Origin: Candidatus Neomarinimicrobiota bacterium
Lineage (GTDB): Bacteria; Fidelibacterota; Marinisomatia; SCGC-AAA003-L08; TS1B11
NCBI GenBank assembly: GCA_022560655.1
Contig: JADFSS010000006.1
Location: forward strand, 1 to 61,519
DNA: 61,519 nt
Reading direction: 5' to 3'
Below, piece after piece: positions 1 through 61,519 of the stretch. Position 1 is the stretch's first letter; each line of letters begins with the position of its first letter. Position numbers and translations under genes: made by a program. Below the pieces are notes generated by a model. The model was not told the origin of the DNA, ran no database searches, and worked only from the letters and a program-made list of their open reading frames with translations.

Positions 1-2
1 AC

Positions 3-314
3 GGCCACTGGGAGGGCGACGCTCTGGTGGGACGCATCCGTACGGTGGACGGGTACGGCAATGCCATCACGAATATCCGGGCCGATACCCTGACGGCCAC
101 CGGTTGGCCCCGACGCGGAGATTATCGCCTCCGACTGGCGGGACGGGAGCTGCAGGTGCCCCTGGCGGGAACCTATGCTGAGGTGGCGCCGGGCGAAGTG
201 GTACTGGTGTTTGGCAGCGGCGGCTACCTGGAAGTGGCCCTGAACCAGGGCGATTTTGCCGCCGCGCACGCGGTCAGACCTGGCGACCGGCTGGAACTTT
301 CGCCTTTGCGCTAG
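3..314 (+). CDS. SAM hydroxide adenosyltransferase (DUF62 family), C-terminal part
   Basis: The reading frame is open to the left edge, so this is the 3' part of a longer gene. The visible ~103 residues match the C-terminal beta-barrel domain of the family that hydrolyses S-adenosylmethionine to adenosine and methionine using hydroxide. Signatures are GRIRTVDGYGNAITNI (family form: G.I..iD.FGN.iTNI) near the start and FGSGGYLEVALNQGDFA about 55 residues later (family form: S.G.leiA.n.g.A). A GTG at 27 is only an internal codon, because homologous sequence (GHWEGDALV) continues upstream of it. The N-terminal catalytic domain is outside the window. No downstream partner is on the same strand. 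Confidence 0.82.
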   Translation, partial: GHWEGDALVGRIRTVDGYGNAITNIRADTLTATGWPRRGDYRLRLAGRELQVPLAGTYAEVAPGEVVLVFGSGGYLEVALNQGDFAAAHAVRPGDRLELSPLR

Positions 315-626
315 CGATCCTGATATCCCACCGGTAGGGCCCGTAACGGTGGGCGCCAATCGGATGTTCTTGCCTCATGATGTTACGAGACGGTCCTGGA
401 CTAGGCCAGTTTCCACCCGTAGAAGGCGGTCGGCATTGGGACCCTTGGGAGGCTAATGGTTTGGATGGGCGCGGGTGGATGTCAAGGGGTGGGGGTTTGG
501 TGCGGACATGCGTACGCCAATTGTCTAAGTCATGCGCATCACCACTAGCTTGACCAGCGGCACTTGCCGCCCGTATAACTTCAGCCGGCCAACCGATATG
601 GCAGCTGCTCTATAGCGACCCGGAAA
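315..626. other. intergenic, convergent
   Basis: This is the gap between the adenosyltransferase gene and a minus-strand gene. Its short open frames have no family features. I see no RNA gene, repeat or clear terminator. Confidence 0.5.
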
Positions 627-1169
627 TCATTCCAGCACGAACTCCCATTGGTCCGGACCGAGGGTGTACCTCCGACTGAGCGCCTGCCTTGCCGCGCCCC
701 ACATGAGGGTGGCGGTGGCTACTGTGGGACCAATGAATATGGGCGGGAATAATACGCCAAACCAATAATATTCATCATCCAACATGCCTGTAGCGACTCC
801 GATGACGATTCCGCCGGCCACCCAGACCCCTGCCGCTAATAACCCATGGCGTAATCCCTTCACGAAATAGTGCCCCAGACGGGGATACCCGTGCCTTAAT
901 TGAAAGACATATCTGGCGGGGACGACCTGATGCTGCTGGCCGTTGAACATCATCCGACCAGCATCAATCCCTTCGAATTGACCGGCTGCGATGAGAGCCC
1001 CGGCGCTGTCATAGGCACTGAGATAATCTCCTATAGGGATAGTGATGACCTGATCACCCTTGCGCAGCACCAACGGAGATGGTTGTAAATCCCGAGCCAA
1101 CAGGAAGCCCGAACACAGGAGGGTACCAGCCACACAGGCGGTAAACCGATGTGTACCGATCTTGTTCAA
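627..1169 (-). CDS. exported membrane protein of unknown function, paralogue 1
   Basis: 180 residues with a TTG start inside the end-zone of the upstream gene (4-nt gap to its stop), which implies translational coupling. An N-terminal signal peptide runs to about residue 26 (TACVAGTLLCSGFLLA). It is followed by a small soluble stretch (LRKGDQVITIPIGDYL...), then two hydrophobic segments at about 110-130 and 138-160, and a conserved end (GPDQWEFVLE). The order of elements and many residues match the neighbouring 1174-1779 protein, whose end is GPHQWEIKYE, so the two are tandem paralogues. I do not recognise the family. The layout suggests an envelope protein with a periplasmic beta domain and a membrane hairpin. 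Confidence 0.62.
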   Translation of the reverse strand: MNKIGTHRFTACVAGTLLCSGFLLARDLQPSPLVLRKGDQVITIPIGDYLSAYDSAGALIAAGQFEGIDAGRMMFNGQQHQVVPARYVFQLRHGYPRLGHYFVKGLRHGLLAAGVWVAGGIVIGVATGMLDDEYYWFGVLFPPIFIGPTVATATLMWGAARQALSRRYTLGPDQWEFVLE

Positions 1170-1173
1170 AGCG

Positions 1174-1779
1174 TTATTCGTATTTGATTTCCCATTGGTG
1201 GGGTCCTATTTGATACACCACACGCTGAAAATGCTTGCTAACGCCCCAGACGAAGCCAATCAACACACCGGGAAATGCCAGCCCTAAGCCTCCCTCCTCT
1301 TCAATGCCACGATCAAGTAGTGCGGGGATAACAACTTGGACCAGCGTAACTCCAACCCCGATCCCAAGGCCTATCATGAATCCCCATTTGGTATAATAGC
1401 CAATACTGTGGACCTCGCCATGAATCATCGCACTTATGTCTTCCAGTGGGATAACGTTGGAATGGGTGCCCAGAACCGTAATCTCGCCCGATGATATTTC
1501 CGTGAAGCGTCCTCTCGCCAGCACCTGCTTCCCATCAGCGCCCAGCAGGACGATCCAATCCCCTAGTGGGATCAAATGAGTGTCGTCGCCTTTGCTGAGC
1601 TGGAGTTCGTGACCCGTGAGTCGACCCGTTTGGGCGGATAACGGTCCAAAGGATCCTGCCAGCCAAAGTGTGGCAGCTAAAATCGTGGTCTGGGTGCTTA
1701 GAACAAAGGTCACTCCTTCTTTCCAGGTGCGACGGTTGTACTCAAGTGCTCTCACGGTGGAATCGCGCGTCCGTGCCAA
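1174..1779 (-). CDS. exported membrane protein of unknown function, paralogue 2
   Basis: 201 residues. The first ~22 may not be translated: an AAGGAG motif lies just upstream of the hydrophobic signal sequence (STQTTILAATLWLAGSFGPLSAQ), so the true start could be internal. After cleavage the protein carries LQLSKGDDTHLIPLGDWIV, then ITVLGTHSNVIPLEDI, two hydrophobic segments and the end motif GPHQWEIKYE. All are mirrored in the downstream paralogue at 627-1169 (LRKGDQVITIPIGDYL, GPDQWEFVLE). It is the first gene of a two-gene unit. No known domain is recognised. Duplication in place is the simplest history. Confidence 0.62.
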   Translation of the reverse strand: MARTRDSTVRALEYNRRTWKEGVTFVLSTQTTILAATLWLAGSFGPLSAQTGRLTGHELQLSKGDDTHLIPLGDWIVLLGADGKQVLARGRFTEISSGEITVLGTHSNVIPLEDISAMIHGEVHSIGYYTKWGFMIGLGIGVGVTLVQVVIPALLDRGIEEEGGLGLAFPGVLIGFVWGVSKHFQRVVYQIGPHQWEIKYE

Positions 1780-1830
1780 ACTACGTTAGAATGGATTGAC
1801 GGGCAAGATATTATCCCGCGCCCCCCCTTG

Positions 1831-1882
1831 TTCGTATCCGGTTCCGTATCCGGCAATGGGTGCGGTTCTATGCGGGAGTTTG
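1831..1882. repeat. dispersed intergenic repeat, copy 1
   Basis: The core TTCGTATCCGGTTCCGTATCCGGC contains CGTATCCGG twice and recurs exactly at 18593-18616. Similarity continues for ~30 more bases (TGGGTG.GGTTCT.TGCG ... GGAGTTTG). Both copies sit on the 3' side of a tRNA T-arm sequence (1945-2017 here), as expected near an old integration site. Confidence 0.7.
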
Positions 1883-1944
1883 GAAACAGGATCAGGAGGC
1901 GGTTCGCCATTGAAGCGGCGACCCCCCGACGGGAGAACTGGCTG

Positions 1945-2017
1945 TGACCCGGGGGGGAATCGAACCCCCGACCAACGGATTAAAAGTCCGCTGCTCTACC
2001 AATTGAGCTATTGGCGC
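1945..2017 (-). tRNA. tRNA-Lys(TTT)-like, probably a chimeric pseudo-tRNA
   Basis: The anticodon arm (CTTTTAA loop, anticodon TTT), T-arm and 3' end are identical to the intact tRNA-Lys at 3328-3401. The 5' acceptor strand is GCGCCAA and faces CCGGGTC, so only about three of seven acceptor positions pair. The D-arm (GCTCAATTGGTAGAGC) also differs from the intact copy. The gene looks like a 5' half from one tRNA-Lys joined to the 3' half of another. It is unlikely to be charged efficiently. Confidence 0.6.
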
Positions 2018-2104
2018 GGCGGGCAGTGTTACTCCCTGGCAGCGAATGAAAAAGGCCCCAACACGGGTTGAGGCCTTAGGTCCTGGATTGCCAATGCGGC
2101 CGGG

Positions 2105-3160
2105 TCAGCCCCCCAGGGAGAACTCCAGACCGGCCATATAATGAATGGCCTGGTTCGTGGAAACAAACGGCTCGTCCATGATAACGCCGCCTACGAGGGC
2201 AAATCGGGGCCGCAGTTGCAGGCCCACTTGAAAACGGCCCTGATTCAGATAGTCGAAGCTGTCAGTCACAAAGGCGGTGCCCAGCCAGTCCAGCTCGAAA
2301 AATAGGACGCTCAATGGAATATACACACCGATACCCACGGTGCCGGTGGCTTCCCAGAGGTTAGACGTCCACGACGCCGATTCCCACGGCAACCCATCCA
2401 GTCCGGAAGTGCTGACAGTGAACATGGTGGTGATACTTACGCGACCCGGCTTGACCCCTGACTTGACGCCAAAATTCACCACTCCGGCCTCGTCCGCATA
2501 GACCGTAATACGGGCAGGCATATTGCGGGCGTGGCTGAACCAGCCTAGCGCCAGCCCGTTGTTGATCTGGGCAAAGTTGAAGGCCCCCACCTGGAGTCCA
2601 TTCACCGTGTGAGCGTAATTCACAGCGCCGGCTATCTGCACGCCACGCATTTCACCCAGCACGACATTCGAGGCCCCTGCCAGCTGCACGCCACGCATTT
2701 CACCCAGCACAATATTCGAGGCTCCCGCCATCTGCAGAGCCTTCGTGTTGCTTCGAACCAGGTTGATAGCCCCTGCCAGCTGAGCGCCACGCAGGTCGCC
2801 GCTCACTAGATTGAAAGCGCCTGCCAGCTGAATGCCGGTGGTAGGGCCGCGAACGGCATTTAAGGCCCCCGCCGCCTGAAAGCCCACCACGCCCTCAGTT
2901 TCAATATTGCCGAAACCTCCCACCTCGAAGCCGCGCAACCGAGCTGAAATTCCCAGTACGGCGTTCAGGGATACCAAATTGATCTGGTTGTAGTAATCCA
3001 GCGAGGGCATCTTGGCCGGAATGCTCGGGAACCAGGTAAAATTGACCACCATATATTCGTACTGCTTGTCGCTATCCACAGGGACGCCTTCGATAGCGGG
3101 GCTCTGCGCGTAGGCCCATGACAGGGTAGCCATCAAGGTGAGTATGTAAGTCGATTTCAT
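2105..3160 (-). CDS. exported protein with LA_2272-like surface repeats
   Basis: 351 residues starting at an ATG with a strong GAGGAGG site upstream. A signal peptide (MKSTYILTLMATLSWAYAQ) is followed by about 110 residues of regular ~21-residue repeats built on G.QLAGA.N.V.G (e.g. GIQLAGAFNLVSG, GAQLAGAINLVRS, GVQLAGASNVVLG). These resemble the surface repeats named after Leptospira LA_2272/LA_2273. Two adjacent repeats are nearly identical (GEMRGVQLAGASN / GEMRGVQIAGAVN), a sign of recent duplication. The C-terminal ~140 residues have alternating patterns and end in MAGLEFSLGG, consistent with beta-barrel strands. Probably cell-surface or outer-membrane. The function is unknown and it stands alone between two tRNA loci. 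Confidence 0.72.
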   Translation of the reverse strand: MKSTYILTLMATLSWAYAQSPAIEGVPVDSDKQYEYMVVNFTWFPSIPAKMPSLDYYNQINLVSLNAVLGISARLRGFEVGGFGNIETEGVVGFQAAGALNAVRGPTTGIQLAGAFNLVSGDLRGAQLAGAINLVRSNTKALQMAGASNIVLGEMRGVQLAGASNVVLGEMRGVQIAGAVNYAHTVNGLQVGAFNFAQINNGLALGWFSHARNMPARITVYADEAGVVNFGVKSGVKPGRVSITTMFTVSTSGLDGLPWESASWTSNLWEATGTVGIGVYIPLSVLFFELDWLGTAFVTDSFDYLNQGRFQVGLQLRPRFALVGGVIMDEPFVSTNQAIHYMAGLEFSLGG

Positions 3161-3327
3161 GTCTTTTCTCGCCTCCTCTATTTAGGTGTTTAGGTTTGTG
3201 CTTTGACTCCCTGCGCAATAATAAGGTTGCAGCAGATTGTGCCAACACCCGGCAGCGGGGGGGCTATCGTGGATAACATGCTGGTGGTCACCACGGATTC
3301 GGGGGCCTTCCAAAGGAAGAACTGACG

Positions 3328-3401
3328 TGACCCGGGGGGGAATCGAACCCCCGACCAACGGATTAAAAGTCCGCTGCTCTACCAGACTGAGCTACCGGGC
3401 C
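3328..3401 (-). tRNA. tRNA-Lys(TTT)
   Basis: Complete cloverleaf: acceptor GGCCCGG pairs with CCGGGTC (one G-U), D-arm GCTC/GAGC, anticodon stem GCGGA/TCCGT with loop CTTTTAA (anticodon TTT), T-arm GGGGG TTCGATT CCCCC, discriminator A. CCA is not encoded. This is the intact lysine tRNA of which 1945-2017 is a chimeric copy. Confidence 0.93.
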
Positions 3402-3435
3402 GGCAAGCCGGGGCGCCGCGTACGGCCCCGAATAG

Positions 3436-3473
3436 TGGGCGCCATATAGGACTCGAACCTGCAACCAACGGAT
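3436..3473 (-). pseudogene. tRNA-Met 3'-half remnant
   Basis: The bases AGGACTCGAACCTGCAACCA and the following ACGGAT match the T-arm, variable loop and part of the anticodon arm of the tRNA-Met at 25033-25104. The distal T-stem strand has changed (GCAGG faces CCTAT), and the homology stops abruptly after the anticodon stem. It is a 38-nt fossil lying 34 nt from the intact tRNA-Lys. Confidence 0.68.
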
Positions 3474-3555
3474 GAAGAGCTATGCGGCGGCTCGTCCCTT
3501 AACACTAATTCTGTGACTCCTCAGGCTGTACGTGGTCAATGCAAAGGGACCTTAT

Positions 3556-3602
3556 TGGGTCTAAAACTAAGGGACACATTTCACGTTTCCAAGGTCTAGC
3601 TG
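3556..3602 (-). repeat. dispersed intergenic repeat family B, copy 1
   Basis: Read on the minus strand, CTAGACCTTGGAAACGTGAA is followed by ATGTGTCCCTTAGTTTTAGACC. It aligns with 24157-24205 (CTAAGCCTTGGAAGCGCG ATGTGTTTCTCCTAGTTTTTGACC) and with the left part of 25357-25444. The rest of 3402-3843 holds the tRNA-Met remnant and no convincing gene; a 108-codon minus-strand frame there runs through this repeat and shows no family features. Confidence 0.6.
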
Positions 3603-3843
3603 CCTCCTCAATTGAAGCATCACTCCCTCCGGATGGTCCCCTCATGACACAAACTGACTCGATAACGTATGACAGGCACTGAGTCCGGGTCTGGAAGGAT
3701 CGGCAAGTTAGCGTGTATATTTGATATCCAAGACCTAAGCCGTATACCCACTTGCCTAGGTGGTATCGTCGGTAAAATGTGGTTATTTGGCGACCTGAGG
3801 CGTCGTTTATGTTGTGACAATTCTCACGCATAGTACCCGGAAA

Positions 3844-4437
3844 ATGTTGTACTTTCTCGCCCGTCGCAGCAGGAGACTGATGATAACTGCAAAAATATTA
3901 GCACGTTCAGGCGCCATCGGACTGGCTAGTCTGATGATATTGACGGGCTACAGTCCTCCGGCCCCCGGCCCGTCCCCCTCACACTATTACCACAAGGGTC
4001 AAGCCTATGAGCTGGCCGGTCGCTATGACCGGGCTGAACGACTATTCAAGCGAGCCATAAGCATAGATCCGACGATGGCAGAAGCACACCTGGCGTTGGG
4101 TGCAGTTTATCTGAAGACCGGCCGCATCGATGAAGCGGAGGCCACCATCATTACAGCCATTGTAACCCTTCCGCGATCACGGCTACGGGGCAGCGCCTAT
4201 CGGAATACGCTCTCTATGGCCTACAACAATATGGGCGTTGTGGAAGAGTGGCGGGCTGTAAGCGAAGTATTAGAGTTTGAGCTGACTGACGCTGAAGCCC
4301 ACAGGCGGAATGCCCAATCCCACTATCAAAATGCCTTGGAGCTTGATCCGCGCAATTCCTTGGCGTGGGACAATCTCCTGCAGTTACCTGGCCGAATCAA
4401 GAATAGCGACTATAAAGGCTTGCCAGCAGCGTCCTGA
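3844..4437 (+). CDS. TPR-repeat exported protein
   Basis: 197 residues from the ATG at 3844; earlier in-frame starts would put extra residues ahead of the export signal. The N-terminus is basic and then hydrophobic (RSGAIGLASLMILTGYS). The stretch LMILTGYSPP has the shape of a lipobox, but the invariant cysteine is tyrosine (TAC), so it should not be lipidated unless this is a mutation or error. Tetratricopeptide repeats cover about residues 45-120 (HYYHKGQAYELAGRYDRAER, AEAHLALGAVYLKTGRIDEA), with a further one near 160 (NAQSHYQNALELDPRN). TPRs mediate protein contacts. It stands alone and its partner is unknown. Confidence 0.7.
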   Translation: MLYFLARRSRRLMITAKILARSGAIGLASLMILTGYSPPAPGPSPSHYYHKGQAYELAGRYDRAERLFKRAISIDPTMAEAHLALGAVYLKTGRIDEAEATIITAIVTLPRSRLRGSAYRNTLSMAYNNMGVVEEWRAVSEVLEFELTDAEAHRRNAQSHYQNALELDPRNSLAWDNLLQLPGRIKNSDYKGLPAAS

Positions 4438-4512
4438 TTTCGAGCCCTAGTTACTCCCCCTAAGATCCGAGACGAACATAGCCGAGTACGGGATAGGTGG
4501 AAGCCATCTGCC

Positions 4513-4605
4513 CTATTTCAGCAGCACCCCCGTATTCTGCGGGACAAAGGCATCTTCAATGATTTGGAGTAATCCTGTGTCACTAAGCGTGCGAGGTAGC
4601 TGCCG
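4513..4605 (+). pseudogene. C-terminal gene fragment (QQHxRILRDKG remnant), copy 1
   Basis: Translated in one frame this gives LFQQHPRILRDKGIFNDLE, a stop, then SCVTKRAR and a stop. The fragment at 18840-19000 gives LLQQHARILRDKG ... ILMDWVYSGVTKRAM. Both are decayed copies of the same unidentified coding end. The flanking 4438-4774 holds nothing else recognisable apart from the promoter at its right end. Confidence 0.5.
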
Positions 4606-4774
4606 GCAGCAACATCCCGGCCACTTTGCCATTGCTCGTGTGCTGGATCAAGCATCCGGGGCATGCTCTGACTCCCCATCAAGCGCTTACCAGTCGCACA
4701 GCGGCGACGATTCTCTGATTATTATTTTCTCGTCGGGTTGTGCTACTTTCATCAATAAAATTCTAAAATAACGC

Positions 4775-4806
4775 TTGACTCTGTACCATAGTCCAGACTG
4801 TACATT
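4775..4806 (+). promoter_or_regulatory. mer-type promoter/operator for the first mer operon
   Basis: A -35 box TTGACT (4775-4780) and a -10 box TACATT (4801-4806) are separated by 20 bp, the over-long spacing used by MerR-family activators. The spacer holds the imperfect dyad CTGTAC-CATA-GTCCAG (4781-4796), which has the layout of the classic mer operator (6-4-6). It sits 17 nt before the first merR start, so the regulator probably controls its own operon. Confidence 0.8.
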
Positions 4807-4822
4807 TGGCAGGAGGATAATC

Positions 4823-5236
4823 ATGGGTACTACTTTTTCAATAGGAAAATTGGCGCAAGAGGCGCAGGTGAACATTGACACCATTCGCTTTTACGAGCGC
4901 AGGGGACTACTGCCTGAGCCTGAGCGTCGGGCGTCGGGATACCGTGTTTACAATGCCGATGCGGTGGACAGACTGAGGTTCATTGTCCACGGCAAGGAGC
5001 TGGGCTTCTCACTGGCGGAGATATCCGATCTGCTGACGCTTAAGGTCGATCCTGAAACCAGTTGCGGGGCTGTAAAACTGCGCGCAGATGCGAAGATCTC
5101 CTCGGTACGCGAGAAAATCGAAGCACTCCAAAAGATCGAGCAAGCCCTCACAAAACTGTCCAGTGAGTGCCACGGTGCAGGGCCACGGGGTGACTGCCCC
5201 ATCATCCATGCTCTGGAATTTGTGGGTGAGGCCTAA
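4823..5236 (+). CDS. merR: MerR, Hg(II)-responsive transcriptional regulator
   Basis: 137 residues from ATG 4823, preceded by AGGAGG (4811-4816). The N-terminal winged helix-turn-helix has FSIGKLAQEAQVNIDTIRFYERRGLL, followed by the dimerisation helix. All three mercury ligands of the MerR family are present: one Cys in DPETSCGAVK at the start of the long helix, and two in SSECHGAGPRGDC spaced nine residues apart, as in Tn501 MerR C117/C126. Family knowledge: an apo dimer bends the promoter and Hg(II) binding untwists the long spacer. It heads a unit with merB and the merA-like gene. A second MerR lies at 9228-9638 with the same ligands. Confidence 0.92.
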   Translation: MGTTFSIGKLAQEAQVNIDTIRFYERRGLLPEPERRASGYRVYNADAVDRLRFIVHGKELGFSLAEISDLLTLKVDPETSCGAVKLRADAKISSVREKIEALQKIEQALTKLSSECHGAGPRGDCPIIHALEFVGEA

Positions 5237-5285
5237 AGTTGACGATCAAGATTGCAAGGAACCCAACATAACCGAGGAGAATAGC

Positions 5286-5978
5286 ATGGCTATAAACGAA
5301 CAATGGATAAAAGAATTTTTGGGGACCTTCCCCGATGAATTCATCCAGCTCAATGAAACTGAGCAACGCATCTCAGCGCAGATTTATCGGTTGCTTGCGG
5401 AAACCGGAAAGCCGGTTTCTGTCCAAAGCCTCGCCAAGAGTTTGAACTTGCCTGAAAGCGAGGTGCATCAAGTCCTCGATGACTGGACGGGCTTGTTCTA
5501 TGATGACGAAAACAAGATTGTCGGTTACTGGGGGCTGGCCCTGGGGAAAACGGCGCATCGCTTTGCGGTGAACGGCCACACGCTCTATGCCTGGTGTGCC
5601 TTGGACAGTCTGTTCATCCCCCAGATCATCGGGCGGACCGCGCAGGTGGAGTCGCTTGATCCTGTGAGCAAGGAGGTTGTTCGACTGACCGTAACCCCCG
5701 AGGGGGTGGAGCAGGTTGAACCCTCCGGTGCAGTGACTTCCTTAATGTTCATTTTGCCTGAGATTGACCAGATCCGGTCGGACGTGATCAAGAGCTTCTG
5801 TCACTATCTGCATTTTTTCGCAGCTCCGGAGACCGCTGAGAAATGGGTGGCTCAAAGCCCCAAGAGCTCCGACTTGCTGACGCTATCCATTGAGGACGCT
5901 TTCCGGATTGGGTTCGAGAAAAATCTGCTGCAGTACCGGGATATCCTCGACTCTGAAGCATCGATCGAAGTTGTTTGA
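5286..5978 (+). CDS. merB: MerB, alkylmercury (organomercurial) lyase
   Basis: 230 residues from ATG 5286, with AGGAG seven bases upstream. The catalytic residues are present: WCALD supplies the first active-site Cys and the Asp, and SFCHYLHFF supplies the second Cys (family C96, D99, C159 in R831b MerB). The N-terminal ~80 residues form the winged-helix-like domain (TGKPVSVQSLAKSLNLPESEVHQVLDD). The enzyme cleaves carbon-mercury bonds and passes Hg(II) to mercuric reductase. It lies between merR and the merA-like gene, so this locus should give broad-spectrum resistance including organomercury. Length is near the usual ~212-220, slightly long at the N-terminus. Confidence 0.93.
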   Translation: MAINEQWIKEFLGTFPDEFIQLNETEQRISAQIYRLLAETGKPVSVQSLAKSLNLPESEVHQVLDDWTGLFYDDENKIVGYWGLALGKTAHRFAVNGHTLYAWCALDSLFIPQIIGRTAQVESLDPVSKEVVRLTVTPEGVEQVEPSGAVTSLMFILPEIDQIRSDVIKSFCHYLHFFAAPETAEKWVAQSPKSSDLLTLSIEDAFRIGFEKNLLQYRDILDSEASIEVV

Positions 5979-6042
5979 TGGATCAACAGCTGCCCCCGGG
6001 AATCGGCCAACGAACAAATCGCCCAACCTAAGGAGTACACTC

Positions 6043-6186
6043 ATGGAAACCCAAACTCAACTGAACCCGACTACAGCGACGCACCTGTTCGATTTCAACG
6101 GAGTCGGCAACGCGGAGCTCGGCGAACTTGTCTCATCCGCCGATCTGTATCGGGCGAAGCCGGCCCCGGGTGGCCCGAACGCATGA
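6043..6186 (+). CDS. 47-residue protein of unknown function, coupled to the merA-like gene
   Basis: ATG 6043 follows a good AGGAG site (6031-6035). The product is acidic-to-neutral with no signal peptide, no cysteine and no membrane segment, and includes HLFDFNGVGNAELGELVSSA. Its stop overlaps the start of the merA-like gene (ATGA at 6183-6186). That downstream start has no good ribosome site of its own, so translation of this short frame probably delivers ribosomes to it. It may be a real small protein or mainly a translational-coupling leader; I do not recognise it. Confidence 0.5.
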   Translation: METQTQLNPTTATHLFDFNGVGNAELGELVSSADLYRAKPAPGGPNA

Positions 6187-7559
6187 CGCCGCACTACGAC
6201 CTGGCCGTGATCGGGGCTGGGCAGGGCGGCCTGCCGGCGGCCCATTTGGCAGCTCGGTTAGGTGCCAAGGTGGCCCTCATCGAGATGCGCGAGGTTGGAG
6301 GAACGTGAGTCAACGAGGGGTGCATACCCACCAAGACCTTGTTAAGGTCTGCCGAAGTCATGCATCTGGTCCAGCGCCGCGCGCAGCAGTTCGGCGTTCG
6401 GGGCATCGATCCCGACGCGCTTTCCTTTGACCTGGCCGCCGCCATCCAGCGCAAGGATGCCATCGTTGGCGGAATTATCGACGGCATTTACCGCAATCTG
6501 AAAAAGAATAGCGGCATCACTTTTCTCACCGGCCGGGCAGCCTTTGCCTCGCCCCAGGAAATCCGCGTGGACGAGCAGCTCATCGCGGTTGACAAGACCA
6601 TTCTGGCCGTGGGCGCGCAGGTTACCCAGCCACAAATTCCTGGGCTGGAGGAATCCGGCTACATTACCAATGATGAAGCCTTGCATTTGGATCGGCTGCC
6701 GGCTTCGATGATTATCATCGGCGCCGGCTATGTGGGCGTGGAGTTCGCCCAAATGTATGCTCGCTTCGGCACCCGCGTCACGCTGGTTGGCCGCGCCCCC
6801 CGGGTCATGCCCGGCGAAGAACCGGAGCTCTCCGATCTGCTGGTCGACATCCTGCGCTCAGAGGGCATCGAGGTGCAAACCTCCACCGAGGTGCTCACCG
6901 CCGGGCGCAAGGGAGGACAGCCCTACGTCACCACGCGGAAGGATGCGACCGAGCAGCGCCTGGAAGCCGAGCTGCTCCTGCTGGCCGCCGGCCGCACTGC
7001 GCGTACTGCCGGGCTGGGCCTGGACCAGGCCGGCGTCCACATGGCCGGTAATTTTCTACAGATCGACAACCAATTGCGAACCACGGCCCCCAACATCTGG
7101 TCTCTGGGCGATGCTAACGGCGGCGCCATGTTCACTCACCGCGCCAAGTTTGACGGCCCCATCACGGCCCTCAACGCCGTGCGTGGCCTGGAAAGGACCG
7201 TGGATTACCGCGTCGTGCCCCGCGCCGCCTTTACCGAACCAGCCCTGGCCAGTGTGGGGCTCACCGAGCAGCAGGCTCGGGACGCTGGCTACGACGTCAA
7301 GGTCGGCCGGGAGTTATTTGCCGGCTACGGCCGGGCGAAGGCCCTGGCCGAAACTGAAGGGCTGGTGAAACTGGTCGTTGACGCCGCCACTGATGAGATT
7401 CTCGGCGGCCACATTCTCGGGCCCCACGCCGATCTGCTCATTCACGAGGTGGCCGTGGCCATGCACGACCACGGCGCTATCGAGCGACTCACAAAGACCA
7501 TCCATGTGCACCCCACCTTGAGCGAGGTGGTCAAGGGTGCCGCAAAAGCCGCCCAATGA
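6183..7559 (+). CDS. mercuric-reductase-like flavoprotein with in-frame UGA at the redox cysteine (candidate selenoprotein)
   Basis: 458 residues if UGA at 6306-6308 is read as selenocysteine. The frame is otherwise intact. FAD-binding AVIGAGQGGLPAA is at residues 9-21 and the active site reads GGT-U-VNEGCIPTK at about 39-51, where the family has GGTCxNxGCxPTK. The NAD(P)H fold follows (IIIGAGYVGVEFAQMYARFG, ~180), then SLGDANGG and the C-terminal HVHPTLSEVV with the catalytic His-Glu. The UGA replaces the interchange (attacking) thiol and the charge-transfer Cys remains. There is no N-terminal HMA domain, and the C-terminal Cys pair that true MerA uses to capture Hg(II) is missing (it ends GAAKAAQ), so the substrate is uncertain. 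The gene follows merB directly. Alternative: a nonsense mutation. A hairpin suited to SECIS lies 33 nt downstream. Confidence 0.82.
6334..6350 (+). promoter_or_regulatory. candidate bacterial SECIS hairpin in the merA-like gene
   Basis: AGACCTT-GTT-AAGGTCT forms a perfect 7-bp stem. Its apical loop GTT begins 33 nt after the UGA at 6306-6308, inside the usual 16-37 nt window and starting with G then U. The codons that build it (TTG TTA AGG TCT) are unusual in this GC-rich gene, where CTG and CGC dominate, which suggests selection on the RNA. A smaller hairpin GGGT-GCAT-ACCC (6318-6329) precedes it. Confidence 0.62.
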
Positions 7560-7613
7560 ACTCGCAGGCTCTGTAATTTTGTGCAGTTCGGGTGGCATGC
7601 AAAGGAGCGAATC

Positions 7614-8105
7614 ATGATGATGACAGAACTAAATAGAGCTGTGCCATTGTTTGGGATCATCCCGCTGATGATCGTCGGGGTTATGGCGCACAATTCTCAG
7701 TCGGGGCCCATGCCGGACCTACCGGAGTCCCAGGTCATGGTGCAGTCGGCCTATGACTTTAGCGACACGGTGGAGCTGCTCACTGCCGCCATCGAGGAGC
7801 AGAACCTGATGGTGGTGAAGACCATCGATATCCAAAAGATGCTGAAGATGGTGAACAAACAGGTGGGCGGGATGAAGCAGCTGTTGTTCTTCCACCCCCG
7901 GTATATGAAACGCATCATCGAGACGAATCCTCAGGGCACCATAGAGGCGCCATTTAAGATCGCCGTCATGGAGCGACCCGACGGTGGGGTGGTGGTAAGG
8001 TACATCAAGCCGTCCGCACTGCTGGGCAAATATTCCGGCCTCGAGGAATTGGGGCTTGAATGGGATGGGATCGTGGGACAAATCGCCACGTCTGTCCTGC
8101 CATAG
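7614..8105 (+). CDS. DUF302 domain protein, exported
   Basis: 163 residues from ATG 7614 with AAAGGAG just upstream; three ATG codons in a row leave the exact start open by 2 residues. A hydrophobic N-terminal segment (VPLFGIIPLMIVGVMAHN) suggests export or a membrane anchor. The rest matches the DUF302 pattern: YDFSDTVELLTAAIEEQNLMVVKTIDI, then LFFHPRYMKRIIETNP and APFKIAVMERPDGGVVVRYIKP. DUF302 proteins are small alpha/beta domains often found beside metal and sulfur redox genes; the biochemical role is unknown. It is 54 nt downstream of the merA-like gene and probably in the same operon. Confidence 0.75.
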   Translation: MMMTELNRAVPLFGIIPLMIVGVMAHNSQSGPMPDLPESQVMVQSAYDFSDTVELLTAAIEEQNLMVVKTIDIQKMLKMVNKQVGGMKQLLFFHPRYMKRIIETNPQGTIEAPFKIAVMERPDGGVVVRYIKPSALLGKYSGLEELGLEWDGIVGQIATSVLP

Positions 8106-8114
8106 GTCTGACCG

Positions 8115-8849
8115 ATGGAAAATCCTGACCGGCGCAGGACCCTTCTGATTTTGCTGGCCCTCTTCACGGGTGGCGCCGTCCCCATACAGATGATAACCCT
8201 GTCGTTCGGTTATGCCCAGTACCTCCAAAAAGTCCCGCTGGGTCCCAAGATGATCATGGTCGCGCATGAATTTGCCAGGGGCTACATCCCCCTGGTATAC
8301 ATCCCGGCACTTGTCATCCTCACCGGAATTATCCTGTACAGCCGGTCGACCTATCCGGATCTATATCGGCGTATCCTCATCGGCATGGGCGTAGGTGCCC
8401 TGGCCACGGTGGGCCTGGATTTCTTTCGCCAGATGGGCGTGATCAACGGCTGGCTGCCGGGCGACACACCGGCCATGTTCGGGAAAGCCGCCACGGGGAG
8501 CCGGTCGTTTGCGGTGTATTACCCGGTGGGGTACTTCGTCCACTACTTGAATGGCGCCAACTTCGGGCTGTTATTCACGTTCATATGGGGTCGGCAAAAA
8601 TCGTATGTCCGCTCAGTTGGCTGGGCTGTCTTCTGGTTACTCATCATCGAAACCGGCATGATGACCGGGCCACCGATGGCTCCCATTGTGGGCCCCTTCG
8701 GGACCCACTTTGCGTGGCCGCAATTTTTCATGCTGACCCTGACGGCACACATAGCATTCGGGATTGTGCTAGGCATCCTTGCACAGTTCTACCTCAAAGA
8801 TGCGGACCGAGGCGGGTTGTTACGGTTCATTAGAGGTGATTCGCCCTGA
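8115..8849 (+). CDS. multi-pass membrane protein of unknown function
   Basis: 244 residues, starting 9 nt after the DUF302 gene with no strong ribosome site, so it is likely translated by coupling. About six hydrophobic segments are visible (TLLILLALFTGGAVPIQMI, GYIPLVYIPALVILTGIIL, ILIGMGVGALATVGLDFF, GANFGLLFTFIWG, VGWAVFWLLIIETGMM, FFMLTLTAHIAFGIVLGILA). It has several His and Trp residues in or near membrane segments but no CxxC or mercury-type Cys pair. It closes the first mer operon. Membership in metal handling is inferred only from position. Confidence 0.7.
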   Translation: MENPDRRRTLLILLALFTGGAVPIQMITLSFGYAQYLQKVPLGPKMIMVAHEFARGYIPLVYIPALVILTGIILYSRSTYPDLYRRILIGMGVGALATVGLDFFRQMGVINGWLPGDTPAMFGKAATGSRSFAVYYPVGYFVHYLNGANFGLLFTFIWGRQKSYVRSVGWAVFWLLIIETGMMTGPPMAPIVGPFGTHFAWPQFFMLTLTAHIAFGIVLGILAQFYLKDADRGGLLRFIRGDSP

Positions 8850-9178
8850 TGAGTGTTCGAAGCAATCGGCATGGGGGGGGCGGCGGAACGCCAGTAGTAC
8901 GCTGGGCGCTGCTTGCAGCGTGGTTCGGGTTATGAGCCCGACTGCCTGCCAATAAAAACAACGGCTTAGGATGCTACCGTGTCCTGAGTGTGACTCACTG
9001 CTGAAATAGTTGCTATCTGCTAACCTGACAGATACCCCCACGGATCGAGAGGTCTGTGGGGCTATGGGTCGAGGCGGTTTGAATGCACGTAAGGAACTAA
9101 CTACAGACGGGTTGGCACCTTGCAACCCCATTGATCTGTCGCAAGAACGACAAGCACATACTATTTCAGTGAGACACC
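8850..9178. other. intergenic between the two mer transcription units
   Basis: No gene, repeat or RNA is recognised here. A GC-rich inverted pair (GCTGC...GCAGC) lies near 8910-8920 but has no following T-run, so I do not call a terminator. Confidence 0.4.
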
Positions 9179-9210
9179 TTGACTTCGTACTATGGTACAG
9201 GGTGTAAACT
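9179..9210 (+). promoter_or_regulatory. mer-type promoter/operator for the second mer operon
   Basis: TTGACT (9179-9184) and TAAACT (9205-9210) are separated by 20 bp. The spacer contains CGTAC-TATG-GTAC (9187-9199), nearly the textbook mer operator core (CCGTAC-N4-GTACGG). It precedes the second merR by 17 nt, the same spacing as the first operon, so the two promoters probably respond to the same signal. Confidence 0.83.
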
Positions 9211-9227
9211 CAGTTTGGAGGTTAAAT

Positions 9228-9638
9228 ATGACAGGCATTACCACAGGCCAATTAGCCAAGAGAGCGAACGTAAATATTGAAACGCTTCGTTACTATGAAC
9301 GACGGGGGATTATCCCTGAACCGCCCCGGCGCGAGTCCGGTTACCGGCAATATCCGGACAATGCGGTCGCTCGTATCCAGTTTATTAAGCGAGCGCAGGA
9401 ACTGGGGTTCACCCTTGAGGAGATACAGGAGCTTCTCAACTTGCGAGTGGACCCGGAGACGCCCTGCGCTGTCGTTAAGAGACGGGCGGACCTTAAGGTC
9501 ATAGAGGTCGAGGAAAAGTTGCGCTCCCTCAAGAGGATCAAGAAAGCCCTGAATAAGTTGGCGGCCTCGTGTAGCGGCCGGGGTCCCGTGGGCGATTGTC
9601 CTATCCTGGAGGCGCTGGGTGGCGACGGGACATGGTAA
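9228..9638 (+). CDS. merR: MerR, second Hg(II)-responsive regulator
   Basis: 136 residues from ATG 9228 (GGAGG at 9217-9221). The helix-turn-helix is TGQLAKRANVNIETLRYYERRGII. The three mercury ligands are present: Cys in DPETPCAVVK, and the pair in ASCSGRGPVGDC with nine-residue spacing. It is clearly homologous to the protein at 4823-5236 but diverged over the whole length, so this is an old duplication or separate acquisition rather than a recent copy. It heads the transport operon (MerT-like, outer-membrane protein, MerP-like, CopZ-like). Confidence 0.9.
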   Translation: MTGITTGQLAKRANVNIETLRYYERRGIIPEPPRRESGYRQYPDNAVARIQFIKRAQELGFTLEEIQELLNLRVDPETPCAVVKRRADLKVIEVEEKLRSLKRIKKALNKLAASCSGRGPVGDCPILEALGGDGTW

Positions 9639-9696
9639 TGCGGCGGATGTATTCGCAGCGTTTTGAGCAAGTAGAAATCTAAGGAGTCTGGCTTTC

Positions 9697-10074
9697 ATGA
9701 AATCGCAATTTGTCAATTTTCTATCGGTATTCACCTCAACGGGCACGCTGCTTTGCTGCGCGCTGCCAGCAGCTCTGGCGGCAGTGGCCGGCGGGGCTGC
9801 CGTGGGAACGTTGGTTACTACCTTTCCCTGGTTGATTCCCCTGTCCCGTCATAAAGAGTGGATATTTCTAGCGGCAGGCGTGCTCATTCTCCTGAGCGGT
9901 ATATTAACCCTCCGTCCGAAAGGGAAAATCGCCTGTTCTCTCACAGGAGGAAAGGGCTGTGAAGTCGCAGGCGGCTTCACCAAGTCAATGTTTTGGAGCT
10001 CCCTGGGGATCTATGGTGTAGGTGGGTTTTTCGCCTATGCCATTGTGCCCCTTCTGCGTTTGATGGAAGGATAG
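9697..10074 (+). CDS. MerT-like mercuric ion transport protein
   Basis: 125 residues with ATAAGGAG-type spacing (AAGGAG at 9681-9686). The first membrane segment carries a vicinal cysteine pair (TLLCCALPAALAAVAGG), the hallmark of MerT/MerF/MerC Hg(II) importers. A second cysteine pair (ACSLTGGKGC) lies in the loop before the last membrane segment, as in MerT. There are about four hydrophobic segments in total. Family role: accepts Hg(II) from a periplasmic MerP-like protein and carries it to the cytoplasm for reduction. I cannot assign it firmly to MerT rather than another Mer transporter, so no symbol is given. Confidence 0.8.
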   Translation: MKSQFVNFLSVFTSTGTLLCCALPAALAAVAGGAAVGTLVTTFPWLIPLSRHKEWIFLAAGVLILLSGILTLRPKGKIACSLTGGKGCEVAGGFTKSMFWSSLGIYGVGGFFAYAIVPLLRLMEG

Positions 10075-10092
10075 ATCAAGAGGAGTAAAGCC

Positions 10093-11016
10093 ATCAAAAG
10101 AGCAGGATTTAAATTATTCTTGTCTCTGCTTCTGGTGAGCCTGACAAGCCAGTTTGCCTTTGGCCAGGGGCCACCTATAAATACCAACACAGCCTTTGTC
10201 GTAGGATTGGAAGGCGCAGCGGTTCGCAGTTTTGGCAAAGTGGTGCGGAAATCAACCCTCTTTGCCGATGGCAAAAAGGTTAGCGATGCACTCAATCGAG
10301 AGGTAACGGTTTCCGCCCTCCCGGTGATGGTGCCTTACGAAGTTATTCCCAATAAGTTGGTGGTTATTGGGGCCATTGCTTTTCTGGACAAAAGGATGAA
10401 ACTGACCCGGGACGGGACCCGCGAATCAAGGGGAGATGCGGGCTTGGGTGATCTGAAATTGCTGGCCAAGTACCAGTTTGTGCAAAACGACACGAAAAGA
10501 TCAAGTTTTAGGATGACGTATCTAGGGGGCTTGAAACTACCAACAGGCAGAGCTGATACAACGTTGCCTGCTCCATTGCAGCTGGGCACGGGCTCTTTCG
10601 ATTTCATTGCTGGATCGATAGCGACCTATGTTCGGGATCGGTGGGGGCTGAACGCAGAGGCAATTCTCAACAAGAACACAAAGGCGCATGACTATCAGTT
10701 CGGCGATATCTTGTCCCTAAACCTTGCTCTGGGATATCGTTTCTTCCCCCGGGTTTATGAGATCTACCCCTCCCCATATGCCACAGTCTATCTGGAGTTG
10801 CTCTCGCAAATCAGTGGGACAAACATGGAACAGGGGGTGGAGTTGGACGATACCGGTGGCAGGGTAGTATTGCTTTCCCCCGGCATCCAATACGTCCTTT
10901 CGCGGACTCTGCTGGTGGAAGCTTCTCTTCAGTATCCTGTCGTTCAAGACCTAAACGGTACCCAATTGGGAACTGACTTTTCAGTCAACGTTGGGATACG
11001 ATGGTTGATTTTCTAA
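10093..11016 (+). CDS. outer-membrane beta-barrel protein of the mer operon, apparent AUC start
   Basis: 307 residues if translation starts at ATC 10093. AGGAG (10081-10085) is ideally placed for that codon, and the resulting N-terminus (KRAGFKLFLSLLLVSLTSQFAFGQ) is a complete signal peptide with a basic head. The first conventional start, TTG 10120, removes the positive charges and half of the hydrophobic core. The stop codon of the upstream gene lies in the same frame just before, so there is no earlier start. The mature part has alternating strand patterns and ends in SVNVGIRWLIF, an aromatic C-terminus typical of barrels. It resembles the porin-like family near phenol-degradation MetA. 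A role in mercury passage through the outer membrane is inferred from position. Confidence 0.72.
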   Translation: MKRAGFKLFLSLLLVSLTSQFAFGQGPPINTNTAFVVGLEGAAVRSFGKVVRKSTLFADGKKVSDALNREVTVSALPVMVPYEVIPNKLVVIGAIAFLDKRMKLTRDGTRESRGDAGLGDLKLLAKYQFVQNDTKRSSFRMTYLGGLKLPTGRADTTLPAPLQLGTGSFDFIAGSIATYVRDRWGLNAEAILNKNTKAHDYQFGDILSLNLALGYRFFPRVYEIYPSPYATVYLELLSQISGTNMEQGVELDDTGGRVVLLSPGIQYVLSRTLLVEASLQYPVVQDLNGTQLGTDFSVNVGIRWLIF

Positions 11017-11044
11017 ACGATAACATGAAAGGGAGATAAACGTC

Positions 11045-11626
11045 ATGAAAGCGAAAACAGCTGAAACCTGGATAACACCGGCGCTCTTTGTCGCTACGTT
11101 GTTGATCTCACCAATGGTTCTGGCCGCACAAGTGGCTCGCGAGGACGTACTGCAACCCAAAGTCATTGTTGAGGTCGATGGGTTGGCCTGCCCATTCTGT
11201 GCCTATGGCTTGGAGCAGCGCATTCAGGAGATCCCCTCCGTGCAGCAATCCATCATCAACATTGAGGCAGGGACTGTGGAGCTCACTCCCAATGAGGGCG
11301 AGCATATCGATATAGATGAGGTCAAGGCAGCGGTGAAAGCGGGAGGCTTCACAGCCCGTGGAGAGGTCGGGGTGGCACTGGCTGGACAATTGATCGATTG
11401 GAACGGTGTGCCAGCCCTATCAATCAACTCAACAAACAGAGCGGGAAAGAATGTTACGACGATCTATGTGCTGAAAGAGAATCGCCAGCTAAAGCGACTC
11501 AAGGCATCGGCGAAGTCCTCTGGGCAGGAGGTCTTTATCACAGGCCAAGCATCCGAAGCACCCCCCTTGGGACATCCTGATCGTCACCCGTATATTGTTG
11601 ACATCAAAACCTTCCAAGTACTTTAA
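11045..11626 (+). CDS. MerP-like exported heavy-metal-binding protein
   Basis: 193 residues from ATG 11045, preceded by GGGAG. A signal peptide (ITPALFVATLLISPMVLAAQ) leads to one HMA domain at about 38-105 with the metal motif GLACPFCAYGLE (CxxC). The fold order matches MerP: VIVEVDGLAC ... VQQSIINIEAGTVEL ... VKAAVKAGGF. The C-terminal ~80 residues are an extra strand-rich domain (AGQLIDWNGVPALSIN ... YIVDIKTFQVL) not found in ordinary 91-residue MerP. Likely a periplasmic Hg(II) carrier that hands metal to the MerT-like protein encoded two genes upstream. Confidence 0.8.
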   Translation: MKAKTAETWITPALFVATLLISPMVLAAQVAREDVLQPKVIVEVDGLACPFCAYGLEQRIQEIPSVQQSIINIEAGTVELTPNEGEHIDIDEVKAAVKAGGFTARGEVGVALAGQLIDWNGVPALSINSTNRAGKNVTTIYVLKENRQLKRLKASAKSSGQEVFITGQASEAPPLGHPDRHPYIVDIKTFQVL

Positions 11627-11646
11627 CTAGAGAAGAGGAGATAGAT

Positions 11647-12132
11647 ATGTCTCAAGCCTGCTGCATTGTACCGCACACTGGGGATATTCCCATCTGTCCG
11701 ATGAATAATCAGGTGACGAAGCCGGTGGGAAGGCAGACCGTCGAAAGCCTGGTCAAGCCCGAGATCAAGGCTCAGCTGACCCTTCAGCCCTACTTTTTCT
11801 GCGATGCCCCGGATTGCGATACGGTCTATGTGTCCGCCTTGGGAGATCACCTGATCACCAAGGACTTGCTTACTGTCCGTGTGGGGATCAAAGAGACCGA
11901 TGACCCCATTCCGCTCTGCTACTGTTTCGGCTATGACCGGAAAGACGTGCGCGATGATATTCGCCAGAAGGGCGCCACCGACATCCAAAAAATCATCACG
12001 GACCGCGTGCGGGCCGGGGAATGTCGCTGCGAGCTGACCAATCCCAGCGGAGGGTGTTGCCTGGGCACGGTAGCGAAGGAAATCAAGTACGCCAAGGCCC
12101 TTAAGGAACAGGACTTACTCCCCGTGGGATGA
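11647..12132 (+). CDS. CopZ-type [2Fe-2S]/zinc metal-binding protein
   Basis: 161 residues, ATG preceded by AGGAG. Cysteine-rich: CC near the N-terminus, FFCDAPDCDTVY, then LCYCFGYDRKDV, and GECRCELTNPSGGCCLG. This pattern matches the N-terminal iron-sulfur/zinc domain of Archaeoglobus CopZ and related BFD-like proteins, but the HMA domain that CopZ also has is absent. Such domains bind a [2Fe-2S] cluster and zinc and can reduce metal ions for transport. Here it is the last gene of the mer transport unit and may be the cytoplasmic acceptor or reductant. That role is inference. Confidence 0.75.
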   Translation: MSQACCIVPHTGDIPICPMNNQVTKPVGRQTVESLVKPEIKAQLTLQPYFFCDAPDCDTVYVSALGDHLITKDLLTVRVGIKETDDPIPLCYCFGYDRKDVRDDIRQKGATDIQKIITDRVRAGECRCELTNPSGGCCLGTVAKEIKYAKALKEQDLLPVG

Positions 12133-12413
12133 TCTCCAGGGTGCGCGCCTGATTCTTTGGCGTGGACCTCGCTCTTCCCGCCGCATCCTGCTACGGCATC
12201 AATCCCTTTGCCGCTGGCGCAGATACGCTCCGGCGTCACCATTTCGCGCGCGGCACAGCAAGTATTGTCGCCACTGCTTAGGGCCAATGCATGCACCGAT
12301 CCGAGTTTCCCCTGGGTGACTGGACTGCTGATGTGCTGCTCCCCTCGATTGGATGCAAGCGCGTGGGGCTTAGAACCGGTCTCGCGGGGCCGCTGGCCGG
12401 GTTCTGATCACGC
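12133..12413. other. intergenic, convergent end of the mer operon
   Basis: There is no supported gene here. Open frames on both strands are shadows with no motif. No T-run terminator is visible. Confidence 0.4.
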
Positions 12414-13274
12414 CTAGCGCTCCCCCACAGCCACGATGGTCTTGCTCGGCAAGCGTACGTGGCCGTCCTCGCCCACAAACTTGCCTGCGGCGGTGGCGAT
12501 TCCTTCCCAAACGGCGGCAACTTTCTCGGCCGGCTGATCGGACAGCATCATCGTTATCGGTGCCGATACTTCCTGTAGAAAGCTGAGATAATCCTGCACG
12601 CCATCGAATTCAAAATCGATCATCATCGACTCACCCTGCACCTTCATAAAGCCTGCATCCGTCAACGCCCCCTCAAGGACTCCGGGAGGACTGAGCTTGA
12701 AAAAGTTGGGCGCATCCGGGGGCGGCGGCGGCAGATTGAGCATCTCCTTCACCACACCCATAGGCAGAGCGATGCCTACGGCCTTTTCCGGCGGCCCCCA
12801 CACGGTGGAAACGAACTTGCCACCCGGCTTCAGCGTCTGCCGAATACCCTGTAGCGCCGCCCGCAGGTCGGGAACAAACATCAGGCCCCAGCGGCACGTG
12901 GCGGCATCAAAGGCGCCTTCTCCGAAAGAGAGTCCACCGGCGTCGAGGTTCAGAAACTCTACGTTGGGCAGTCCCGCCTCCGCCGCCCTGTCGCTGGCGA
13001 TCTGCAGCATCCCCTCGGACGGATCCGTGGCGACCACCTTGCCGCCGGGACCGACCCGCCGGGCGGCCGTCAAGGAAGGTTCGCCGATGCCGGTGGCGAC
13101 ATCAAGGACCACCTGGTTTTCGCCAATCCCCGCCAGCTCCATGAAGCGGTCGCTTACCTTCTGGGTGCGTGCCTCGATGATCGGCCACCACTTGCGCCAC
13201 CCGGTGGCCACCGAGTTCCACTCCTGGCGCTGGCCGGTCTTGTACCGTTCTGGATCGAATGATGTTGTGTTCAC
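12414..13274 (-). CDS. class I SAM-dependent methyltransferase (UbiE/MenG-like fold)
   Basis: 286 residues from GTG 13274, chosen because a G-rich site lies just upstream and the homology starts here (TSFDPERYKTGQRQEWNSVATGW). Motif I is VLDVATGIGEPSLTAA (~55-70), motif II is KVVATDPSEGML, and FDAATCRWGLMFVPD and LKPGGKFVSTVW are the later Rossmann strands. The protein family methylates small molecules; the substrate cannot be read from the sequence. It is a single gene facing the mer island, and an association with metals is not shown. Confidence 0.78.
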   Translation of the reverse strand: MNTTSFDPERYKTGQRQEWNSVATGWRKWWPIIEARTQKVSDRFMELAGIGENQVVLDVATGIGEPSLTAARRVGPGGKVVATDPSEGMLQIASDRAAEAGLPNVEFLNLDAGGLSFGEGAFDAATCRWGLMFVPDLRAALQGIRQTLKPGGKFVSTVWGPPEKAVGIALPMGVVKEMLNLPPPPPDAPNFFKLSPPGVLEGALTDAGFMKVQGESMMIDFEFDGVQDYLSFLQEVSAPITMMLSDQPAEKVAAVWEGIATAAGKFVGEDGHVRLPSKTIVAVGER

Positions 13275-13568
13275 AGCTATTCCCCCCCACGATATTTCTC
13301 GTATTGACTGACGCAGAGAACTTAATGACGTAAGGTCCATCGCCCATAGTCCGTTGACAGTTTCTCTACACACCGATGCCATCTTGCTTCTCAAACCGGG
13401 AAGATTTCATGTAACTCGATCCCCTACCCTCAGAAAGCTGAAATGAATCAATAACCCCCTCACCGGCGTCAATCCTCGCCCTTCCCATCCCCTGCACAAC
13501 CCATTACCTTCACCCCCGCTCTTTGACAATCTACGCCGATTCGCCCCGCCTCAACTGTTGGCCGCGAG

Positions 13569-13949
13569 GGGTCAAAATGGGGTCATCTTTGGGTCATCTT
13601 TGGGCCACCCCCTCCGTCGGTGACCGTGGCCCAGGCATAGGGGGGAGGGGGTCACCCCTATGCGCAGCCGGCCATCTGTCCCCCGGCCGGTATCGCCTTG
13701 GTATCGTTTCGGTATCGCTTCGGTATCATCCCTGCCGTCGGTGGACGTGATACCGGGGGGGAGGGGTTCACCCCGCTTTGCCCCGCCGGAACTTGTCCCG
13801 ATACTTCGGGATTCGGGAGGCGGTGGAGATCTTCTCAGCCCACCCGGCCCGGCCATCTTGGTATCGCTTTGGTATCACTTTGGTATCACTTCGGTATCAC
13901 CCTTCCCGTCGGTGGGCGTGATACCGGCCAGGAGGGGTGGGGTCACCCC
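13569..13949. repeat. three-module array: 11-nt tandem repeats plus conserved hairpin plus G-rich tail
   Basis: Each module has 3-4 direct 11-nt units (GGGTCATCTTT at 13580-13601; GGTATCGCTTC-type at 13689-13721; GGTATCACTTT-type at 13860-13892). The last unit becomes the left arm of a hairpin around CC.TCCGTCGGTG, closed by the right arm at 13626-13632, 13747-13754 or 13918-13925, followed by GGGGAGGGG-TCACCCC. Arms are GGGCCAC/GTGGCCC in module 1 and GGTATCAC/GTGATACC in module 3, so paired changes keep the stem. It lies in an ~870-nt gap between divergently oriented neighbours with no other feature. Confidence 0.8.
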
Positions 13950-14144
13950 GGAGCCGCTCCGGCAAGCTAATCCTCCGCCCTGCAGCCTCCTGGCGCCTGG
14001 CAGTAGCGGCCAGCCTCACCCCAGCCGAGCGGGAGTTGTGAGAGCCGGTCATCGGACTGGAGGTGTGCGCCCAGCTGGACGTTGAGTTAACAGATTGCGT
14101 ATCGAGTGTGGCCCGGCTCTGGGGCGCATCGGGAAGTTCGCGGA

Positions 14145-15599
14145 CTAGTAGACCAGCCGGATCTCGGTGGCGAAGCTGGCTCCCCGGGCGCCATTGAACA
14201 CGCCGCCGCTCTGTCCCAGTCCCACTGTCCACTGGATAGGCGCCCAGTTTAGCGTGAATCCCGCACCCCATTTGAGGCCCTGCCTGCCCCCGACGGCAAT
14301 GCCGAAGTACAGCGGAATGGTTGGGGTCGCTGCGTATTCGATCCCCAGCGACAATTGGGGCGCCGCCCCTCCCGGGAATCCGCGCTCCAGGTAGTACAGC
14401 AGGGCCCCATCCAGGCCTACCGCCGCGCTCAGCTGCAGCGCTGCCCCCACGATGAGTTGCGCCGGATAGGCGCTCCTGACTGGCCCGGAGGCGTACGTCG
14501 AGTCCGATTCAGCGTAGCTCTGCTTAAGCACGTCCAGCTGGCGTTTGTAGTCGCCGACGATGTTATCGATCTCTTCCGCGGAGAGCCGCAGGGAGAAGTC
14601 GTTTACCGTTGTAAAGCTGTTCTGCCACAGGATGCTCCCGAACAGGTCCTTCAGTGCCAGGCTGACGCTTAGCCGCGGGTTGATGTGCGCCGCCAGGCCC
14701 AGGTCAACGCTCCACCCGGCGCCCCGGGCATGGTCTCCTGGCGACTCCGGGTCGGCGGTGGTAACCAGGCGGGTTCTGCCTTCGATGAGCACGCTGTCGC
14801 GCGCGGTGATGATGTCCAGCCGGTCGGTCAGGAAATGGACCTTCGCCAGGCCCAGCAGGAGGTTCACCCCTGCTCCGGCGAACAGCCGGTCAACGCCGCC
14901 CCCCAGCGGGGATATTCTCAGCTGCCGGCCATAGGCCACCGACACGGGTGCCACCGCCAGCAGGTTCAGGTTGAGGTTCGAGACATCCCGTGGCTGGTTG
15001 AATCGCACGCCGCGGAACAGCACATCCATAAGGGCCCTGGGCAGCTCGATTGTGGAGACCACGCTCGGCCTCACCAGCGCTATGCCCAGATTACCTACCG
15101 CAAGGCTCAGGCTGTTCAGCTCGGCCTGCAGGTTGAGCTTCCAGACGTCGGCAGGAAAGACCGCCAGAAACGTCTCTTTCCGGCCGGCCTCCCGCAGGTC
15201 CAGGCCGCCGAACAACTGTTCGTAGATCCACTCGGGATAGATGGCGTTGTTCCCGAACTCCGCACCGACCCCCGTCAAGGTCACGCTGACCCGCGGTATC
15301 GGCCCGTGCCCTGGCCGGGTAGGATCCTCCGTGACCATCCAGGCCGCGCGGTAGCCCGCCGCCTCCAGCGAATCGCCTTGGGCTGCGCCCCCTTCCGGGA
15401 ACACGGGTGCCGGCCCAATACTTGAGCCCAGGCGTGCCCCATAGTAGCCCAGGTTGGCCGGGTTCATGCCCAGGGCATGGTCGCCCGCCAGGCGGGTGAA
15501 ATACGCCCCGGCAGTCGCGGTCCGCAACGGGCTGGTGTCCGGCAGTCCCCGTCCCAGCAGGCCCCCCGCTAGCAGCATTGCCAGGGCTGCGGCTCTCAC
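14145..15599 (-). CDS. outer-membrane barrel protein, DUF5723-like
   Basis: 484 residues with a GTG start that overlaps the stop of the upstream lipoprotein gene (GTGA), so the two are co-translated. The signal peptide (AAALAMLLAGGLLGRGLP) is followed by a long series of amphipathic strands ending FATEIRLVY with a terminal aromatic residue. The opening (ATAGAYFTRLAGDHALGMNPANLGY) matches the start of DUF5723/PorV-like barrel proteins, where the N-terminal A.G....NPA.L motif is common. A helical insertion at ~325-365 (LSAEEIDNIVGDYKRQLDVL) is unusual for a barrel. Probably an outer-membrane protein working with the lipoprotein encoded upstream. Confidence 0.72.
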   Translation of the reverse strand: MRAAALAMLLAGGLLGRGLPDTSPLRTATAGAYFTRLAGDHALGMNPANLGYYGARLGSSIGPAPVFPEGGAAQGDSLEAAGYRAAWMVTEDPTRPGHGPIPRVSVTLTGVGAEFGNNAIYPEWIYEQLFGGLDLREAGRKETFLAVFPADVWKLNLQAELNSLSLAVGNLGIALVRPSVVSTIELPRALMDVLFRGVRFNQPRDVSNLNLNLLAVAPVSVAYGRQLRISPLGGGVDRLFAGAGVNLLLGLAKVHFLTDRLDIITARDSVLIEGRTRLVTTADPESPGDHARGAGWSVDLGLAAHINPRLSVSLALKDLFGSILWQNSFTTVNDFSLRLSAEEIDNIVGDYKRQLDVLKQSYAESDSTYASGPVRSAYPAQLIVGAALQLSAAVGLDGALLYYLERGFPGGAAPQLSLGIEYAATPTIPLYFGIAVGGRQGLKWGAGFTLNWAPIQWTVGLGQSGGVFNGARGASFATEIRLVY

Positions 15600-18505
15600 G
15601 GGCCTCCTCCCACCAGATCGGCGCCGTCCAGCAGGTACTGCAGCCGGCCGTAGAGGTTCAGCCTGAGCGTATCCGTGCTCAGGAACCGCGCCGGCACCTG
15701 GTCCCCGTTCTCATCGGTCCGGCCCAGCAGGCGCAGGTGCGCTTGGATGTACATGGAGTCCTGGTTGAACAGGTCCAGACGCGCATCGTTCAGCAGCACC
15801 GAGTCCAGCCCAGCCGCCTTGGGACTCAACACCAACGAATCCACCAGCACCTCCCCGACCCCCGCTCCCAGCCGAAGGGTATCCTGGCTCATGAGTACAC
15901 GCAAGGTCGCACCAAACTCGAACTGGTTGACGTATTCCACGAATATGAGGACCTCCTCAATGTCTTCGCTCACCGACTCCGCCGCATCCTCCCCGGTGAT
16001 CCTGTGAGGTTCGGTGATGATCAGCGCGTCGGGGCCGAGCTCGAATTCCAGCGGCGCCCGCACCGCCAGTGTCCCCGCGATGCCCTGACTGGAAGTCACC
16101 GTCCCCGGCGCCCCTCCGCCCCCGATATGGGCCCGGCCATATGCCAGGATGCGCTCCGGCCGAATGTTGATGAGTTCTGTTGCATCGGGCATGACGACCC
16201 GGGAGCTGTCTACAATATTCCAGCCGGTCACCGTGGCGGTCCTCACGGACCCGTCCCCCGCTTGCGCCTCCAGGGTGAGGTCCAGTAGCACGGGCACCGT
16301 CATGTCCACATCGAACTCGAGGATGATCTCCACGTTGGCAAATTCGAATCCATCCATTTCCTCGGGCAGTGGCGAGATCGACTGCTCCACCGTATCCAGG
16401 GCCACGTCAAAGCTCTCCACCACCCCCGTCAAGGACGTCAGTCGCAGCGTATCGATGAACACGTCCACGGTAATCGAATCATCCAGGGTCAATGCCACCA
16501 GCTCATCGCTGGGGATGGTCAGGGTGGAGGTGTAGTGAATGCGCTGGTCCTCAAGCGGCAGGCTCAGGCTGTAACCGGCGATATCGATGCGGTGCACCTG
16601 CGGCTCCGTGGAAGACGTCAGTTGGAGCGAGACCACCAGGATCGAGTCCTCGCGCGCCAGCTCAGCGATCTCGAGCTCCAGGCTGGCTTCCAGTCCGATG
16701 AAATTCCGAATGGTCAGCTGTACCTCGCCGGCCTCGATCACGGCCCGTTCCACCTTGGTCTCGCTGTCCAGCTCGACCTCGTACTCCGCGATGATGTCCT
16801 CCTGGCTGACGAAGCCGGTGATGGCGTCGAAAGTCAGTTCCGACATCCGGACGTCCACGTCAATCGAATCCTGCAGGTCATAGGTGTAGAATCCACCTTG
16901 CGTGACCGTTTCGGTTCGGTAAGTCAGTCGCTGGTCCGCCAAGCTCACGGGCATCAACTCATACCCCGACAGATCGATAACGTGGCTCCTTGCGCCGGGG
17001 ATCACCCCCAGCACCGTGTCCAGCAGGCTGCCCCCGCGGCTCAGTTCCGGCACGCTGATCCGCACCTGCGACTCTCCCCCGATCCGGTTCTGGATGCTGA
17101 TTTCAATACTCCCCGCCGATATGGACGCTCTCAGGATCTGTGAGTCCGACTCAATGTCGACGTCGCCGCTGTCGAGAATCGTCTGCGTCTCGATCTGTCC
17201 CGTGATCTGGCTGAGGGTGATATTGCGGACGGCCAGGTCCATTGCCACGAAATCGGACTGGGCCAGAGCCACAAACTGGGGATCGGTATCATCGGTGGTG
17301 ATGGCGTAATGGTAGCGCAATTCCTGCTGGGCGGCCGACATGCTCATGCTCCAGCCCGTCAGGTCGGAGACCGGAATGGCGTAGGTGCCCGTCTGAAGCT
17401 CAAAATTCTGCCTGAATACCGAGTCCACGGATTCCAGGTACAGGCTGGGGATCGTAAGGCTCACCTGCCCCGTCAGCGGCAGGTCGTTGGTGACGGCGAT
17501 ACTCAGGTTCCCGCTCTGCAGCACGGCCACCTCAATGATGGTCTCCGAAGGGGCCAGGGCGATGGCGCTCGTATCGCGGATGGTTTGCGCCGGGACGATG
17601 GCATCGGTCTGGCTCACTTCCAGAGCACGCACCGCCACCCGCGTCCGGAAGCCGGAGTCCAGGTCTCCCGCCGTCACCGTCACGGTGTCCCCCTGCGACC
17701 CATTCGACGTGCCCGATACCACGATGAGCAGGGCCCCCGGCAGGGTCGTCCCGCTCAGGTCCCGGGTGCGGGTCGCCGAGTCCCCCACCCCGATTTCCGT
17801 GTCCCATTGCAGGTCAAACAAGGTGAAGAGGCCGGTACTGTCCCTCACTTCCACCACGATGGGCGCCCCCAGCGGGATGAACAGCTCGTTGATGATGGTC
17901 ACGTCCAACATCCCCGCGCTCACCTCCGCTGATCGGAACGAATCGAAGGCCAGCGCCTTCTGCTGCGGCACCAGTGCGATGGTATCCACCACCACGTCCG
18001 CACTGCCGCCCGCTACGAAAATGGCGGCCTCGATGGCCATCACCAGGCCCGCCGGCATGACCTCCCGGAACAGGAACGGGCTCGTCTCCTCCGGCTCGAT
18101 GTTGCTCAGCTCGATAAGCCCCACCTCAGCGATCACCTGCTCCGTGATGCTGTCCAGTTCCACCGGGTCGAACCTGATGGTGATCATCGTCGTGGAGCTG
18201 TCGACGGTCACCGCACTGGCCTGTTGCACGAGACTGCTCTCTATGGGGTCCAGCTTCAGTCTGCCCCCCACCGTCACCCGTTCGAGCTCCACCGTCTGGT
18301 TGAACACATAGATCAGCTCGCCCTCGCTGCCCACCGGCTGCGGCGTGATCAGGGAGTCCGCCAGGAACGTCTTCAGGGTGATCTCGGTCTGCATCAGTGG
18401 CAGGTCGATGGTAGCCGACCACACCGGCAGGTCCTCTGTGTGCAGCGGGTCCAGCGTGCAGCTGCCCCCCGCTATGGCGATGATGGCGATCCAGTACTTC
18501 TTCAT
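15596..18505 (-). CDS. large repeat-containing lipoprotein
   Basis: 969 residues from ATG 18505, where MKKYWIAIIAIAGGSC is a clean lipoprotein signal with the lipidated Cys at 16. The body is almost all beta and contains at least three ~150-residue repeats marked by a D[LI][ST/A]GY.L..[MSL].L.[DQ]QRL.Y motif (DLSGYELMPVSLADQRLTY; DIAGYSLSLPLEDQRIHY; an earlier DLTGWSMSMSAAQQELRY). There are many Asp/Glu/Ser/Thr and few lysines. No catalytic motif is visible. Presumably a periplasmic-facing or surface outer-membrane lipoprotein paired with the DUF5723-like barrel directly downstream. Confidence 0.75.
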   Translation of the reverse strand: MKKYWIAIIAIAGGSCTLDPLHTEDLPVWSATIDLPLMQTEITLKTFLADSLITPQPVGSEGELIYVFNQTVELERVTVGGRLKLDPIESSLVQQASAVTVDSSTTMITIRFDPVELDSITEQVIAEVGLIELSNIEPEETSPFLFREVMPAGLVMAIEAAIFVAGGSADVVVDTIALVPQQKALAFDSFRSAEVSAGMLDVTIINELFIPLGAPIVVEVRDSTGLFTLFDLQWDTEIGVGDSATRTRDLSGTTLPGALLIVVSGTSNGSQGDTVTVTAGDLDSGFRTRVAVRALEVSQTDAIVPAQTIRDTSAIALAPSETIIEVAVLQSGNLSIAVTNDLPLTGQVSLTIPSLYLESVDSVFRQNFELQTGTYAIPVSDLTGWSMSMSAAQQELRYHYAITTDDTDPQFVALAQSDFVAMDLAVRNITLSQITGQIETQTILDSGDVDIESDSQILRASISAGSIEISIQNRIGGESQVRISVPELSRGGSLLDTVLGVIPGARSHVIDLSGYELMPVSLADQRLTYRTETVTQGGFYTYDLQDSIDVDVRMSELTFDAITGFVSQEDIIAEYEVELDSETKVERAVIEAGEVQLTIRNFIGLEASLELEIAELAREDSILVVSLQLTSSTEPQVHRIDIAGYSLSLPLEDQRIHYTSTLTIPSDELVALTLDDSITVDVFIDTLRLTSLTGVVESFDVALDTVEQSISPLPEEMDGFEFANVEIILEFDVDMTVPVLLDLTLEAQAGDGSVRTATVTGWNIVDSSRVVMPDATELINIRPERILAYGRAHIGGGGAPGTVTSSQGIAGTLAVRAPLEFELGPDALIITEPHRITGEDAAESVSEDIEEVLIFVEYVNQFEFGATLRVLMSQDTLRLGAGVGEVLVDSLVLSPKAAGLDSVLLNDARLDLFNQDSMYIQAHLRLLGRTDENGDQVPARFLSTDTLRLNLYGRLQYLLDGADLVGGGP

Positions 18506-18592
18506 GGTGGGGAGGCCTTCCGGGCCCCGCAAAATTTGAGCGACAAACTACATCGCCCCCGCACCTCTTCCAAGGCTTGTCTGCCGCCTGGG

Positions 18593-18657
18593 TTCGTATC
18601 CGGTTCCGTATCCGGCTGTGGGTGTGGTTCTTTGCGCTTGTTTGCAGGAGTTTGCGC
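18593..18657. repeat. dispersed intergenic repeat, copy 2
   Basis: The same 24-base core as at 1831-1854 is followed by related sequence (TGTGGGTGTGGTTCTTTGCG ... GGAGTTTGCGCG). A shorter relative (GTATCCGGCCCGTATCCGGG) lies at 18801-18820. Read on the minus strand both main copies could encode PHPxPDTEPDTN, so the repeat may derive from the end of a lost gene. Confidence 0.65.
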
Positions 18658-18728
18658 GATCAGAGGACGGCCAGATAGTCGCTGCCCACTGACAAGAATG
18701 AGCAGTTTCCGACGACAGTTTCGCTCGT

Positions 18729-18760
18729 AGGCCATAGGGGAATCGAACCCCTGCTGCCAG
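18729..18760 (-). pseudogene. tRNA 3'-end-like fragment (T-arm)
   Basis: On the minus strand AGGGG-TTCGATT-CCCCT is a perfect T-arm with the canonical loop, followed by ATGGCC as a possible acceptor strand. No matching D- or anticodon arm lies upstream. Such isolated 3' ends are what site-specific integration into a tRNA gene leaves behind. Confidence 0.45.
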
Positions 18761-18839
18761 ATCGAAAATAAGGTGACAGCTGGTCGAGAAACGCAAAGCC
18801 GTATCCGGCCCGTATCCGGGAGGGAGGCTATTTCAAGCC

Positions 18840-19000
18840 TGAAAGGCGGGCTCCCCTTACTTCAGCAGCACGCCCGCATTCTGCGGGACAAGGGCCACCG
18901 CCTCCTGATTCCTGAAGCTTCGGGACGGGACAAGCTGCGCCGGGACAAAGGCATCTTGATGGACTGGGTGTATTCTGGCGTGACTAAGCGGGCGATGTAA
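18840..19000 (+). pseudogene. C-terminal gene fragment (QQHxRILRDKG remnant), copy 2
   Basis: One frame reads LLQQHARILRDKG, a 19-residue insertion that ends by repeating RRDKG, then ILMDWVYSGVTKRAM and a stop. It is homologous to the decayed fragment at 4513-4605 but still open. It has no credible start and no recognisable domain. It is probably the tail of a mobile-element or mobile-borne gene. Confidence 0.45.
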
Positions 19001-19012
19001 TCGTCTTTTCTG

Positions 19013-19074
19013 AGGTGTCTCTTAGCAAAAATACACAAGTGGTCCACATTACCTCGACGCCGAACACTCATACA
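19013..19074. repeat. dispersed intergenic repeat family B, copy 2 (right part)
   Basis: CTTAGCAAAAATACACAAGTGGTCCACATTACCTCGACGCCGAACAC aligns with CCTAGCAAGAACACCTGAGTGGTCCACAATGCTCTGACGCCGTACAC at 25390-25436. It follows directly after the VTKRAM gene remnant, so the two may be parts of one former element. Confidence 0.6.
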
Positions 19075-19096
19075 GGTGTGAGGATTATAGAAGTAA

Positions 19097-21124
19097 TCAT
19101 TCCGGAAGATTGCTGCTCCGTAGAAGATCGGTTAATCGGGGGTCCCTTCGTATAGCATCTGGAAAGACATTGGCATGAGCAAAGGCGCTTAAATAAGCCA
19201 TTGCTGGGTCATGAACTGCCTGGGCTTTTTCAAGCCATTTAAATGCCAAGTCATACTCCCGGCTATGCGCATAGAGATATCCGATTGCAAATGGCTTTAT
19301 ATATTGATTCTCTGCCTCTGCAGCAAGTTTGTCCGCGGCAATCCGCATGGCGCCCCAATAGCCCTCTCTGGCGAACCCTTCCGACATATCGCCAACAATA
19401 GACTCATAACCCAGAACATGCAGGTATTCGGTAGCGGCCTCCAGACCGTCATCAGGTTCGCCCCTCGCCATATGCGCCGACCATTTCGCTAAATACGGCA
19501 GAGGGTAATTGGGTGCGGCGTCAATGGCCAATTGTGATTGTGTAATAGCGCGCTCATATTTTTTCATCATGTTCAGGTGAACAGCATACAAGCCGCGGAA
19601 AAAGGTGTTGAGGGGATCCAGAAGCATTGCGCGCTCCATGTGGACACTGGATTCCTCGGGACGCAGCATCATATTAAGGAAATGTCCATAGAAAATGTGT
19701 GCGTCGGCGTTACTGGGATTAATGGCGAGGGCCTTTTTAAAGGAAGCCTCTGCTGCTGGCCAATCCCAATCTGTCCAGGCATGGAGGATCGCCATTATTC
19801 GATGGGCTTCAGATTGTGTGCTGTCCATCCTGACGGCTGCTCTGGCTGCCTTCCTCTCCTCGCGCATAGCCTCGAAGGGAGAGCCTATCGCGAGTACTTT
19901 CCGGCTTGCCCAAATCATGGAAATACCTGCCTGCGGCATGGCATAGTCTGGAGCGATGTCCAAAGCCTCGCTGTAATACTCGATAGCCAGGTCAAAGTCT
20001 TGAGCCGTAAAGCCGTACGAGTGGAAGCGGCCCCTCAGGTAGGCCTCATAGGCAGCAGGGTTTACTTCATTAGCACTTGCCAGGTTGACCTCCTCTTGTG
20101 CGGTTAGTTTTATGCCGATTATATTTGCAAGGGTCAGCGCAATCTCGCTGTACATGAAATACGCCCTACTGATACGTCGATGGTACTCCTGGCTCCACAA
20201 ATTTCTTTCGGTAGGTTGGGTCTGAACGAGCTGGAGGCGAAGCCCTACGCTATCGCCGGTTTGAATCACGACAGCCTCAATCAGGGCATCGACATTGAGC
20301 TCTTCTGCGATTTGAACGATCGATTTATCACTATTCAGATATTGCATTGCAGATCGTCTTGAGATAACCCTGAGGGCACTTATCTTGGACAGCTCACCCA
20401 GGAGTCCGTCATACATGCCTGAGACCAGGTACTCTTGCCCCGCTAAGCTGGTCTCATCAGTGAAAGGTAGGAGAGCGATAGAGTTAATTTTGGGCCCACG
20501 TCCTACAACCAGGTAAAGAATAAATGCAAATGTAGCAATTGCAGTTGGAACAATGAATCGCCCTCTTCTTGGCGCCTTTTCGAGTTTCGCGACGACATCA
20601 GCGATACGAGTTTCGGGAAGGCCATGGGAGGTGATGCAGTAGACCTGTACCTCTTGTGTGACGCCTTTTAGCTTCGGCCGTCCAACGTACGTGGCCGTGA
20701 ACTCAGGGTTCCCCGAAATATCTCTATAGACCTTATCAGAAATAGCTACGCCACCTACCGCCGCAAATGGCTCAATTCTTGAGGCAATGTTTACATCATC
20801 CCCAAAAATATCGCCGCCCCGCTCGAGGATATCGCCCTGGTGAATGCCGATGCGGAGGTTTAGGTCTTTAATATCATGGACAGTCTGCTGGATTTTGATC
20901 GCGCAAAGGAGGGCTCGATTGGAGCTGGAAAAACTTATCAGCAAGCCGTCGCCAATTTCCTTTAGCCAACTGCCACCGAAATCTTCTACAATTGGCTTAA
21001 GAATCTCACGCTGTTTGTCGATGAGGGCCAGGGCCCGGGACTCATCCTTTGCGGACAAAGCGGTATAGCCAGCAATATCGGTGAACATGATCGCTGCCAG
21101 TCGGCGCTGCTGGGAATCAGGCAT
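19097..21124 (-). CDS. class III adenylate/guanylate cyclase with membrane anchor, FlgO/TolB-like domain and TPRs
   Basis: 675 residues from ATG 21124, where the cyclase homology begins (RRLAAIMFTDIAGYT). The catalytic domain (~1-165) has the metal Asp in FTDIAGY, KEIGDGLLISF, IGIHQGDI and FGDDVNIASRIE. One membrane helix (IVPTAIATFAFILYLVVG, ~190) separates it from a periplasmic-type domain (SIALLPFTDE...YLVSGMYDGLLGELSK...DALIEAVV) that resembles the FlgO/TolB-N fold used in this protein group. C-terminal TPRs follow (EYYSEALDIAPDYAMPQAGI, FKKALAINPSNADAHIFYG). Probably a sensor that couples external protein contacts to cyclic-nucleotide synthesis. It stands alone in accessory DNA. Confidence 0.88.
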   Translation of the reverse strand: MPDSQQRRLAAIMFTDIAGYTALSAKDESRALALIDKQREILKPIVEDFGGSWLKEIGDGLLISFSSSNRALLCAIKIQQTVHDIKDLNLRIGIHQGDILERGGDIFGDDVNIASRIEPFAAVGGVAISDKVYRDISGNPEFTATYVGRPKLKGVTQEVQVYCITSHGLPETRIADVVAKLEKAPRRGRFIVPTAIATFAFILYLVVGRGPKINSIALLPFTDETSLAGQEYLVSGMYDGLLGELSKISALRVISRRSAMQYLNSDKSIVQIAEELNVDALIEAVVIQTGDSVGLRLQLVQTQPTERNLWSQEYHRRISRAYFMYSEIALTLANIIGIKLTAQEEVNLASANEVNPAAYEAYLRGRFHSYGFTAQDFDLAIEYYSEALDIAPDYAMPQAGISMIWASRKVLAIGSPFEAMREERKAARAAVRMDSTQSEAHRIMAILHAWTDWDWPAAEASFKKALAINPSNADAHIFYGHFLNMMLRPEESSVHMERAMLLDPLNTFFRGLYAVHLNMMKKYERAITQSQLAIDAAPNYPLPYLAKWSAHMARGEPDDGLEAATEYLHVLGYESIVGDMSEGFAREGYWGAMRIAADKLAAEAENQYIKPFAIGYLYAHSREYDLAFKWLEKAQAVHDPAMAYLSAFAHANVFPDAIRRDPRLTDLLRSSNLPE

Positions 21125-21400
21125 AGAAGTTATTCCGCCACCCCGAACACACGGCGGCGATTGAGCTCGGTGAGGAAGACGGAGAGTCTGGACTGTTGGG
21201 GCATCGTGGTAAGGCTGTGTTACGGCCAAATATACGCGGAGCGCGACCAGATAGCAAAAGGCCCCAAGGCGATCACCCTGAGGGTCACTTGAAGGGAACT
21301 GCTTGTTTGTGCCTACCTATGCCTGTCAGGTTTCCCCGATCAGAATCACCTTGACCGCCTGTCGCCAAATGGACTGTCCGGCGACCTACCGACAGCAGGA
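21125..21400. other. intergenic
   Basis: This lies between the cyclase and the excisionase-like frame. No supported gene or site; codons directly upstream of the cyclase start are open but show no homology. Confidence 0.4.
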
Positions 21401-21742
21401 TTGTCAGCGTATCCGCCAGGAATCCGGGTGGGGAACCACCCAATCCTGCTGGAGTGGCGCCGGTTCTTTCAGCGGTTGCTAGCCCGTGGTTGGCGAGACG
21501 TGAATAAGGCCGGAGAAAAATGCTATGCCTTGTTCGGCGGTGCTCAGGAGAGGACCTTGGACGTGGCTACCGCCGCGAAGGTGTTGGATCTAACTCGAGA
21601 AGCGGCACGCTCCATGATCCGGCGGAGAGAATTGCCATTCTAGAATAGGGGTACTGGGGTGCGGCTGGCCTACTCAGATATTGAAGGTCAAAGGATCCGC
21701 TATCCATCAAGAATGGAGGTGGCCCTTAAAGAAGAACCTTGA
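21401..21742 (+). pseudogene. helix-turn-helix (excisionase-like) protein interrupted by an amber codon
   Basis: The frame gives 80 residues, a TAG at 21641-21643, then 33 more in-frame residues to a TGA. The second half of the first part (VATAAKVLDLTREAARSMIRRRELPF) has the shape of an excisionase/MerR-like DNA-binding helix-turn-helix. The post-TAG part (VRLAYSDIEGQRIRYPSRME) contains the residues expected to complete the wing. It is therefore most likely one DNA-binding gene broken by a nonsense change. It lies among other mobile-element debris. Confidence 0.42.
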
Positions 21743-21780
21743 CTATAGCTTCAATTGTGGCTATACTTGCTTCAAGAACG

Positions 21781-21966
21781 ATGCCAAGGCCCAAAGCAAG
21801 ACCTGCCGGTGAGAAATCCGTGATGTTCGGATTGAGACTTCCAGCGTCCATCCATGCAGCAGTGAAGAAGATCGCTCAGGAGGATGATCGCTCGATGAAT
21901 GGTCAGATCGTGCGGGCCTTGAAGCAATGGCTCAGACAAAGGGAAAGGATGTGGTCCATGGACTAA
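21781..21966 (+). CDS. Arc-family ribbon-helix-helix DNA-binding protein
   Basis: 61 residues from the ATG at 21781 (MPRPKARPAGEKS). The motif MFGLRLPASIHAAVKKIAQEDDRSMNGQIVRALKQWL is the strand-helix-helix of Arc/MetJ-type repressors, with the conserved S.N..I...L.. end. Such proteins regulate phage and plasmid genes or antitoxin operons, but no toxin gene is adjacent. An upstream in-frame extension (to 21739) is possible but adds a non-homologous stretch. Confidence 0.6.
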   Translation: MPRPKARPAGEKSVMFGLRLPASIHAAVKKIAQEDDRSMNGQIVRALKQWLRQRERMWSMD

Positions 21967-22339
21967 GCGTCCGCCCATCCGCCCCAGCTGCTCGAAAAGC
22001 CGTCCCAAAAGGTCTATGACGGGTGGGACCCGAAGGCTCGGCGGTAGGCGCAAGGCGCCGCATTCGAGATCGACCTCTGGGATCAGGAAACAGCGTCGCG
22101 CGTCCGTCGCAGGGTGCGGGCTGACGATCATACAGTGAAGGAGCACTGCGGAGAGCCGGCTAGGGATGGGAATGGGTCACTCCCGACCCTGCTCAAGAGG
22201 CCTGGGATTCTTACAGACGGTGACTTGTTAAAGCGTTACATGACATGAAGGTCAAAGCAGAGCCATCCCTGAAGAATAGGCCGGTGAGATTCATAGGCCG
22301 GGACCGTGAGGCCGCTGTGCAGACAATTAGGCCTAGCGC
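21967..22339. other. intergenic
   Basis: No supported gene here. A minus-strand frame covering 21772-22146 is antisense to the ribbon-helix-helix gene and shows no domain. Confidence 0.4.
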
Positions 22340-23809
22340 CTAGCTCCCCTTGAGCGCTGCCGCCGCTTCTGCCCTGATCAGCGAATAAAACTGACTGTCA
22401 GCATTCCACTTGACGGCCCGTTCCAGCAATTCTTGGGCATTTTCGATATTGCCGGCACCGGCATAGGCCCTTGACAGATAGTAAGTATCATAGGGACTGT
22501 TCATATTAGCCTGCAGCAGGTGATCCACCGCAGACTGATAGTTTTCACGCTGGATTTCTACTTTCCCCATGGCCGAATGATAAAGCCGCATGAGTCCGGG
22601 ATTTTTTTCGATATCGATGAGTTCACGTAAGGCGGCAGTTTTTGCATCGGCCAGGTCAAAATCTGCTGCTCGGGAAGCGAGATCCGCTTCTTCGTAGAGC
22701 CTCTGCCGCCACCAGTTTTTAGTAACCGATTCATCCAGCTGGGCATCAGCGATGGTCTTAGCGCAATGGGCGATTGCCTCCGCCGCCTGCTCGGGATTAT
22801 CCATCCGCATATAGATTCTGGCGCTCATCATTTCATAATTGGCGACACTTGCGGGTAGGTTGGCCGCCTGGGACATCGTGATTGCTTTCCTGGAAGCGAC
22901 CAGAGCTTCCGCGAGCTCGTTCTGGTACATATATAAACGGGCAATGGCATATTGGGCAGCAATCTTACCGGCGCTGGTTGGCGCCATGTCCATGGCTTGC
23001 ATGATTGCATCTCGCCCAGCGTCGTAATTACCCGACCAGGCGAGATTAATACCTATGTTACGCTGAGAGAGCACAAATCCGGGATCCAGCTCCACAGCCC
23101 GGGCATAACTGTTTACCGCTTCCTCATACCTGCCCGCGCGGCTGAGCATGTCGCCCATGGAATCATGCGGATTGGGCTCCTCCGGCAGGATGTCGATCTG
23201 CTGCTTGAAATAGTTCTCCGCCTCATCGAAATTGCGCTGACCCAGATAGAGGTAGCCCAACATGTTGAGTGGCGGCGCATAATCGGTTTGGCTGGCGACG
23301 GATCGCTTAAGCCATTTAGCCCCCTCGTCCTCATCGGCCAGATCAACGTATTCGTAGAGACCGATCAGAAGACTTATTCGGCTGTCTTCGGGGTAGGTCC
23401 GGGCCAGAGTTCTTAGCAGGCGGAGCGCTCCTTTTGAGTCGCCACGTGTTCGAATATTAACCGCCTCAATGTATTGCTGTTCTGCCTTGCTGACACCGCC
23501 GGAACGTTCCACGGCTTGGTCAAGATACTCGAACACTTCGCCAGGTGATGGTGCGATGATAGCACTCTGCAAGTATGCCATGGCAAACGCCGGGTCCGCT
23601 TCCACCGCCTTCTGAAAGTGAACACGAGCATCATTGGCCCTCAAATTTTCCGCCAGATGGCGACCTTCAAGGTAGGCGGCACGAGCATCTTCAGAACTCG
23701 TTGTGATGGGCAGATCGCCAGACTGTGTCTTGCTGCAGCCCACCTGCAGTGTGAGGATCAATGCTGCTACAACGCTGGCGGATGACAGCAGATTCTTGAC
23801 GTGATACAT
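22340..23809 (-). CDS. TPR-repeat lipoprotein
   Basis: 489 residues from ATG 23809. A lipoprotein signal (SASVVAALILTLQVGC, Cys ~25) is followed by a protein built almost entirely of TPR units: ARVHFQKAVEADPAFAMAYL, NYFKQQIDILPEEPNPHDSM, YARAVELDPGFVLSQRNIG, and further degenerate units to the C-terminus (ENAQELLERAVKWNADSQFY). No enzymatic motif. Proteins of this type often act as envelope scaffolds or partners of cyclase-TPR sensors like the one 1.2 kb away. That pairing is only a suggestion, as the two genes are separated by mobile debris. Confidence 0.8.
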   Translation of the reverse strand: MYHVKNLLSSASVVAALILTLQVGCSKTQSGDLPITTSSEDARAAYLEGRHLAENLRANDARVHFQKAVEADPAFAMAYLQSAIIAPSPGEVFEYLDQAVERSGGVSKAEQQYIEAVNIRTRGDSKGALRLLRTLARTYPEDSRISLLIGLYEYVDLADEDEGAKWLKRSVASQTDYAPPLNMLGYLYLGQRNFDEAENYFKQQIDILPEEPNPHDSMGDMLSRAGRYEEAVNSYARAVELDPGFVLSQRNIGINLAWSGNYDAGRDAIMQAMDMAPTSAGKIAAQYAIARLYMYQNELAEALVASRKAITMSQAANLPASVANYEMMSARIYMRMDNPEQAAEAIAHCAKTIADAQLDESVTKNWWRQRLYEEADLASRAADFDLADAKTAALRELIDIEKNPGLMRLYHSAMGKVEIQRENYQSAVDHLLQANMNSPYDTYYLSRAYAGAGNIENAQELLERAVKWNADSQFYSLIRAEAAAALKGS

Positions 23810-24156
23810 AATGAGCTCCCTTCTGTATTTACGGGATATTCAAGATAAATAGATAGAGGCTGGTATCCTAGTATTTGCATGCCGATTTAAGATTTAGAAT
23901 AAAGTCGGCAGGTGACGGACAAGGAATAAACCGACGTATTCGGGGTCAGAGTAATGTGGACTAGCCCTATGGACCTGACACACTTTTGCCAAGTTGATCA
24001 AGCGGCAAATCAATCATAGAGCTGGCAGCGGAGCAGTGGGAAGCAGTGGTCCCGGACATCAAGCAGACACCCGGCCGAGGGCACCAGGTCCACCATGATG
24101 GTGCCGTGGAAGTAGGGGCATACGGCTAGTCAAGTGAACGAGACTTGAGAACTGAC

Positions 24157-24205
24157 GTCAGCTAAGCCTTGGAAGCGCGATGTGTTTCTCCTAGTTTTTG
24201 ACCCT
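24157..24205 (+). repeat. dispersed intergenic repeat family B, copy 3 (left part)
   Basis: GTCAGCTAAGCCTTGGAAGC continues GCGATGTGTTTCTCCTAG. It matches 25357-25395 on the same strand and 3556-3602 on the opposite strand. The rest of 23810-24253 has no supported gene. Confidence 0.62.
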
Positions 24206-24253
24206 GGTAACTGAGCTTGCTTTGACGAGTTACATCAATATCAAGGAGTAGAA

Positions 24254-24823
24254 ATGAGCGCTAAAAAAAAAGATATAGATTATGGTCCCCTGAATGAGCT
24301 CATCGGCGTTTGGAGGGGAGCTAAAGGCCTGGATGTGGCGCCAGAACCAGCTGGAGCTGAAGACAATCCCTATTTTGAAACTATCACCTACCTAGCCATT
24401 GGGGACGTTACTAACGCTGAATCACAAGTCTTGTGGGCGGTGCATTATCGTCAAATAGTTCAACGGAAATCAAATAACGAGATATTTCACGATGAGACGG
24501 GTTATTGGATGTGGGATCCCAAGGAGGAAACAATTATGCATGCTCTAGCCATTCCTCGCGGAGTAAGCGTGCTCGCCGGAGGGACTTATACTGGAGCAAG
24601 AGACGCTGAAGGCCGTGTGATGATAGAAGTAGCGGCAAAACTTGATGACAGTAATTGGAAAATAATTCAGTCACCATTCATGCTCGAATACGCCCGCACG
24701 ACTGAGTTTCGCCAACATATTACAGTAGGAAATGGAAAGCTATCTTATTCTGAAACTACAATCGTAGAAATCTATGGAAAAGTATTTGAACACACCGACC
24801 AAAATGACTTGATACTTCAGTGA
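24254..24823 (+). CDS. heme-binding beta-barrel (nitrobindin/DUF1794-like) protein
   Basis: 189 residues from ATG 24254 with AAGGAG upstream. The start (YGPLNELIGVWRGAKGLDVAP) carries the L.G.W.G.G..... opening of the nitrobindin/FABP-like ten-strand barrel, followed by FETITYLAIGDV and LWAVHYRQIVQR. Cytosolic, with no signal peptide. Family members bind heme or fatty-acid-like ligands; I cannot see the usual C-terminal heme-ligand histidine with confidence. A+T content is higher than the surrounding core genes, consistent with the accessory character of this region. Confidence 0.7.
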   Translation: MSAKKKDIDYGPLNELIGVWRGAKGLDVAPEPAGAEDNPYFETITYLAIGDVTNAESQVLWAVHYRQIVQRKSNNEIFHDETGYWMWDPKEETIMHALAIPRGVSVLAGGTYTGARDAEGRVMIEVAAKLDDSNWKIIQSPFMLEYARTTEFRQHITVGNGKLSYSETTIVEIYGKVFEHTDQNDLILQ

Positions 24824-25032
24824 GCTCAAAAAGTACCCATAATGGAGTGGAGACGGTTGCAATCAGAAGCTCCCCGGACGCTTTAACAAGGCCCGATCAA
24901 TCCAACATAGGCTGGTGGGGCCAGCTCGAGGGATACTTAGCACCTGGAACCATATCGCACCCATACTTCAGAAGGGTGCCAGCGGCCCCAAGGTGGTCCA
25001 GGATGGGCTTGATCGTTTTGGCTCGTTGGCAG

Positions 25033-25104
25033 TGGGCCCTGCAGGACTCGAACCTGCAACCAACGGATTATGAGTCCGCTGCTCTACCATTGAGCTAAGG
25101 GCCC
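25033..25104 (-). tRNA. tRNA-Met(CAT)
   Basis: Full cloverleaf: GGGCCCT/AGGGCCC acceptor, GCTC/GAGC D-arm, anticodon stem GCGGA/TCCGT with loop CTCATAA, T-arm GCAGG TTCGAGT CCTGC, discriminator A. The anticodon CAT could also belong to tRNA-Ile2 modified with lysidine; the elongator Met versus Ile2 choice needs identity-element comparison. Its 5' end is part of a duplicated segment and its 3' half has a fossil copy at 3436-3473. Confidence 0.92.
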
Positions 25105-25150
25105 GGGGGCGCGCAAAACTTACCACGGCGTCAAAGGGAGTCCAAGCAGG
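25091..25150. repeat. direct repeat, copy 1 (tRNA-Met 5' end plus upstream)
   Basis: Sixty bases covering the first 14 nt of the tRNA and 46 nt upstream are repeated at 27113-27171 with one substitution and one missing base. The two copies frame ~2 kb that holds only the cytochrome c gene and repeats. Confidence 0.85.
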
Positions 25151-25356
25151 TGGCAGCCGTTGTGGTGGCACAAGGGTATGCCTACAGGCAAGAAATGACC
25201 TCAGTGGGCGCTCCCGGGCAAGGAGATGCCCAGGAGCCCTATTGAGCAGGATCAGCCCTCACGCCAAGTGGGAACAGGAGAGGGAGGGAAGAGGTCCTGG
25301 GCAGTTACGTATATGGAGAAGGCGGCGGGATGTCAAGGAGGAACTTCAAATGAGGC

Positions 25357-25444
25357 GTCAGCTAATCCTTGGAAACGCGAAATGCGTCGCCTAGCAAGAA
25401 CACCTGAGTGGTCCACAATGCTCTGACGCCGTACACTGTACATC
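25357..25444 (+). repeat. dispersed intergenic repeat family B, longest copy
   Basis: The left part (GTCAGCTAATCCTTGGAAAC...) matches copies at 24157 and, inverted, 3556. The right part (CCTAGCAAGAACACCTGAGTGGTCCACAATG...) matches 19013-19074. This copy therefore joins both halves and defines an element of at least ~88 bp. The remainder of 25105-25731 shows no supported gene. Confidence 0.65.
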
Positions 25445-25731
25445 GTCAAAGCTATGTGAGCTACTGGAGTCAAAATTAGGAGAAACATTTTGCGCATCCG
25501 AGGTATAGATGACGCCTCAACTGAAGCGCCTTTTGCTTGATTAGTTCACCGACCAGAAATATGCTGAGTTACTACATTACCTCAGATTCTGGTATAATTA
25601 CAAGACGTGGTCGTCTCACAAACGAGGGTTTTTGAGTTTGTAATAGATGCATTGTGCTAAAAGCATTGACGAACAACTTCGCATGATTGCGGTTAAGAAT
25701 CGGAATTGGGTGTCCCAACTATGGGGTTCAC

Positions 25732-26718
25732 TCACTTCCCCTTTTCGGCCTCTTTTGCTTCCAGTTCCAGCACGTCGTTCCTCACCGGTGGTTGGGAGCG
25801 CAGGAACGCTGTGAGATCGGAAATCTCATCATCGGTAAGTGAGGTGTGATAGGTAATCCGGGCCATCATGGGCCAGCGCACCATCTCGGTAGCGGGCAGG
25901 GGGCGCAAGCGCTTGCCGTACTTGATCGCATCATAAAGTTCCTCATCGCTAAAGCTGCCAATCCCGGTCTCAATGTCCGGCGTGAGGTTTGAGCAGAAAA
26001 CGGCGGGTATTCCGGGCACATCCACTATCAAGCCTCCCGCCAACGAACCGAATTGTGGCTCGTATTTAGGAGCATATACGTGGCAATCGACACATGCGCC
26101 CAGATAAGCAAGCCGTTTGCCGCGTCCCTCCGCAGTTGTAAGGTTTGGTTCGTAATCCGTATAAAAGGGGTCTTTGGCGTATGTGTTGTATGCTAAGCCC
26201 GTCAATGTGAAGAAAGACATAAGCATCGTTAGATCGGTGGCCTCCACCTCATGCCTGACCGGCTCCGGTTCTGTCCGCAGGTAGGCGACGAGTGCCTGAG
26301 CTTCTTCATCGGTTAATGCGGCGCCAAAATTCGCCCATGGCATCGTGGGCAACAAGATACGGTTATCCCGGCTCAGTCCCTTGGTAATTGCCCGGATGAG
26401 TTCTCCATCGGTCCAAGCACCAATTCCTGTCTCCTTGTCAGGCGTTATGTTGGGGACTGCAATTTTCCCTTCAAATTTGCCGTATTCAACATCGCCCGCC
26501 AGGTACATATCTTGCTGAGGATCGCCCTCAAAACTTCCGGTCGTATGGCATGAGCCACAGGCCATGATCCCCTCGGCCAATTTCTTACCCAAGGCAACTC
26601 GCTCCGGGGTGATTTCCACAGAAACATCCGATGGTGGTCCAATTCGTGCCGGAATAAATTTGGCACACCCGCTAAATACGATAGTGAAGAGAACAATAAG
26701 AGTCAATTTGATTCTCAT
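25732..26718 (-). CDS. diheme c-type cytochrome lipoprotein
   Basis: 328 residues from ATG 26718; the shorter start gives a proper lipoprotein signal (MRIKLTLIVLFTIVFSGC). Two cytochrome c domains: the first heme site CGSCH at about 50 with a candidate Met ligand in LLPTMPWANFG, and the second CVDCH at about 205 with MVRWPMMARITYHTSLTD. Spacing and sequence around LTDEEAQALVAYLR / LTDDEISDLTAFLRS match the diheme cytochromes of dehydrogenase and oxidase electron chains. Located in the envelope, it would pass electrons between a membrane or periplasmic enzyme and a terminal acceptor. No partner enzyme is adjacent. Confidence 0.88.
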   Translation of the reverse strand: MRIKLTLIVLFTIVFSGCAKFIPARIGPPSDVSVEITPERVALGKKLAEGIMACGSCHTTGSFEGDPQQDMYLAGDVEYGKFEGKIAVPNITPDKETGIGAWTDGELIRAITKGLSRDNRILLPTMPWANFGAALTDEEAQALVAYLRTEPEPVRHEVEATDLTMLMSFFTLTGLAYNTYAKDPFYTDYEPNLTTAEGRGKRLAYLGACVDCHVYAPKYEPQFGSLAGGLIVDVPGIPAVFCSNLTPDIETGIGSFSDEELYDAIKYGKRLRPLPATEMVRWPMMARITYHTSLTDDEISDLTAFLRSQPPVRNDVLELEAKEAEKGK

Positions 26719-27327
26719 AGCAGTATCCTGAGATAATCCCAACATGGATTACTGGGGAATAGACTGGTACGTGTAGATTAAACTTGGTCAGTTCCCAAAT
26801 CAACCCTATTTATCAGGGAAATTCAGTCCAAACTTGTGCCCCCATATCCATGAAGACTACAGAGGCGCACTACATAGATCTTCTCAGAGTTCAAGATTCT
26901 CAAAAACGACCCTGGATTTCAGGCCATTCTTAATGAAATAGGATATTCGGAGTGACCTCCCTCATCTCATTATGCAGTCATGGTCTTCCTCGAAATTGTG
27001 GGCAAATGTCACTACAAAAGTCGTTCTACCGGATACGGATCGAATATGTACTTTAGTTTGTCGATGGGGACGGGCTGTGTTTAGCATCCAGCGGGAGAAA
27101 CTGCTCAATCAATGAGCTAAGGGTCCGGGGCGCGCAAAACTTACCACGGCGTCAAAGGGAGTCCAAGCAGGCGACGCGGTTGTGAAGTGGTGGATGGTGT
27201 AGCCGGTGGCGAAATGCCGCCCAGGCCAGCGACATGATCGTAAATTGATGCGGGAGGCCATGCGCCTCAGGCCACCCTCAACGACCGGCTGAGGCGGCAC
27301 TTCTCACGGCTGACCCGTGATCCGGCG
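26719..27327. other. intergenic with the second tRNA-Met-associated direct repeat
   Basis: Apart from the 27113-27171 repeat, no gene or RNA is supported. A+T content is raised between ~26750 and 27060. Confidence 0.45.
27113..27171. repeat. direct repeat, copy 2 (tRNA-Met 5' end plus upstream)
   Basis: TGAGCTAAGGGTCCGGGG and the following CGCGCAAAACTTACCACGGCG... match 25091-25150. The tRNA body is missing after the first 14 nt, so this copy is not a tRNA. Confidence 0.85.
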
Positions 27328-28014
27328 GTGGAAATGCCAGCGTTCGTTTGCCATCTCCGTGGCCAATCGCTGGTGTCGCCGACGGCCGTAGTGCGGCGGC
27401 GTGAGGGCAGCTCCTGCTACCACTGCGGTGTCACACAACAGCTGCGGTGTTTGGTGCACGTCCGCTCTGTCAAGCTGTTTGGCCGCAGCCTCCCCTTGCC
27501 CGAGTTTCCGGCTTCAGATCATAGGGGTCCGGGTCTAAGCGACGGCTTTATTCTGGCGTCCCGGCTGAAGCGGAGGCTGGACTACAGCAGCACTTTTTAT
27601 CACCGCCGGCCCCGGTTGGATATTACCGCACCCTGGTCTGACAGCCAGCGTACCAGGGACTTCCTCATCTCCAGTGACGTGTTGGTCCTGACGGTACCCT
27701 TTTCAGCGGGGCTGCAGGAAACCGTTGAGCACTTTCCCAATCTCTACGACAACCGGCTGATCAAATCGGAGGGGCAACGCACACTGATCAACCGTACCCA
27801 CGAGGGAAAAGGGGAACGCTTCCAGGAGCGGGTCTTCCTCGGCGGGCAAGGGGCTTCACTGGAAATGCGGCAGTTCAGCGAAGCCGGATTGGTGCGGGAG
27901 CTGACCCGGGCCGGATTTACGAAGATCCAATTTAACCGGCAGGAAGTCCCCGAGTATGGCATCGTCCAGCAGCCAGATAATTCGCCGACACTGTCGGCAG
28001 AGCGTCCGAAGTGA
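27328..28014 (+). pseudogene. SAM-dependent methyltransferase with an internal deletion
   Basis: 228 residues, but the methyltransferase core is incomplete. GLSDGFILASRLKRRLDYSSTFYHRRPRLDITAP and DFLISSDV belong to the N-terminal half of a family usually continuing FEHV.P....A......LKPGG. Here the sequence jumps from SSDV straight to LVLTVPFSAGL, removing ~20-25 residues in frame. The later part (ETVEHFPNLYDNRLI, GGQGASLEMRQFSEAGL) is intact. An N-terminal zinc-ribbon-like start (CHLRG..., CYHCG) appears damaged as well. It may still be expressed, but the missing helix-strand would remove part of the cofactor pocket. Confidence 0.5.
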
Positions 28015-28150
28015 AGAGCTCCCTTTGGGCCGCTCGATACCACCCTTGGCAGGCTGCCCGGCTTAATATCTATTTCACACTGGCGGTGGGAGGTAATTTG
28101 AGCGGCGTTATGGTTCAACCCGAGTTGAGAATTGAGGCCGGGAGCGCCCT

Positions 28151-30559
28151 GTGCCGTTTAAGCTGAGCAACGAGGCCCGCCGTATCGGGCTGGCCCTCCT
28201 GCTGCTGTTCGTCCTGGCGCTGGTACTTTACCACAAGCCGGCCTCGGGCCGGTACATTTTCGCGGGTCCCGATGATCTTGCACCCCGGGCGCTGGGCGCG
28301 GGCATTGCAAGAATCGAGGCGGAGACGGGGGAATTTCCGCTGTGGCAGCCGGGAATCTTGGCCGGCATGCCCACCCTGCACGCCCTTACCGGCATTGCGC
28401 GCTTTTACCTGCCCCAATTCTTAGCCGTCGCTCTGCACGCCGTTGGGCTGGAATCGTTCTGGTTCTTCCTGCTGCACCTCATATTCGGAGGTATGGGGAG
28501 CCTGGTGCTTCTCAGGTCGCTGAAAGTGAGCTGGGGGGGCTCGCTGCTGGGGGGCACGGGATTCATGCTCATGCCCTACTTCAATACCATGCTCGTGCAT
28601 GGGCATGGCAATCAGATGATGACCCTGGCATACCTGCCGTGGGTCGTTTGGGCGCTGCTGCGGCTCTATCGCCGGGCCGACCTATCCTCGGCGGCGGTGC
28701 TGGCCCTGCTCATCGGCCTGCAGTTCCAGCGGGCGCATGTTCAGATCAGTTACTACATCATGATGATGGCCGGTTTGCTGTTTCTCATAGGAGCTGTCAA
28801 CGGATTGAGAGACAAAGAGCGGGACGCGGCCACTCACCGGCGCTTTATGGTATACGCCGGGCTGGCCATTATCGTGGGCACCGGCATGGCGCTGTCCCTG
28901 TTGCTGCCCGTGCTCAGCTACACAGCGCTGAGCGAGCGGGGAGCCACGCTAGGTGGAGGCGGCGGACTGGACTATGCCACCCAGTGGTCCTTCAGCTTTG
29001 GCGAAACCATGACGTTTCTCCTGCCGTCGTTTTTCGGCTTTGGTGGCGCGACCTACTGGGGGGCTATGCCCTCCACTGATTATCCCAACTATATGGGCAT
29101 TATCCTCCTTTTCCTGGCCTTGTGGGCGCCCTTCCGGACGCGCAACTGGATCACCGTAGGCCTGGCCGCCGGCGGGCTGCTGGCGTATCTGCTCAGTATG
29201 GGCCACAACTTTTTTCTCTATGGTCTCTTTTATGAGCTCTTGCCCTTCTTCAACAAGTTCCGCGCGCCGTCGATGCTGCTGGTGCTCACCCAATTCAGCG
29301 TGGTCATTCTGGCGGGAATTGGCCTGGACGGACTGCTGGACGGGCTGAGCGCAGCAGGCCAGAAACGGAGGCGGAACATCGTGCTGGCAGCAGGGCTGAT
29401 GGCCGGTGCGCTGCTGGTGATCTTCGTGCTCACGCCCGCCGCGCTGGCTGATAATCTGCCTGAAACACGGGGGGTATCTTTCAAACTTGTGCCCAGAATT
29501 CAGGAATTGCGTGTGGCCATGCTCCGTGGGGACGTTCTGTGGTATGCATTTGTTATGGCCAGTGCCTTGGGGAGCCTGTTGGCCTGGCAGGCAGGCGCCC
29601 TGAAGCGCCGCTGGTTTTTGGGGGTGATTATCGCGCTAAGCGTCATTGATCTGGCCCGGGTTGACCAGAAAATCATCGCGCCTGCGAGGGGGTCATTTAG
29701 AAGCCCCACACTGCGGCCCAAGGCGTTGGTGACGCGTTACCTTAACAGCGATACGGTAATCGAGTTCCTACAGAGCGATGAGGAGACCTTCCGGATTTTC
29801 CCCCTGAAGCGACTGCGGAATGGTAACCGCTGGGCAGCCTTCGGCCTTGAGTCAATTGGCGGCTATCACCCCGGGAAGCTGGCCAATTACGAACGCTTCC
29901 GGTCAGGAACCCAATTCCGTAGCGCCGGAACTTTCAAGATGCTGAACGTGAAGTACCTGGTGAGCCCCGACCGTTTCAGCGATGATCGCTTCGAGCAGGT
30001 CTTTGAGGGTTCCTACTTTAGCGGAGTCGCAAGTGTACCGGTGGTGGTCTACCGGTACAAAGATCACCTGCCCCGAGCGTGGTTTCCCGGCGAGGTGGTG
30101 GCTCTGCCTGACAGCATCGACGTCGTGACGCGATTAGCTGAGCTGACCTACGATCCCGCCGAAGTAGTTTATGTGCGCGAGGCGGGTCTGGCTCGGCAGG
30201 GCAACGGCGCTGGCCGCGTCAAGGCGTCCCGCTGGAACCCGGATCATATCAGGTTGGAGCTGGAACTGGCCGATAGCGCCCTGCTGGTGGTGAGCGAGGT
30301 GTACTACCCGAAGGGCTGGGTGGCGCGAATCGATGGTGAGGAGGTCCCCATTGTAGAGGTCAACGGCTTATTACGGGGCGTGATGGTGCCCGCTGGCGGT
30401 CAGGTTGTGACGCTCGATTTCGAGCCGCTGGACGTGCGCCTGGGACGGTGGCTAGCCCGCCTGTTTACGCTAGTGGTTGTGGCGGGATTCGGCGTCGGCT
30501 GGTGGCGCAGCAGATCAGAGGATCAAAGGGCGGAGGGCGAGGCTCAGCCTGCCCCTTGA
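28151..30559 (+). CDS. YfhO-like multi-pass membrane glycosyltransferase-family protein
   Basis: 802 residues from GTG 28151. About 12 membrane helices occupy residues 10-500 (IGLALLLLFVLALVLYH, SFWFFLLHLIFGGMGSLVLL, NWITVGLAAGGLLAYLLSM), then a ~290-residue periplasmic domain and a final helix (LFTLVVVAGFGVGWW). FPLWQPGILAGMPTLH and GLQFQRAHVQISYY are typical of the YfhO family (PF09586), related to GT-C lipid-linked-sugar transferases. The C-terminal domain contains EVYYPKGWVARIDGEEV..., also typical. Likely glycosylates envelope polymers. No glycan genes are adjacent. Confidence 0.85.
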   Translation: MPFKLSNEARRIGLALLLLFVLALVLYHKPASGRYIFAGPDDLAPRALGAGIARIEAETGEFPLWQPGILAGMPTLHALTGIARFYLPQFLAVALHAVGLESFWFFLLHLIFGGMGSLVLLRSLKVSWGGSLLGGTGFMLMPYFNTMLVHGHGNQMMTLAYLPWVVWALLRLYRRADLSSAAVLALLIGLQFQRAHVQISYYIMMMAGLLFLIGAVNGLRDKERDAATHRRFMVYAGLAIIVGTGMALSLLLPVLSYTALSERGATLGGGGGLDYATQWSFSFGETMTFLLPSFFGFGGATYWGAMPSTDYPNYMGIILLFLALWAPFRTRNWITVGLAAGGLLAYLLSMGHNFFLYGLFYELLPFFNKFRAPSMLLVLTQFSVVILAGIGLDGLLDGLSAAGQKRRRNIVLAAGLMAGALLVIFVLTPAALADNLPETRGVSFKLVPRIQELRVAMLRGDVLWYAFVMASALGSLLAWQAGALKRRWFLGVIIALSVIDLARVDQKIIAPARGSFRSPTLRPKALVTRYLNSDTVIEFLQSDEETFRIFPLKRLRNGNRWAAFGLESIGGYHPGKLANYERFRSGTQFRSAGTFKMLNVKYLVSPDRFSDDRFEQVFEGSYFSGVASVPVVVYRYKDHLPRAWFPGEVVALPDSIDVVTRLAELTYDPAEVVYVREAGLARQGNGAGRVKASRWNPDHIRLELELADSALLVVSEVYYPKGWVARIDGEEVPIVEVNGLLRGVMVPAGGQVVTLDFEPLDVRLGRWLARLFTLVVVAGFGVGWWRSRSEDQRAEGEAQPAP

Positions 30560-30619
30560 CTGGACGGGGTGAGCAATGTAGCCCCGCGGCCAGTGGCCTG
30601 CCGACCCCGGCCAAGCGGC

Positions 30620-32701
30620 CTATTTAAGGAGGACCAGCTTGCGGGTAACGGAAGCGGTCTCGCCCCTCAGCCGGAGCAGGTAAACGCCTGAGTTCAGGGT
30701 CACAGCGTCGCGGCCCTCAGCACGCCAACGGAACTGGTGGGCGCCGGGACCGAGCCAACCGGCGTAGATTTCCTCAAGCCAGCGACCGTTAAGGTCGTAG
30801 ACGGCCAGTTCCACCGCCTGGCCGTAGGGGTTGTCCACCCGGATGGTGACGGTGGCGTTGAAGGGATTGGGATAGACGCTGGCCAGCGAGAACGTGGCCG
30901 GTACGGCCTCCGGGCTGTCGTTTACGCCGGTGGGGACATTGCCCAGGAGCGACTCAATCACTCGGATCATGGTGCCGGGATCGTATTCGGTGTCGGCAAA
31001 GTGAATCATTTGGTCCTTAATAATATAATCCCGGGGATAGGGTGACTGGCCGCCGGGGATATTGTAGGCGAAGTAGGTGTTATTGCCGTCCTGCAGCACG
31101 GGGAAGGTAATGCCCTGGTCGCGGATAAAGTTTTGCAGGATCGTCGTCGATTGATTGGAGACGCCCAAGACCCAGAGTCCTTGGTCGTGATACTCCTGCC
31201 AAATACTGATCTCGAGGTCCGAAAACTCCGGAGCGCAGACCGGTCACCAGCTGGCGAAGAAGGCCAGCACCACCACCCGGCTGCGGAACAGGCTAAGGGT
31301 GATATCGCCGAAGCCGTTCACCGAGGGGAGGGTGAAATCGGGGGCCATCTGACCTACCTCGAGCCCCCAAGTGGAGTTGCCGTCCAGCTTGATACTGAGC
31401 TCAGGCTCGCCCGGGTCATCGGTAAACAGGGTTAAGAGCCCCTGACCGTTCTCGCTCGTGGCGCAGTAGGTGACGCTGCCCGCGCGGGCTTCGCCGGGCG
31501 GGATGGTGCCCACCGAAAGGGAGACGTCAAAATCGGCATGATTGACCTCCACACCGACCAGGTTGAGGGTCTGACCACCGTTGTTCCAGATGGTCAGGGG
31601 TCGTTCCAGGCAGTTACCCGTGTCGACATGCGGAAAGTCCAGGTCGCGGGTAGAGACATCCAGGTCCGGACCGCTGACCGCGCCAAATCGGAAGGTGCGA
31701 AAAAAGCGCCACTCGGCCGAGTAGATGATATGGCCCACCATGTTGATGGCCATCACCCGTCCACCGGTGTCCTTGTAGCCCACCAGCTCCAGAGACGGGG
31801 AGGCATTCCAGGCCAGCACCTCCACGTCATCCCAGTCGGACACGGCCACCAGGCTGTCGCTGACGGCTACGCGGGAGGCGTAGCCGCTGGTGTTGTAGTT
31901 GGCAACCAGGACCGGGTTGGCCGGGTCGGAGACGTCGATCATGTCCACGCCGCTGGCCCCCACCGCGACGAAGACGAAGTTCCCCGCCGGGGCCACGTCC
32001 TTGGCGGTCCCGGAAGTGGCCACGATCCCCACCACCTGGGCCGCAGAGGGACTGGATATGTCGATGATTTTCAGCCCGCCAGCACCATCGGCAACAAAGA
32101 GCAACTGGCCATCGGCGGAGGCGGCCAGTGCCCAGGCATAGGTGGTGGGCACCAGCCCGGCAAACTGGAGCGCCTGCGGGTTGGCGATGTCGATGATTTC
32201 CACGCCCTCAGTGTGTACCGCGGCGTAGAGAAACGAACCGCTGGAGACGGCATGCTCATACGATCTGCCGGTAGACCCGTAATCGGCCAGCTGGCTGGGA
32301 TTCCTGGGGGAGGCGACATTGAGCACCTTGATGCCGCAGTAGCGTCCGCTGCCGTAAAGCAAGTTGCCGACGGAGTGCCAGGCATAGATTCGGCCGTATT
32401 CACACCCAGAGGCGAAATACTCTCCGATGAATTGTGGCGCGGCGGGGTCTGAGATATCAATAATGTTCAGGCCGCCCAGCCCGGCGGGGATGTAGGCGAA
32501 GTCCCCCGCAATCTCCACGTCCAGCAGTTCGAAGTTGAGGGGCTTGAAAGTGGCCAGCCGGGTGAGGTTGAGTGCGGTGGCCGGCAAAGGAATAAGCCCC
32601 AGGAGCGCCACGGCGAGGCCGATCAGACGATGGCGGGGGAGGGCCGTCACCACGGAACCCCTGGAGCTCGAAATATTCTGCTCAACATGCGCTGTGATCA
32701 T
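30620..32701 (-). CDS. secreted LVIVD-repeat plus TlpA-thioredoxin plus sorting-domain protein with in-frame UGA (candidate selenoprotein)
   Basis: About 693 residues if UGA (31244-31246, minus) is selenocysteine. The start at ATG 32701 overlaps the stop of the upstream gene (ATGA); GTG at 32653 is an alternative that gives a shorter signal peptide (PRHRLIGLAVALLGLIPLPATA). Domains in order: LVIVD beta-propeller repeats (GLNIIDISDPAAPQFIG, GVEIIDIANPQALQFAG, GVDMIDVSDPANPVLVA), an immunoglobulin-like segment (LDVSTRDLDFPHVDTGNC), a TlpA-like domain (APDFTLPSVNGFGDITLSLF ... VLAFFASW-U-PVCAPEF ... GVSNQSTTI ... ITFPVLQDG), and a type IX-like C-terminal sorting domain (VYPNPFNATVTI ... KLVLLK). 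The UGA takes the place of the first Cys of CxxC. Last gene of a secreted-redox operon. Confidence 0.8.
31218..31232 (-). promoter_or_regulatory. candidate SECIS hairpin in the LVIVD-thioredoxin gene
   Basis: On the minus strand TCCG-GAGTTTT-CGGA forms a short stem whose loop begins 16 nt after the UGA with a G. The stem is only 4 bp before a mismatch, so this is the weakest of the three candidates. A competing pairing GGTCTG/CGGACC with a 14-nt loop starting at +9 is also possible. Confidence 0.35.
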
Positions 32702-33531
32702 TTCAGCAGTACAATTTTCTGCGACCGGACAACTGCGCCGGCCTGCAGGCGGAGAATGTATACGCCCGAGTCCCTGTCCCGGGCATCCCACACCACTTCG
32801 TGTCGCCCAGCCGACCGGCGCCCGGCATTACCCAGTGAAGCCACCTGCCTGCCGCCCAGGTCGAACACATCCAGCCGTACCGGGGAGGGCTCAGTGAGTG
32901 TGTAGGCAATGGTGACGGTGGGGTTAAATGGATTGGGGTAGGCAGGGTGCAGCGCGACCCGGTTGGGCAGGTTTGGGGCGGCGGCGACGCCATGGGCCGG
33001 GGTGCCGAGAACGGCGATGTTCCCCAGCAGCATGGCAATGGTGTCGGTGATGGCCTGCTCGTTCCAGCCGAAGGCGGCGTAGCGGATGGTCATGGTGTGG
33101 TCAATGATGACGTGGAAGGGGATATAGGTAACGCTGAAATCGTTGATCAACGCCATGTTGGAGCCGTCCAGCAGTGGGTAGGTCAGGCCGAATGTCTGGG
33201 CCCAGTCCGCGCAGCTGTAGGGATAGTCCCAGTCGAAGCCCACCCCCAGCGCGATGAGCCCGTGTTCCTTGAATGCCTGATGGACAGTTTCGGTAAGCGG
33301 AGCCTCCGCCTGACAGACCGTTCACCAGGAGGCGAAGAAATTGAGCCAGATGACGTGGTAGTTACCACCGTTTTGCGCGCCGTTGTAGTCGTTGAGGGTG
33401 AAGCTGCCGCTGTCGTTGGCGCAGATGTTGGTGGTGAAGTCGAGCACCACGTCGCCGACGGCATAGGGCTGCGCTGCGAGCAGCCCTGCCAACAGCAGCG
33501 GGATCAGCAGGTGGGTGGGTCTGGCCGCCAT
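32698..33531 (-). CDS. secreted TlpA/thioredoxin-like protein with sorting domain and in-frame UGA (candidate selenoprotein)
   Basis: About 277 residues if UGA (33322-33324, minus) is selenocysteine. The signal peptide is MAARPTHLLIPLLLAGLLAA; the mature part is AVGDVVLDFTTNICANDSGSFTLNDY, then HVIWLNFFASW-U-TVCQAEAPL, where the family has W-C-x-x-C. The rest of the thioredoxin fold follows (ALGVGFDWDYPYSCADWAQ, LTYPLLDG, SVTYIPFHVIID with the cis-Pro site, RYAAFGWNEQ). It ends with a type IX-like sorting domain (AYPNPFNPTVTI ... GVYILRLQAG ... IVLLK). Its frame is clean on both sides of the UGA. Its stop overlaps the next gene's ATG. Its paralogue at 30620-32701 has the same codon at the same place. 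Confidence 0.82.
33295..33311 (-). promoter_or_regulatory. candidate SECIS hairpin in the TlpA-like gene
   Basis: On the minus strand AGGCGGA-GGC-TCCGCTT gives a 7-bp stem (one G-U), with its loop starting 18 nt after the UGA with G. Spacing, stem length and loop G all fit the bacterial SECIS rules. Confidence 0.55.
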
Positions 33532-33612
33532 CGTTTCAGAATCTAATCCGGGCCCTGCCGGCTAACTGTCTGTCAGCAGCCAAATGCCCGCAATCGTGCG
33601 GCTTCCTGGTGC

Positions 33613-35526
33613 TCAGAAAATGCCCCGGAAGGTCAGCTTCAAGGCATCGGCAATGCCGGGCACGAACACGCACACGCCGCTGTCGCACTTCAGTCCGCCC
33701 TGTAGCGAGCCGTAGAACACCGACAGGGATGTGGACGGCGTCAGATAGCCGGTGAACTCCAGGCCGAACCACTTGTTACGCAGGTCGACACCCAGCGAGC
33801 GGATCACGGCCTCCAGCCAACTGTCTTCATCGGGTAGCACATTCTCGGACCGGCCGGTCTTGAGGCGGGAGGCGTAATCATAGACGATGCCCAGGGTAAA
33901 CCGGGACGGCCTGCCGATGCTCAGCGCCAGGTAGCGATAATAAAAACTTTGGTCCAGGAGTCCGTCGGAAGTCACACTGTCGATAAGACCCGTAGAGGAC
34001 GCGCGAAAGGCAATCCGGTTTTTAAACCCTAGCTGCTCCCACTGGTGCTCCCAGTCCAGCGTCAGGCCCCAGCCGCCCGCCCCTGGAAGGCTCAGGCTGG
34101 CCTGCAGCGGCAGTGTAATGAGCTTGCGCTGCTCCCAATTGAGGATCTCCTTGGCATGGCCGGCCAGCTCGGAGTTCTCCACCACCGTCTCGGCATAGCC
34201 CAGTACCTCGCCGGCTACTGATACCATCGCTTTTAAGTCCAGGTTGAGGGGGCTGTAATGGTAATTCAGCTCCCCGTAGAGCTCGCTGAAGGGATAGTAC
34301 CTTTCGTGGCGGGAGAACCAAAACATGTTGGACGCGTCGGTGCGCTGCCAGCTAAAACCGTCAGGCCGAATCGCCTTGCTGAAGCCGGTGTGCCGACTGC
34401 TGCGGGCGTAGTTGGCGATGAGGAACAGGTCATCGCCGAGGGCCAGATGCCCCTCCAGCTGGACCCCCACCTCATCCTCGAAATCCATCACGTGGGGCGT
34501 GCGGGCCAACAGTGTGGCGGAGTGCTCGCGGAACACCGAGGGCGGGTTTTGCACGGGTGTGCGGCGCTGCAGCCTGAAGGGCAGGTGCGAGCGCACGTCG
34601 GGCTCGCTGGCGTCGAACAGGTAGTTCTTGTACTCCAGGGTCAGTCCCCAGCGACCCGGATAGAGCGACAGGCTGCCGTAACCGCCCCAACCGCGCGACT
34701 GCCGTTCGTAGTGGACCCAGCGGTTCAGGGCCTGGGAAAACAGGCTGTCGACATCGGCGATGCTGTGGACACGGACGGTGAGCTCTGCGGAAGCATTGAA
34801 GACCGAGCCGACCCATTCGGCGAACAAGCCCGGCATGCTGGAGGCTGTGCGAATTTTGGCTTCGTCCACCAGCAGATACTCGCCGGTGCTGAAATCCTGC
34901 AGCTTGCTGAACCAGGGGTTCATCGCCTGCACGCCGACCCAATAACCGCCCAGTTCCAGGCCACCGGCGAGGTCATGGACCACGACCTGCAGCGCAGTGA
35001 CAGAGGCATCATCCGTGAAGTCGCGGATGCGGGCGTCGACGCCGGGGCCCGGTAGCAGGTGCCTCCCGCTGGAGACCGTGCCGGCGAGAAATGCGGCGCT
35101 CACCCGGCCCGCAGGCCTGGCGGTGAGCCAGATCCCCCGCAGCGACGAGTCCCAGTCGATGGCCTGGTTTTCCCACATGTTCAGCGCCAGACCGCGCCCG
35201 AACTGACCGTACAGGTCTCCGGCGCTTACCGCTAGCCGCCGTCCCTCCCACCAGAGGCGCAGCTTGCGCAGTCCGTTGTGGTGCGGGCCGATCTGCGGGG
35301 GGGAGCTGAATTCCAGGTTGGCCCAGAGGGTAAGGGGGCCGAAGCCCGCCGTGAGATCGAGCAGGTGTTCGCTGTAGACATACGGGCTGGGGAGCGCGTC
35401 GGTGATCTCCGTGCCCGGCAGGGACCCGCTGCCCAGCTGGGCGGTGATGCTGCCGGCCACGGACGTTTGCTGCCCGGCCGCGGCCGTAACCAGAACCAAC
35501 CCCAACAAGACCGCTCTGGCGAACAT
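33613..35526 (-). CDS. DUF6029-like outer-membrane protein
   Basis: 637 residues from ATG 35526. Signal peptide (MFARAVLLGLVLVTAAAGQQ), then a long beta-rich chain with paired amphipathic strands (LDLTAGFGPLTLWANLEFSS, GWGGYGSLSLYPGRWGLTLEYKNYLF) ending in LKLTFRGIF with a terminal aromatic. GDLYGQFGRGLALNMWENQAIDWDSSLRGIWL is characteristic of the DUF6029 family known from Bacteroidota-type outer membranes. It lies 5 nt after the TlpA gene and upstream of the two UGA-containing thioredoxin genes, so all four are likely one transcript. Presumably the outer-membrane element of this secreted redox system. Confidence 0.75.
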   Translation of the reverse strand: MFARAVLLGLVLVTAAAGQQTSVAGSITAQLGSGSLPGTEITDALPSPYVYSEHLLDLTAGFGPLTLWANLEFSSPPQIGPHHNGLRKLRLWWEGRRLAVSAGDLYGQFGRGLALNMWENQAIDWDSSLRGIWLTARPAGRVSAAFLAGTVSSGRHLLPGPGVDARIRDFTDDASVTALQVVVHDLAGGLELGGYWVGVQAMNPWFSKLQDFSTGEYLLVDEAKIRTASSMPGLFAEWVGSVFNASAELTVRVHSIADVDSLFSQALNRWVHYERQSRGWGGYGSLSLYPGRWGLTLEYKNYLFDASEPDVRSHLPFRLQRRTPVQNPPSVFREHSATLLARTPHVMDFEDEVGVQLEGHLALGDDLFLIANYARSSRHTGFSKAIRPDGFSWQRTDASNMFWFSRHERYYPFSELYGELNYHYSPLNLDLKAMVSVAGEVLGYAETVVENSELAGHAKEILNWEQRKLITLPLQASLSLPGAGGWGLTLDWEHQWEQLGFKNRIAFRASSTGLIDSVTSDGLLDQSFYYRYLALSIGRPSRFTLGIVYDYASRLKTGRSENVLPDEDSWLEAVIRSLGVDLRNKWFGLEFTGYLTPSTSLSVFYGSLQGGLKCDSGVCVFVPGIADALKLTFRGIF

Positions 35527-35531
35527 GGAGG

Positions 35532-36071
35532 TCAGGGACTGGGGGAGCTGTTATCGCGGGGCAGGTCTTGGGGCACGGCCGGGGAGCGGGCCGGATCGAG
35601 CAGGGCTGTGATCTGTCGTTCGAGGGCTTGCTCATCGCCGGGCACGTAGCCGGTGTGGCGGTAGATGATCTGTCCCGACCGATCCACGAGCAGCGTGTAG
35701 GGCAAGACGTTGCCGCTGAGCCTGCGGAAGGTGTCGTTGCTAGGGTCCAGGGCGGTCTGGAAGCCGTAGCCGCGGGACTTCAGATAGCTGCGCACCTTGG
35801 ATCGGCTGCGCTCGGTGTCCAGGTTGATGGTGAGCACCTGCAGCCCCCGGTCCCCATAGCTGGACTGAAAGGCGTCCAGGTGGCGCATGGCCTTCAGGCA
35901 GGGCGCGCACCAGAGGGCCCAAAAGTCGATGAGGAGCGGGCCGTCCGCATGGAGCTCCCGGAGAGTCGCCTTGCGGCCATCAAGCAACCGCACGGTGGTT
36001 TGGGGCAGCCGCTTCGTTTGCGACCCCAGTAGAGCTGCCGCCATCAGCACCGCGAATAGCATGCGTTTCAT
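35532..36071 (-). CDS. TlpA/ResA-like thioredoxin (all-cysteine)
   Basis: 179 residues from ATG 36071; the upstream in-frame extension to 36146 has no homology. A short signal sequence (MLFAVLMAAALLGSQ) is followed by a thioredoxin fold: LPQTTVRLLDGRKATLREL, LLIDFWALWCAPCLKAMRHL with the CxxC site, VLTINLDTERSRSKVRSYL, and NVLPYTLLVDRSGQII with the cis-Pro. It uses TGC at both cysteines, unlike the two UGA paralogues downstream in the same operon. Exported disulfide oxidoreductase, role in envelope disulfide exchange inferred. First gene of the 36071-30620 cluster. Confidence 0.85.
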   Translation of the reverse strand: MKRMLFAVLMAAALLGSQTKRLPQTTVRLLDGRKATLRELHADGPLLIDFWALWCAPCLKAMRHLDAFQSSYGDRGLQVLTINLDTERSRSKVRSYLKSRGYGFQTALDPSNDTFRRLSGNVLPYTLLVDRSGQIIYRHTGYVPGDEQALERQITALLDPARSPAVPQDLPRDNSSPSP

Positions 36072-36160
36072 CAGCAACCTATGGCAGTTCCGAGTTTTGG
36101 TTCCATGATACCATGATATGTTATGCTCCCGCAGATTGTTTCCCAAGCGGTGATCGGCAT

Positions 36161-36300
36161 TGTGTCAGGTTGCTGCCGCAGGGCAGGGGCCGGGGTGTGG
36201 CATGCCGCCCTGGACCCCAAAGTGACGCTAAGGGTGGACAGCCGTGACCCAGGTGCTTCAAGCCAGTTCCAAGGCTACTTCCTCAGCCTGACCTTCTAAG
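36161..36300 (+). pseudogene. 3' remnant of an outer-membrane-type gene
   Basis: One frame ends ALDPKVTLRVDSRDPGASSQ then FQGYFLSLTF and a stop, a strand pattern with terminal Phe like a barrel C-terminus. No start or earlier homology is seen. It occupies most of the gap between the TlpA operon and the LamG lipoprotein gene (36072-36340), which otherwise holds nothing recognisable. Confidence 0.3.
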
Positions 36301-36340
36301 CTGCCCGGCGGGATGGATGCCCCGCCAAGGGCTTTCCTCC

Positions 36341-37168
36341 TTACGCCCCTTCGGGGCTGAAGGCCAGCGTGCCAGCCCCAGCGTTGAGCACCCCCACATT
36401 CCCGTTTCCGCTGCCATCAGGTTCCAGGTCGCCGTCACCGCCGGCCTCATTGAAGCGCCACAGCCCCAGGAGCGGGTCCAGCCCGGTAGCGGAGTAGGTG
36501 CGGGTCAGCTTGCCGGGGTTTTGGTAGCGGAACTGCATCTCGCTGGACGGCAATACGATGGTCCATAGCCGCACCTCGTCAATGGCGCCGTACCAGAAAT
36601 TGTTCAGGGTGGTTTCATCGTTGAGGGCGTCCCAGTCGGCGCCGATGAGGGCGTCGCTGGCACCAATGTTCAGGTCACGGGAGATGACGGCGCTCCCGAG
36701 AGACTCGCCGTTTCCATATACACTGACGCCGGTCCCGTCGTAGGTCACCACCACCTGGGTGAAGATTTCCGGGTCGTTCCAGTCGCAGCCGGGGATGCTG
36801 TAGAATCCCATAAATTGATTGCCTATGAAGACAAATATCTGGCTGGAGTCGGTTGGCAGGCGGTAAATGCCGATTTCATCCCCGCCCTGCTCATTGCCGA
36901 TCATGAACAGGGCTGGGCTTTCTCCGACGCCGAAGGGTAGGATATCGCCGGCGGCCCAGATTTCCAGGGAGAAGACATTGCTGTTCAAGGCTGCCAGGCT
37001 GGTGCTGTCCTCCCGGTTCTCGATGCGTACGTAGGCCCCGCCAGCCAGGACCACCGAGTTGATCGCAGCCGGTTCGTCCTGACAGGCAGGGAAGAAGAGG
37101 AGGAAAAGTCCAAGGCCCAGAAAAACCATCGCAGATTTAGCCCATAGTATACGCAGGGGTTGCATCAT
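36341..37168 (-). CDS. LamG/concanavalin-like-domain lipoprotein
   Basis: 275 residues; the ATG at 37168 overlaps the stop of the upstream gene (ATGA). A lipoprotein signal (AMVFLGLGLFLLFFPAC, Cys ~29) leads to a single LamG-like jelly roll: YVRIENREDSTSLAALN, FSLEIWAAGD, IFTQVVVTYDGTGVSVYGNG, FWYGAIDEVRLWTIVL, then LLGLWRFNEAGGD. These are the standard hallmarks (IDEVRLW, LWRFNE). Such domains bind carbohydrates or surface ligands. It is translated with the fibronectin-repeat protein encoded just upstream. Confidence 0.8.
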   Translation of the reverse strand: MMQPLRILWAKSAMVFLGLGLFLLFFPACQDEPAAINSVVLAGGAYVRIENREDSTSLAALNSNVFSLEIWAAGDILPFGVGESPALFMIGNEQGGDEIGIYRLPTDSSQIFVFIGNQFMGFYSIPGCDWNDPEIFTQVVVTYDGTGVSVYGNGESLGSAVISRDLNIGASDALIGADWDALNDETTLNNFWYGAIDEVRLWTIVLPSSEMQFRYQNPGKLTRTYSATGLDPLLGLWRFNEAGGDGDLEPDGSGNGNVGVLNAGAGTLAFSPEGA

Positions 37169-39450
37169 GGACTGGTTAGACCCAGCTCTTCGTCACTCAT
37201 AGCGGCTTGGCCGAAGTTGTCCTTGAGTATGATTCGGTAATACCAGGGTGTCGCATCTATCAGTGGCGGCGAATCGGTATGGGATGTTGTGTTGATATCA
37301 GTAAAAAAGATAATCTGCTCGTAGGTGGAGCCCGGCTGCCCAGGTTCTTCGTTCTCGATGCTGTTTCGCCAAACTTCATAGCTGTCGAAGGCTAGGTTAT
37401 CCAGGGAAGGCGATGGCCATGCTGCCCGGGACCACTGGAGGCTGATGGTGGTCGGCGATCCACCGTTGTTGATCACCTCCAGGGTCACTAGCGACGGCGG
37501 CGCGTAGAGGGTGTCCCCCACGATGTTGCTGGGAGCGTACTCTCCGGCCTCGTCGTAGGTGAGCACCACATAATTATAAATCGGCAGGCTGGTCAGCGTG
37601 CCCTGCACTAAGGCGGGGTCTTGGTCATCATAGATCAAGGTATCGATGCCAAAGACTCCTCGGCCAGGGATAGTGGTTACCTCTACGCAATCGCCGGGGA
37701 GGCAGTCGGCCAGGTTATTGCCATCGTCATCCCGAAACACGACGGTATTGTCGGCCGTACGTAGGATTGCATAGTGCTTGAACTCGCCCTCCGGCTCCGC
37801 TGTCGGCAGCCAGGCCAGGCGGTAAGACCAGCTGGTGTCCGGTTCCAGGCTGACGATCTCCGCCGGGAAGATGTCCCGGGTAGAGGTAACCAGGGTGACC
37901 TCTGCCGTGGCGCCGCTGGTATCGGCCACCTCCAGGCGATAGGTGTAGCTGCTGGCCCGGGACAGGCCCGTGTCGGTGTAGCTGTCATCACCGACGTCGG
38001 TAAAAGTGAAAATGACGGTGCTACCCCGCCTTAAAGTATACCTGGCAAAGTCCTGCTCCGGGGCGTAGGTGTAGATGTCCCAGGCCAGCTTCAGCTCGTA
38101 TTTATCTTGCCGCCTCACCCCCAGCCCGCCCGACCACACATCGGCCAGGGACAAGGTAATACTGGTCACGCTGTTGCTCCAGGCAATGTTGTTCCGGCTG
38201 TCCCAGTGGCGCAGGGCGTAGCTGAAGGTCTGGCCCTGGGGCAGCGGCTCGTCTTTATGATTCAGCACTCCGTCAGTGATAGGGGCCGAATAGGCCAGGA
38301 CATCGGTGCTGTCCACCTGTAAGCCCGAGCCGCGGTAGAGGGCCACCCAGCTGGAATCCTCCTGCGGCGGGATGGACTCCCAGGCGAGGGTGACGCTGTA
38401 CTTTGAGATGGCCGTGGGGGGGTCCACCAGGACCGGCGCCGGCAGGGCCAACGTCGTCAGCTCCAGCACATCATCTTCAGAAAACTCGTGAGTGTAGCCG
38501 GCCGCATCAATCAGGTACAGGTAATAGTAGTAGGTAGTGTTGGCCGTCAGACCAGAGTCTGTGTGGGTGGTGGCTATGATGGGCAGGAATCCCGCAATGG
38601 AGTCGAGGCTGCCGGCGTCAGCGGCAAGCCCCCGGTGGAGGCGGAAATAGGCCACGTCTTCCGTGCTGCGGATCCACTCCAGCCTCGCCCGGTACTTGCT
38701 AGGCGGCCCCGTGGAAATGAGGGGCACCGCCACGGGCAACAGCGTGCGGACGGTTACAATCGAGTCGCTGGCGGTGCTGCGCCCGAACACATCGTGGACG
38801 TACACGCGGTAGTGGTAGTCGGTGTCCTCCAGAAGGCCGAAGGGGCTGACACCCGCGCCGGTATCGGTAAAGGCCGTGGCCCCGTACGTGTCATTCCGTA
38901 CCAGCGAATCGGAACTGGCCGTCACCGACGCGCTGGTATCGCGGTACAGCAGGTAGTGCGAAAAGTCATAGTCCGGCGAGGGGGCCCAACTGATCAGCGC
39001 GGAATGCTTGGTAATGTTCGCCGGCGGGAACAGGGCCACCGGCAGAGGCGGCAGTCCTTCGTTATCCAGATAAAACTTGCGGGTCGTGGAGCGGGTATTG
39101 CCAGCCAAATCCTCCGCAGTGGCAGTGAGGACGACGAATGAATTGACGTCGGTGCAGTCGGGATAAGCCGTCGTGTTCCATAGCAGCGCGTAGGGTGCGT
39201 TTGAAATCGTGGGCAAGGAATCGCCCGGGGCCATGTAGGTCACGTGCCGCAACCCAACGTTGTCCCGTGCATCGACCCGGACAGTTACGATATCACTGAG
39301 GAGGGTGAATTCAGCGGGGAAAGTGATGCGAATGAAGGGACGGGTGGTGTCGGTATCGTCGGGTTGGCCACAGCCGCTGGTGAGCGCAAGCAGCCCCCAA
39401 AGGATGCCGCCCCGCAACCTGGCGGGGGCCGCTTTGACACCGGGAGACAT
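37165..39450 (-). CDS. fibronectin type III repeat lipoprotein
   Basis: 761 residues, lipoprotein signal ILWGLLALTSGC with Cys ~27. An Ig-like domain (RPFIRITFPAEFTLLSDIVTVRV, ~40-130) precedes about six fibronectin type III modules, each starting P..L....I.K.SA.ISW.PS/TP..D and ending Y.Y.L...D..G (e.g. SALISWAPSPDYDFSHYLLY, SVTLAWESIPPQEDSSWVAL). No enzymatic motif. Probably an extended outer-membrane surface adhesin or scaffold, co-translated with the LamG lipoprotein. Confidence 0.82.
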   Translation of the reverse strand: MSPGVKAAPARLRGGILWGLLALTSGCGQPDDTDTTRPFIRITFPAEFTLLSDIVTVRVDARDNVGLRHVTYMAPGDSLPTISNAPYALLWNTTAYPDCTDVNSFVVLTATAEDLAGNTRSTTRKFYLDNEGLPPLPVALFPPANITKHSALISWAPSPDYDFSHYLLYRDTSASVTASSDSLVRNDTYGATAFTDTGAGVSPFGLLEDTDYHYRVYVHDVFGRSTASDSIVTVRTLLPVAVPLISTGPPSKYRARLEWIRSTEDVAYFRLHRGLAADAGSLDSIAGFLPIIATTHTDSGLTANTTYYYYLYLIDAAGYTHEFSEDDVLELTTLALPAPVLVDPPTAISKYSVTLAWESIPPQEDSSWVALYRGSGLQVDSTDVLAYSAPITDGVLNHKDEPLPQGQTFSYALRHWDSRNNIAWSNSVTSITLSLADVWSGGLGVRRQDKYELKLAWDIYTYAPEQDFARYTLRRGSTVIFTFTDVGDDSYTDTGLSRASSYTYRLEVADTSGATAEVTLVTSTRDIFPAEIVSLEPDTSWSYRLAWLPTAEPEGEFKHYAILRTADNTVVFRDDDGNNLADCLPGDCVEVTTIPGRGVFGIDTLIYDDQDPALVQGTLTSLPIYNYVVLTYDEAGEYAPSNIVGDTLYAPPSLVTLEVINNGGSPTTISLQWSRAAWPSPSLDNLAFDSYEVWRNSIENEEPGQPGSTYEQIIFFTDINTTSHTDSPPLIDATPWYYRIILKDNFGQAAMSDEELGLTSP

Positions 39451-39466
39451 CGGTTAAGCCCCGGCG

Positions 39467-40654
39467 TCAGTTCCAGAATCTTGGGTCGACCACCCGCCGC
39501 TGCGACAGCAACTTGCCAGCCGCATTGCGCGTGGTGACGACCAGCCTGGCCGAACGCCGATGATAGTCGTAGGTGGTTGTCTCAGTGAGCTGGCCCTGCT
39601 CGGTATAGAACGAACGCCTCACCATATGGTCCTGGTGGTCATAGACCAGCGCGAAAACCCGTTTTGTCCGGCTGGAATCCGAGAGCACGGTGCTGCGCAG
39701 GGTGCTGGTCCTTTTCTCCGGATTCCGGCTCAGGCTGAAGGTATAGTAGTACGAGAGTTGGTCATGTTCATTAAACACCTGGGTGGAGGTCAAGAGACCT
39801 TCGGCGTCCCGAGTCAGGGCCACCTTCCAGCCCGGCTTGACCAGGCTCCAGTCACGCAGGTAGACATAGGGGTGCACATCCAGGAGCGAGCCGATGCTGT
39901 CGGCGGCAAACTCGAGCCGGCCATAGAGGCTGCTGTCGGCGGAGGCGTGGCTGTAGGCGAGCGTATAGATAAGGGTCCCCGTTTGGTCGTACTTCTGCAG
40001 GGACTTGATGTTGTCCTGAGGATCATACAGGACCCGGATGTAAGCTTCTCCCTCAGGAATTTTTTTCTTGCGGGTATAGGCCAACGGAGCCAGCCGGCGT
40101 ACGTCCCAGGCCTCAAAGTAGCGCACCAGCGGGGGGGTCTCAGCTACCGTCTGAAAGGAACGCGTGGCCAGCAAATGTTGCCGTGCCCGCCAGCGGCGTG
40201 GCTCCACATAACGCACCCGCAGCAGATAGCCCTGCGGGTCATATACGGCGTGAAAATGGGGTATGTCGGCGGCTTCGACCTCGCTGATGGGATCGCCCAA
40301 CACCTGTTCCCGGGTGAGGGGGCTGCGATAGAAGCGATGGGCGTAGCCCTGTTCGCTGGACTCAAAGGCCCGGGCCCGCACCATCAGCGTGTCGATTTCG
40401 GCCTGCATGGTCTCCGTCAGCGAGTCCAGCAACCCCTGGACGAACCGCCGGGTCAGGGCCTCATCGCTCATCCCGTCCACCCGATCGTAGAACCGGGCCC
40501 ACAGGTCGCTGAGGGCGGGCGGATCATAAAATGAGCTGGCCAGTGGCCCGCTCGAAATGCTGCGGGCTGAGTCGGGGGGCGGGACCGCGAGCGAATCCTG
40601 CGCCTTAACCAGTGCCGCCCCGGCGAGGATGATGGCAGCCAGATAACGTCTCAT
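39467..40654 (-). CDS. exported protein of unknown function
   Basis: 395 residues with a signal peptide (RRYLAAIILAGAALVKAQ). After a helical segment (SDLWARFYDRVDGMSDEALTRR), the rest shows repeated short patterns VYDPQGYLLRVRYVE, LYDPQDNIKSLQKYDQTG, VYDHQDHMVRRSFYTEQGQL, TYDYHRR, resembling degenerate YD/RHS-like strand repeats. No RHS core or toxin domain is visible. Its start overlaps the upstream PEGA protein's stop by 4 nt (ATGA), so the two are co-translated. Confidence 0.68.
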   Translation of the reverse strand: MRRYLAAIILAGAALVKAQDSLAVPPPDSARSISSGPLASSFYDPPALSDLWARFYDRVDGMSDEALTRRFVQGLLDSLTETMQAEIDTLMVRARAFESSEQGYAHRFYRSPLTREQVLGDPISEVEAADIPHFHAVYDPQGYLLRVRYVEPRRWRARQHLLATRSFQTVAETPPLVRYFEAWDVRRLAPLAYTRKKKIPEGEAYIRVLYDPQDNIKSLQKYDQTGTLIYTLAYSHASADSSLYGRLEFAADSIGSLLDVHPYVYLRDWSLVKPGWKVALTRDAEGLLTSTQVFNEHDQLSYYYTFSLSRNPEKRTSTLRSTVLSDSSRTKRVFALVYDHQDHMVRRSFYTEQGQLTETTTYDYHRRSARLVVTTRNAAGKLLSQRRVVDPRFWN

Positions 40655-41121
40655 GAAGCGGCAGCAAGCAGGAGCAGCACCACCGCCACCAGCCCTACCC
40701 CTACGATTGCGCTGATGGTCCGGCCCGATTCATACGCCATGAGCCGCTGCTCCAGCGCATGCCAATCCATGGTGACTTCCAGCAGCTGTCCCGGCTCCAC
40801 CATGACCCGGCGGGTACCCGCCTCCACCACGCTCATCAGGATGTCGCGCTGACGATGGGTCCAATGCTCCCAGCGGAACTCTGGCGAGAAGAAACTGATG
40901 TGATGCCAGCCGGGGGTTACGGTGATCTGCTCACGGATGGGGGTGTAGCCGATCAATTCGCCATCCAGATAGATCTGCACAAGATCCGTATCGCTGAACA
41001 GGCGCAGGTAGCCAACCGTGGCCTCGGGCTTGCTGTCTTGCGCAAGTAGACCACCGTTGAGCAGCGCCGCCATGCCCACAAGGTGTGCCCAACGCCGTAA
41101 TGTGTGCCAGTCAGGTCCCAT
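40651..41121 (-). CDS. PEGA-domain protein with C-terminal membrane helix
   Basis: 156 residues from the inner ATG 41121, where a signal sequence begins (WAHLVGMAALLNGGLLAQ). A PEGA module follows (VGYLRLFSDTDLVQIYLDGELIGYTPI ... VTPGWHHISFFSPEF), and the C-terminus is a membrane helix (ISAIVGVGLVAVVLLLLAAA). PEGA domains are small surface-exposed beta folds that bind other envelope proteins or peptidoglycan. First gene of a two-gene unit with the protein of 39467-40654. Confidence 0.74.
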   Translation of the reverse strand: MGPDWHTLRRWAHLVGMAALLNGGLLAQDSKPEATVGYLRLFSDTDLVQIYLDGELIGYTPIREQITVTPGWHHISFFSPEFRWEHWTHRQRDILMSVVEAGTRRVMVEPGQLLEVTMDWHALEQRLMAYESGRTISAIVGVGLVAVVLLLLAAAS

Positions 41122-41211
41122 CAGGATGCCTCTGAAAGTGAATCTAGCCGCTGGCAGTTGGATAGTCAAGGGGGGCGGTCCTGATTAGGATTGGCGGCGG
41201 ATCGTCACCGC

Positions 41212-43041
41212 TTATTCCAAACGGTATTTATCGAACTGGTCTCCGAGACTGGCCAATTCCCGTTGCATGGCGGCCACCTCACTCACGATCTCAGTGGGGG
41301 GTTGCTCAGTCTGCTGCTCGGCTTCCTGCAGCGCTCTGCGCCGCTGCTCGATTTGTGCCAGGAGGGTTTCCCGCTGGAGGGTGGTCAGGCAATCGATGGC
41401 CAGGGACATGAGATCAACTGCAGCACGGGTATCGTCGCCGCCCGGCAACTCGGCGGCCATTAAGATCTGGCTGAGCAGTTGGCGCTCCGCGTCGCTGCCG
41501 AGCTGGTCCATGAGCGTGCCGGGATCGGGGATGAGCTCCTGCTCCAGCGCGGGGGCCACCGCCTTCCAGAGCGCCCCAAGCAGGGGCTGTGTGAAGAGCT
41601 GCTCCGTGGCCCGGTCCACCAGCAGGTTCAGCACGGCACTGTTGTCCTCGAAGGCCAGCCGGATCAGGGTCATCTGCGCCTTGTTGGCCCGCGTGGGCTC
41701 AACAGCAGGTGTTGAATCGCCGGCGGCTGCCTGGTCCGCAAGGCCTGGCCCGGCCCCCGAGCGGGGCAGGCGCTGCAGGGCCTCATGGAGTGCCCTTTCG
41801 CTGATGCCGGTGAGTTCCCCCACCGTCTTGAGATGTATTTCCCGCACCAGGGGGTCGCGAACCTGGGCCAGTTCCTGGAGCGATTCATCAAGGAAGCGGC
41901 GCAAATCCCCCGGCTGCTGCAGATCGCCCTGAAAATGGCTCAGGTGGAAATCCAGGAGTGGCAGGGCCGCCTCCACAGCCTGCAGGAAAGGCCCGGCGCC
42001 TTCCCGCCGCACCCAGTCGTCCGGGTCCACGTCCGTCGGCAATTCGGCCACCCGGGGGCTGAGGCCGTTGCGCAGCAGCGTGTAGCCACCTCGGATGGCG
42101 GCCTGCACCCCTGCAGCGTCGCCGTCGTAGGCCACGACAATGTTGCTGGCGAGCTTGCGCAGCTCCCGGGCGTGGCGGTCGGTGAGTGCGGTGCCGGATA
42201 CAGCCACGACGTTCTTGATGCCGGCCTGATACAGCTGGATCAGATCCAGGTAGCCCTCCACGATGATGGCCGCCTCCTGGTCGCGTATGGCGCCCCGGGT
42301 CAGCGCCAGGCCGTAAAGAATCTCGCCCTTGTGATAGGCCGGGGTTTCCGGCGAATTCATGTATTTGGCCGGATCCTCACTCTCGAACACCCGCCCGGCG
42401 AAGGCCACCACCCGCCCGGCGATATTGCTGATGGGAAACATGATGCGGCTGCGGAAGCGGTCGTAGGTTCCCCGCTCGCCGTCGCCGAACAGCCCCGACT
42501 GCTTGAGGGCCTCCTGGGAGAATTTGTGCTGCCCCACGCTCGCATGCAGGTTTTGCCAGCCCGGGGGCGCGTAGCCGAGTTTGAACAGGGCTTGGGTGGT
42601 CTCGCTGATCCCCCGCTCCTTCAAATAGGCCCGCACATGCGCCCCGGCTGGGCCCCGGAGGTTTTTCTGGAAGTGTTCGCTGGCCAGCTCGCCCAGGTCG
42701 AAAATCTGCTGCACGGTGGCCTTCTTGCGCGGATCGCCGTCGCCCGAGAGCTCCACCGGTATCCCTACCCGGTCCCCCAGCCGCTGGACCGCCTCCACAA
42801 AAGTGAGTTTTTCCAGTTCCATGACGAAGCTGATGGCGTTACCGCCCCGACCGCAGCCGAAGCAGTGGAAGATCTGCTTCTGCTGGTTCACACTGAAACT
42901 GGGGGTCTTCTCCTGGTGGAATGGGCAGAGGCCGAAGTGGTTGCGCCCCCGTCGCTTGAGTTGCACATAGCCGCTCACCACATCCAGAATGTCTGCGGCG
43001 TCACGAATCCGGGCGATCGTCTCCTCGGGAATGCGGGCCAT
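41212..43041 (-). CDS. dnaG: DNA primase DnaG
   Basis: 609 residues from ATG 43041. N-terminal zinc finger with ligands CPFH ... CFGC (about residues 39-65), then the RNA-polymerase core and a TOPRIM signature (IIVEGYLDLIQLYQ, ~255) with catalytic residues in VVAYDGDAAGV. The C-terminal ~150 residues (from about EPTRANKAQMTLIRLA) are the helical region that binds DnaB helicase. Synthesises RNA primers for lagging-strand replication. It is separate from the rpoD/rpsU macromolecular-synthesis operon, which is not in the window. Confidence 0.95.
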   Translation of the reverse strand: MARIPEETIARIRDAADILDVVSGYVQLKRRGRNHFGLCPFHQEKTPSFSVNQQKQIFHCFGCGRGGNAISFVMELEKLTFVEAVQRLGDRVGIPVELSGDGDPRKKATVQQIFDLGELASEHFQKNLRGPAGAHVRAYLKERGISETTQALFKLGYAPPGWQNLHASVGQHKFSQEALKQSGLFGDGERGTYDRFRSRIMFPISNIAGRVVAFAGRVFESEDPAKYMNSPETPAYHKGEILYGLALTRGAIRDQEAAIIVEGYLDLIQLYQAGIKNVVAVSGTALTDRHARELRKLASNIVVAYDGDAAGVQAAIRGGYTLLRNGLSPRVAELPTDVDPDDWVRREGAGPFLQAVEAALPLLDFHLSHFQGDLQQPGDLRRFLDESLQELAQVRDPLVREIHLKTVGELTGISERALHEALQRLPRSGAGPGLADQAAAGDSTPAVEPTRANKAQMTLIRLAFEDNSAVLNLLVDRATEQLFTQPLLGALWKAVAPALEQELIPDPGTLMDQLGSDAERQLLSQILMAAELPGGDDTRAAVDLMSLAIDCLTTLQRETLLAQIEQRRRALQEAEQQTEQPPTEIVSEVAAMQRELASLGDQFDKYRLE

Positions 43042-43184
43042 GAGTCGGGGTTATTTTACGATGGTCGCAGCGCTAAAAGTAGCGCCAGCTGTGGCGCGAA
43101 TAGGCCGGCAGCATTAAGAGCAATAGGGTCGTCATAGGTTTGGGCATGCCCGTGCGCCCTATATGGGGTGCGGCCGACGGTCCG

Positions 43185-44873
43185 TCAGTAGCCATACGGT
43201 CCGCGCCGGACCTCCCGCTTCTCCGGCTGCTTCCAGCCCGGCCCCCGGACGAAACGGCCCGGCGTGGCACCCGTGTGGTTGCCGTCCTTGAGCACCTGCA
43301 CGCCGTTGACGAACACGTGGACTACTCCCGTAGCGTACTGGTGGGGCGCCTCAAAGGTGGCGTGGTCAATGATGGTCGCTGGGTCAAAGACCACCACATC
43401 GCCATAGTATCCTGGCGCCAGCAATCCCCGGCGGTCCAGCTTCAGGTTGGTGGCCGGGAAATGGGTGAGGCGGCGGACGGCCTCCTCCAGGCTCAGTAAT
43501 TTCTCTGTGCGCACATAATGGCCCAGCAGCCGGGCGAAGGTGCCATAGGCCCGGGGGTGGGGATTGGACTGGAGGAACAACCCCTCGGCCGCCGGCGCCG
43601 CTGCATCCGATCCGAAACTCACCCACCGCAGCGCCACCTTACGGCGCACGTTGTCCTCGCTCATGGTGAAGCGCACCGTCCCTACACGGCTGTCGTCCTC
43701 GATGATCAGGTCGATGATGGTCGCCTCGGCAGAGGTGCCTCGCTGGGCCGCTACCTCCGCCACGGTCTTGCCAACCAGGTGGCGCAACTGCTCATTGCGG
43801 AAACTCACCAGCAGGATATCCTCGGGCGGGATCATGTCCAGCTCCGCCGCCACACGCTCCCGGATGGCCGGGTTCTTTAGGCGCGCTATCCAGGCCTCGT
43901 GTCCCCCTGCCTGCACCCACGCAGGGAAGATGAAATCCAGCCCCGTGGAGCTGGCATGGTAGGTGTACATATTGGCTGTGACCGGCAGGCCCTCTGCCCG
44001 GGCCGCCGCGATGCGCCGGATCACTGCGTCCAGCTTGTGCCAGTTCGCACGCCGGGCCGCCTTGAGATGGTAGATTTCCCCTCGAATTCCGGACGCCCGC
44101 ACGATCTCGAAGAATTCATCCAGCGCCGGGAATATCTCGTCGCTCTCATCGCGAATGTGGGAGATATACATGCCATCGTACTCGGCGGCGGCTTGGGCCA
44201 GGGCGATGAGCTCAGCGGTGGTGGCGAAGTTGTCCGGCACGTAGGGCAGGGAGGAGCCTACGCCCAGGGCGCCCTCCTCCATGGCCGCGCGCACAAGTCC
44301 CTGCATGCGCGCCAGCTCTTCCGGGGTGGGCTGCCGGTCCTCGTAGCCCAGCTCGTGGACACGCACCGTGCTGGCCCCCACGAAAGAGGCCACATTGGGT
44401 GCGATGCCCCGGTCCTCCAGGTGCTGCAAGTATTCGCCCAGCGTGGTCCACGTGACCTCGTAATGGAAGTCTCCTTGGCGAGCCCGGCGCCGCTCCCGCA
44501 TGGCAGCGTTCAGCGGCCCCATGGAACTGCCCTCGCCCAGCACCTCCAGCGTCACCCCCTGGCGGATATCGCTCTGGGCAGTGCCGTCCTGAATCAGGGA
44601 GACGTTGGCCCAGCTGAGCATGTTGATGAAGCCCGGCGTCACCGCCAGGCCGGAGGCGTCGATGTCGCTGCGAGCGGTGAGCGAATCCAGCTCACCGATG
44701 GCGCTGATGGTGTCGCCATCCAGGGCCACATCGGCCACGTAGGGCGCCGCGCCGCTGCCGTCATAGATGGTGCCGCCCCTGATGATGAGGGCGTGGTCCG
44801 GGGCCGGGCCGCAGGCTGCCAGCAATATCAGGCCGGCGGCAACGGCGCTGGAAAGGGTGGCTGTGTTCATCAT
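43185..44873 (-). CDS. N-acyl-D-amino-acid deacylase-like amidohydrolase lipoprotein
   Basis: 562 residues. Lipoprotein signal (VAAGLILLAAC, Cys ~21). The amidohydrolase fold is clear: ALIIRGGTIYDGSGAAPYVADVA at the start, VTPGFINMLSWANVSL, TLEVLGEGSSMGPLN, GSSLPYVPDNFATTAEL, YISHIRDE, GEIYHLKAA, WVSFGSDAAAPAAEG, then TGVVHVFVNGVQVLKDG...GRFVRGPGW. The usual PGFIDxHxHxD metal-binding start is PGFINMLSWAN here, a variant seen in part of the D-aminoacylase family that lacks the first two His ligands. Probably acts on D-amino-acid or related amide substrates outside the cytoplasm. Confidence 0.85.
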   Translation of the reverse strand: MMNTATLSSAVAAGLILLAACGPAPDHALIIRGGTIYDGSGAAPYVADVALDGDTISAIGELDSLTARSDIDASGLAVTPGFINMLSWANVSLIQDGTAQSDIRQGVTLEVLGEGSSMGPLNAAMRERRRARQGDFHYEVTWTTLGEYLQHLEDRGIAPNVASFVGASTVRVHELGYEDRQPTPEELARMQGLVRAAMEEGALGVGSSLPYVPDNFATTAELIALAQAAAEYDGMYISHIRDESDEIFPALDEFFEIVRASGIRGEIYHLKAARRANWHKLDAVIRRIAAARAEGLPVTANMYTYHASSTGLDFIFPAWVQAGGHEAWIARLKNPAIRERVAAELDMIPPEDILLVSFRNEQLRHLVGKTVAEVAAQRGTSAEATIIDLIIEDDSRVGTVRFTMSEDNVRRKVALRWVSFGSDAAAPAAEGLFLQSNPHPRAYGTFARLLGHYVRTEKLLSLEEAVRRLTHFPATNLKLDRRGLLAPGYYGDVVVFDPATIIDHATFEAPHQYATGVVHVFVNGVQVLKDGNHTGATPGRFVRGPGWKQPEKREVRRGPYGY

Positions 44874-45009
44874 CGGGTGCTCCTCAAGCCGGTGCTGACG
44901 AGGAAGGAATCAGGTGAAATTTAAGGCTACCCCGGAAAGCAGGTGCGGCCCTGATGTTTACTGCAGCGCAGCGCGCGCCGCTTCAAGAAGCACCACCCTC
45001 GGCAGCAAG

Positions 45010-45558
45010 TCAGCGACTGCCCATGAGCGGACGGATCAGGTCTTCGGGCTTCACATCCTTCATGCGCTCCTGCACGTCCTGGATCATCTCGTCCAGCGTG
45101 AGTGCCTTGAACAGACCGTTCTTAACCGCCACCAACTGGCGATAGATCACCGATTGGTGCTCCAGCCGCTCAATAAATAATCGGCTGGGCTCGAAACTCT
45201 CCAGGATGTAGATCAGCACACCCAGCACAACCAGGCTCTTGAGCAGGCCGAAAACGGTCCCGCCCAGCCGGTCCAGCCAGCCCAGCAAGACCAGCTCCAG
45301 CAGCGTGCGCATTACCCGGGTGATGGCGGCAGCGACGAGCAGCGTGGCGAAAAAGATCGCGCCGAAGGCCGCCGCAGACTGCGCCAGCTCGTTGCCCAGG
45401 GGGATATATTCCAGCAGCAGGTGGGACAGCCTGTAGCCCAGGATGACGGCGGCCACCAAACCCACGAGCCGGCCAACCTCTTCGATCAGGCCACGCTGGA
45501 AACCACGATAGCCAAAGTAGGCTGCGAAGGCCAGGATACCGATGCCGACAGGGTTCAT
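45010..45558 (-). CDS. CvpA family membrane protein
   Basis: 182 residues from ATG 45558. Four membrane segments (IGILAFAAYFGYRGFQRGLI, VGLVAAVILGYRLSHLLL, AAAFGAIFFATLLVAAAI, GTVFGLLKSLVVLGVLIYIL) and the LLGWLDRLGGTVFGLLKS signature of CvpA/colicin V production proteins. The C-terminal tail is soluble. The family is linked to purine metabolism and envelope stress in other bacteria; the exact activity is unknown. Confidence 0.85.
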   Translation of the reverse strand: MNPVGIGILAFAAYFGYRGFQRGLIEEVGRLVGLVAAVILGYRLSHLLLEYIPLGNELAQSAAAFGAIFFATLLVAAAITRVMRTLLELVLLGWLDRLGGTVFGLLKSLVVLGVLIYILESFEPSRLFIERLEHQSVIYRQLVAVKNGLFKALTLDEMIQDVQERMKDVKPEDLIRPLMGSR

Positions 45559-45817
45559 GGCAGACGGCGTTGCGCGTCACGCTGCACTGCGGGCATCTGG
45601 GGCGGGAACTGGGGGGTGACCAACATGCAGTGCGTACCGGGGAAATCAAATTAGGGCGGCGCTCCTGGCGACGCAAGGCTTTCCCCAGTCACTGAGTAAT
45701 ATGCTATCCTGCGGCAGCCACTTTGTTGCCGGCCTGACATTTCTCCGATTTGGCGCGTGGACACCGTTTTAATTCGTGTCCGCCGTCCGTAACCTTGGAG
45801 CAACCCGGAGGTACGCC
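45559..45817. other. intergenic
   Basis: This is the divergent gap between the cvpA-type gene and the metalloprotease gene, so promoters for both are expected here, but I cannot identify -10/-35 boxes with confidence. No RNA or repeat seen. Confidence 0.35.
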
Positions 45818-48355
45818 ATGCGCCGAACATTCCGCTCTCAGACCCATTCGCTGGCCCTGTTGCTGTTGATCCCGTTGCTGCTTGGCAGCCTGGGCGCCCG
45901 GGAGGAGGCAGATGAAGAGAAAAAAGCCACCATCGCGGACAAGACCAAGAATGCCCGGAAGTATGCGGGGCTGTTTACCCTGTACCAGGACAAGGACGAT
46001 GGCAGCACCTATCTACTCATCAAGGAGGGCCAGTTGGACCAGGAATATGTCCACTTTGCCCATACCACCGAGGGGGTGCGGGATGCCGGCCACTTCCGGG
46101 GACGCTACCGGCAGGCCAAGGTCTTCACCCTGCGCAAATACTTTAACCGTATCGAGCTGGTGGCCCCCAATACATCCTATTACTTCGATGAGGAGAACCC
46201 GCTGAGCCGTGCGTCACAGGCCAATATCAGTCATGCGGTTTTGCTCTCGACCGAAATAGTTGCCGAGCGCAAGGGCCAGGAATACCTCATCAGTGCCGAC
46301 GCCTTGTTCCGTACCGAAAACCTGTTGCAGCTGAAGCCGTCGCCCGATCCCGATGACAAGGATGCCGCCAAGAAATTCAAGTTGGGCGAGCTGAATAAGG
46401 ACAAGACTAAATATGTGAGCATACGCAGCTATCCGCAGAACACGGACGTGATCGTGGAATATGTATACGACAACCCGGCGCCGGTGAACCAGGGCCGGGG
46501 GGGCATCACCGATGCCCGTGCCGTGAGTATCACCGTGCAGCACAGCCTTATCGCCATGCCGAGGAACAGCTACCAGCCCCGCATGGACGATCCCCGCGTG
46601 GGTTTCTTCACCAGCCGGGTGACCGATCTGACCTCCACCAGCGCTACCCCTTACCGCGATTTGATCCACCGCTGGCAGCTGGTGAAAAAGGACCCCGGCG
46701 CCGACCTCTCTGAGCCCACCGAGCCCATCGTCTGGTGGCTGGAAAATACCACTCCCTATGAGCTGCGCGACGCCATCACCCGTGGGGTGCTGGCCTGGAA
46801 TTCGGCGTTCGAGGCGGCGGGCTTCAAGGATGCCATTCAGGTCAAAGTCCAGCCCGACGACGCCACCTGGGATGCCGGCGACATACGCTACAATGTCCTC
46901 CGCTGGACCTCCTCGCCCGAGCCATCCTTCGGCGGCTACGGCCCCAGTTTCGTCAATCCGCGCAGCGGGCAGATTCTGGGCGCGGATATCATGCTCGAGT
47001 GGGTCTATTTCACCAACCGGTTCAAGTACGACCGGCTGTACAAGACGGCGGTTGACAACATCAGTCCGCAGGAGGAGCCGCAGTACTGTTCGGCGGGCAA
47101 CTATCTGCATCTGGGCAATCTGTTCGGCAGTGCCGTTTTGTCGGTCGATGGGGTGGTGGACGGTGCCAAGCAGCAGCTGGTTGAGGAAGGCCTCATGTAT
47201 CTCGCCTTGCACGAGGTCGGGCACACCCTGGGACTCATGCATAACATGAAATCGAGTCAACTGCATGGGCTTGACCAGGTGCACGACACGAGCGTGACCC
47301 GGGTGGTGGGTCTCACCGGCTCGGTCATGGACTACCCCGCCATCAATCTGGCCCTGGACCGCACCAAGCAGGGGCAATACTACACAACCCGGCCCGGTCC
47401 CTACGACCGGTGGGCCATTGAATTCGGCTACTCGCCGGCACTGGACGGCCCAGCGGGAGCGGCCCAGCGGCGGGCCATTCTGTCGCGCTCCACGGACCCC
47501 CGGCTGGCCTTTGGCAACGATGCCGATGACATGCGCTCGCCCGAGCGTGGCATCGACCCCAGGGTGATGATCAATGACATGTCCAGCGACGCCATCGGCT
47601 ACTCCATTGAGCGGTTCCAGCTCATCAGGAATCTTTACCCGGAGCTCAAAAGCAAATTCGCCGTGGAGGGCGCCTCCTACCACGCCCTTGCGGATGCCTT
47701 CAACGTACTTTCGGTGCAGTATAAGCTTTCAGCTGCGGTGGTCTCCCGTTATATCGGCGGGGTCTACGTGGACCGGGCCTTCGTGGGGCAGGACGGCGGC
47801 GGGATGCCGCTCACTCCGGTGGACTACGATGAGCAGAAACGGGCTCTGGGGGCCTTGGCGGAGTACGTCTTTGCACCCGACGCTTTTGACGCACCCGGGC
47901 AGCTGCACAACTACCTCCAACTGCAGCGCCGCAGCTTCGACTTCTGGGAGCAGACCGAAGATCCCAAGCTCACTGACCGGGTGCTCGACATCCACAAGAA
48001 TACGCTGGACCACCTGCTCGGTGCCCAGCTCCTCAAGCGCATGTCCGATACCCAGCTATATGGTAACGAGTACGGGCTGGCAGAATACTTGGCCGACCTG
48101 TCCGCGGCTATTTTCAAGGCCGACGCCCGAGGCGACGTGAACCCCTACCGCCAGAACCTTCAGGTGGAGTACGTCAACCGGCTCATGGGTGTCATTGCAC
48201 CCGAAGGCGCCTACCACCATATGGCAAAAAGCGCCGCCTACAGCAGCCTGGAGCGGATCAGACAGCAGGTTGCCAAAGCGAAAGGTGACCCGGAAACCAG
48301 GGCCCACCGGCGTTACTTGAACCAGCGGATACACAACGCATTTGAGGCCCTCTAG
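45818..48355 (+). CDS. exported zinc metalloprotease (DUF5117/DUF5118, M10-like HEXXH)
   Basis: 845 residues from ATG 45818, chosen for GGAGG six bases upstream; the upstream in-frame ATG-like start has none. Signal peptide SLALLLLIPLLLGSLGA. The active site is ALHEVGHTLGLMHN (HEXXHxxGxxH, His/Glu/His plus third His) with a downstream Met-turn candidate SVMDYPAIN. Large helical and strand regions flank it (WQLVKKDPGADLSEPTEPI, MSSDAIGYSIERFQL). It belongs to the secreted DUF5117/DUF5118 group. Likely degrades proteins outside the cytoplasm. Confidence 0.86.
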   Translation: MRRTFRSQTHSLALLLLIPLLLGSLGAREEADEEKKATIADKTKNARKYAGLFTLYQDKDDGSTYLLIKEGQLDQEYVHFAHTTEGVRDAGHFRGRYRQAKVFTLRKYFNRIELVAPNTSYYFDEENPLSRASQANISHAVLLSTEIVAERKGQEYLISADALFRTENLLQLKPSPDPDDKDAAKKFKLGELNKDKTKYVSIRSYPQNTDVIVEYVYDNPAPVNQGRGGITDARAVSITVQHSLIAMPRNSYQPRMDDPRVGFFTSRVTDLTSTSATPYRDLIHRWQLVKKDPGADLSEPTEPIVWWLENTTPYELRDAITRGVLAWNSAFEAAGFKDAIQVKVQPDDATWDAGDIRYNVLRWTSSPEPSFGGYGPSFVNPRSGQILGADIMLEWVYFTNRFKYDRLYKTAVDNISPQEEPQYCSAGNYLHLGNLFGSAVLSVDGVVDGAKQQLVEEGLMYLALHEVGHTLGLMHNMKSSQLHGLDQVHDTSVTRVVGLTGSVMDYPAINLALDRTKQGQYYTTRPGPYDRWAIEFGYSPALDGPAGAAQRRAILSRSTDPRLAFGNDADDMRSPERGIDPRVMINDMSSDAIGYSIERFQLIRNLYPELKSKFAVEGASYHALADAFNVLSVQYKLSAAVVSRYIGGVYVDRAFVGQDGGGMPLTPVDYDEQKRALGALAEYVFAPDAFDAPGQLHNYLQLQRRSFDFWEQTEDPKLTDRVLDIHKNTLDHLLGAQLLKRMSDTQLYGNEYGLAEYLADLSAAIFKADARGDVNPYRQNLQVEYVNRLMGVIAPEGAYHHMAKSAAYSSLERIRQQVAKAKGDPETRAHRRYLNQRIHNAFEAL

Positions 48356-48460
48356 TCGGGATTTCAGGTCATCCCTGGGGCGTGGGGTCGACGCGGGCCC
48401 GAGCGAATGGCAACGCTTTCAGTTAATCGCTGGGCGCATTAAATTAGCGCGCTCTTTTTG

Positions 48461-48534
48461 GGGCGGTTAGCTCAGTTGGTTAGAGCGCTGCGTTCACATC
48501 GCAGAGGCCATCCGTTCGAGTCGGATACTGCCCA
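48461..48534 (+). tRNA. tRNA-Val(CAC)
   Basis: Acceptor GGGCGGT/ACTGCCC (one G-U), D-arm GCTC/GAGC, anticodon stem CTGCG/CGCAG with loop TTCACAT (anticodon CAC), T-arm ATCCG TTCGAGT CGGAT, discriminator A; CCA not encoded. The gap between the metalloprotease gene and the zinc-ribbon gene contains only this tRNA. Confidence 0.94.
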
Positions 48535-48656
48535 CATGCCCGTGCGGAATGCCAGCTGATGTCGTTGAGCGCAGGGTTTAAGGCCCACATTGCCTGGCCC
48601 GTTTCTCAGCGCGCACCGTCCGGTGCCTTGCTTACGCTCGTTTGCAGGTCCACAGC

Positions 48657-49364
48657 ATGAAGGAAAGCCTGGCTCTGCTCATCAAGCTCCAGGCGGTGGA
48701 CTCCGAACTCATGGAGATTGAGGAGCAGAAGGGGGACCTGCCCGCCCAGGTAGAACGACTCTCCGATGAATTGGATGAGTTGGCGAAAGGTGCGGCGGCA
48801 AAGAGGGTCCGGCTCGAAGAAATCGAACACGAGAGTAATCAGCTGCAGGGGACGCTGGAAGACACCCGCGGGCAGCTGAAAAAATATCAGGAGCAGCTCC
48901 TGCTGGTGGCCACCAACCGGGCCTACGACGCCCTGTCGGCAGAAATCGATGGCGCCAAAAAAAGCGTGGACGAGGGTGAGTTTCACGCCTTGGAATTGAT
49001 CGAAGAACGTCAGCGGCTTACCGATGAGCTGAAGAGCGATGAACTCCTGGCGGAGCAAAAGCGCGTCGACCTCGATACCCAGAAGAAATCGCTGAAGTCA
49101 ACTGTGGCGGCCAACGACGAGCGCAGCACGGCCCTTTCCAAGGAGCGCAACCAGATCCAGCCCCAGATAGAGTCCCGCTACATGGGGGCGTATGAGCGCA
49201 TCAGTGCTGCCAGGGAGGGTCGCGCTGTAGTGCCCATATCGCGCGGAGCCTGCGGCGTCTGCTTCCATCGTATTCCGCCCCAGCAACAGGTGGAGATCAA
49301 GGCGATGGACCGGATTGTTACCTGTGACAGCTGTGGTGTCATCCTGTACTGGGCGGAGGAATAG
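48657..49364 (+). CDS. coiled-coil protein with C4 zinc ribbon (DUF164/CT398-like)
   Basis: 235 residues from ATG 48657, preceded by GCAGGT. Residues ~5-175 form a long coiled coil (LLIKLQAVDSELMEIEEQKGDL ... TLEDTRGQLKKYQEQLLLVAT). The C-terminus carries a zinc ribbon CGVCFHRIPPQQQVEIK ... IVTCDSCGVILYW (two CxxC pairs). This is the zinc-ribbon C4-type protein family seen near secretion and RNase genes in many phyla. It may act as a scaffold or chaperone. It lies directly upstream of rnpB. Confidence 0.85.
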   Translation: MKESLALLIKLQAVDSELMEIEEQKGDLPAQVERLSDELDELAKGAAAKRVRLEEIEHESNQLQGTLEDTRGQLKKYQEQLLLVATNRAYDALSAEIDGAKKSVDEGEFHALELIEERQRLTDELKSDELLAEQKRVDLDTQKKSLKSTVAANDERSTALSKERNQIQPQIESRYMGAYERISAAREGRAVVPISRGACGVCFHRIPPQQQVEIKAMDRIVTCDSCGVILYWAEE

Positions 49365-49778
49365 GCCCCTCCGCTAATATTACTGCACGCCCCAACCGCC
49401 CCGATTCATGTCCCAACGCGCCCAATTGCCCTTAAATTCACCCTGGAGACTGGCCGGATGGCTGCTCCCCATTTCGTGCGCCGAAAGGTGAACTGGAATC
49501 GGGGAGAGGAAAGTCCGAACTCCGCGGGACAGGGCGCCTCCTAACGGGAGGGGCGTCCGACCGGTGCCGCGATGCGGTTTCCGGCCGGGCGTACGGAAAG
49601 TGCCACAGAGAATAGACTACCGTGGCCGGCCCTCGGGCAGGTCACGGCAAAGGTGAAACGGTGGTGTAAGAGACCACCAGTCCCGGTTGTGAGGCCGGGA
49701 GCTGGTAAACCCCGCCTGGAGCAAGACCGCGCAGCGCCCTCCGGTCCCCATGTGGGACCGGGCCAGTGGTCCGCTGGT

Positions 49779-49796
49779 ATCCCGAAGCTTCGGGAT
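49779..49796. repeat. palindromic repeat in rnpB, copy 1
   Basis: ATCCCGAAGCTTCGGGAT is a perfect 18-nt palindrome forming a helix tip in a peripheral region of RNase P RNA. Close relatives occur at 49856-49873 and, less exactly, at 13795-13812 (GTCCCGATACTTCGGGAT). Confidence 0.75.
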
Positions 49797-49855
49797 GGGG
49801 CGCGGGTAGGTCGCTAGAACCTGGCTGCGAGGCCAGGTCCAGATGAATAGCCATC

Positions 49856-49873
49856 ATCCCGAAGTTTCGGGAT
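49856..49873. repeat. palindromic repeat in rnpB, copy 2
   Basis: ATCCCGAAGTTTCGGGAT differs from copy 1 by one base. It lies between AGATGAATAGCC and ACAGAATTCGG, the site of the variable P19-type helix in class A RNase P RNAs. Confidence 0.75.
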
Positions 49874-49956
49874 ACAGAATTCGGCTTATAGGCCGGTCTC
49901 CAAATCTTTAGGTGGGCTGCGCCCTTCTACTACACAGGAGTTGAGCGATCCCAGGT

Positions 49957-51678
49957 TTGTCAGATGTGAGCACCCAGTGGGATTTCACCACGCCCGACCC
50001 GGACCTGGTTCAGCGGGCGGTAGCGGCCTTTGATGTTCCGGAAATCTACGCCCGCGTCCTGGTGCAGCGCGGGATCACCGACCGGGAGGTAGGCGCGAAG
50101 TTCTTCCATCCCGGCCGGGAACAGCTGCACGACCCCTTCCTCATGAAAGACATGGCCAAAGCCGTCGACCGCGTGCTGGCCCAGATGAGCACCGACCGCC
50201 CCATGCTCATATTTGGCGACTATGACGTGGACGGAACCACCGGCGCATCCATGCTCTACCTGTTTTTCCAGGCAACGGGCGCCCGCGCCGCCACCTACGT
50301 GCCTAATCGGGACACCGAGGGCTATGGCCTATCCACGGGCGGCCTTGATTACGCGGAGCTCATCGGCGCGGATCTGCTGATCACCTGTGACTGCGGGATC
50401 ACGGGCTGGGATGAGGTAGCCGAGGCCCGCCGGCGGGGCATTGACGTGATCATTACTGACCACCATATGCCCGCTGACCGGTTGCCGGAAGCCGTAGCCA
50501 TCCTCAACCCCAAGCAGGCCGACTGCCGTTATCCATTCAAGGGGCTGTGCGGCGCCGGCGTAGCCTTCAAGCTGGCCCAGGCAGTGGCGGAGCGGGGCGG
50601 TTTCGACTCCGGCTTGGTCTGGCGTTTCGCCGATCTGGTGGCTTTGGGCACGGCCGCTGATATTGTGCCCATCGTGGACGAGAACCGGGTCATCGTGAGT
50701 GAGGGACTTCGGTTGGTCAGCGAACGGGCACGGCCGGGGTTGGCGGCCTTGTGGCAGGTAGCCGGTATGGCCGGCAAGCAGGTGACAGTGGGCCGCCTGG
50801 TCTTCGGCATCGCCCCCAAAATTAATGCCGCCGGTCGCCTCGGTGATGCTGGCCGGGCCATCAAGCTGCTCACCACCTCCAACCACTACCTGGCGGTGAG
50901 TATGGCACGGGAGCTGGTGGCGGAAAATGACCGCCGCCGGCTCATCCAGGACAATACCGTTGAGGAGGCCATCTTCCAGGTCAATGCCCATCACGATCTC
51001 AGTCGCGAGAAGGTGCTGGTGCTCAGCAATGAGAACTGGCACCATGGGGTGATCGGAATTGTGGCGGCGCGCATTCGAGACCTCTACCACCGGCCTACGG
51101 TCATCATCGCCCTCAGGGAAGGTGTGGGCAGAGGCTCAGCCCGCAGTATTCCTGGCTTCGACCTGTATCAGGCCCTCACCGAATGCAGCGCAAGCCTGTT
51201 GGGCTACGGGGGTCATCCCAACGCCGCCGGGCTGTCCATCAGCGCGGAGCGGCTGCCCGACTTTACCGCAACACTGCTCGCTTGGGCGGACAGGATGCTC
51301 ACTCCTGATCAGCTGCGACCCAGGATTACCGTTGAAGGAGAATGCGAGCTGGGCCTTATCGACCGCCGGTTCATGCGCTTTTTAGACTCACTGGCGCCCT
51401 ACGGTCCCGGAAACCGGCGACCCATTCTCGTCAGCCGGGGTGTGGAAGTGAACGGGGCTCCGCGCCTGGTGGGCGACTCGGCCACGCACATCAAATGCCG
51501 CTTCAGGCAGAACGGTGTTGCTTTTGACGCCATCGGATTCGACCTGGCTGACCACTTCGAAAAACTCCTCTTGAATAAACCCCTGGATATCGCTTACGTT
51601 GTGGAAGAAAATGAATGGCGGGGAAACCGGACGGTTCAGTTGCAGTTGAAGGACATAAGATTGGGAGCGACGTCATGA
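49957..51678 (+). CDS. recJ: RecJ, single-stranded-DNA 5'-3' exonuclease
   Basis: 573 residues with a TTG start. The DHH phosphoesterase core is intact: LIFGDYDVDGTTGASMLYL (motif I), LLITCDCGI, VIITDHHMPADRLPEA (DHH), and later LNPKQADCRYPFKGLCGAGVAFKLA. The DHHA1 domain has WHHGVIGIVAARIRDLYHRPTVII and GYGGHPNAAGLSI, and the C-terminal OB-like domain follows. Acts in mismatch repair and recombination. The stop overlaps fabH (ATGA). First gene of a seven-gene run. Confidence 0.95.
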   Translation: MSDVSTQWDFTTPDPDLVQRAVAAFDVPEIYARVLVQRGITDREVGAKFFHPGREQLHDPFLMKDMAKAVDRVLAQMSTDRPMLIFGDYDVDGTTGASMLYLFFQATGARAATYVPNRDTEGYGLSTGGLDYAELIGADLLITCDCGITGWDEVAEARRRGIDVIITDHHMPADRLPEAVAILNPKQADCRYPFKGLCGAGVAFKLAQAVAERGGFDSGLVWRFADLVALGTAADIVPIVDENRVIVSEGLRLVSERARPGLAALWQVAGMAGKQVTVGRLVFGIAPKINAAGRLGDAGRAIKLLTTSNHYLAVSMARELVAENDRRRLIQDNTVEEAIFQVNAHHDLSREKVLVLSNENWHHGVIGIVAARIRDLYHRPTVIIALREGVGRGSARSIPGFDLYQALTECSASLLGYGGHPNAAGLSISAERLPDFTATLLAWADRMLTPDQLRPRITVEGECELGLIDRRFMRFLDSLAPYGPGNRRPILVSRGVEVNGAPRLVGDSATHIKCRFRQNGVAFDAIGFDLADHFEKLLLNKPLDIAYVVEENEWRGNRTVQLQLKDIRLGATS

Positions 51679-52667
51679 CGGCAGCCTACATATCCGGGAC
51701 CGGATTCTACGTCCCGGAAAGGGTGGTGACCAACGACGATCTGGCCAACCACATGGATACCAATAGCGAATGGATCCGCAGACGCACCGGTATTGAGACA
51801 AGGCACTACGCTGCGGAGGGCGAAGGTACCACCGATCTGGCCATCCCCGCCGTCGAACGTGCCCTGGAAGCGGCCCACCTTACCGTGGGCGATATCGATC
51901 TGATTATCTTCGCCACCTCCACACCGGACTACATGGCCCCCGGCTCGGGCTGCCTGTTGCAGGACCGGCTGGGTTTTGATAATATTGGCGCCCTGGATAT
52001 CCGCGTCCAGTGCTCAGGCTTTGTCTACGGTTTGTCCATCGCCGATCAATATATCCGCACCGGAACTTTCCGGCAGGTCCTGGTCGTGGGGGCGGAGGTC
52101 CAGTCCACGGGCATGGATTTCTCCGCTGAAGGTCGGGATGTGAGCGTGATATTCGGTGATGGCGCCGGAGCAGTGGTGGTGTCGGCCACGGAGGAGGATC
52201 GCGGAATTCTGGGCACCCACCTGCACTCAGAGGGCAAGTACGCCGAAGAGCTGTGGTCGGAGGCACCGGCCAGTGGGCGCAATCCGCGTATCTCCATCAA
52301 GGACTTGCAGGCGGGCCGCCACTGGCTGAAGATGAATGGCCGCGAAGTATTCCGGCATGCTGTGGTACGCTTTCCGGAATCAATCCGGGAGGCCCTGGCC
52401 GACCGCGGGTTGACCGCCGATGATCTGGCCCTCATCGTCCCGCACCAGGCTAACCTGCGCATCACCAGGGAGGTGGCCCGGCGTCTGCAGGTAGCAGAAG
52501 ACAAGGTTTACTCCAATATCGAGCGCTATGGAAACACGACGGCGGCCAGTATCCCCATCGCTCTGGCCGAGGCGGTGGAGCGGGGTCTCGTGAAGCGGGA
52601 CGACTATATTGTCCTGGTGGCGTTTGGTTCGGGCTTTACCTGGGCCTCGGCGCTGGTGAAATGGTAG
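51675..52667 (+). CDS. fabH: 3-oxoacyl-ACP synthase III (FabH)
   Basis: 330 residues from ATG 51675, overlapping recJ's stop; the longer frame upstream has no homology. Catalytic triad: Cys in IRVQCSGFVYG (~112), His in VPHQANLRI (~255) and Asn in YGNTTAASIPIAL (~285). The N-terminal AAYISGTGFYVPERVVTN is standard. It condenses acetyl-CoA or a branched primer with malonyl-ACP to start fatty-acid synthesis. Followed 10 nt later by an acyl-CoA dehydrogenase gene. Confidence 0.95.
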   Translation: MTAAYISGTGFYVPERVVTNDDLANHMDTNSEWIRRRTGIETRHYAAEGEGTTDLAIPAVERALEAAHLTVGDIDLIIFATSTPDYMAPGSGCLLQDRLGFDNIGALDIRVQCSGFVYGLSIADQYIRTGTFRQVLVVGAEVQSTGMDFSAEGRDVSVIFGDGAGAVVVSATEEDRGILGTHLHSEGKYAEELWSEAPASGRNPRISIKDLQAGRHWLKMNGREVFRHAVVRFPESIREALADRGLTADDLALIVPHQANLRITREVARRLQVAEDKVYSNIERYGNTTAASIPIALAEAVERGLVKRDDYIVLVAFGSGFTWASALVKW

Positions 52668-52677
52668 GGGTAGCGTA

Positions 52678-53841
52678 ATGGGCGTGGAAGCACGCTACTT
52701 TTCCCAGGAGCACCGGCTGCTAAGGGACATGGTGCGCGAGTTTGCCCGCAACGAGGTAGCGCCAGTGGCCGATGAGCTGGACCGGGAGGGGCGCTTCCCC
52801 ACCGAGCTGGTGGCCCAGATGGCCGAACTGGGGCTGCTGGGGATTCCCATCCCCCAGGACTACGGTGGAGCAGGCATGGATACGGTGGCCTACTGCATTG
52901 CCATCCACGAACTGGCTAAAGCGGACGGCAGCGTGGCTATCACCGCCGCGGCCCATACCAGCTTGGGGGCCATGCCGATTTTCCTGTTTGGTTCCGAGGA
53001 ACTTAAGAAGAAGTATTTGCCGCCGTTGGCCAAGGGGGAAATCCTGGGTGCGTTCGGTCTGACCGAGCCGGGCGCCGGCAGCGATGCCGGTGCTACTCAG
53101 ACCACCGCCGAGAGAAAGAAGGACCGCTACGTGATCAACGGCCAGAAGGCCTTCTGTACCAATGCCGGGTATGCGGGGGTGATTGTATTCACGGCACGCC
53201 TGCTGGATCGTGGCGAGGATCAGGGCATCAGCGCCTTTGTGGTTGAGCGGGATACGCCGGGCCTCAGGCTGGGCAAGCCGGAGAAAAAAATGGGTTGGCG
53301 GGCCTCCGACACGCGGGCACTTTATTTTGAAGACATGGAAATTCCCGTGGGAAACCTGCTCGGCGAACCGGCCATGGGCTTGCGGCAGTTTCTGCAGGCG
53401 CTGACGGCGGGCCGGATTTCGGTGGGTGCCCTGTCTGTGGGCACGGGCGAAGGGGCCTATCTGCTGGCCTTGAACTACAGCCGCGAGCGCGAGGCCTTTG
53501 GCCGAAAGATCAGCCAATTTCAGGCAATTCAGTTTAAACTTGCCGATATGGCTACCCAGCTCGAAGCTGCCCAGCACCTGGTCTATCACGCCGCCTGGCA
53601 GAAAGATCAGGGCCGCAACGTGGACAAGGAGGCAGCCATGGCAAAACTGTTTGCCAGCGAGCTGGCCATGCGCATCACTGGAGAAGCCATCCAGATTCAT
53701 GGGGGCTATGGCTATATCAGGGAGTACCAGGTGGAGCGCTTTTTCCGGGATGCCAAGGTGTTGGAAATCGGTGAGGGGACCAGCGAAGTGCAACGCATGA
53801 TCATTGGCCGTCAGATCCTGGAAGAAACCGCAGGGCTGTAA
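52678..53841 (+). CDS. acyl-CoA dehydrogenase
   Basis: 387 residues. Short-chain acyl-CoA dehydrogenase architecture: N-terminal helices (QEHRLLRDMVREFARNEVAPVA), FAD region (LGAFGLTEPGAGSDAGA, YVINGQKAFCTNAGYAGV), and the C-terminal helical bundle with IQIHGGYGYIREYQVERFFRD and the catalytic Glu in EIGEGTSEVQRM. Oxidises acyl-CoA in beta-oxidation and passes electrons to electron-transfer flavoprotein. Its last base is the first base of the pgpH-type gene (TAATGG), so the two are co-translated. Confidence 0.93.
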   Translation: MGVEARYFSQEHRLLRDMVREFARNEVAPVADELDREGRFPTELVAQMAELGLLGIPIPQDYGGAGMDTVAYCIAIHELAKADGSVAITAAAHTSLGAMPIFLFGSEELKKKYLPPLAKGEILGAFGLTEPGAGSDAGATQTTAERKKDRYVINGQKAFCTNAGYAGVIVFTARLLDRGEDQGISAFVVERDTPGLRLGKPEKKMGWRASDTRALYFEDMEIPVGNLLGEPAMGLRQFLQALTAGRISVGALSVGTGEGAYLLALNYSREREAFGRKISQFQAIQFKLADMATQLEAAQHLVYHAAWQKDQGRNVDKEAAMAKLFASELAMRITGEAIQIHGGYGYIREYQVERFFRDAKVLEIGEGTSEVQRMIIGRQILEETAGL

Positions 53842-56246
53842 TGGCTTTGGATTCCCGTCGACCGCTAATCAATACCCTGCTTTCGATTGCCAGGCTGCGG
53901 TCGGACCGCTTCTATCGACTGCTAATTCTTACGGGCAGCATCATTGTAATCTCCGTGCAATTTCCCATTGGTAATCAATTTGAATATCGCTACGACCTTC
54001 AGGAGATCACCCGGGAAAGTATTATTGCTCCCTTCAATTTCCCGGTGCTCAAAAGCGAGGAAACGCTGGAGGCCGAGCGCACGACGGCGCGCACGTCAGT
54101 GCCCTACCTGTTTCGCCGCGACCCCCAGGTGGCGGCAGATCAACGCACGGGCCTCGCCGATCTGTTTACCCGGGTAAAGCGCGTCCAGCGGGCCGAAGCC
54201 AAGGTGGTCCTAAGCCAGCAGCGCGCCTACCGCTATCGCTATGATGAACGCTTCTCGAAATCTCAAAAGGCCGTGGAGCGCGACAGCCTGGAAGCGGTTG
54301 ATCTGCGCAGCAACTTTGCTCAGCGCTTTCCTTTAGACCTGAACGCGCCGTACTGGAGCAGTTTCTTTACCGGGGAGACGGAGTTGGATGGAGCCATCAA
54401 CTACGACCGCCTTCAGCGTGAGCTGGCGAATATTGTCCGCGATATTCTTGCAGAGGGGGTGCTGGACCTGCCCAAAGCCCAGTTGGAGGAGGTGTCTGTT
54501 GCTGTGATCAGCGAGGGAATGGAAGCGGCCGCAGACCCTCAATTCCTCCTCGATCTGGATGAGGCCTGGGCCAGGGCCAAGACCCGGCTCCAGGCACAGT
54601 ACCCGGCGGGCGCTGTTGTTGAGCGCGATGTGGGGTCCGATCTGCTCATCTACTTTATCCGCCCCAATCTGCTTTACGATGCCGAGACAACGTTGAGACG
54701 GCAGCAGGCCGCCGTTGACAAGGTCCCCATATCCAAAGGCTTCATCCTCAAGAACGAGCTCATCGTCGATGCCAATACCCGGGTCACGCCGGAGATTCTG
54801 GGGAAATTGAAATCGCTCTCCGAAGCCAAAGCACAGGCCATCGCCTCCGCCGGAGGAATTCAACTTTGGCTGCCGCGCATTGGCATGATCATCATCACGA
54901 TTGTGCTGCTCTCGTTTTTGCATGTCTGGCTGTATGTCTATCGCCGTGCCTGGTTCCGGCAGAATCGCATACTCCTGCTCATGAACCTGCTGATCATCCT
55001 GGTTCTTGCAATGGCCAATCTCTTTCATCACCGGTTCGAACTGTCCGAGTATCTGATACCCTTCACCGTGGTGGCCATGGCCTTCACCATTCTGTTCGAC
55101 GCCCGTACCAGCATCATTGCCACCGTGACATTGGCGCTGCTCATGGGCTTCTTGGTAGGCAATAAGTTGGACTTCGTGCTGGTGAACCTGCTGGCCGGAA
55201 GTGTGGCCATCTACTCTGTGCGGCAGCTGCGCCGGCGCCGGCAGATATTTGCAGCTATCATCTACATCGTGTCGGCCTATGCCATCGGCATCACGGCAGT
55301 GGAATTCCTGAAATACACCAATCTTGCCACCCTGGGATCGCACCTGCTGTATGCGTCCATCAACGGCACCCTGTCACCCATCATGGTCTACGGTCTCATC
55401 GGGGTCCTGGAGGTCATATTCGGGATTACCACCAACCTCACCCTGCTGGAGCTCTCGGATTTCAACCACCCGCTGCTGCGGCGCTTGAGCCGTGAGGCCA
55501 ACGGCACCTTCAGCCACAGTATTGTGGTGGGCAATTTGGCCGAAGCTGCCGCCAACACCATCGGTGCCAACAGCCTCCTCTGCCGGGTGGGAGCCTATTA
55601 CCACGACATCGGCAAACTGGCCCGTCCCGAATATTTCATCGAGAATCAGTTCCGGCAGGAAAACCCCCACGACACTATTGCCCCACACCTCAGCGCCAAG
55701 GTGATCATCACGCATGTAAAAGAGGGCTTGCGCCTGGCCAAGGAATACGGCTTGCCCGATGGCGTTTCGGACTTCATACCCATGCACCACGGCACCACCC
55801 GGGTGGAGTACTTTTATCAGAAGGCGGTCAGCGAAAATGGCGGCACCGGCACGGTCAAGGAAGAGTCGTTCCGCTATGCCGGCCCACGTCCCAATACGAA
55901 GGAGACCGGCATTCTTATGCTGTGTGAGGCTATCGAGGCGGCCACCAAATCGATCCAAAAGCCTACCCTGCAGCGCATCCAGCAGATGGCCGACACCATC
56001 ATCGAGAGCCGCATGGCCGATGGCCAGCTGGACGAGTGCCCGTTGACGCTTCAGGAGATCAAGCGTATCAAGGGAGACGCCTCCGAAGGCACCGGCATTC
56101 TGGGTGTACTCAAAGGCATTTATCACGTCCGCATTCCCTACCCCGCCGCCGCTAAGGAATCCGATGGCGAGGGAGCCACGGCCGAGGATGGGGGCGCCAT
56201 CGAGATTACCGAGGCCACGGCATTCCGGGGAATCACGACGGAATGA
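53841..56246 (+). CDS. 7TM-HD phosphohydrolase (PgpH/YqfF family)
   Basis: 801 residues. One N-terminal helix (RLLILTGSIIVISVQF), a ~270-residue extracellular 7TMR-HDED-type domain, seven membrane helices (~350-520: MIIITIVLLSFLHVWLYVY, ILLLMNLLIILVLAMANLFH, ...), then a cytosolic HD domain: HSIVVGNLAEAAANTIGANS, AYYHDIGKLARPEYFIENQ, NPHDTIAPHLSAKVIITH, MHHGTTRVEYFYQKA. The family hydrolyses c-di-AMP to pApA. The position between the acyl-CoA dehydrogenase gene and ybeY is the usual yqfF-ybeY order. No symbol because signalling specificity is untested here. Confidence 0.92.
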   Translation: MALDSRRPLINTLLSIARLRSDRFYRLLILTGSIIVISVQFPIGNQFEYRYDLQEITRESIIAPFNFPVLKSEETLEAERTTARTSVPYLFRRDPQVAADQRTGLADLFTRVKRVQRAEAKVVLSQQRAYRYRYDERFSKSQKAVERDSLEAVDLRSNFAQRFPLDLNAPYWSSFFTGETELDGAINYDRLQRELANIVRDILAEGVLDLPKAQLEEVSVAVISEGMEAAADPQFLLDLDEAWARAKTRLQAQYPAGAVVERDVGSDLLIYFIRPNLLYDAETTLRRQQAAVDKVPISKGFILKNELIVDANTRVTPEILGKLKSLSEAKAQAIASAGGIQLWLPRIGMIIITIVLLSFLHVWLYVYRRAWFRQNRILLLMNLLIILVLAMANLFHHRFELSEYLIPFTVVAMAFTILFDARTSIIATVTLALLMGFLVGNKLDFVLVNLLAGSVAIYSVRQLRRRRQIFAAIIYIVSAYAIGITAVEFLKYTNLATLGSHLLYASINGTLSPIMVYGLIGVLEVIFGITTNLTLLELSDFNHPLLRRLSREANGTFSHSIVVGNLAEAAANTIGANSLLCRVGAYYHDIGKLARPEYFIENQFRQENPHDTIAPHLSAKVIITHVKEGLRLAKEYGLPDGVSDFIPMHHGTTRVEYFYQKAVSENGGTGTVKEESFRYAGPRPNTKETGILMLCEAIEAATKSIQKPTLQRIQQMADTIIESRMADGQLDECPLTLQEIKRIKGDASEGTGILGVLKGIYHVRIPYPAAAKESDGEGATAEDGGAIEITEATAFRGITTE

Positions 56247-56680
56247 TCGACGTTCAGGTAGACGCCGATGATGAGGGTGCGCCTCCGTTAGCGAGCGACT
56301 TGATCGCCTCGCTGGTGACCGGGGCCTTGCAAGTGGGCGGTCTTGAGGCGGGGCTTGTGCGGGTAATCTTTTCCAGTGATGAGCACCTACGCCAGCTCCA
56401 GCGCCAGTTTTTCGATCGAGACCAGTACACCGACGTGATCGCGTTTCACCTTAACGACCGCGGCGAACCCCTTGATGGGGAAATCTATATCAGCACGGAA
56501 CGCGCCCTGGAAAACAGCCGGCGCTACCGGCAAACCCACCAGCAGGAGCTCATGCGGCTGGTTGTGCACGGCAGCCTGCATCTGATCGGATTCGACGACG
56601 CCACGGACGATGCGCAGGCCCATATGCGCGTCGAGGAGGATCGGGTTTTGGCCCGGGCGGCAACCTCCGCCAGCACATGA
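56243..56680 (+). CDS. ybeY: YbeY endoribonuclease with an altered zinc site
   Basis: 145 residues; ATG overlaps the HD gene's stop. It keeps VIFSSDEHLRQLQRQFFDRDQYTDVIAFHLN and the zinc-site stretch LVVHGSLHLIGFDDATDDAQAHM. The family motif is HGxLHLxGYDHxxxxE: the first two His are present, but the third is Asp (GFDD) and the following Glu is absent. YbeY matures rRNA 3' ends, so either Asp takes the third zinc position or the site is weakened. Operon position supports the assignment. Confidence 0.85.
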   Translation: MIDVQVDADDEGAPPLASDLIASLVTGALQVGGLEAGLVRVIFSSDEHLRQLQRQFFDRDQYTDVIAFHLNDRGEPLDGEIYISTERALENSRRYRQTHQQELMRLVVHGSLHLIGFDDATDDAQAHMRVEEDRVLARAATSAST

Positions 56681-57966
56681 CAGCAATTTTCGTCAACCTG
56701 GCACTGTTTCTGGCGCTGCTGATCCTGAGTGGCATATTTTCCGGTGCGGAAACGGCCTTTTTCCGCATACAGGGCCGCATCAAGGATTTTGGGGCAGACA
56801 AGTCTCTCCACCCCGGTACCCTGGCAATCCTTCGCCGCCCCCGGCATTTGCTTATATCTCTGCTCACCGGCAACACCCTGGTCAACATTGCCATGGCCTT
56901 TCTGGCTGCCCTGCTGGCAGCTGACCTTGCCGGGCGATTGGGCCTGAACCTGACCCTCGTACTGATTGTGGAATCCTTCACGGTCGCCCTCGTGCTGATG
57001 CTCTTCGGCGAGATCATTCCCAAGCTGCTGGCCATCCGGCACACTGAGACCTTTGCCCGGCTCGCCAGCTGGCCCGTCAAACTTTTGGTCATCGCACTCT
57101 ATCCGTTGGGGCGACTGATCTATGGCCTCACTCACCTGGTCACCCGGCTGCTGAGGATCGGTCCGGAACGTGTGTTCAGCTCCGAAGAGGAGCTCATCGA
57201 ACTGGCGGAGGTAGGTTTCAAGCGCGGCACTCTGGCCCAGAGCGAGACGGAGATCATCCAATCCATCTTCGAGTTCGGGGATACCGAGGTGCATGAGGTC
57301 ATGACGCCCCGGGTGGATGTGGTGGCCCTGGAGTCCAACTCGGGGACTGATGCGGCCCTGGAGCTGATTCGCACCCGCCAGGTGTCGAAGATACCCGTCT
57401 ACAAGGAGACCATCGACGAGGTGAAGGGGATCCTCTTCGCCAAGGATATTTTGCCCTATCTGGATGCCCCCCGCCCAACGGTCAACCTCCAGGACCTGTC
57501 GCGCCCGCCCTTCTTTGTCCCTGAGAGCAAAGGCGTGCTGTCCCTGCTCCAGGACTTCAAGGAGCGGCGCACCAGCGTGGCCATCGTGGTGGATGAGTTT
57601 GGCGGCACCGCCGGCCTGGTGACGCTGGAAGATGTCGTGGAGGAGGTGCTGGGCGAACTGCGCGATCCCTTCGACCAGGAGGAGACCCTCATCAACGTGG
57701 TGGGCCGCGACGAGTTTCTGGTGGATGCCAGCGTATCCCTGGATGAACTGGGGGAGCGCCTGGAGCATGCTTTTTCTGAAGACCGGGAGTACGATACATT
57801 GGGCGGCTATCTCTTCGACCGTTTCGATAAGATCCCTGCTGTGGGACAGCAGATCGCTACAGCCGGTCGCCAGTTCACCGTCAAAGCACTGGCTGGCAAC
57901 CGCATCGCCAAGGTCCATATCAGTGCCGCGGATAGCGGGGCAGCCAAGGATGCCGATGACCACTGA
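56677..57966 (+). CDS. CNNM/CorC-HlyC family transporter (DUF21 plus CBS)
   Basis: 429 residues; ATG overlaps ybeY's stop. DUF21 membrane domain in residues 1-190 (LALFLALLILSGIFSGAETAFF, LLISLLTGNTLVNIAMAFLA, FTVALVLMLFGEIIPKLLA), then two CBS domains with VHEVMTPRVDVVALE and TSVAIVVDEFGGTAGLVTLEDVVEE, and the CorC_HlyC domain (DEFLVDASVSLDELGERL, DTLGGYLFDRF). The family transports Mg2+/Co2+ or acts in ion homeostasis. It follows ybeY, a common order in bacteria. Confidence 0.9.
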   Translation: MTAIFVNLALFLALLILSGIFSGAETAFFRIQGRIKDFGADKSLHPGTLAILRRPRHLLISLLTGNTLVNIAMAFLAALLAADLAGRLGLNLTLVLIVESFTVALVLMLFGEIIPKLLAIRHTETFARLASWPVKLLVIALYPLGRLIYGLTHLVTRLLRIGPERVFSSEEELIELAEVGFKRGTLAQSETEIIQSIFEFGDTEVHEVMTPRVDVVALESNSGTDAALELIRTRQVSKIPVYKETIDEVKGILFAKDILPYLDAPRPTVNLQDLSRPPFFVPESKGVLSLLQDFKERRTSVAIVVDEFGGTAGLVTLEDVVEEVLGELRDPFDQEETLINVVGRDEFLVDASVSLDELGERLEHAFSEDREYDTLGGYLFDRFDKIPAVGQQIATAGRQFTVKALAGNRIAKVHISAADSGAAKDADDH

Positions 57967-58771
57967 CGAGATTCCCAGCCGGCCTGCGCCACAGCTGGGT
58001 GACAAGTTCCTGAAATTGTTGGGAGTTCTGGACAGATTGAGGGCTGCGGACGGCTGCCCCTGGGATCGCGAGCAGACCCCGCGCAGCCTGATCCCCTATC
58101 TGCTGGAGGAGACCTACGAAGTCATTGAGAGCATTGAGGCCGAGGACAGCCCGGCGCTGAAGGAAGAGTTGGGCGATCTGCTGCTGCATGTGCTGTTTCA
58201 GGGTGCCATGGCTGAGGAAGCAGGAACCTTCACGCTCGAGGAGAGTATTGTCGCCATCACCCAGAAGCTGGTTGACCGTCACCCCCACGTCTTTGGGGCT
58301 GCCCGGGCGGACGGTCCCTGGCATGCCAAGCAGAACTGGGAGGCAGCCAAGCAGAGGCAAAAAGGACGTGCTTCCCGCCTGGATGGTGTGCCGGCTACGC
58401 TACCGGCCCTGACCCGCGCCAAGCGGCTTCAGGAAAAGGCCGCCTACGTGGGCTTCGACTGGCAGACGGTGGAGCCGGTGTGGGCGAAAGTACGAGAAGA
58501 GCTGGGTGAGCTGGAGGATGCCCGGAAGTCCGCCGACCCCCGTGCCCAGGAGGAGGAGCTGGGTGACGTGCTATTCAGCCTGGTGAACCTGGGTCGCTTT
58601 CTGAAAATCGATGCGGAAGGGGCGCTGCGGGGCGCTAGCGCGAAATTCGAGTACCGCTTTCGGCGCATCGAACGGGATCTGCTGGCTCAGGGCAAGAAGC
58701 CGGAGGACGCTTCACTGGATGAAATGAATGCGATTTGGGATCGCTACCGGGGCGAAGCTGCTCCCCGCTGA
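57950..58771 (+). CDS. mazG: MazG nucleoside triphosphate pyrophosphohydrolase
   Basis: 273 residues from ATG 57950 (another ATG at 57956 is also possible); it overlaps the transporter gene by 17 nt. Both halves of a two-domain MazG are present: LRAADGCPWDREQT, YLLEETYEVIESIE, LKEELGDLLLHVLFQ, then VREELGELEDARK and AQEEELGDVLFSLVNLGRFLKID (EExxE and ExxD metal sites). Hydrolyses (d)NTPs to monophosphates. Last gene of the recJ-mazG run. Confidence 0.94.
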   Translation: MPMTTDEIPSRPAPQLGDKFLKLLGVLDRLRAADGCPWDREQTPRSLIPYLLEETYEVIESIEAEDSPALKEELGDLLLHVLFQGAMAEEAGTFTLEESIVAITQKLVDRHPHVFGAARADGPWHAKQNWEAAKQRQKGRASRLDGVPATLPALTRAKRLQEKAAYVGFDWQTVEPVWAKVREELGELEDARKSADPRAQEEELGDVLFSLVNLGRFLKIDAEGALRGASAKFEYRFRRIERDLLAQGKKPEDASLDEMNAIWDRYRGEAAPR

Positions 58772-58850
58772 GGGGGTTGGGCCGCGCTAGAAACATGATC
58801 TGACGCCGAACTCCCTGCGATGGCCGGGACGAAAGGCAAGGGGGGCCCGA

Positions 58851-59153
58851 CTACTTACGGCTCTTAGCCCCTTTTTTCTTGGCGGGCGCGACCTCCTTGA
58901 TAATGTGCACCTGGGCACCCAACTTGCCATCCTTGCCGCCCAGGTCGATACACAGGTGCCAGTGACCCTGTTTGGGCGGTTTGATGTTGGCCGGCGATTT
59001 TTCCGCCAGCCCCCCATAATAGCGGTAGTTCTTTCCCTGACGGTAGGCCTCGTAGTTGTCGTCGTCCACCAAGCGGAGATAGGCTTCCGATTCCAACTCG
59101 ACCTGGAGTACATCATGGGCGCCCAAATCAAGGGGGAAATGAATATAGCGCAT
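58851..59153 (-). CDS. DUF1883 family protein
   Basis: 100 residues. The sequence matches the DUF1883 pattern: RYIHFPLDLGAHDVLQVEL, VDDDNYEAYRQGKNYRYYGG, KSPANIKPPKQGHWHLCIDLGG. The C-terminus is lysine-rich (APAKKKGAKSRK), which may bind nucleic acid or simply be unstructured. DUF1883 modules occur alone and fused to TIR or other defence domains. Here it is solitary and the function is unknown. Confidence 0.78.
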   Translation of the reverse strand: MRYIHFPLDLGAHDVLQVELESEAYLRLVDDDNYEAYRQGKNYRYYGGLAEKSPANIKPPKQGHWHLCIDLGGKDGKLGAQVHIIKEVAPAKKKGAKSRK

Positions 59154-59421
59154 CTTAAATCCGGACTCCGTTTAGGTCGGCGATATGAACAGCCGGGGCT
59201 GCCAGATCAATCGTCCCGTGTCCCACTTTGGTAGTGCTTACCAGTGGGGGTGTCGGAACCTGATTGCCACGCTGGGCTGGCGTCTTGAGGGTATTTGATC
59301 ATTGACTACGATCTAGCCTAAATATTCTGATGAATATAATTCGGTGTAATTGCCCGAACAAGGGTCTTGCTGAGCCAGAGGTTGGGGACACCCTAGCCGG
59401 TTTCACGGCCGGTCTGACGGC
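59154..59421. other. intergenic
   Basis: One 37-codon frame (59185-59298) has no recognisable homology. No RNA gene or repeat seen. Confidence 0.35.
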
Positions 59422-59781
59422 GGCATCACCGTTTACACTGGGGCCGACGCTGGGCAGGTCTGGCTAGCGGTGAGCGCCAACGGCCCCGGGATTGCCGCGG
59501 ACCTTCTGCCGCAGGTCTTCGAACCGAATTATTCGACCAAGGTCTCGCACTCGGGAAGTGAAAGCGACGGTCCCGGCAACGGATTGAGGCTGCACTATTG
59601 CAGGGAGGTGGTCAAGTCCTACGGTGGCAGCTTGGAGCTGAAATCGGAAGCCGGGGACGGCGGGGTGGTGGCAACCCTCAGGCCGCCCTGGTCTGCGGCC
59701 CATGTGATGCGCGCAGCCGACGGGTGCAGGCGCGTGAAAAGGAGCTTGCGCGCGGGTCGCTGTGGCGGTAAATTCGACTGA
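59422..59781 (+). pseudogene. histidine-kinase ATPase-domain fragment
   Basis: An open frame carries VWLAVSANGPGIAADLLPQVFEPNYSTK ... GNGLRLHYCREVVKSYGGSLELKSEAG..., which are the G1, F and G2 boxes and final strand of a GHKL ATPase domain. G2 is partly lost (normally G.GLGL). No dimerisation domain or N-box Asn precedes it, and the tail is unrelated. It is the 3' end of a lost sensor kinase, and its 3' edge overlaps the tetR operator region. Confidence 0.6.
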
Positions 59782-59806
59782 CCGTCAGTCTATACCGACC
59801 GTCGGT
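59776..59806 (+). promoter_or_regulatory. double TetR-type operator
   Basis: Two adjacent palindromes centred 17 bp apart: GACTGACCGTCAGTC (59776-59790, perfect 7+1+7) and ACCGACCGTCGGT (59794-59806, perfect 6+1+6). They lie 17-48 nt upstream of the tetR start, where autorepression by a TetR-family dimer is expected. Confidence 0.75.
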
Positions 59807-59823
59807 CAAAATGGGGCAGCCAC

Positions 59824-60501
59824 ATGGTACGGATCTCCAAAGACTACGACGAGCGCAGAACCGAGCTGCTGGACGCAGCCCAGGCGCTCTTCTATGACCA
59901 GGGCTATGAGAGCACCACCGTCGATGCCATCATCAACAAGGTGGGCGTTGCCAAGGGTACCTTCTACTATTATTTCGATTCCAAGGTGGCTCTGCTGAAC
60001 GCCTTGGCGGACAGGCTGAGCGCAGCCGGGCTGGAGCAGTTTAGACGGGTCGTTGAGTTGGATGACACGGATGCGCTGGTCAAATTGAACAAGGTTTTTG
60101 AACTATCCCGCAGCTCGAAGGTGGCCAATAAGGAGCTCATCAGGACGCTGCTCAAGGTTGTCTTCATGGATGAGAATATCCTGCTCAGGCACAAGCTCAA
60201 TGCCCGGTCGGTGTCCCTGGCGGCTCCCGAGATGGCCAAGATTATCAGGCAGGGGGTCGCGGAAGGAATTTTTGACACCCCCTATCCTGATGGGGCCGGT
60301 CAAACGCTGCTGCTGCTGGGCATTGAGTTGAACGAACTATTGGCCCCGCTCATCCTGGAATTGGATGAAAAACCCGATAATATGGGCCGTATGAAAGAAA
60401 TGATCGCCCATTACGAAAATGCCATTGAGCGCATCCTGGGCGCTCCCGAGGGGTCCATCATGGTACAGGACCGGACCTTCTTGCAGGATCTGCTCGATTA
60501 A
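59824..60501 (+). CDS. TetR/AcrR family transcriptional regulator
   Basis: 225 residues from ATG 59824. The N-terminal helix-turn-helix is standard (RRTELLDAAQALFYDQGYESTTVDAIINKVGVAKGTFYYYFDSKVALLNAL); the C-terminal ligand-binding half is all helical and not recognisable. It has two perfect palindromic operators just upstream and is followed 2 nt later by an exported outer-membrane protein gene, suggesting that it represses this pair in response to a small molecule. The ligand is unknown. Confidence 0.88.
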   Translation: MVRISKDYDERRTELLDAAQALFYDQGYESTTVDAIINKVGVAKGTFYYYFDSKVALLNALADRLSAAGLEQFRRVVELDDTDALVKLNKVFELSRSSKVANKELIRTLLKVVFMDENILLRHKLNARSVSLAAPEMAKIIRQGVAEGIFDTPYPDGAGQTLLLLGIELNELLAPLILELDEKPDNMGRMKEMIAHYENAIERILGAPEGSIMVQDRTFLQDLLD

Positions 60502-60503
60502 AC

Positions 60504-61519
60504 ATGGTCTTGCGTCTGCAGCTGCTGGCACTGGGCATGATAGCATCCCTCGCCCCCATGAGGGCCCAAACCGTGGGTCTGTCTGGCCAGGTTTGGCTGG
60601 GGGTGAGCGGCGCCAGCGATTCGGCGCCCAACCGCGCAGGCTATGGAGAATTCGTCGGCTTCATCCCCACCCTCTCGGTCATGGGGCGGCGCGGCTGGCT
60701 GGCGCGGCTGGATGCCGAACTGGCCCTGCAAGCCAGCGTGACCCTGGACGGTTTCCTGGGCGCCGGTGCGGCGGGGATCGACACCACGTTCAAGCCCTAT
60801 CGTCTGTGGGTCCGTTACGCAGCCGAGAAGTTCGACCTCCGTCTGGGCCTGCAGAAGCTGGCCTTCGGGCCGGGGCGGTTGCCCATCAGGCCGCTGGCCT
60901 GGTTCGATACCTTCGATCTGCGCGACCCAACGGGACAGACCGGCGGCGTCACCACGTTGCGGGCCCGCCTGTTTCCCAGCAGTGGCCTGACCCTGTGGGG
61001 CTGGATTAATGCCGGCCATGACCTGGCGGACCCCTCGCCGGGCGGAAGGGCGGAGATGTCGTTCGGGCTGGGCGAGTTGGCCCTCAGCTACCACTACCGC
61101 CAGACCACCGACCGCGATTACGCCAGCCGACCCCTGCTCTCCCCCCTGGCCAACGAGGAGCGCTTCGCCCTTGATCTGCGGGTTGACGGGCTGGTGGGGC
61201 TGTGGGGGGAGCTTGCCATTATCAATAGCCGCGGCGGGAAGGAAAAGGGCGTATCTGGCAAGGGCACAATGACCATGATTGGAGGCGATTACACGCTGGA
61301 TTTGGGCCCGGGCCTCTACGTGATGGTGGAGCACCTGTGGGGCAGGTTCTCTATCTCCGAGCCGGAGCTTGATCGGGACCTGGCGATCTCACTCTCCTGG
61401 GCACTGGCCAGCTATCCCCTGGGCCTCACCGACCAGGTGATGGGCATTGTCGGCTACGATTGGGAGAGCGGGCAGGGCTTCGGCTTCGCCCAGTGGCAGC
61501 GCACCTTCGATGCCGTCAG
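60504..61519 (+). CDS. outer-membrane beta-barrel protein, 3' end cut by window
   Basis: More than 338 residues, open to the window's right edge. Signal peptide (VLRLQLLALGMIASLAPMRAQ), then alternating strands (TVGLSGQVWLGVSG, WLARLDAELALQASVTLDGF, YRLWVRYAAEKFDLRLGLQKLAFGPG) typical of a 12-18-strand barrel. KLAFGPGRLPIRPLAWFDTFDLRDPTGQTGG resembles porin-like alginate/phosphate-selective families only loosely. ATG 60504 begins 2 nt after tetR's stop, so it is the likely regulated target of that repressor. Confidence 0.75.
   Translation, partial: MVLRLQLLALGMIASLAPMRAQTVGLSGQVWLGVSGASDSAPNRAGYGEFVGFIPTLSVMGRRGWLARLDAELALQASVTLDGFLGAGAAGIDTTFKPYRLWVRYAAEKFDLRLGLQKLAFGPGRLPIRPLAWFDTFDLRDPTGQTGGVTTLRARLFPSSGLTLWGWINAGHDLADPSPGGRAEMSFGLGELALSYHYRQTTDRDYASRPLLSPLANEERFALDLRVDGLVGLWGELAIINSRGGKEKGVSGKGTMTMIGGDYTLDLGPGLYVMVEHLWGRFSISEPELDRDLAISLSWALASYPLGLTDQVMGIVGYDWESGQGFGFAQWQRTFDAV

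Follow-up and report, generated by a model that had tools for sequence, protein, structure and literature searches.

The window analyzed here is a 61,519-nucleotide stretch of contig JADFSS010000006.1 from the genome of a Candidatus Neomarinimicrobiota bacterium (GCA_022560655.1). Four genes on its minus strand are arranged into an operon, and their order is the one that an earlier note, made from the letters of the DNA, had described: a TlpA-type thioredoxin with the motif WCAPC, a DUF6029 protein, and two thioredoxin-fold genes that each contain an in-frame UGA and end in a sorting tail. The features are listed below.

36071-30620, minus strand: span of the four-gene operon
36071-35532, minus strand: TlpA/ResA-like thioredoxin, all Cys, WCAPC, predicted periplasmic (Redoxin PF08534, 60 bits; Redoxin/AhpC-TSA type); ends TGA
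35526-33613, minus strand: DUF6029 outer-membrane beta-barrel (PF19494, E 3e-14, 52.9 bits against a cut-off of 27); ends TGA
33670..33687, minus strand: codons of CDSGVC (C614-C619), the invariant CxxGxC with the barrel's only two cysteines, in the predicted last extracellular loop
33531-32698, minus strand: predicted TlpA-like selenoprotein, UxxC, Sec70, ASW-U-TVC (AhpC-TSA 55 bits, Por_Secre_tail 31 bits); ends TGA
33324-33322, minus strand: UGA codon of the third gene, read as Sec70 (codon reading, translation)
33295..33311, minus strand: SECIS-like hairpin of the third gene, AGGCGGA-GGC-TCCGCTT, loop 17 nt after the UGA
32710..32940, minus strand: T9SS type A sorting domain of the third gene (TIGR04183, 38.7 bits, cut-off 23)
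32701-30620, minus strand: LVIVD repeats, ASH-like Ig domain, TlpA-like domain with predicted Sec486 (ASW-U-PVC) and T9SS tail (Pfam: LVIVD 110 bits, AhpC-TSA 72 bits, Por_Secre_tail 34 bits); ends TAG
31246-31244, minus strand: UGA codon of the fourth gene, read as Sec486 (codon reading, translation)
31218..31232, minus strand: SECIS-like hairpin of the fourth gene, TCCGGA-GTT-TTCGGA, loop 17 nt after the UGA
30632..30877, minus strand: T9SS type A sorting domain of the fourth gene (TIGR04183, 42.2 bits, cut-off 23)

The TlpA and DUF6029 genes are separated by 5 nt and DUF6029 and the third gene by 81 nt, while the third and fourth genes overlap at ATGA. Translation of the third and fourth genes places each UGA at the codon of the first redox cysteine of the thioredoxin-fold motif. 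The window thioredoxins match Pfam families at the level of the fold, unlike the named ResA, DsbE and TlpA subfamilies of NCBIfam, against which their best scores are 43-60 bits (ResA cut-off 170), and the third and fourth proteins are unmatched by NF045500 (GOS_C; cut-off 200 bits) at E <= 0.1. A promoter and terminator scan around the operon gave signals near chance, and plasmid searches returned no match for DUF6029 and only generic matches (LVIVD or TlpA) for the fourth gene. An origin of the two Sec thioredoxins by recent tandem duplication was rejected, as they fall into separate clades and the fourth-gene type forms a long, fully supported branch. Elsewhere the window holds a set of mercury-type genes that includes a UGA reductase, and the third UGA that the earlier note had assigned to a merA-like gene is present (GGTUVNEGC).

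Evidence that the UGA codons encode selenocysteine

We took a gene to encode a selenoprotein if an in-frame UGA occupies the position at which homologues hold Cys and if the genome has tRNA-Sec, SelA, SelB and SelD. All four are found: a tRNA-Sec with anticodon TCA, SelB (343 bits in a profile search), a SelA ORF immediately upstream of SelB that was recognized by reading the ORF rather than by a model score, and SelD (368 bits), which carries one UGA of its own (GAGUACK), a known arrangement. The earlier note's reservation that the genome might lack selenocysteine machinery therefore falls away. The domain profile of the third gene finds relatives in 142 of the 245 genomes of the phylum, and when 108 nonredundant related domains were read codon by codon, the redox codon was TGA in 65, TGT or TGC in 36 (17 of which belong to the upstream periplasmic TlpA type), a serine codon in 7, and TAA or TAG in none. 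UGA and Cys codons thus share the same column. At a strict threshold SelB is detected in 54 of the 64 genomes listed with UGA forms, and most of the other ten are incomplete MAGs.

The UGA is followed by a hairpin with a three-base, G-containing loop, usually at +17 nt. We looked for a bacterial SECIS as a hairpin 16-37 nt after the UGA with a G early in the loop, and the window hairpins, with loops GGC and GTT at +17 and with covariation among their relatives, agree with this description. Counting only three-base loops on contiguous pairs with a stem of at least 5, such hairpins are found in 47 of the 65 UGA genes, versus 2 of 19 exported-type Cys genes and 0 of 7 Ser genes. When the 65 UGA genes were synonymously recoded 1000 times, the mean was 7.9 hairpins and the maximum no more than 16, compared with the 47 observed. 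Across seven pairs of a 31-sequence alignment, which was drawn from genes with a hairpin at +17 and so measures covariation among them and not hairpin frequency, 88.9% of pairs are standard versus 72.1% after shuffling, and both sides have changed in 40 cells versus 13.3. Shifting the hairpin partner by a single base abolishes the signal. The Omp28-like genes described below have their own version of the hairpin at +19 (CGCGA-GTT-TCGCG). Taken singly, the hairpins have fold energies that lack significance, and the case for a putative SECIS is carried by the comparative evidence.

The UGAs could conceivably be nonsense mutations, assembly errors or a sign of general recoding, particularly as the genome is a draft of 128 contigs. 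Against nonsense mutation or faulty assembly, UGA recurs at one codon in 65 homologues with no UAA or UAG at that site, the frame and tail downstream of it are intact, and the hairpins that follow it covary; this bears out the view in the earlier note that chance nonsense mutation is improbable. The same note had allowed that UGAs scattered at non-redox sites would point to recoding. In the families through which the genome was surveyed, PF00578 has a UGA in 3 of 12 members, each at a redox or peroxidatic position, and the 41 T9SS tail matches are all free of stops. Elsewhere in the genome, UGA holds the peroxidatic position of a PrxQ-type peroxiredoxin (TPGU). General recoding is further contradicted by ordinary stop usage: UGA is the commonest ordinary stop of the long window ORFs and ends 27 of the 48, three operon genes among them, a count that includes ORFs stopping at Sec codons. 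We consider the nonsense, assembly or recoding reading scarcely credible and, as far as sequence can decide it, already refuted. Selenocysteine is strongly supported by the Sec machinery, the covarying SECIS-like hairpins and the phylum-wide conservation, and that the window UGAs encode it, in a real module, appears to us close to certain.

Conservation of the operon and a cysteine counterpart in Bacteroidales

Profile annotation of fetched loci identified 35 loci in Neomarinimicrobiota, the window included, at which DUF6029 is followed by at least one exported thioredoxin-like gene. At 30 of them DUF6029 is immediately preceded by a gene of the same TlpA subfamily; of the remaining five, four start near a contig edge and one (L126) has TlpA downstream. 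The gene order that the earlier note proposed to seek in other genomes is accordingly widespread, and one genome (G003, locus L050) repeats the four genes of the window in exactly this order, both UGAs included. Order-level relatives (L107-L118) have two or three exported thioredoxin-like genes in a row, and family f7 has its thioredoxin gene at another place in the genome, apart from the barrel. The named relatives of the window barrel, which share 20-55% identity with it, come from MAGs of Candidatus Neomarinimicrobiota/Marinimicrobia. From these predicted gene orders, conservation of the operon across the phylum and beyond the window is confirmed.

The earlier note had drawn a division between a periplasmic enzyme that uses Cys and exported ones that use Sec. 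The first half stands, as all 17 nonredundant homologues of the upstream TlpA that were read have Cys, and the second holds to the extent that at least one exported gene has Sec at 31 of the 35 loci. However, the exported genes are Cys-only at four loci (L048, L057, L060 and L135), and in one related clade, which lies outside the operon, the redox residue has been lost and Ser stands in its place, indicating that Sec is not obligatory. A tree of 90 domains requires nine changes among Sec, Cys and Ser, of which at least four are forced for Sec by well-supported branches, so that the three residues have replaced one another repeatedly. Periplasmic Cys and exported Sec are therefore best described as a tendency.

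The same scan found seven Bacteroidales contigs (L161-L167), most with a readable order of TlpA (WCKPC), DUF6029 and Omp28. This cluster resembles that of Neomarinimicrobiota in gene order, in TlpA subfamily, in the barrel CxxGxC and in having a CxxC thioredoxin-like third gene, but differs in being all Cys, with a lipoprotein-like Omp28 without Sec as the third gene. The Bacteroidales Omp28 (PF11551, up to 5e-30) has the motif EEYTGxxCxNCP and a lipoprotein-like start, whereas the Omp28-like third gene of some Neomarinimicrobiota reads EEFTGxxUPYCPSA, with Sec replacing the first Cys, and several copies have a T9SS tail. One such third gene (L063) scores 414 bits against NF045500 (cut-off 200).

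The barrel, export and the redox context of the envelope

In DUF6029 the C-terminal motif YGSxxGGxxCxxGxC precedes the last strand, and C614, G617 and C619 are invariant in 20 sequences from two phyla with identity to the window barrel as low as 16%; in many of these barrels the two cysteines are the only ones. An AF2 model is a barrel (pLDDT 81, pTM 0.81) in which CxxGxC lies in a hairpin between the penultimate (599-608) and last (625-636) strands, with moderate confidence nearby (block mean 66-82). If the C-terminus is periplasmic, as in known outer-membrane barrels, this hairpin would be extracellular, and an invariant CxxGxC in the last extracellular loop suggests a thiol-disulfide pathway that reaches the surface. 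A PDB fold search with the barrel returned only generic outer-membrane barrels (TM about 0.4), from which we drew no function. The single paper found on DUF6029 likened it to Wzi-like polysaccharide-export barrels by HHpred similarity (PMC9603273).

Type IX machinery was searched for as SprA and PorV, and both are in the genome over cut-off (SprA 691 bits, with neighbours; PorV 246 bits), together with 41 T9SS tail matches, 39 of them over cut-off. Given these and the type A sorting domains at 38.7 and 42.2 bits, we infer that the type IX system carries the third and fourth proteins across the outer membrane and that they act as thiol-disulfide oxidoreductases at or outside the surface. An AF2 model of the third protein (7 rows) reached pLDDT 49 and was discarded. 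The inner-membrane protein DsbD was found in the genome and VKOR was looked for there but not found, indicating that the envelope has a reducing supply.

Relation to known selenoproteins

GOS_C was described in 2008 as an orphan selenoprotein with a Trx fold and 74 Sec sequences, and the accessible part of that description makes no mention of an operon, a barrel partner or a T9SS tail (PMC2398784). GOS_C, which corresponds to the "Omp28-related selenoprotein" NF045500, shares the Trx-like fold, UxxC and Omp28 relationship and is the third gene of the module in related genomes, but the third and fourth genes of the window are of TlpA/AhpC-TSA type and not of Omp28 type. In its available portions, a 2026 catalogue of prokaryotic selenoproteins includes generic TlpA-like and redoxin UxxC selenoproteins, GOS_C and several selenoprotein operons, and in those portions neither an operon of the window type nor TlpA-type Sec proteins with T9SS tails was found (PMC13188914). 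The window proteins have the fold and motif of TlpA/ResA/DsbE oxidoreductases (cd02966, PF08534), for which the same portions list UxxC/UGC Sec forms, but differ in their T9SS tail, in the LVIVD repeats of some, in the conserved operon with a barrel and in scoring below NCBIfam cut-offs. The grd, prd, frh-hdr, SAO and Tso operons, as covered there, also have several adjacent Sec genes in one pathway, but consist of other proteins, and none is an exported T9SS module (PMC13188914). Literature searches on Omp28 with TlpA and on selenoproteins with T9SS or in Marinimicrobia/Neomarinimicrobiota found nothing on the module, and one on the Bacteroidales cluster found no paper describing it as a unit, which is weak evidence given that most subscription papers lie outside their coverage. 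Exported Sec proteins of the GOS_C kind are thus partly known.

Possible functions of the module

The best explanation of these data is that the window operon is the Sec version of an envelope module common to Neomarinimicrobiota and Bacteroidales, composed of TlpA, a DUF6029 barrel and an exported thioredoxin-like protein. For the surface thiol-disulfide function that goes with this explanation, we judge the chances to be evenly balanced. In the simplest reading, the Cys TlpA inside, the barrel with its surface cysteine pair and the Sec or Cys thioredoxins outside would belong to one thiol-disulfide pathway, in which DsbD would keep the periplasmic all-Cys TlpA reduced, TlpA would serve the periplasmic side, the surface thioredoxins would swap thiols and disulfides outside the cell, and CxxGxC in the last extracellular loop would be a dock, an intermediate or a substrate. 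Selenols are quicker to react and more readily restored after over-oxidation, which is probably why Sec takes the place of Cys where the protein meets the environment. Counted against the best explanation are the moderate AF2 confidence around CxxGxC, whose outer side follows from barrel convention, the four Cys-only loci, the f7 thioredoxin gene away from the barrel, the Ser clade and the Wzi-like similarity (PMC9603273).

The surface redox relay suggested in the earlier note is a hypothesis that draws weight from the T9SS genes (SprA, PorV), the inner-membrane DsbD and the invariant barrel CxxGxC. As a relay across the outer membrane, from DsbD to the Cys TlpA, the DUF6029 CxxGxC and finally the exported Sec thioredoxins, it would amount to an extracellular selenium-based reductase; we regard this as rather unlikely, and a direct relay would be missing one step because TlpA cannot touch a surface loop.

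Alternatively, the surface Sec oxidoreductases could have a folding role, forming or isomerizing disulfides of type IX cargo and DUF6029, with TlpA acting separately on periplasmic thiols and no relay. The 41 T9SS tails imply much surface cargo, and the single invariant Cys pair of the barrel could be a structural disulfide. However, one expects a Sec nucleophile in reductive or peroxidatic chemistry more than in the making of disulfides, and finding DsbD but not VKOR also speaks against this reading, which we consider rather unlikely. If the exported proteins were instead stand-alone surface detoxifiers that reduce peroxides, electrophiles, metals or metalloids, the barrel and TlpA would be loosely linked to them, for example as a transporter or a supply of reductant. 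The additional Sec peroxiredoxin and the mercury-type set with its UGA reductase fit such a role, but a loose link would not need the order and third-gene type to remain associated with DUF6029 across 35 loci and two phyla, and we think it improbable. More improbable still is a polysaccharide-export or porin barrel with largely structural thioredoxin-like proteins whose redox site is minor: it would agree with the HHpred resemblance to Wzi-like barrels (PMC9603273) and with the Ser forms, but the Ser clade is not part of the operon, most loci retain both the costly Sec and its hairpin, and the barrel Cys pair is kept across phyla.

Returning to the envelope module as the best explanation, it points to an undescribed system for handling thiols at the cell exterior, and there is very little on record about bacterial selenoproteins that are exported across the outer membrane. 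The module supplies a genetic context for GOS_C, an orphan since 2008, and for DUF6029 and Omp28, two families of unknown role, and, for the outer face of the barrel, it predicts a redox-active pair of cysteines that is invariant between two phyla. Since an all-Cys version exists in Bacteroidales, the role of the module could be tested in laboratory strains, and the relay, if true, would be a common explanation for GOS_C, DUF6029 and Omp28.

Sec and UGA-containing genes beyond the operon

Selenocysteine (Sec, U) genes of the window's own genome (G000) beyond the operon include SelD and a PrxQ-type peroxiredoxin, and the window itself carries a mercury-type gene set.

Window 4823-7559, + strand: merR, merB-like gene, FAD disulfide reductase
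G000:C7:32972-33940 (L168): SelD with Sec in its own active site (GAGUACK)
G000:C5:36801-37187 (L096): PrxQ-type peroxiredoxin with TPGU

The merB-like gene scores 189 bits against a cut-off of 193. The adjacent reductase, of the dihydrolipoyl dehydrogenase/MerA type, has a UGA at 6306-6308 (+) within GGT-U-VNEGC, and is probably a Sec reductase within mercury-type genes.

Relatives of the operon genes

At four related loci (L054, L056, L062 and L063) the same kind of gene recurs downstream of the operon, encoding a signal followed by a long acidic Asp/Glu/Tyr-rich stretch and a beta-rich domain. A gene related to the operon's third one (L078/L120, genome G090) has two consecutive UGAs where its redox site is encoded (ATW-U-U-PC).

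Sorting-tailed relatives at L131, L132, L134, L136, L137, L138 and L141 form one clade with Ser where others have Sec or Cys (TSRxCQLEA), and the SECIS-like stem-loop is absent from all seven. The redox residue was lost in this clade, with a single origin.

At L127, L128, L129, L133, L139 and L142, an LVIVD-UPVC selenoprotein of the fourth-gene type adjoins a third-gene relative that has Cys, and these pairs are located outside the barrel operon. The pairing of fourth-gene and third-gene types is thus retained away from the barrel, with Sec in one member only.
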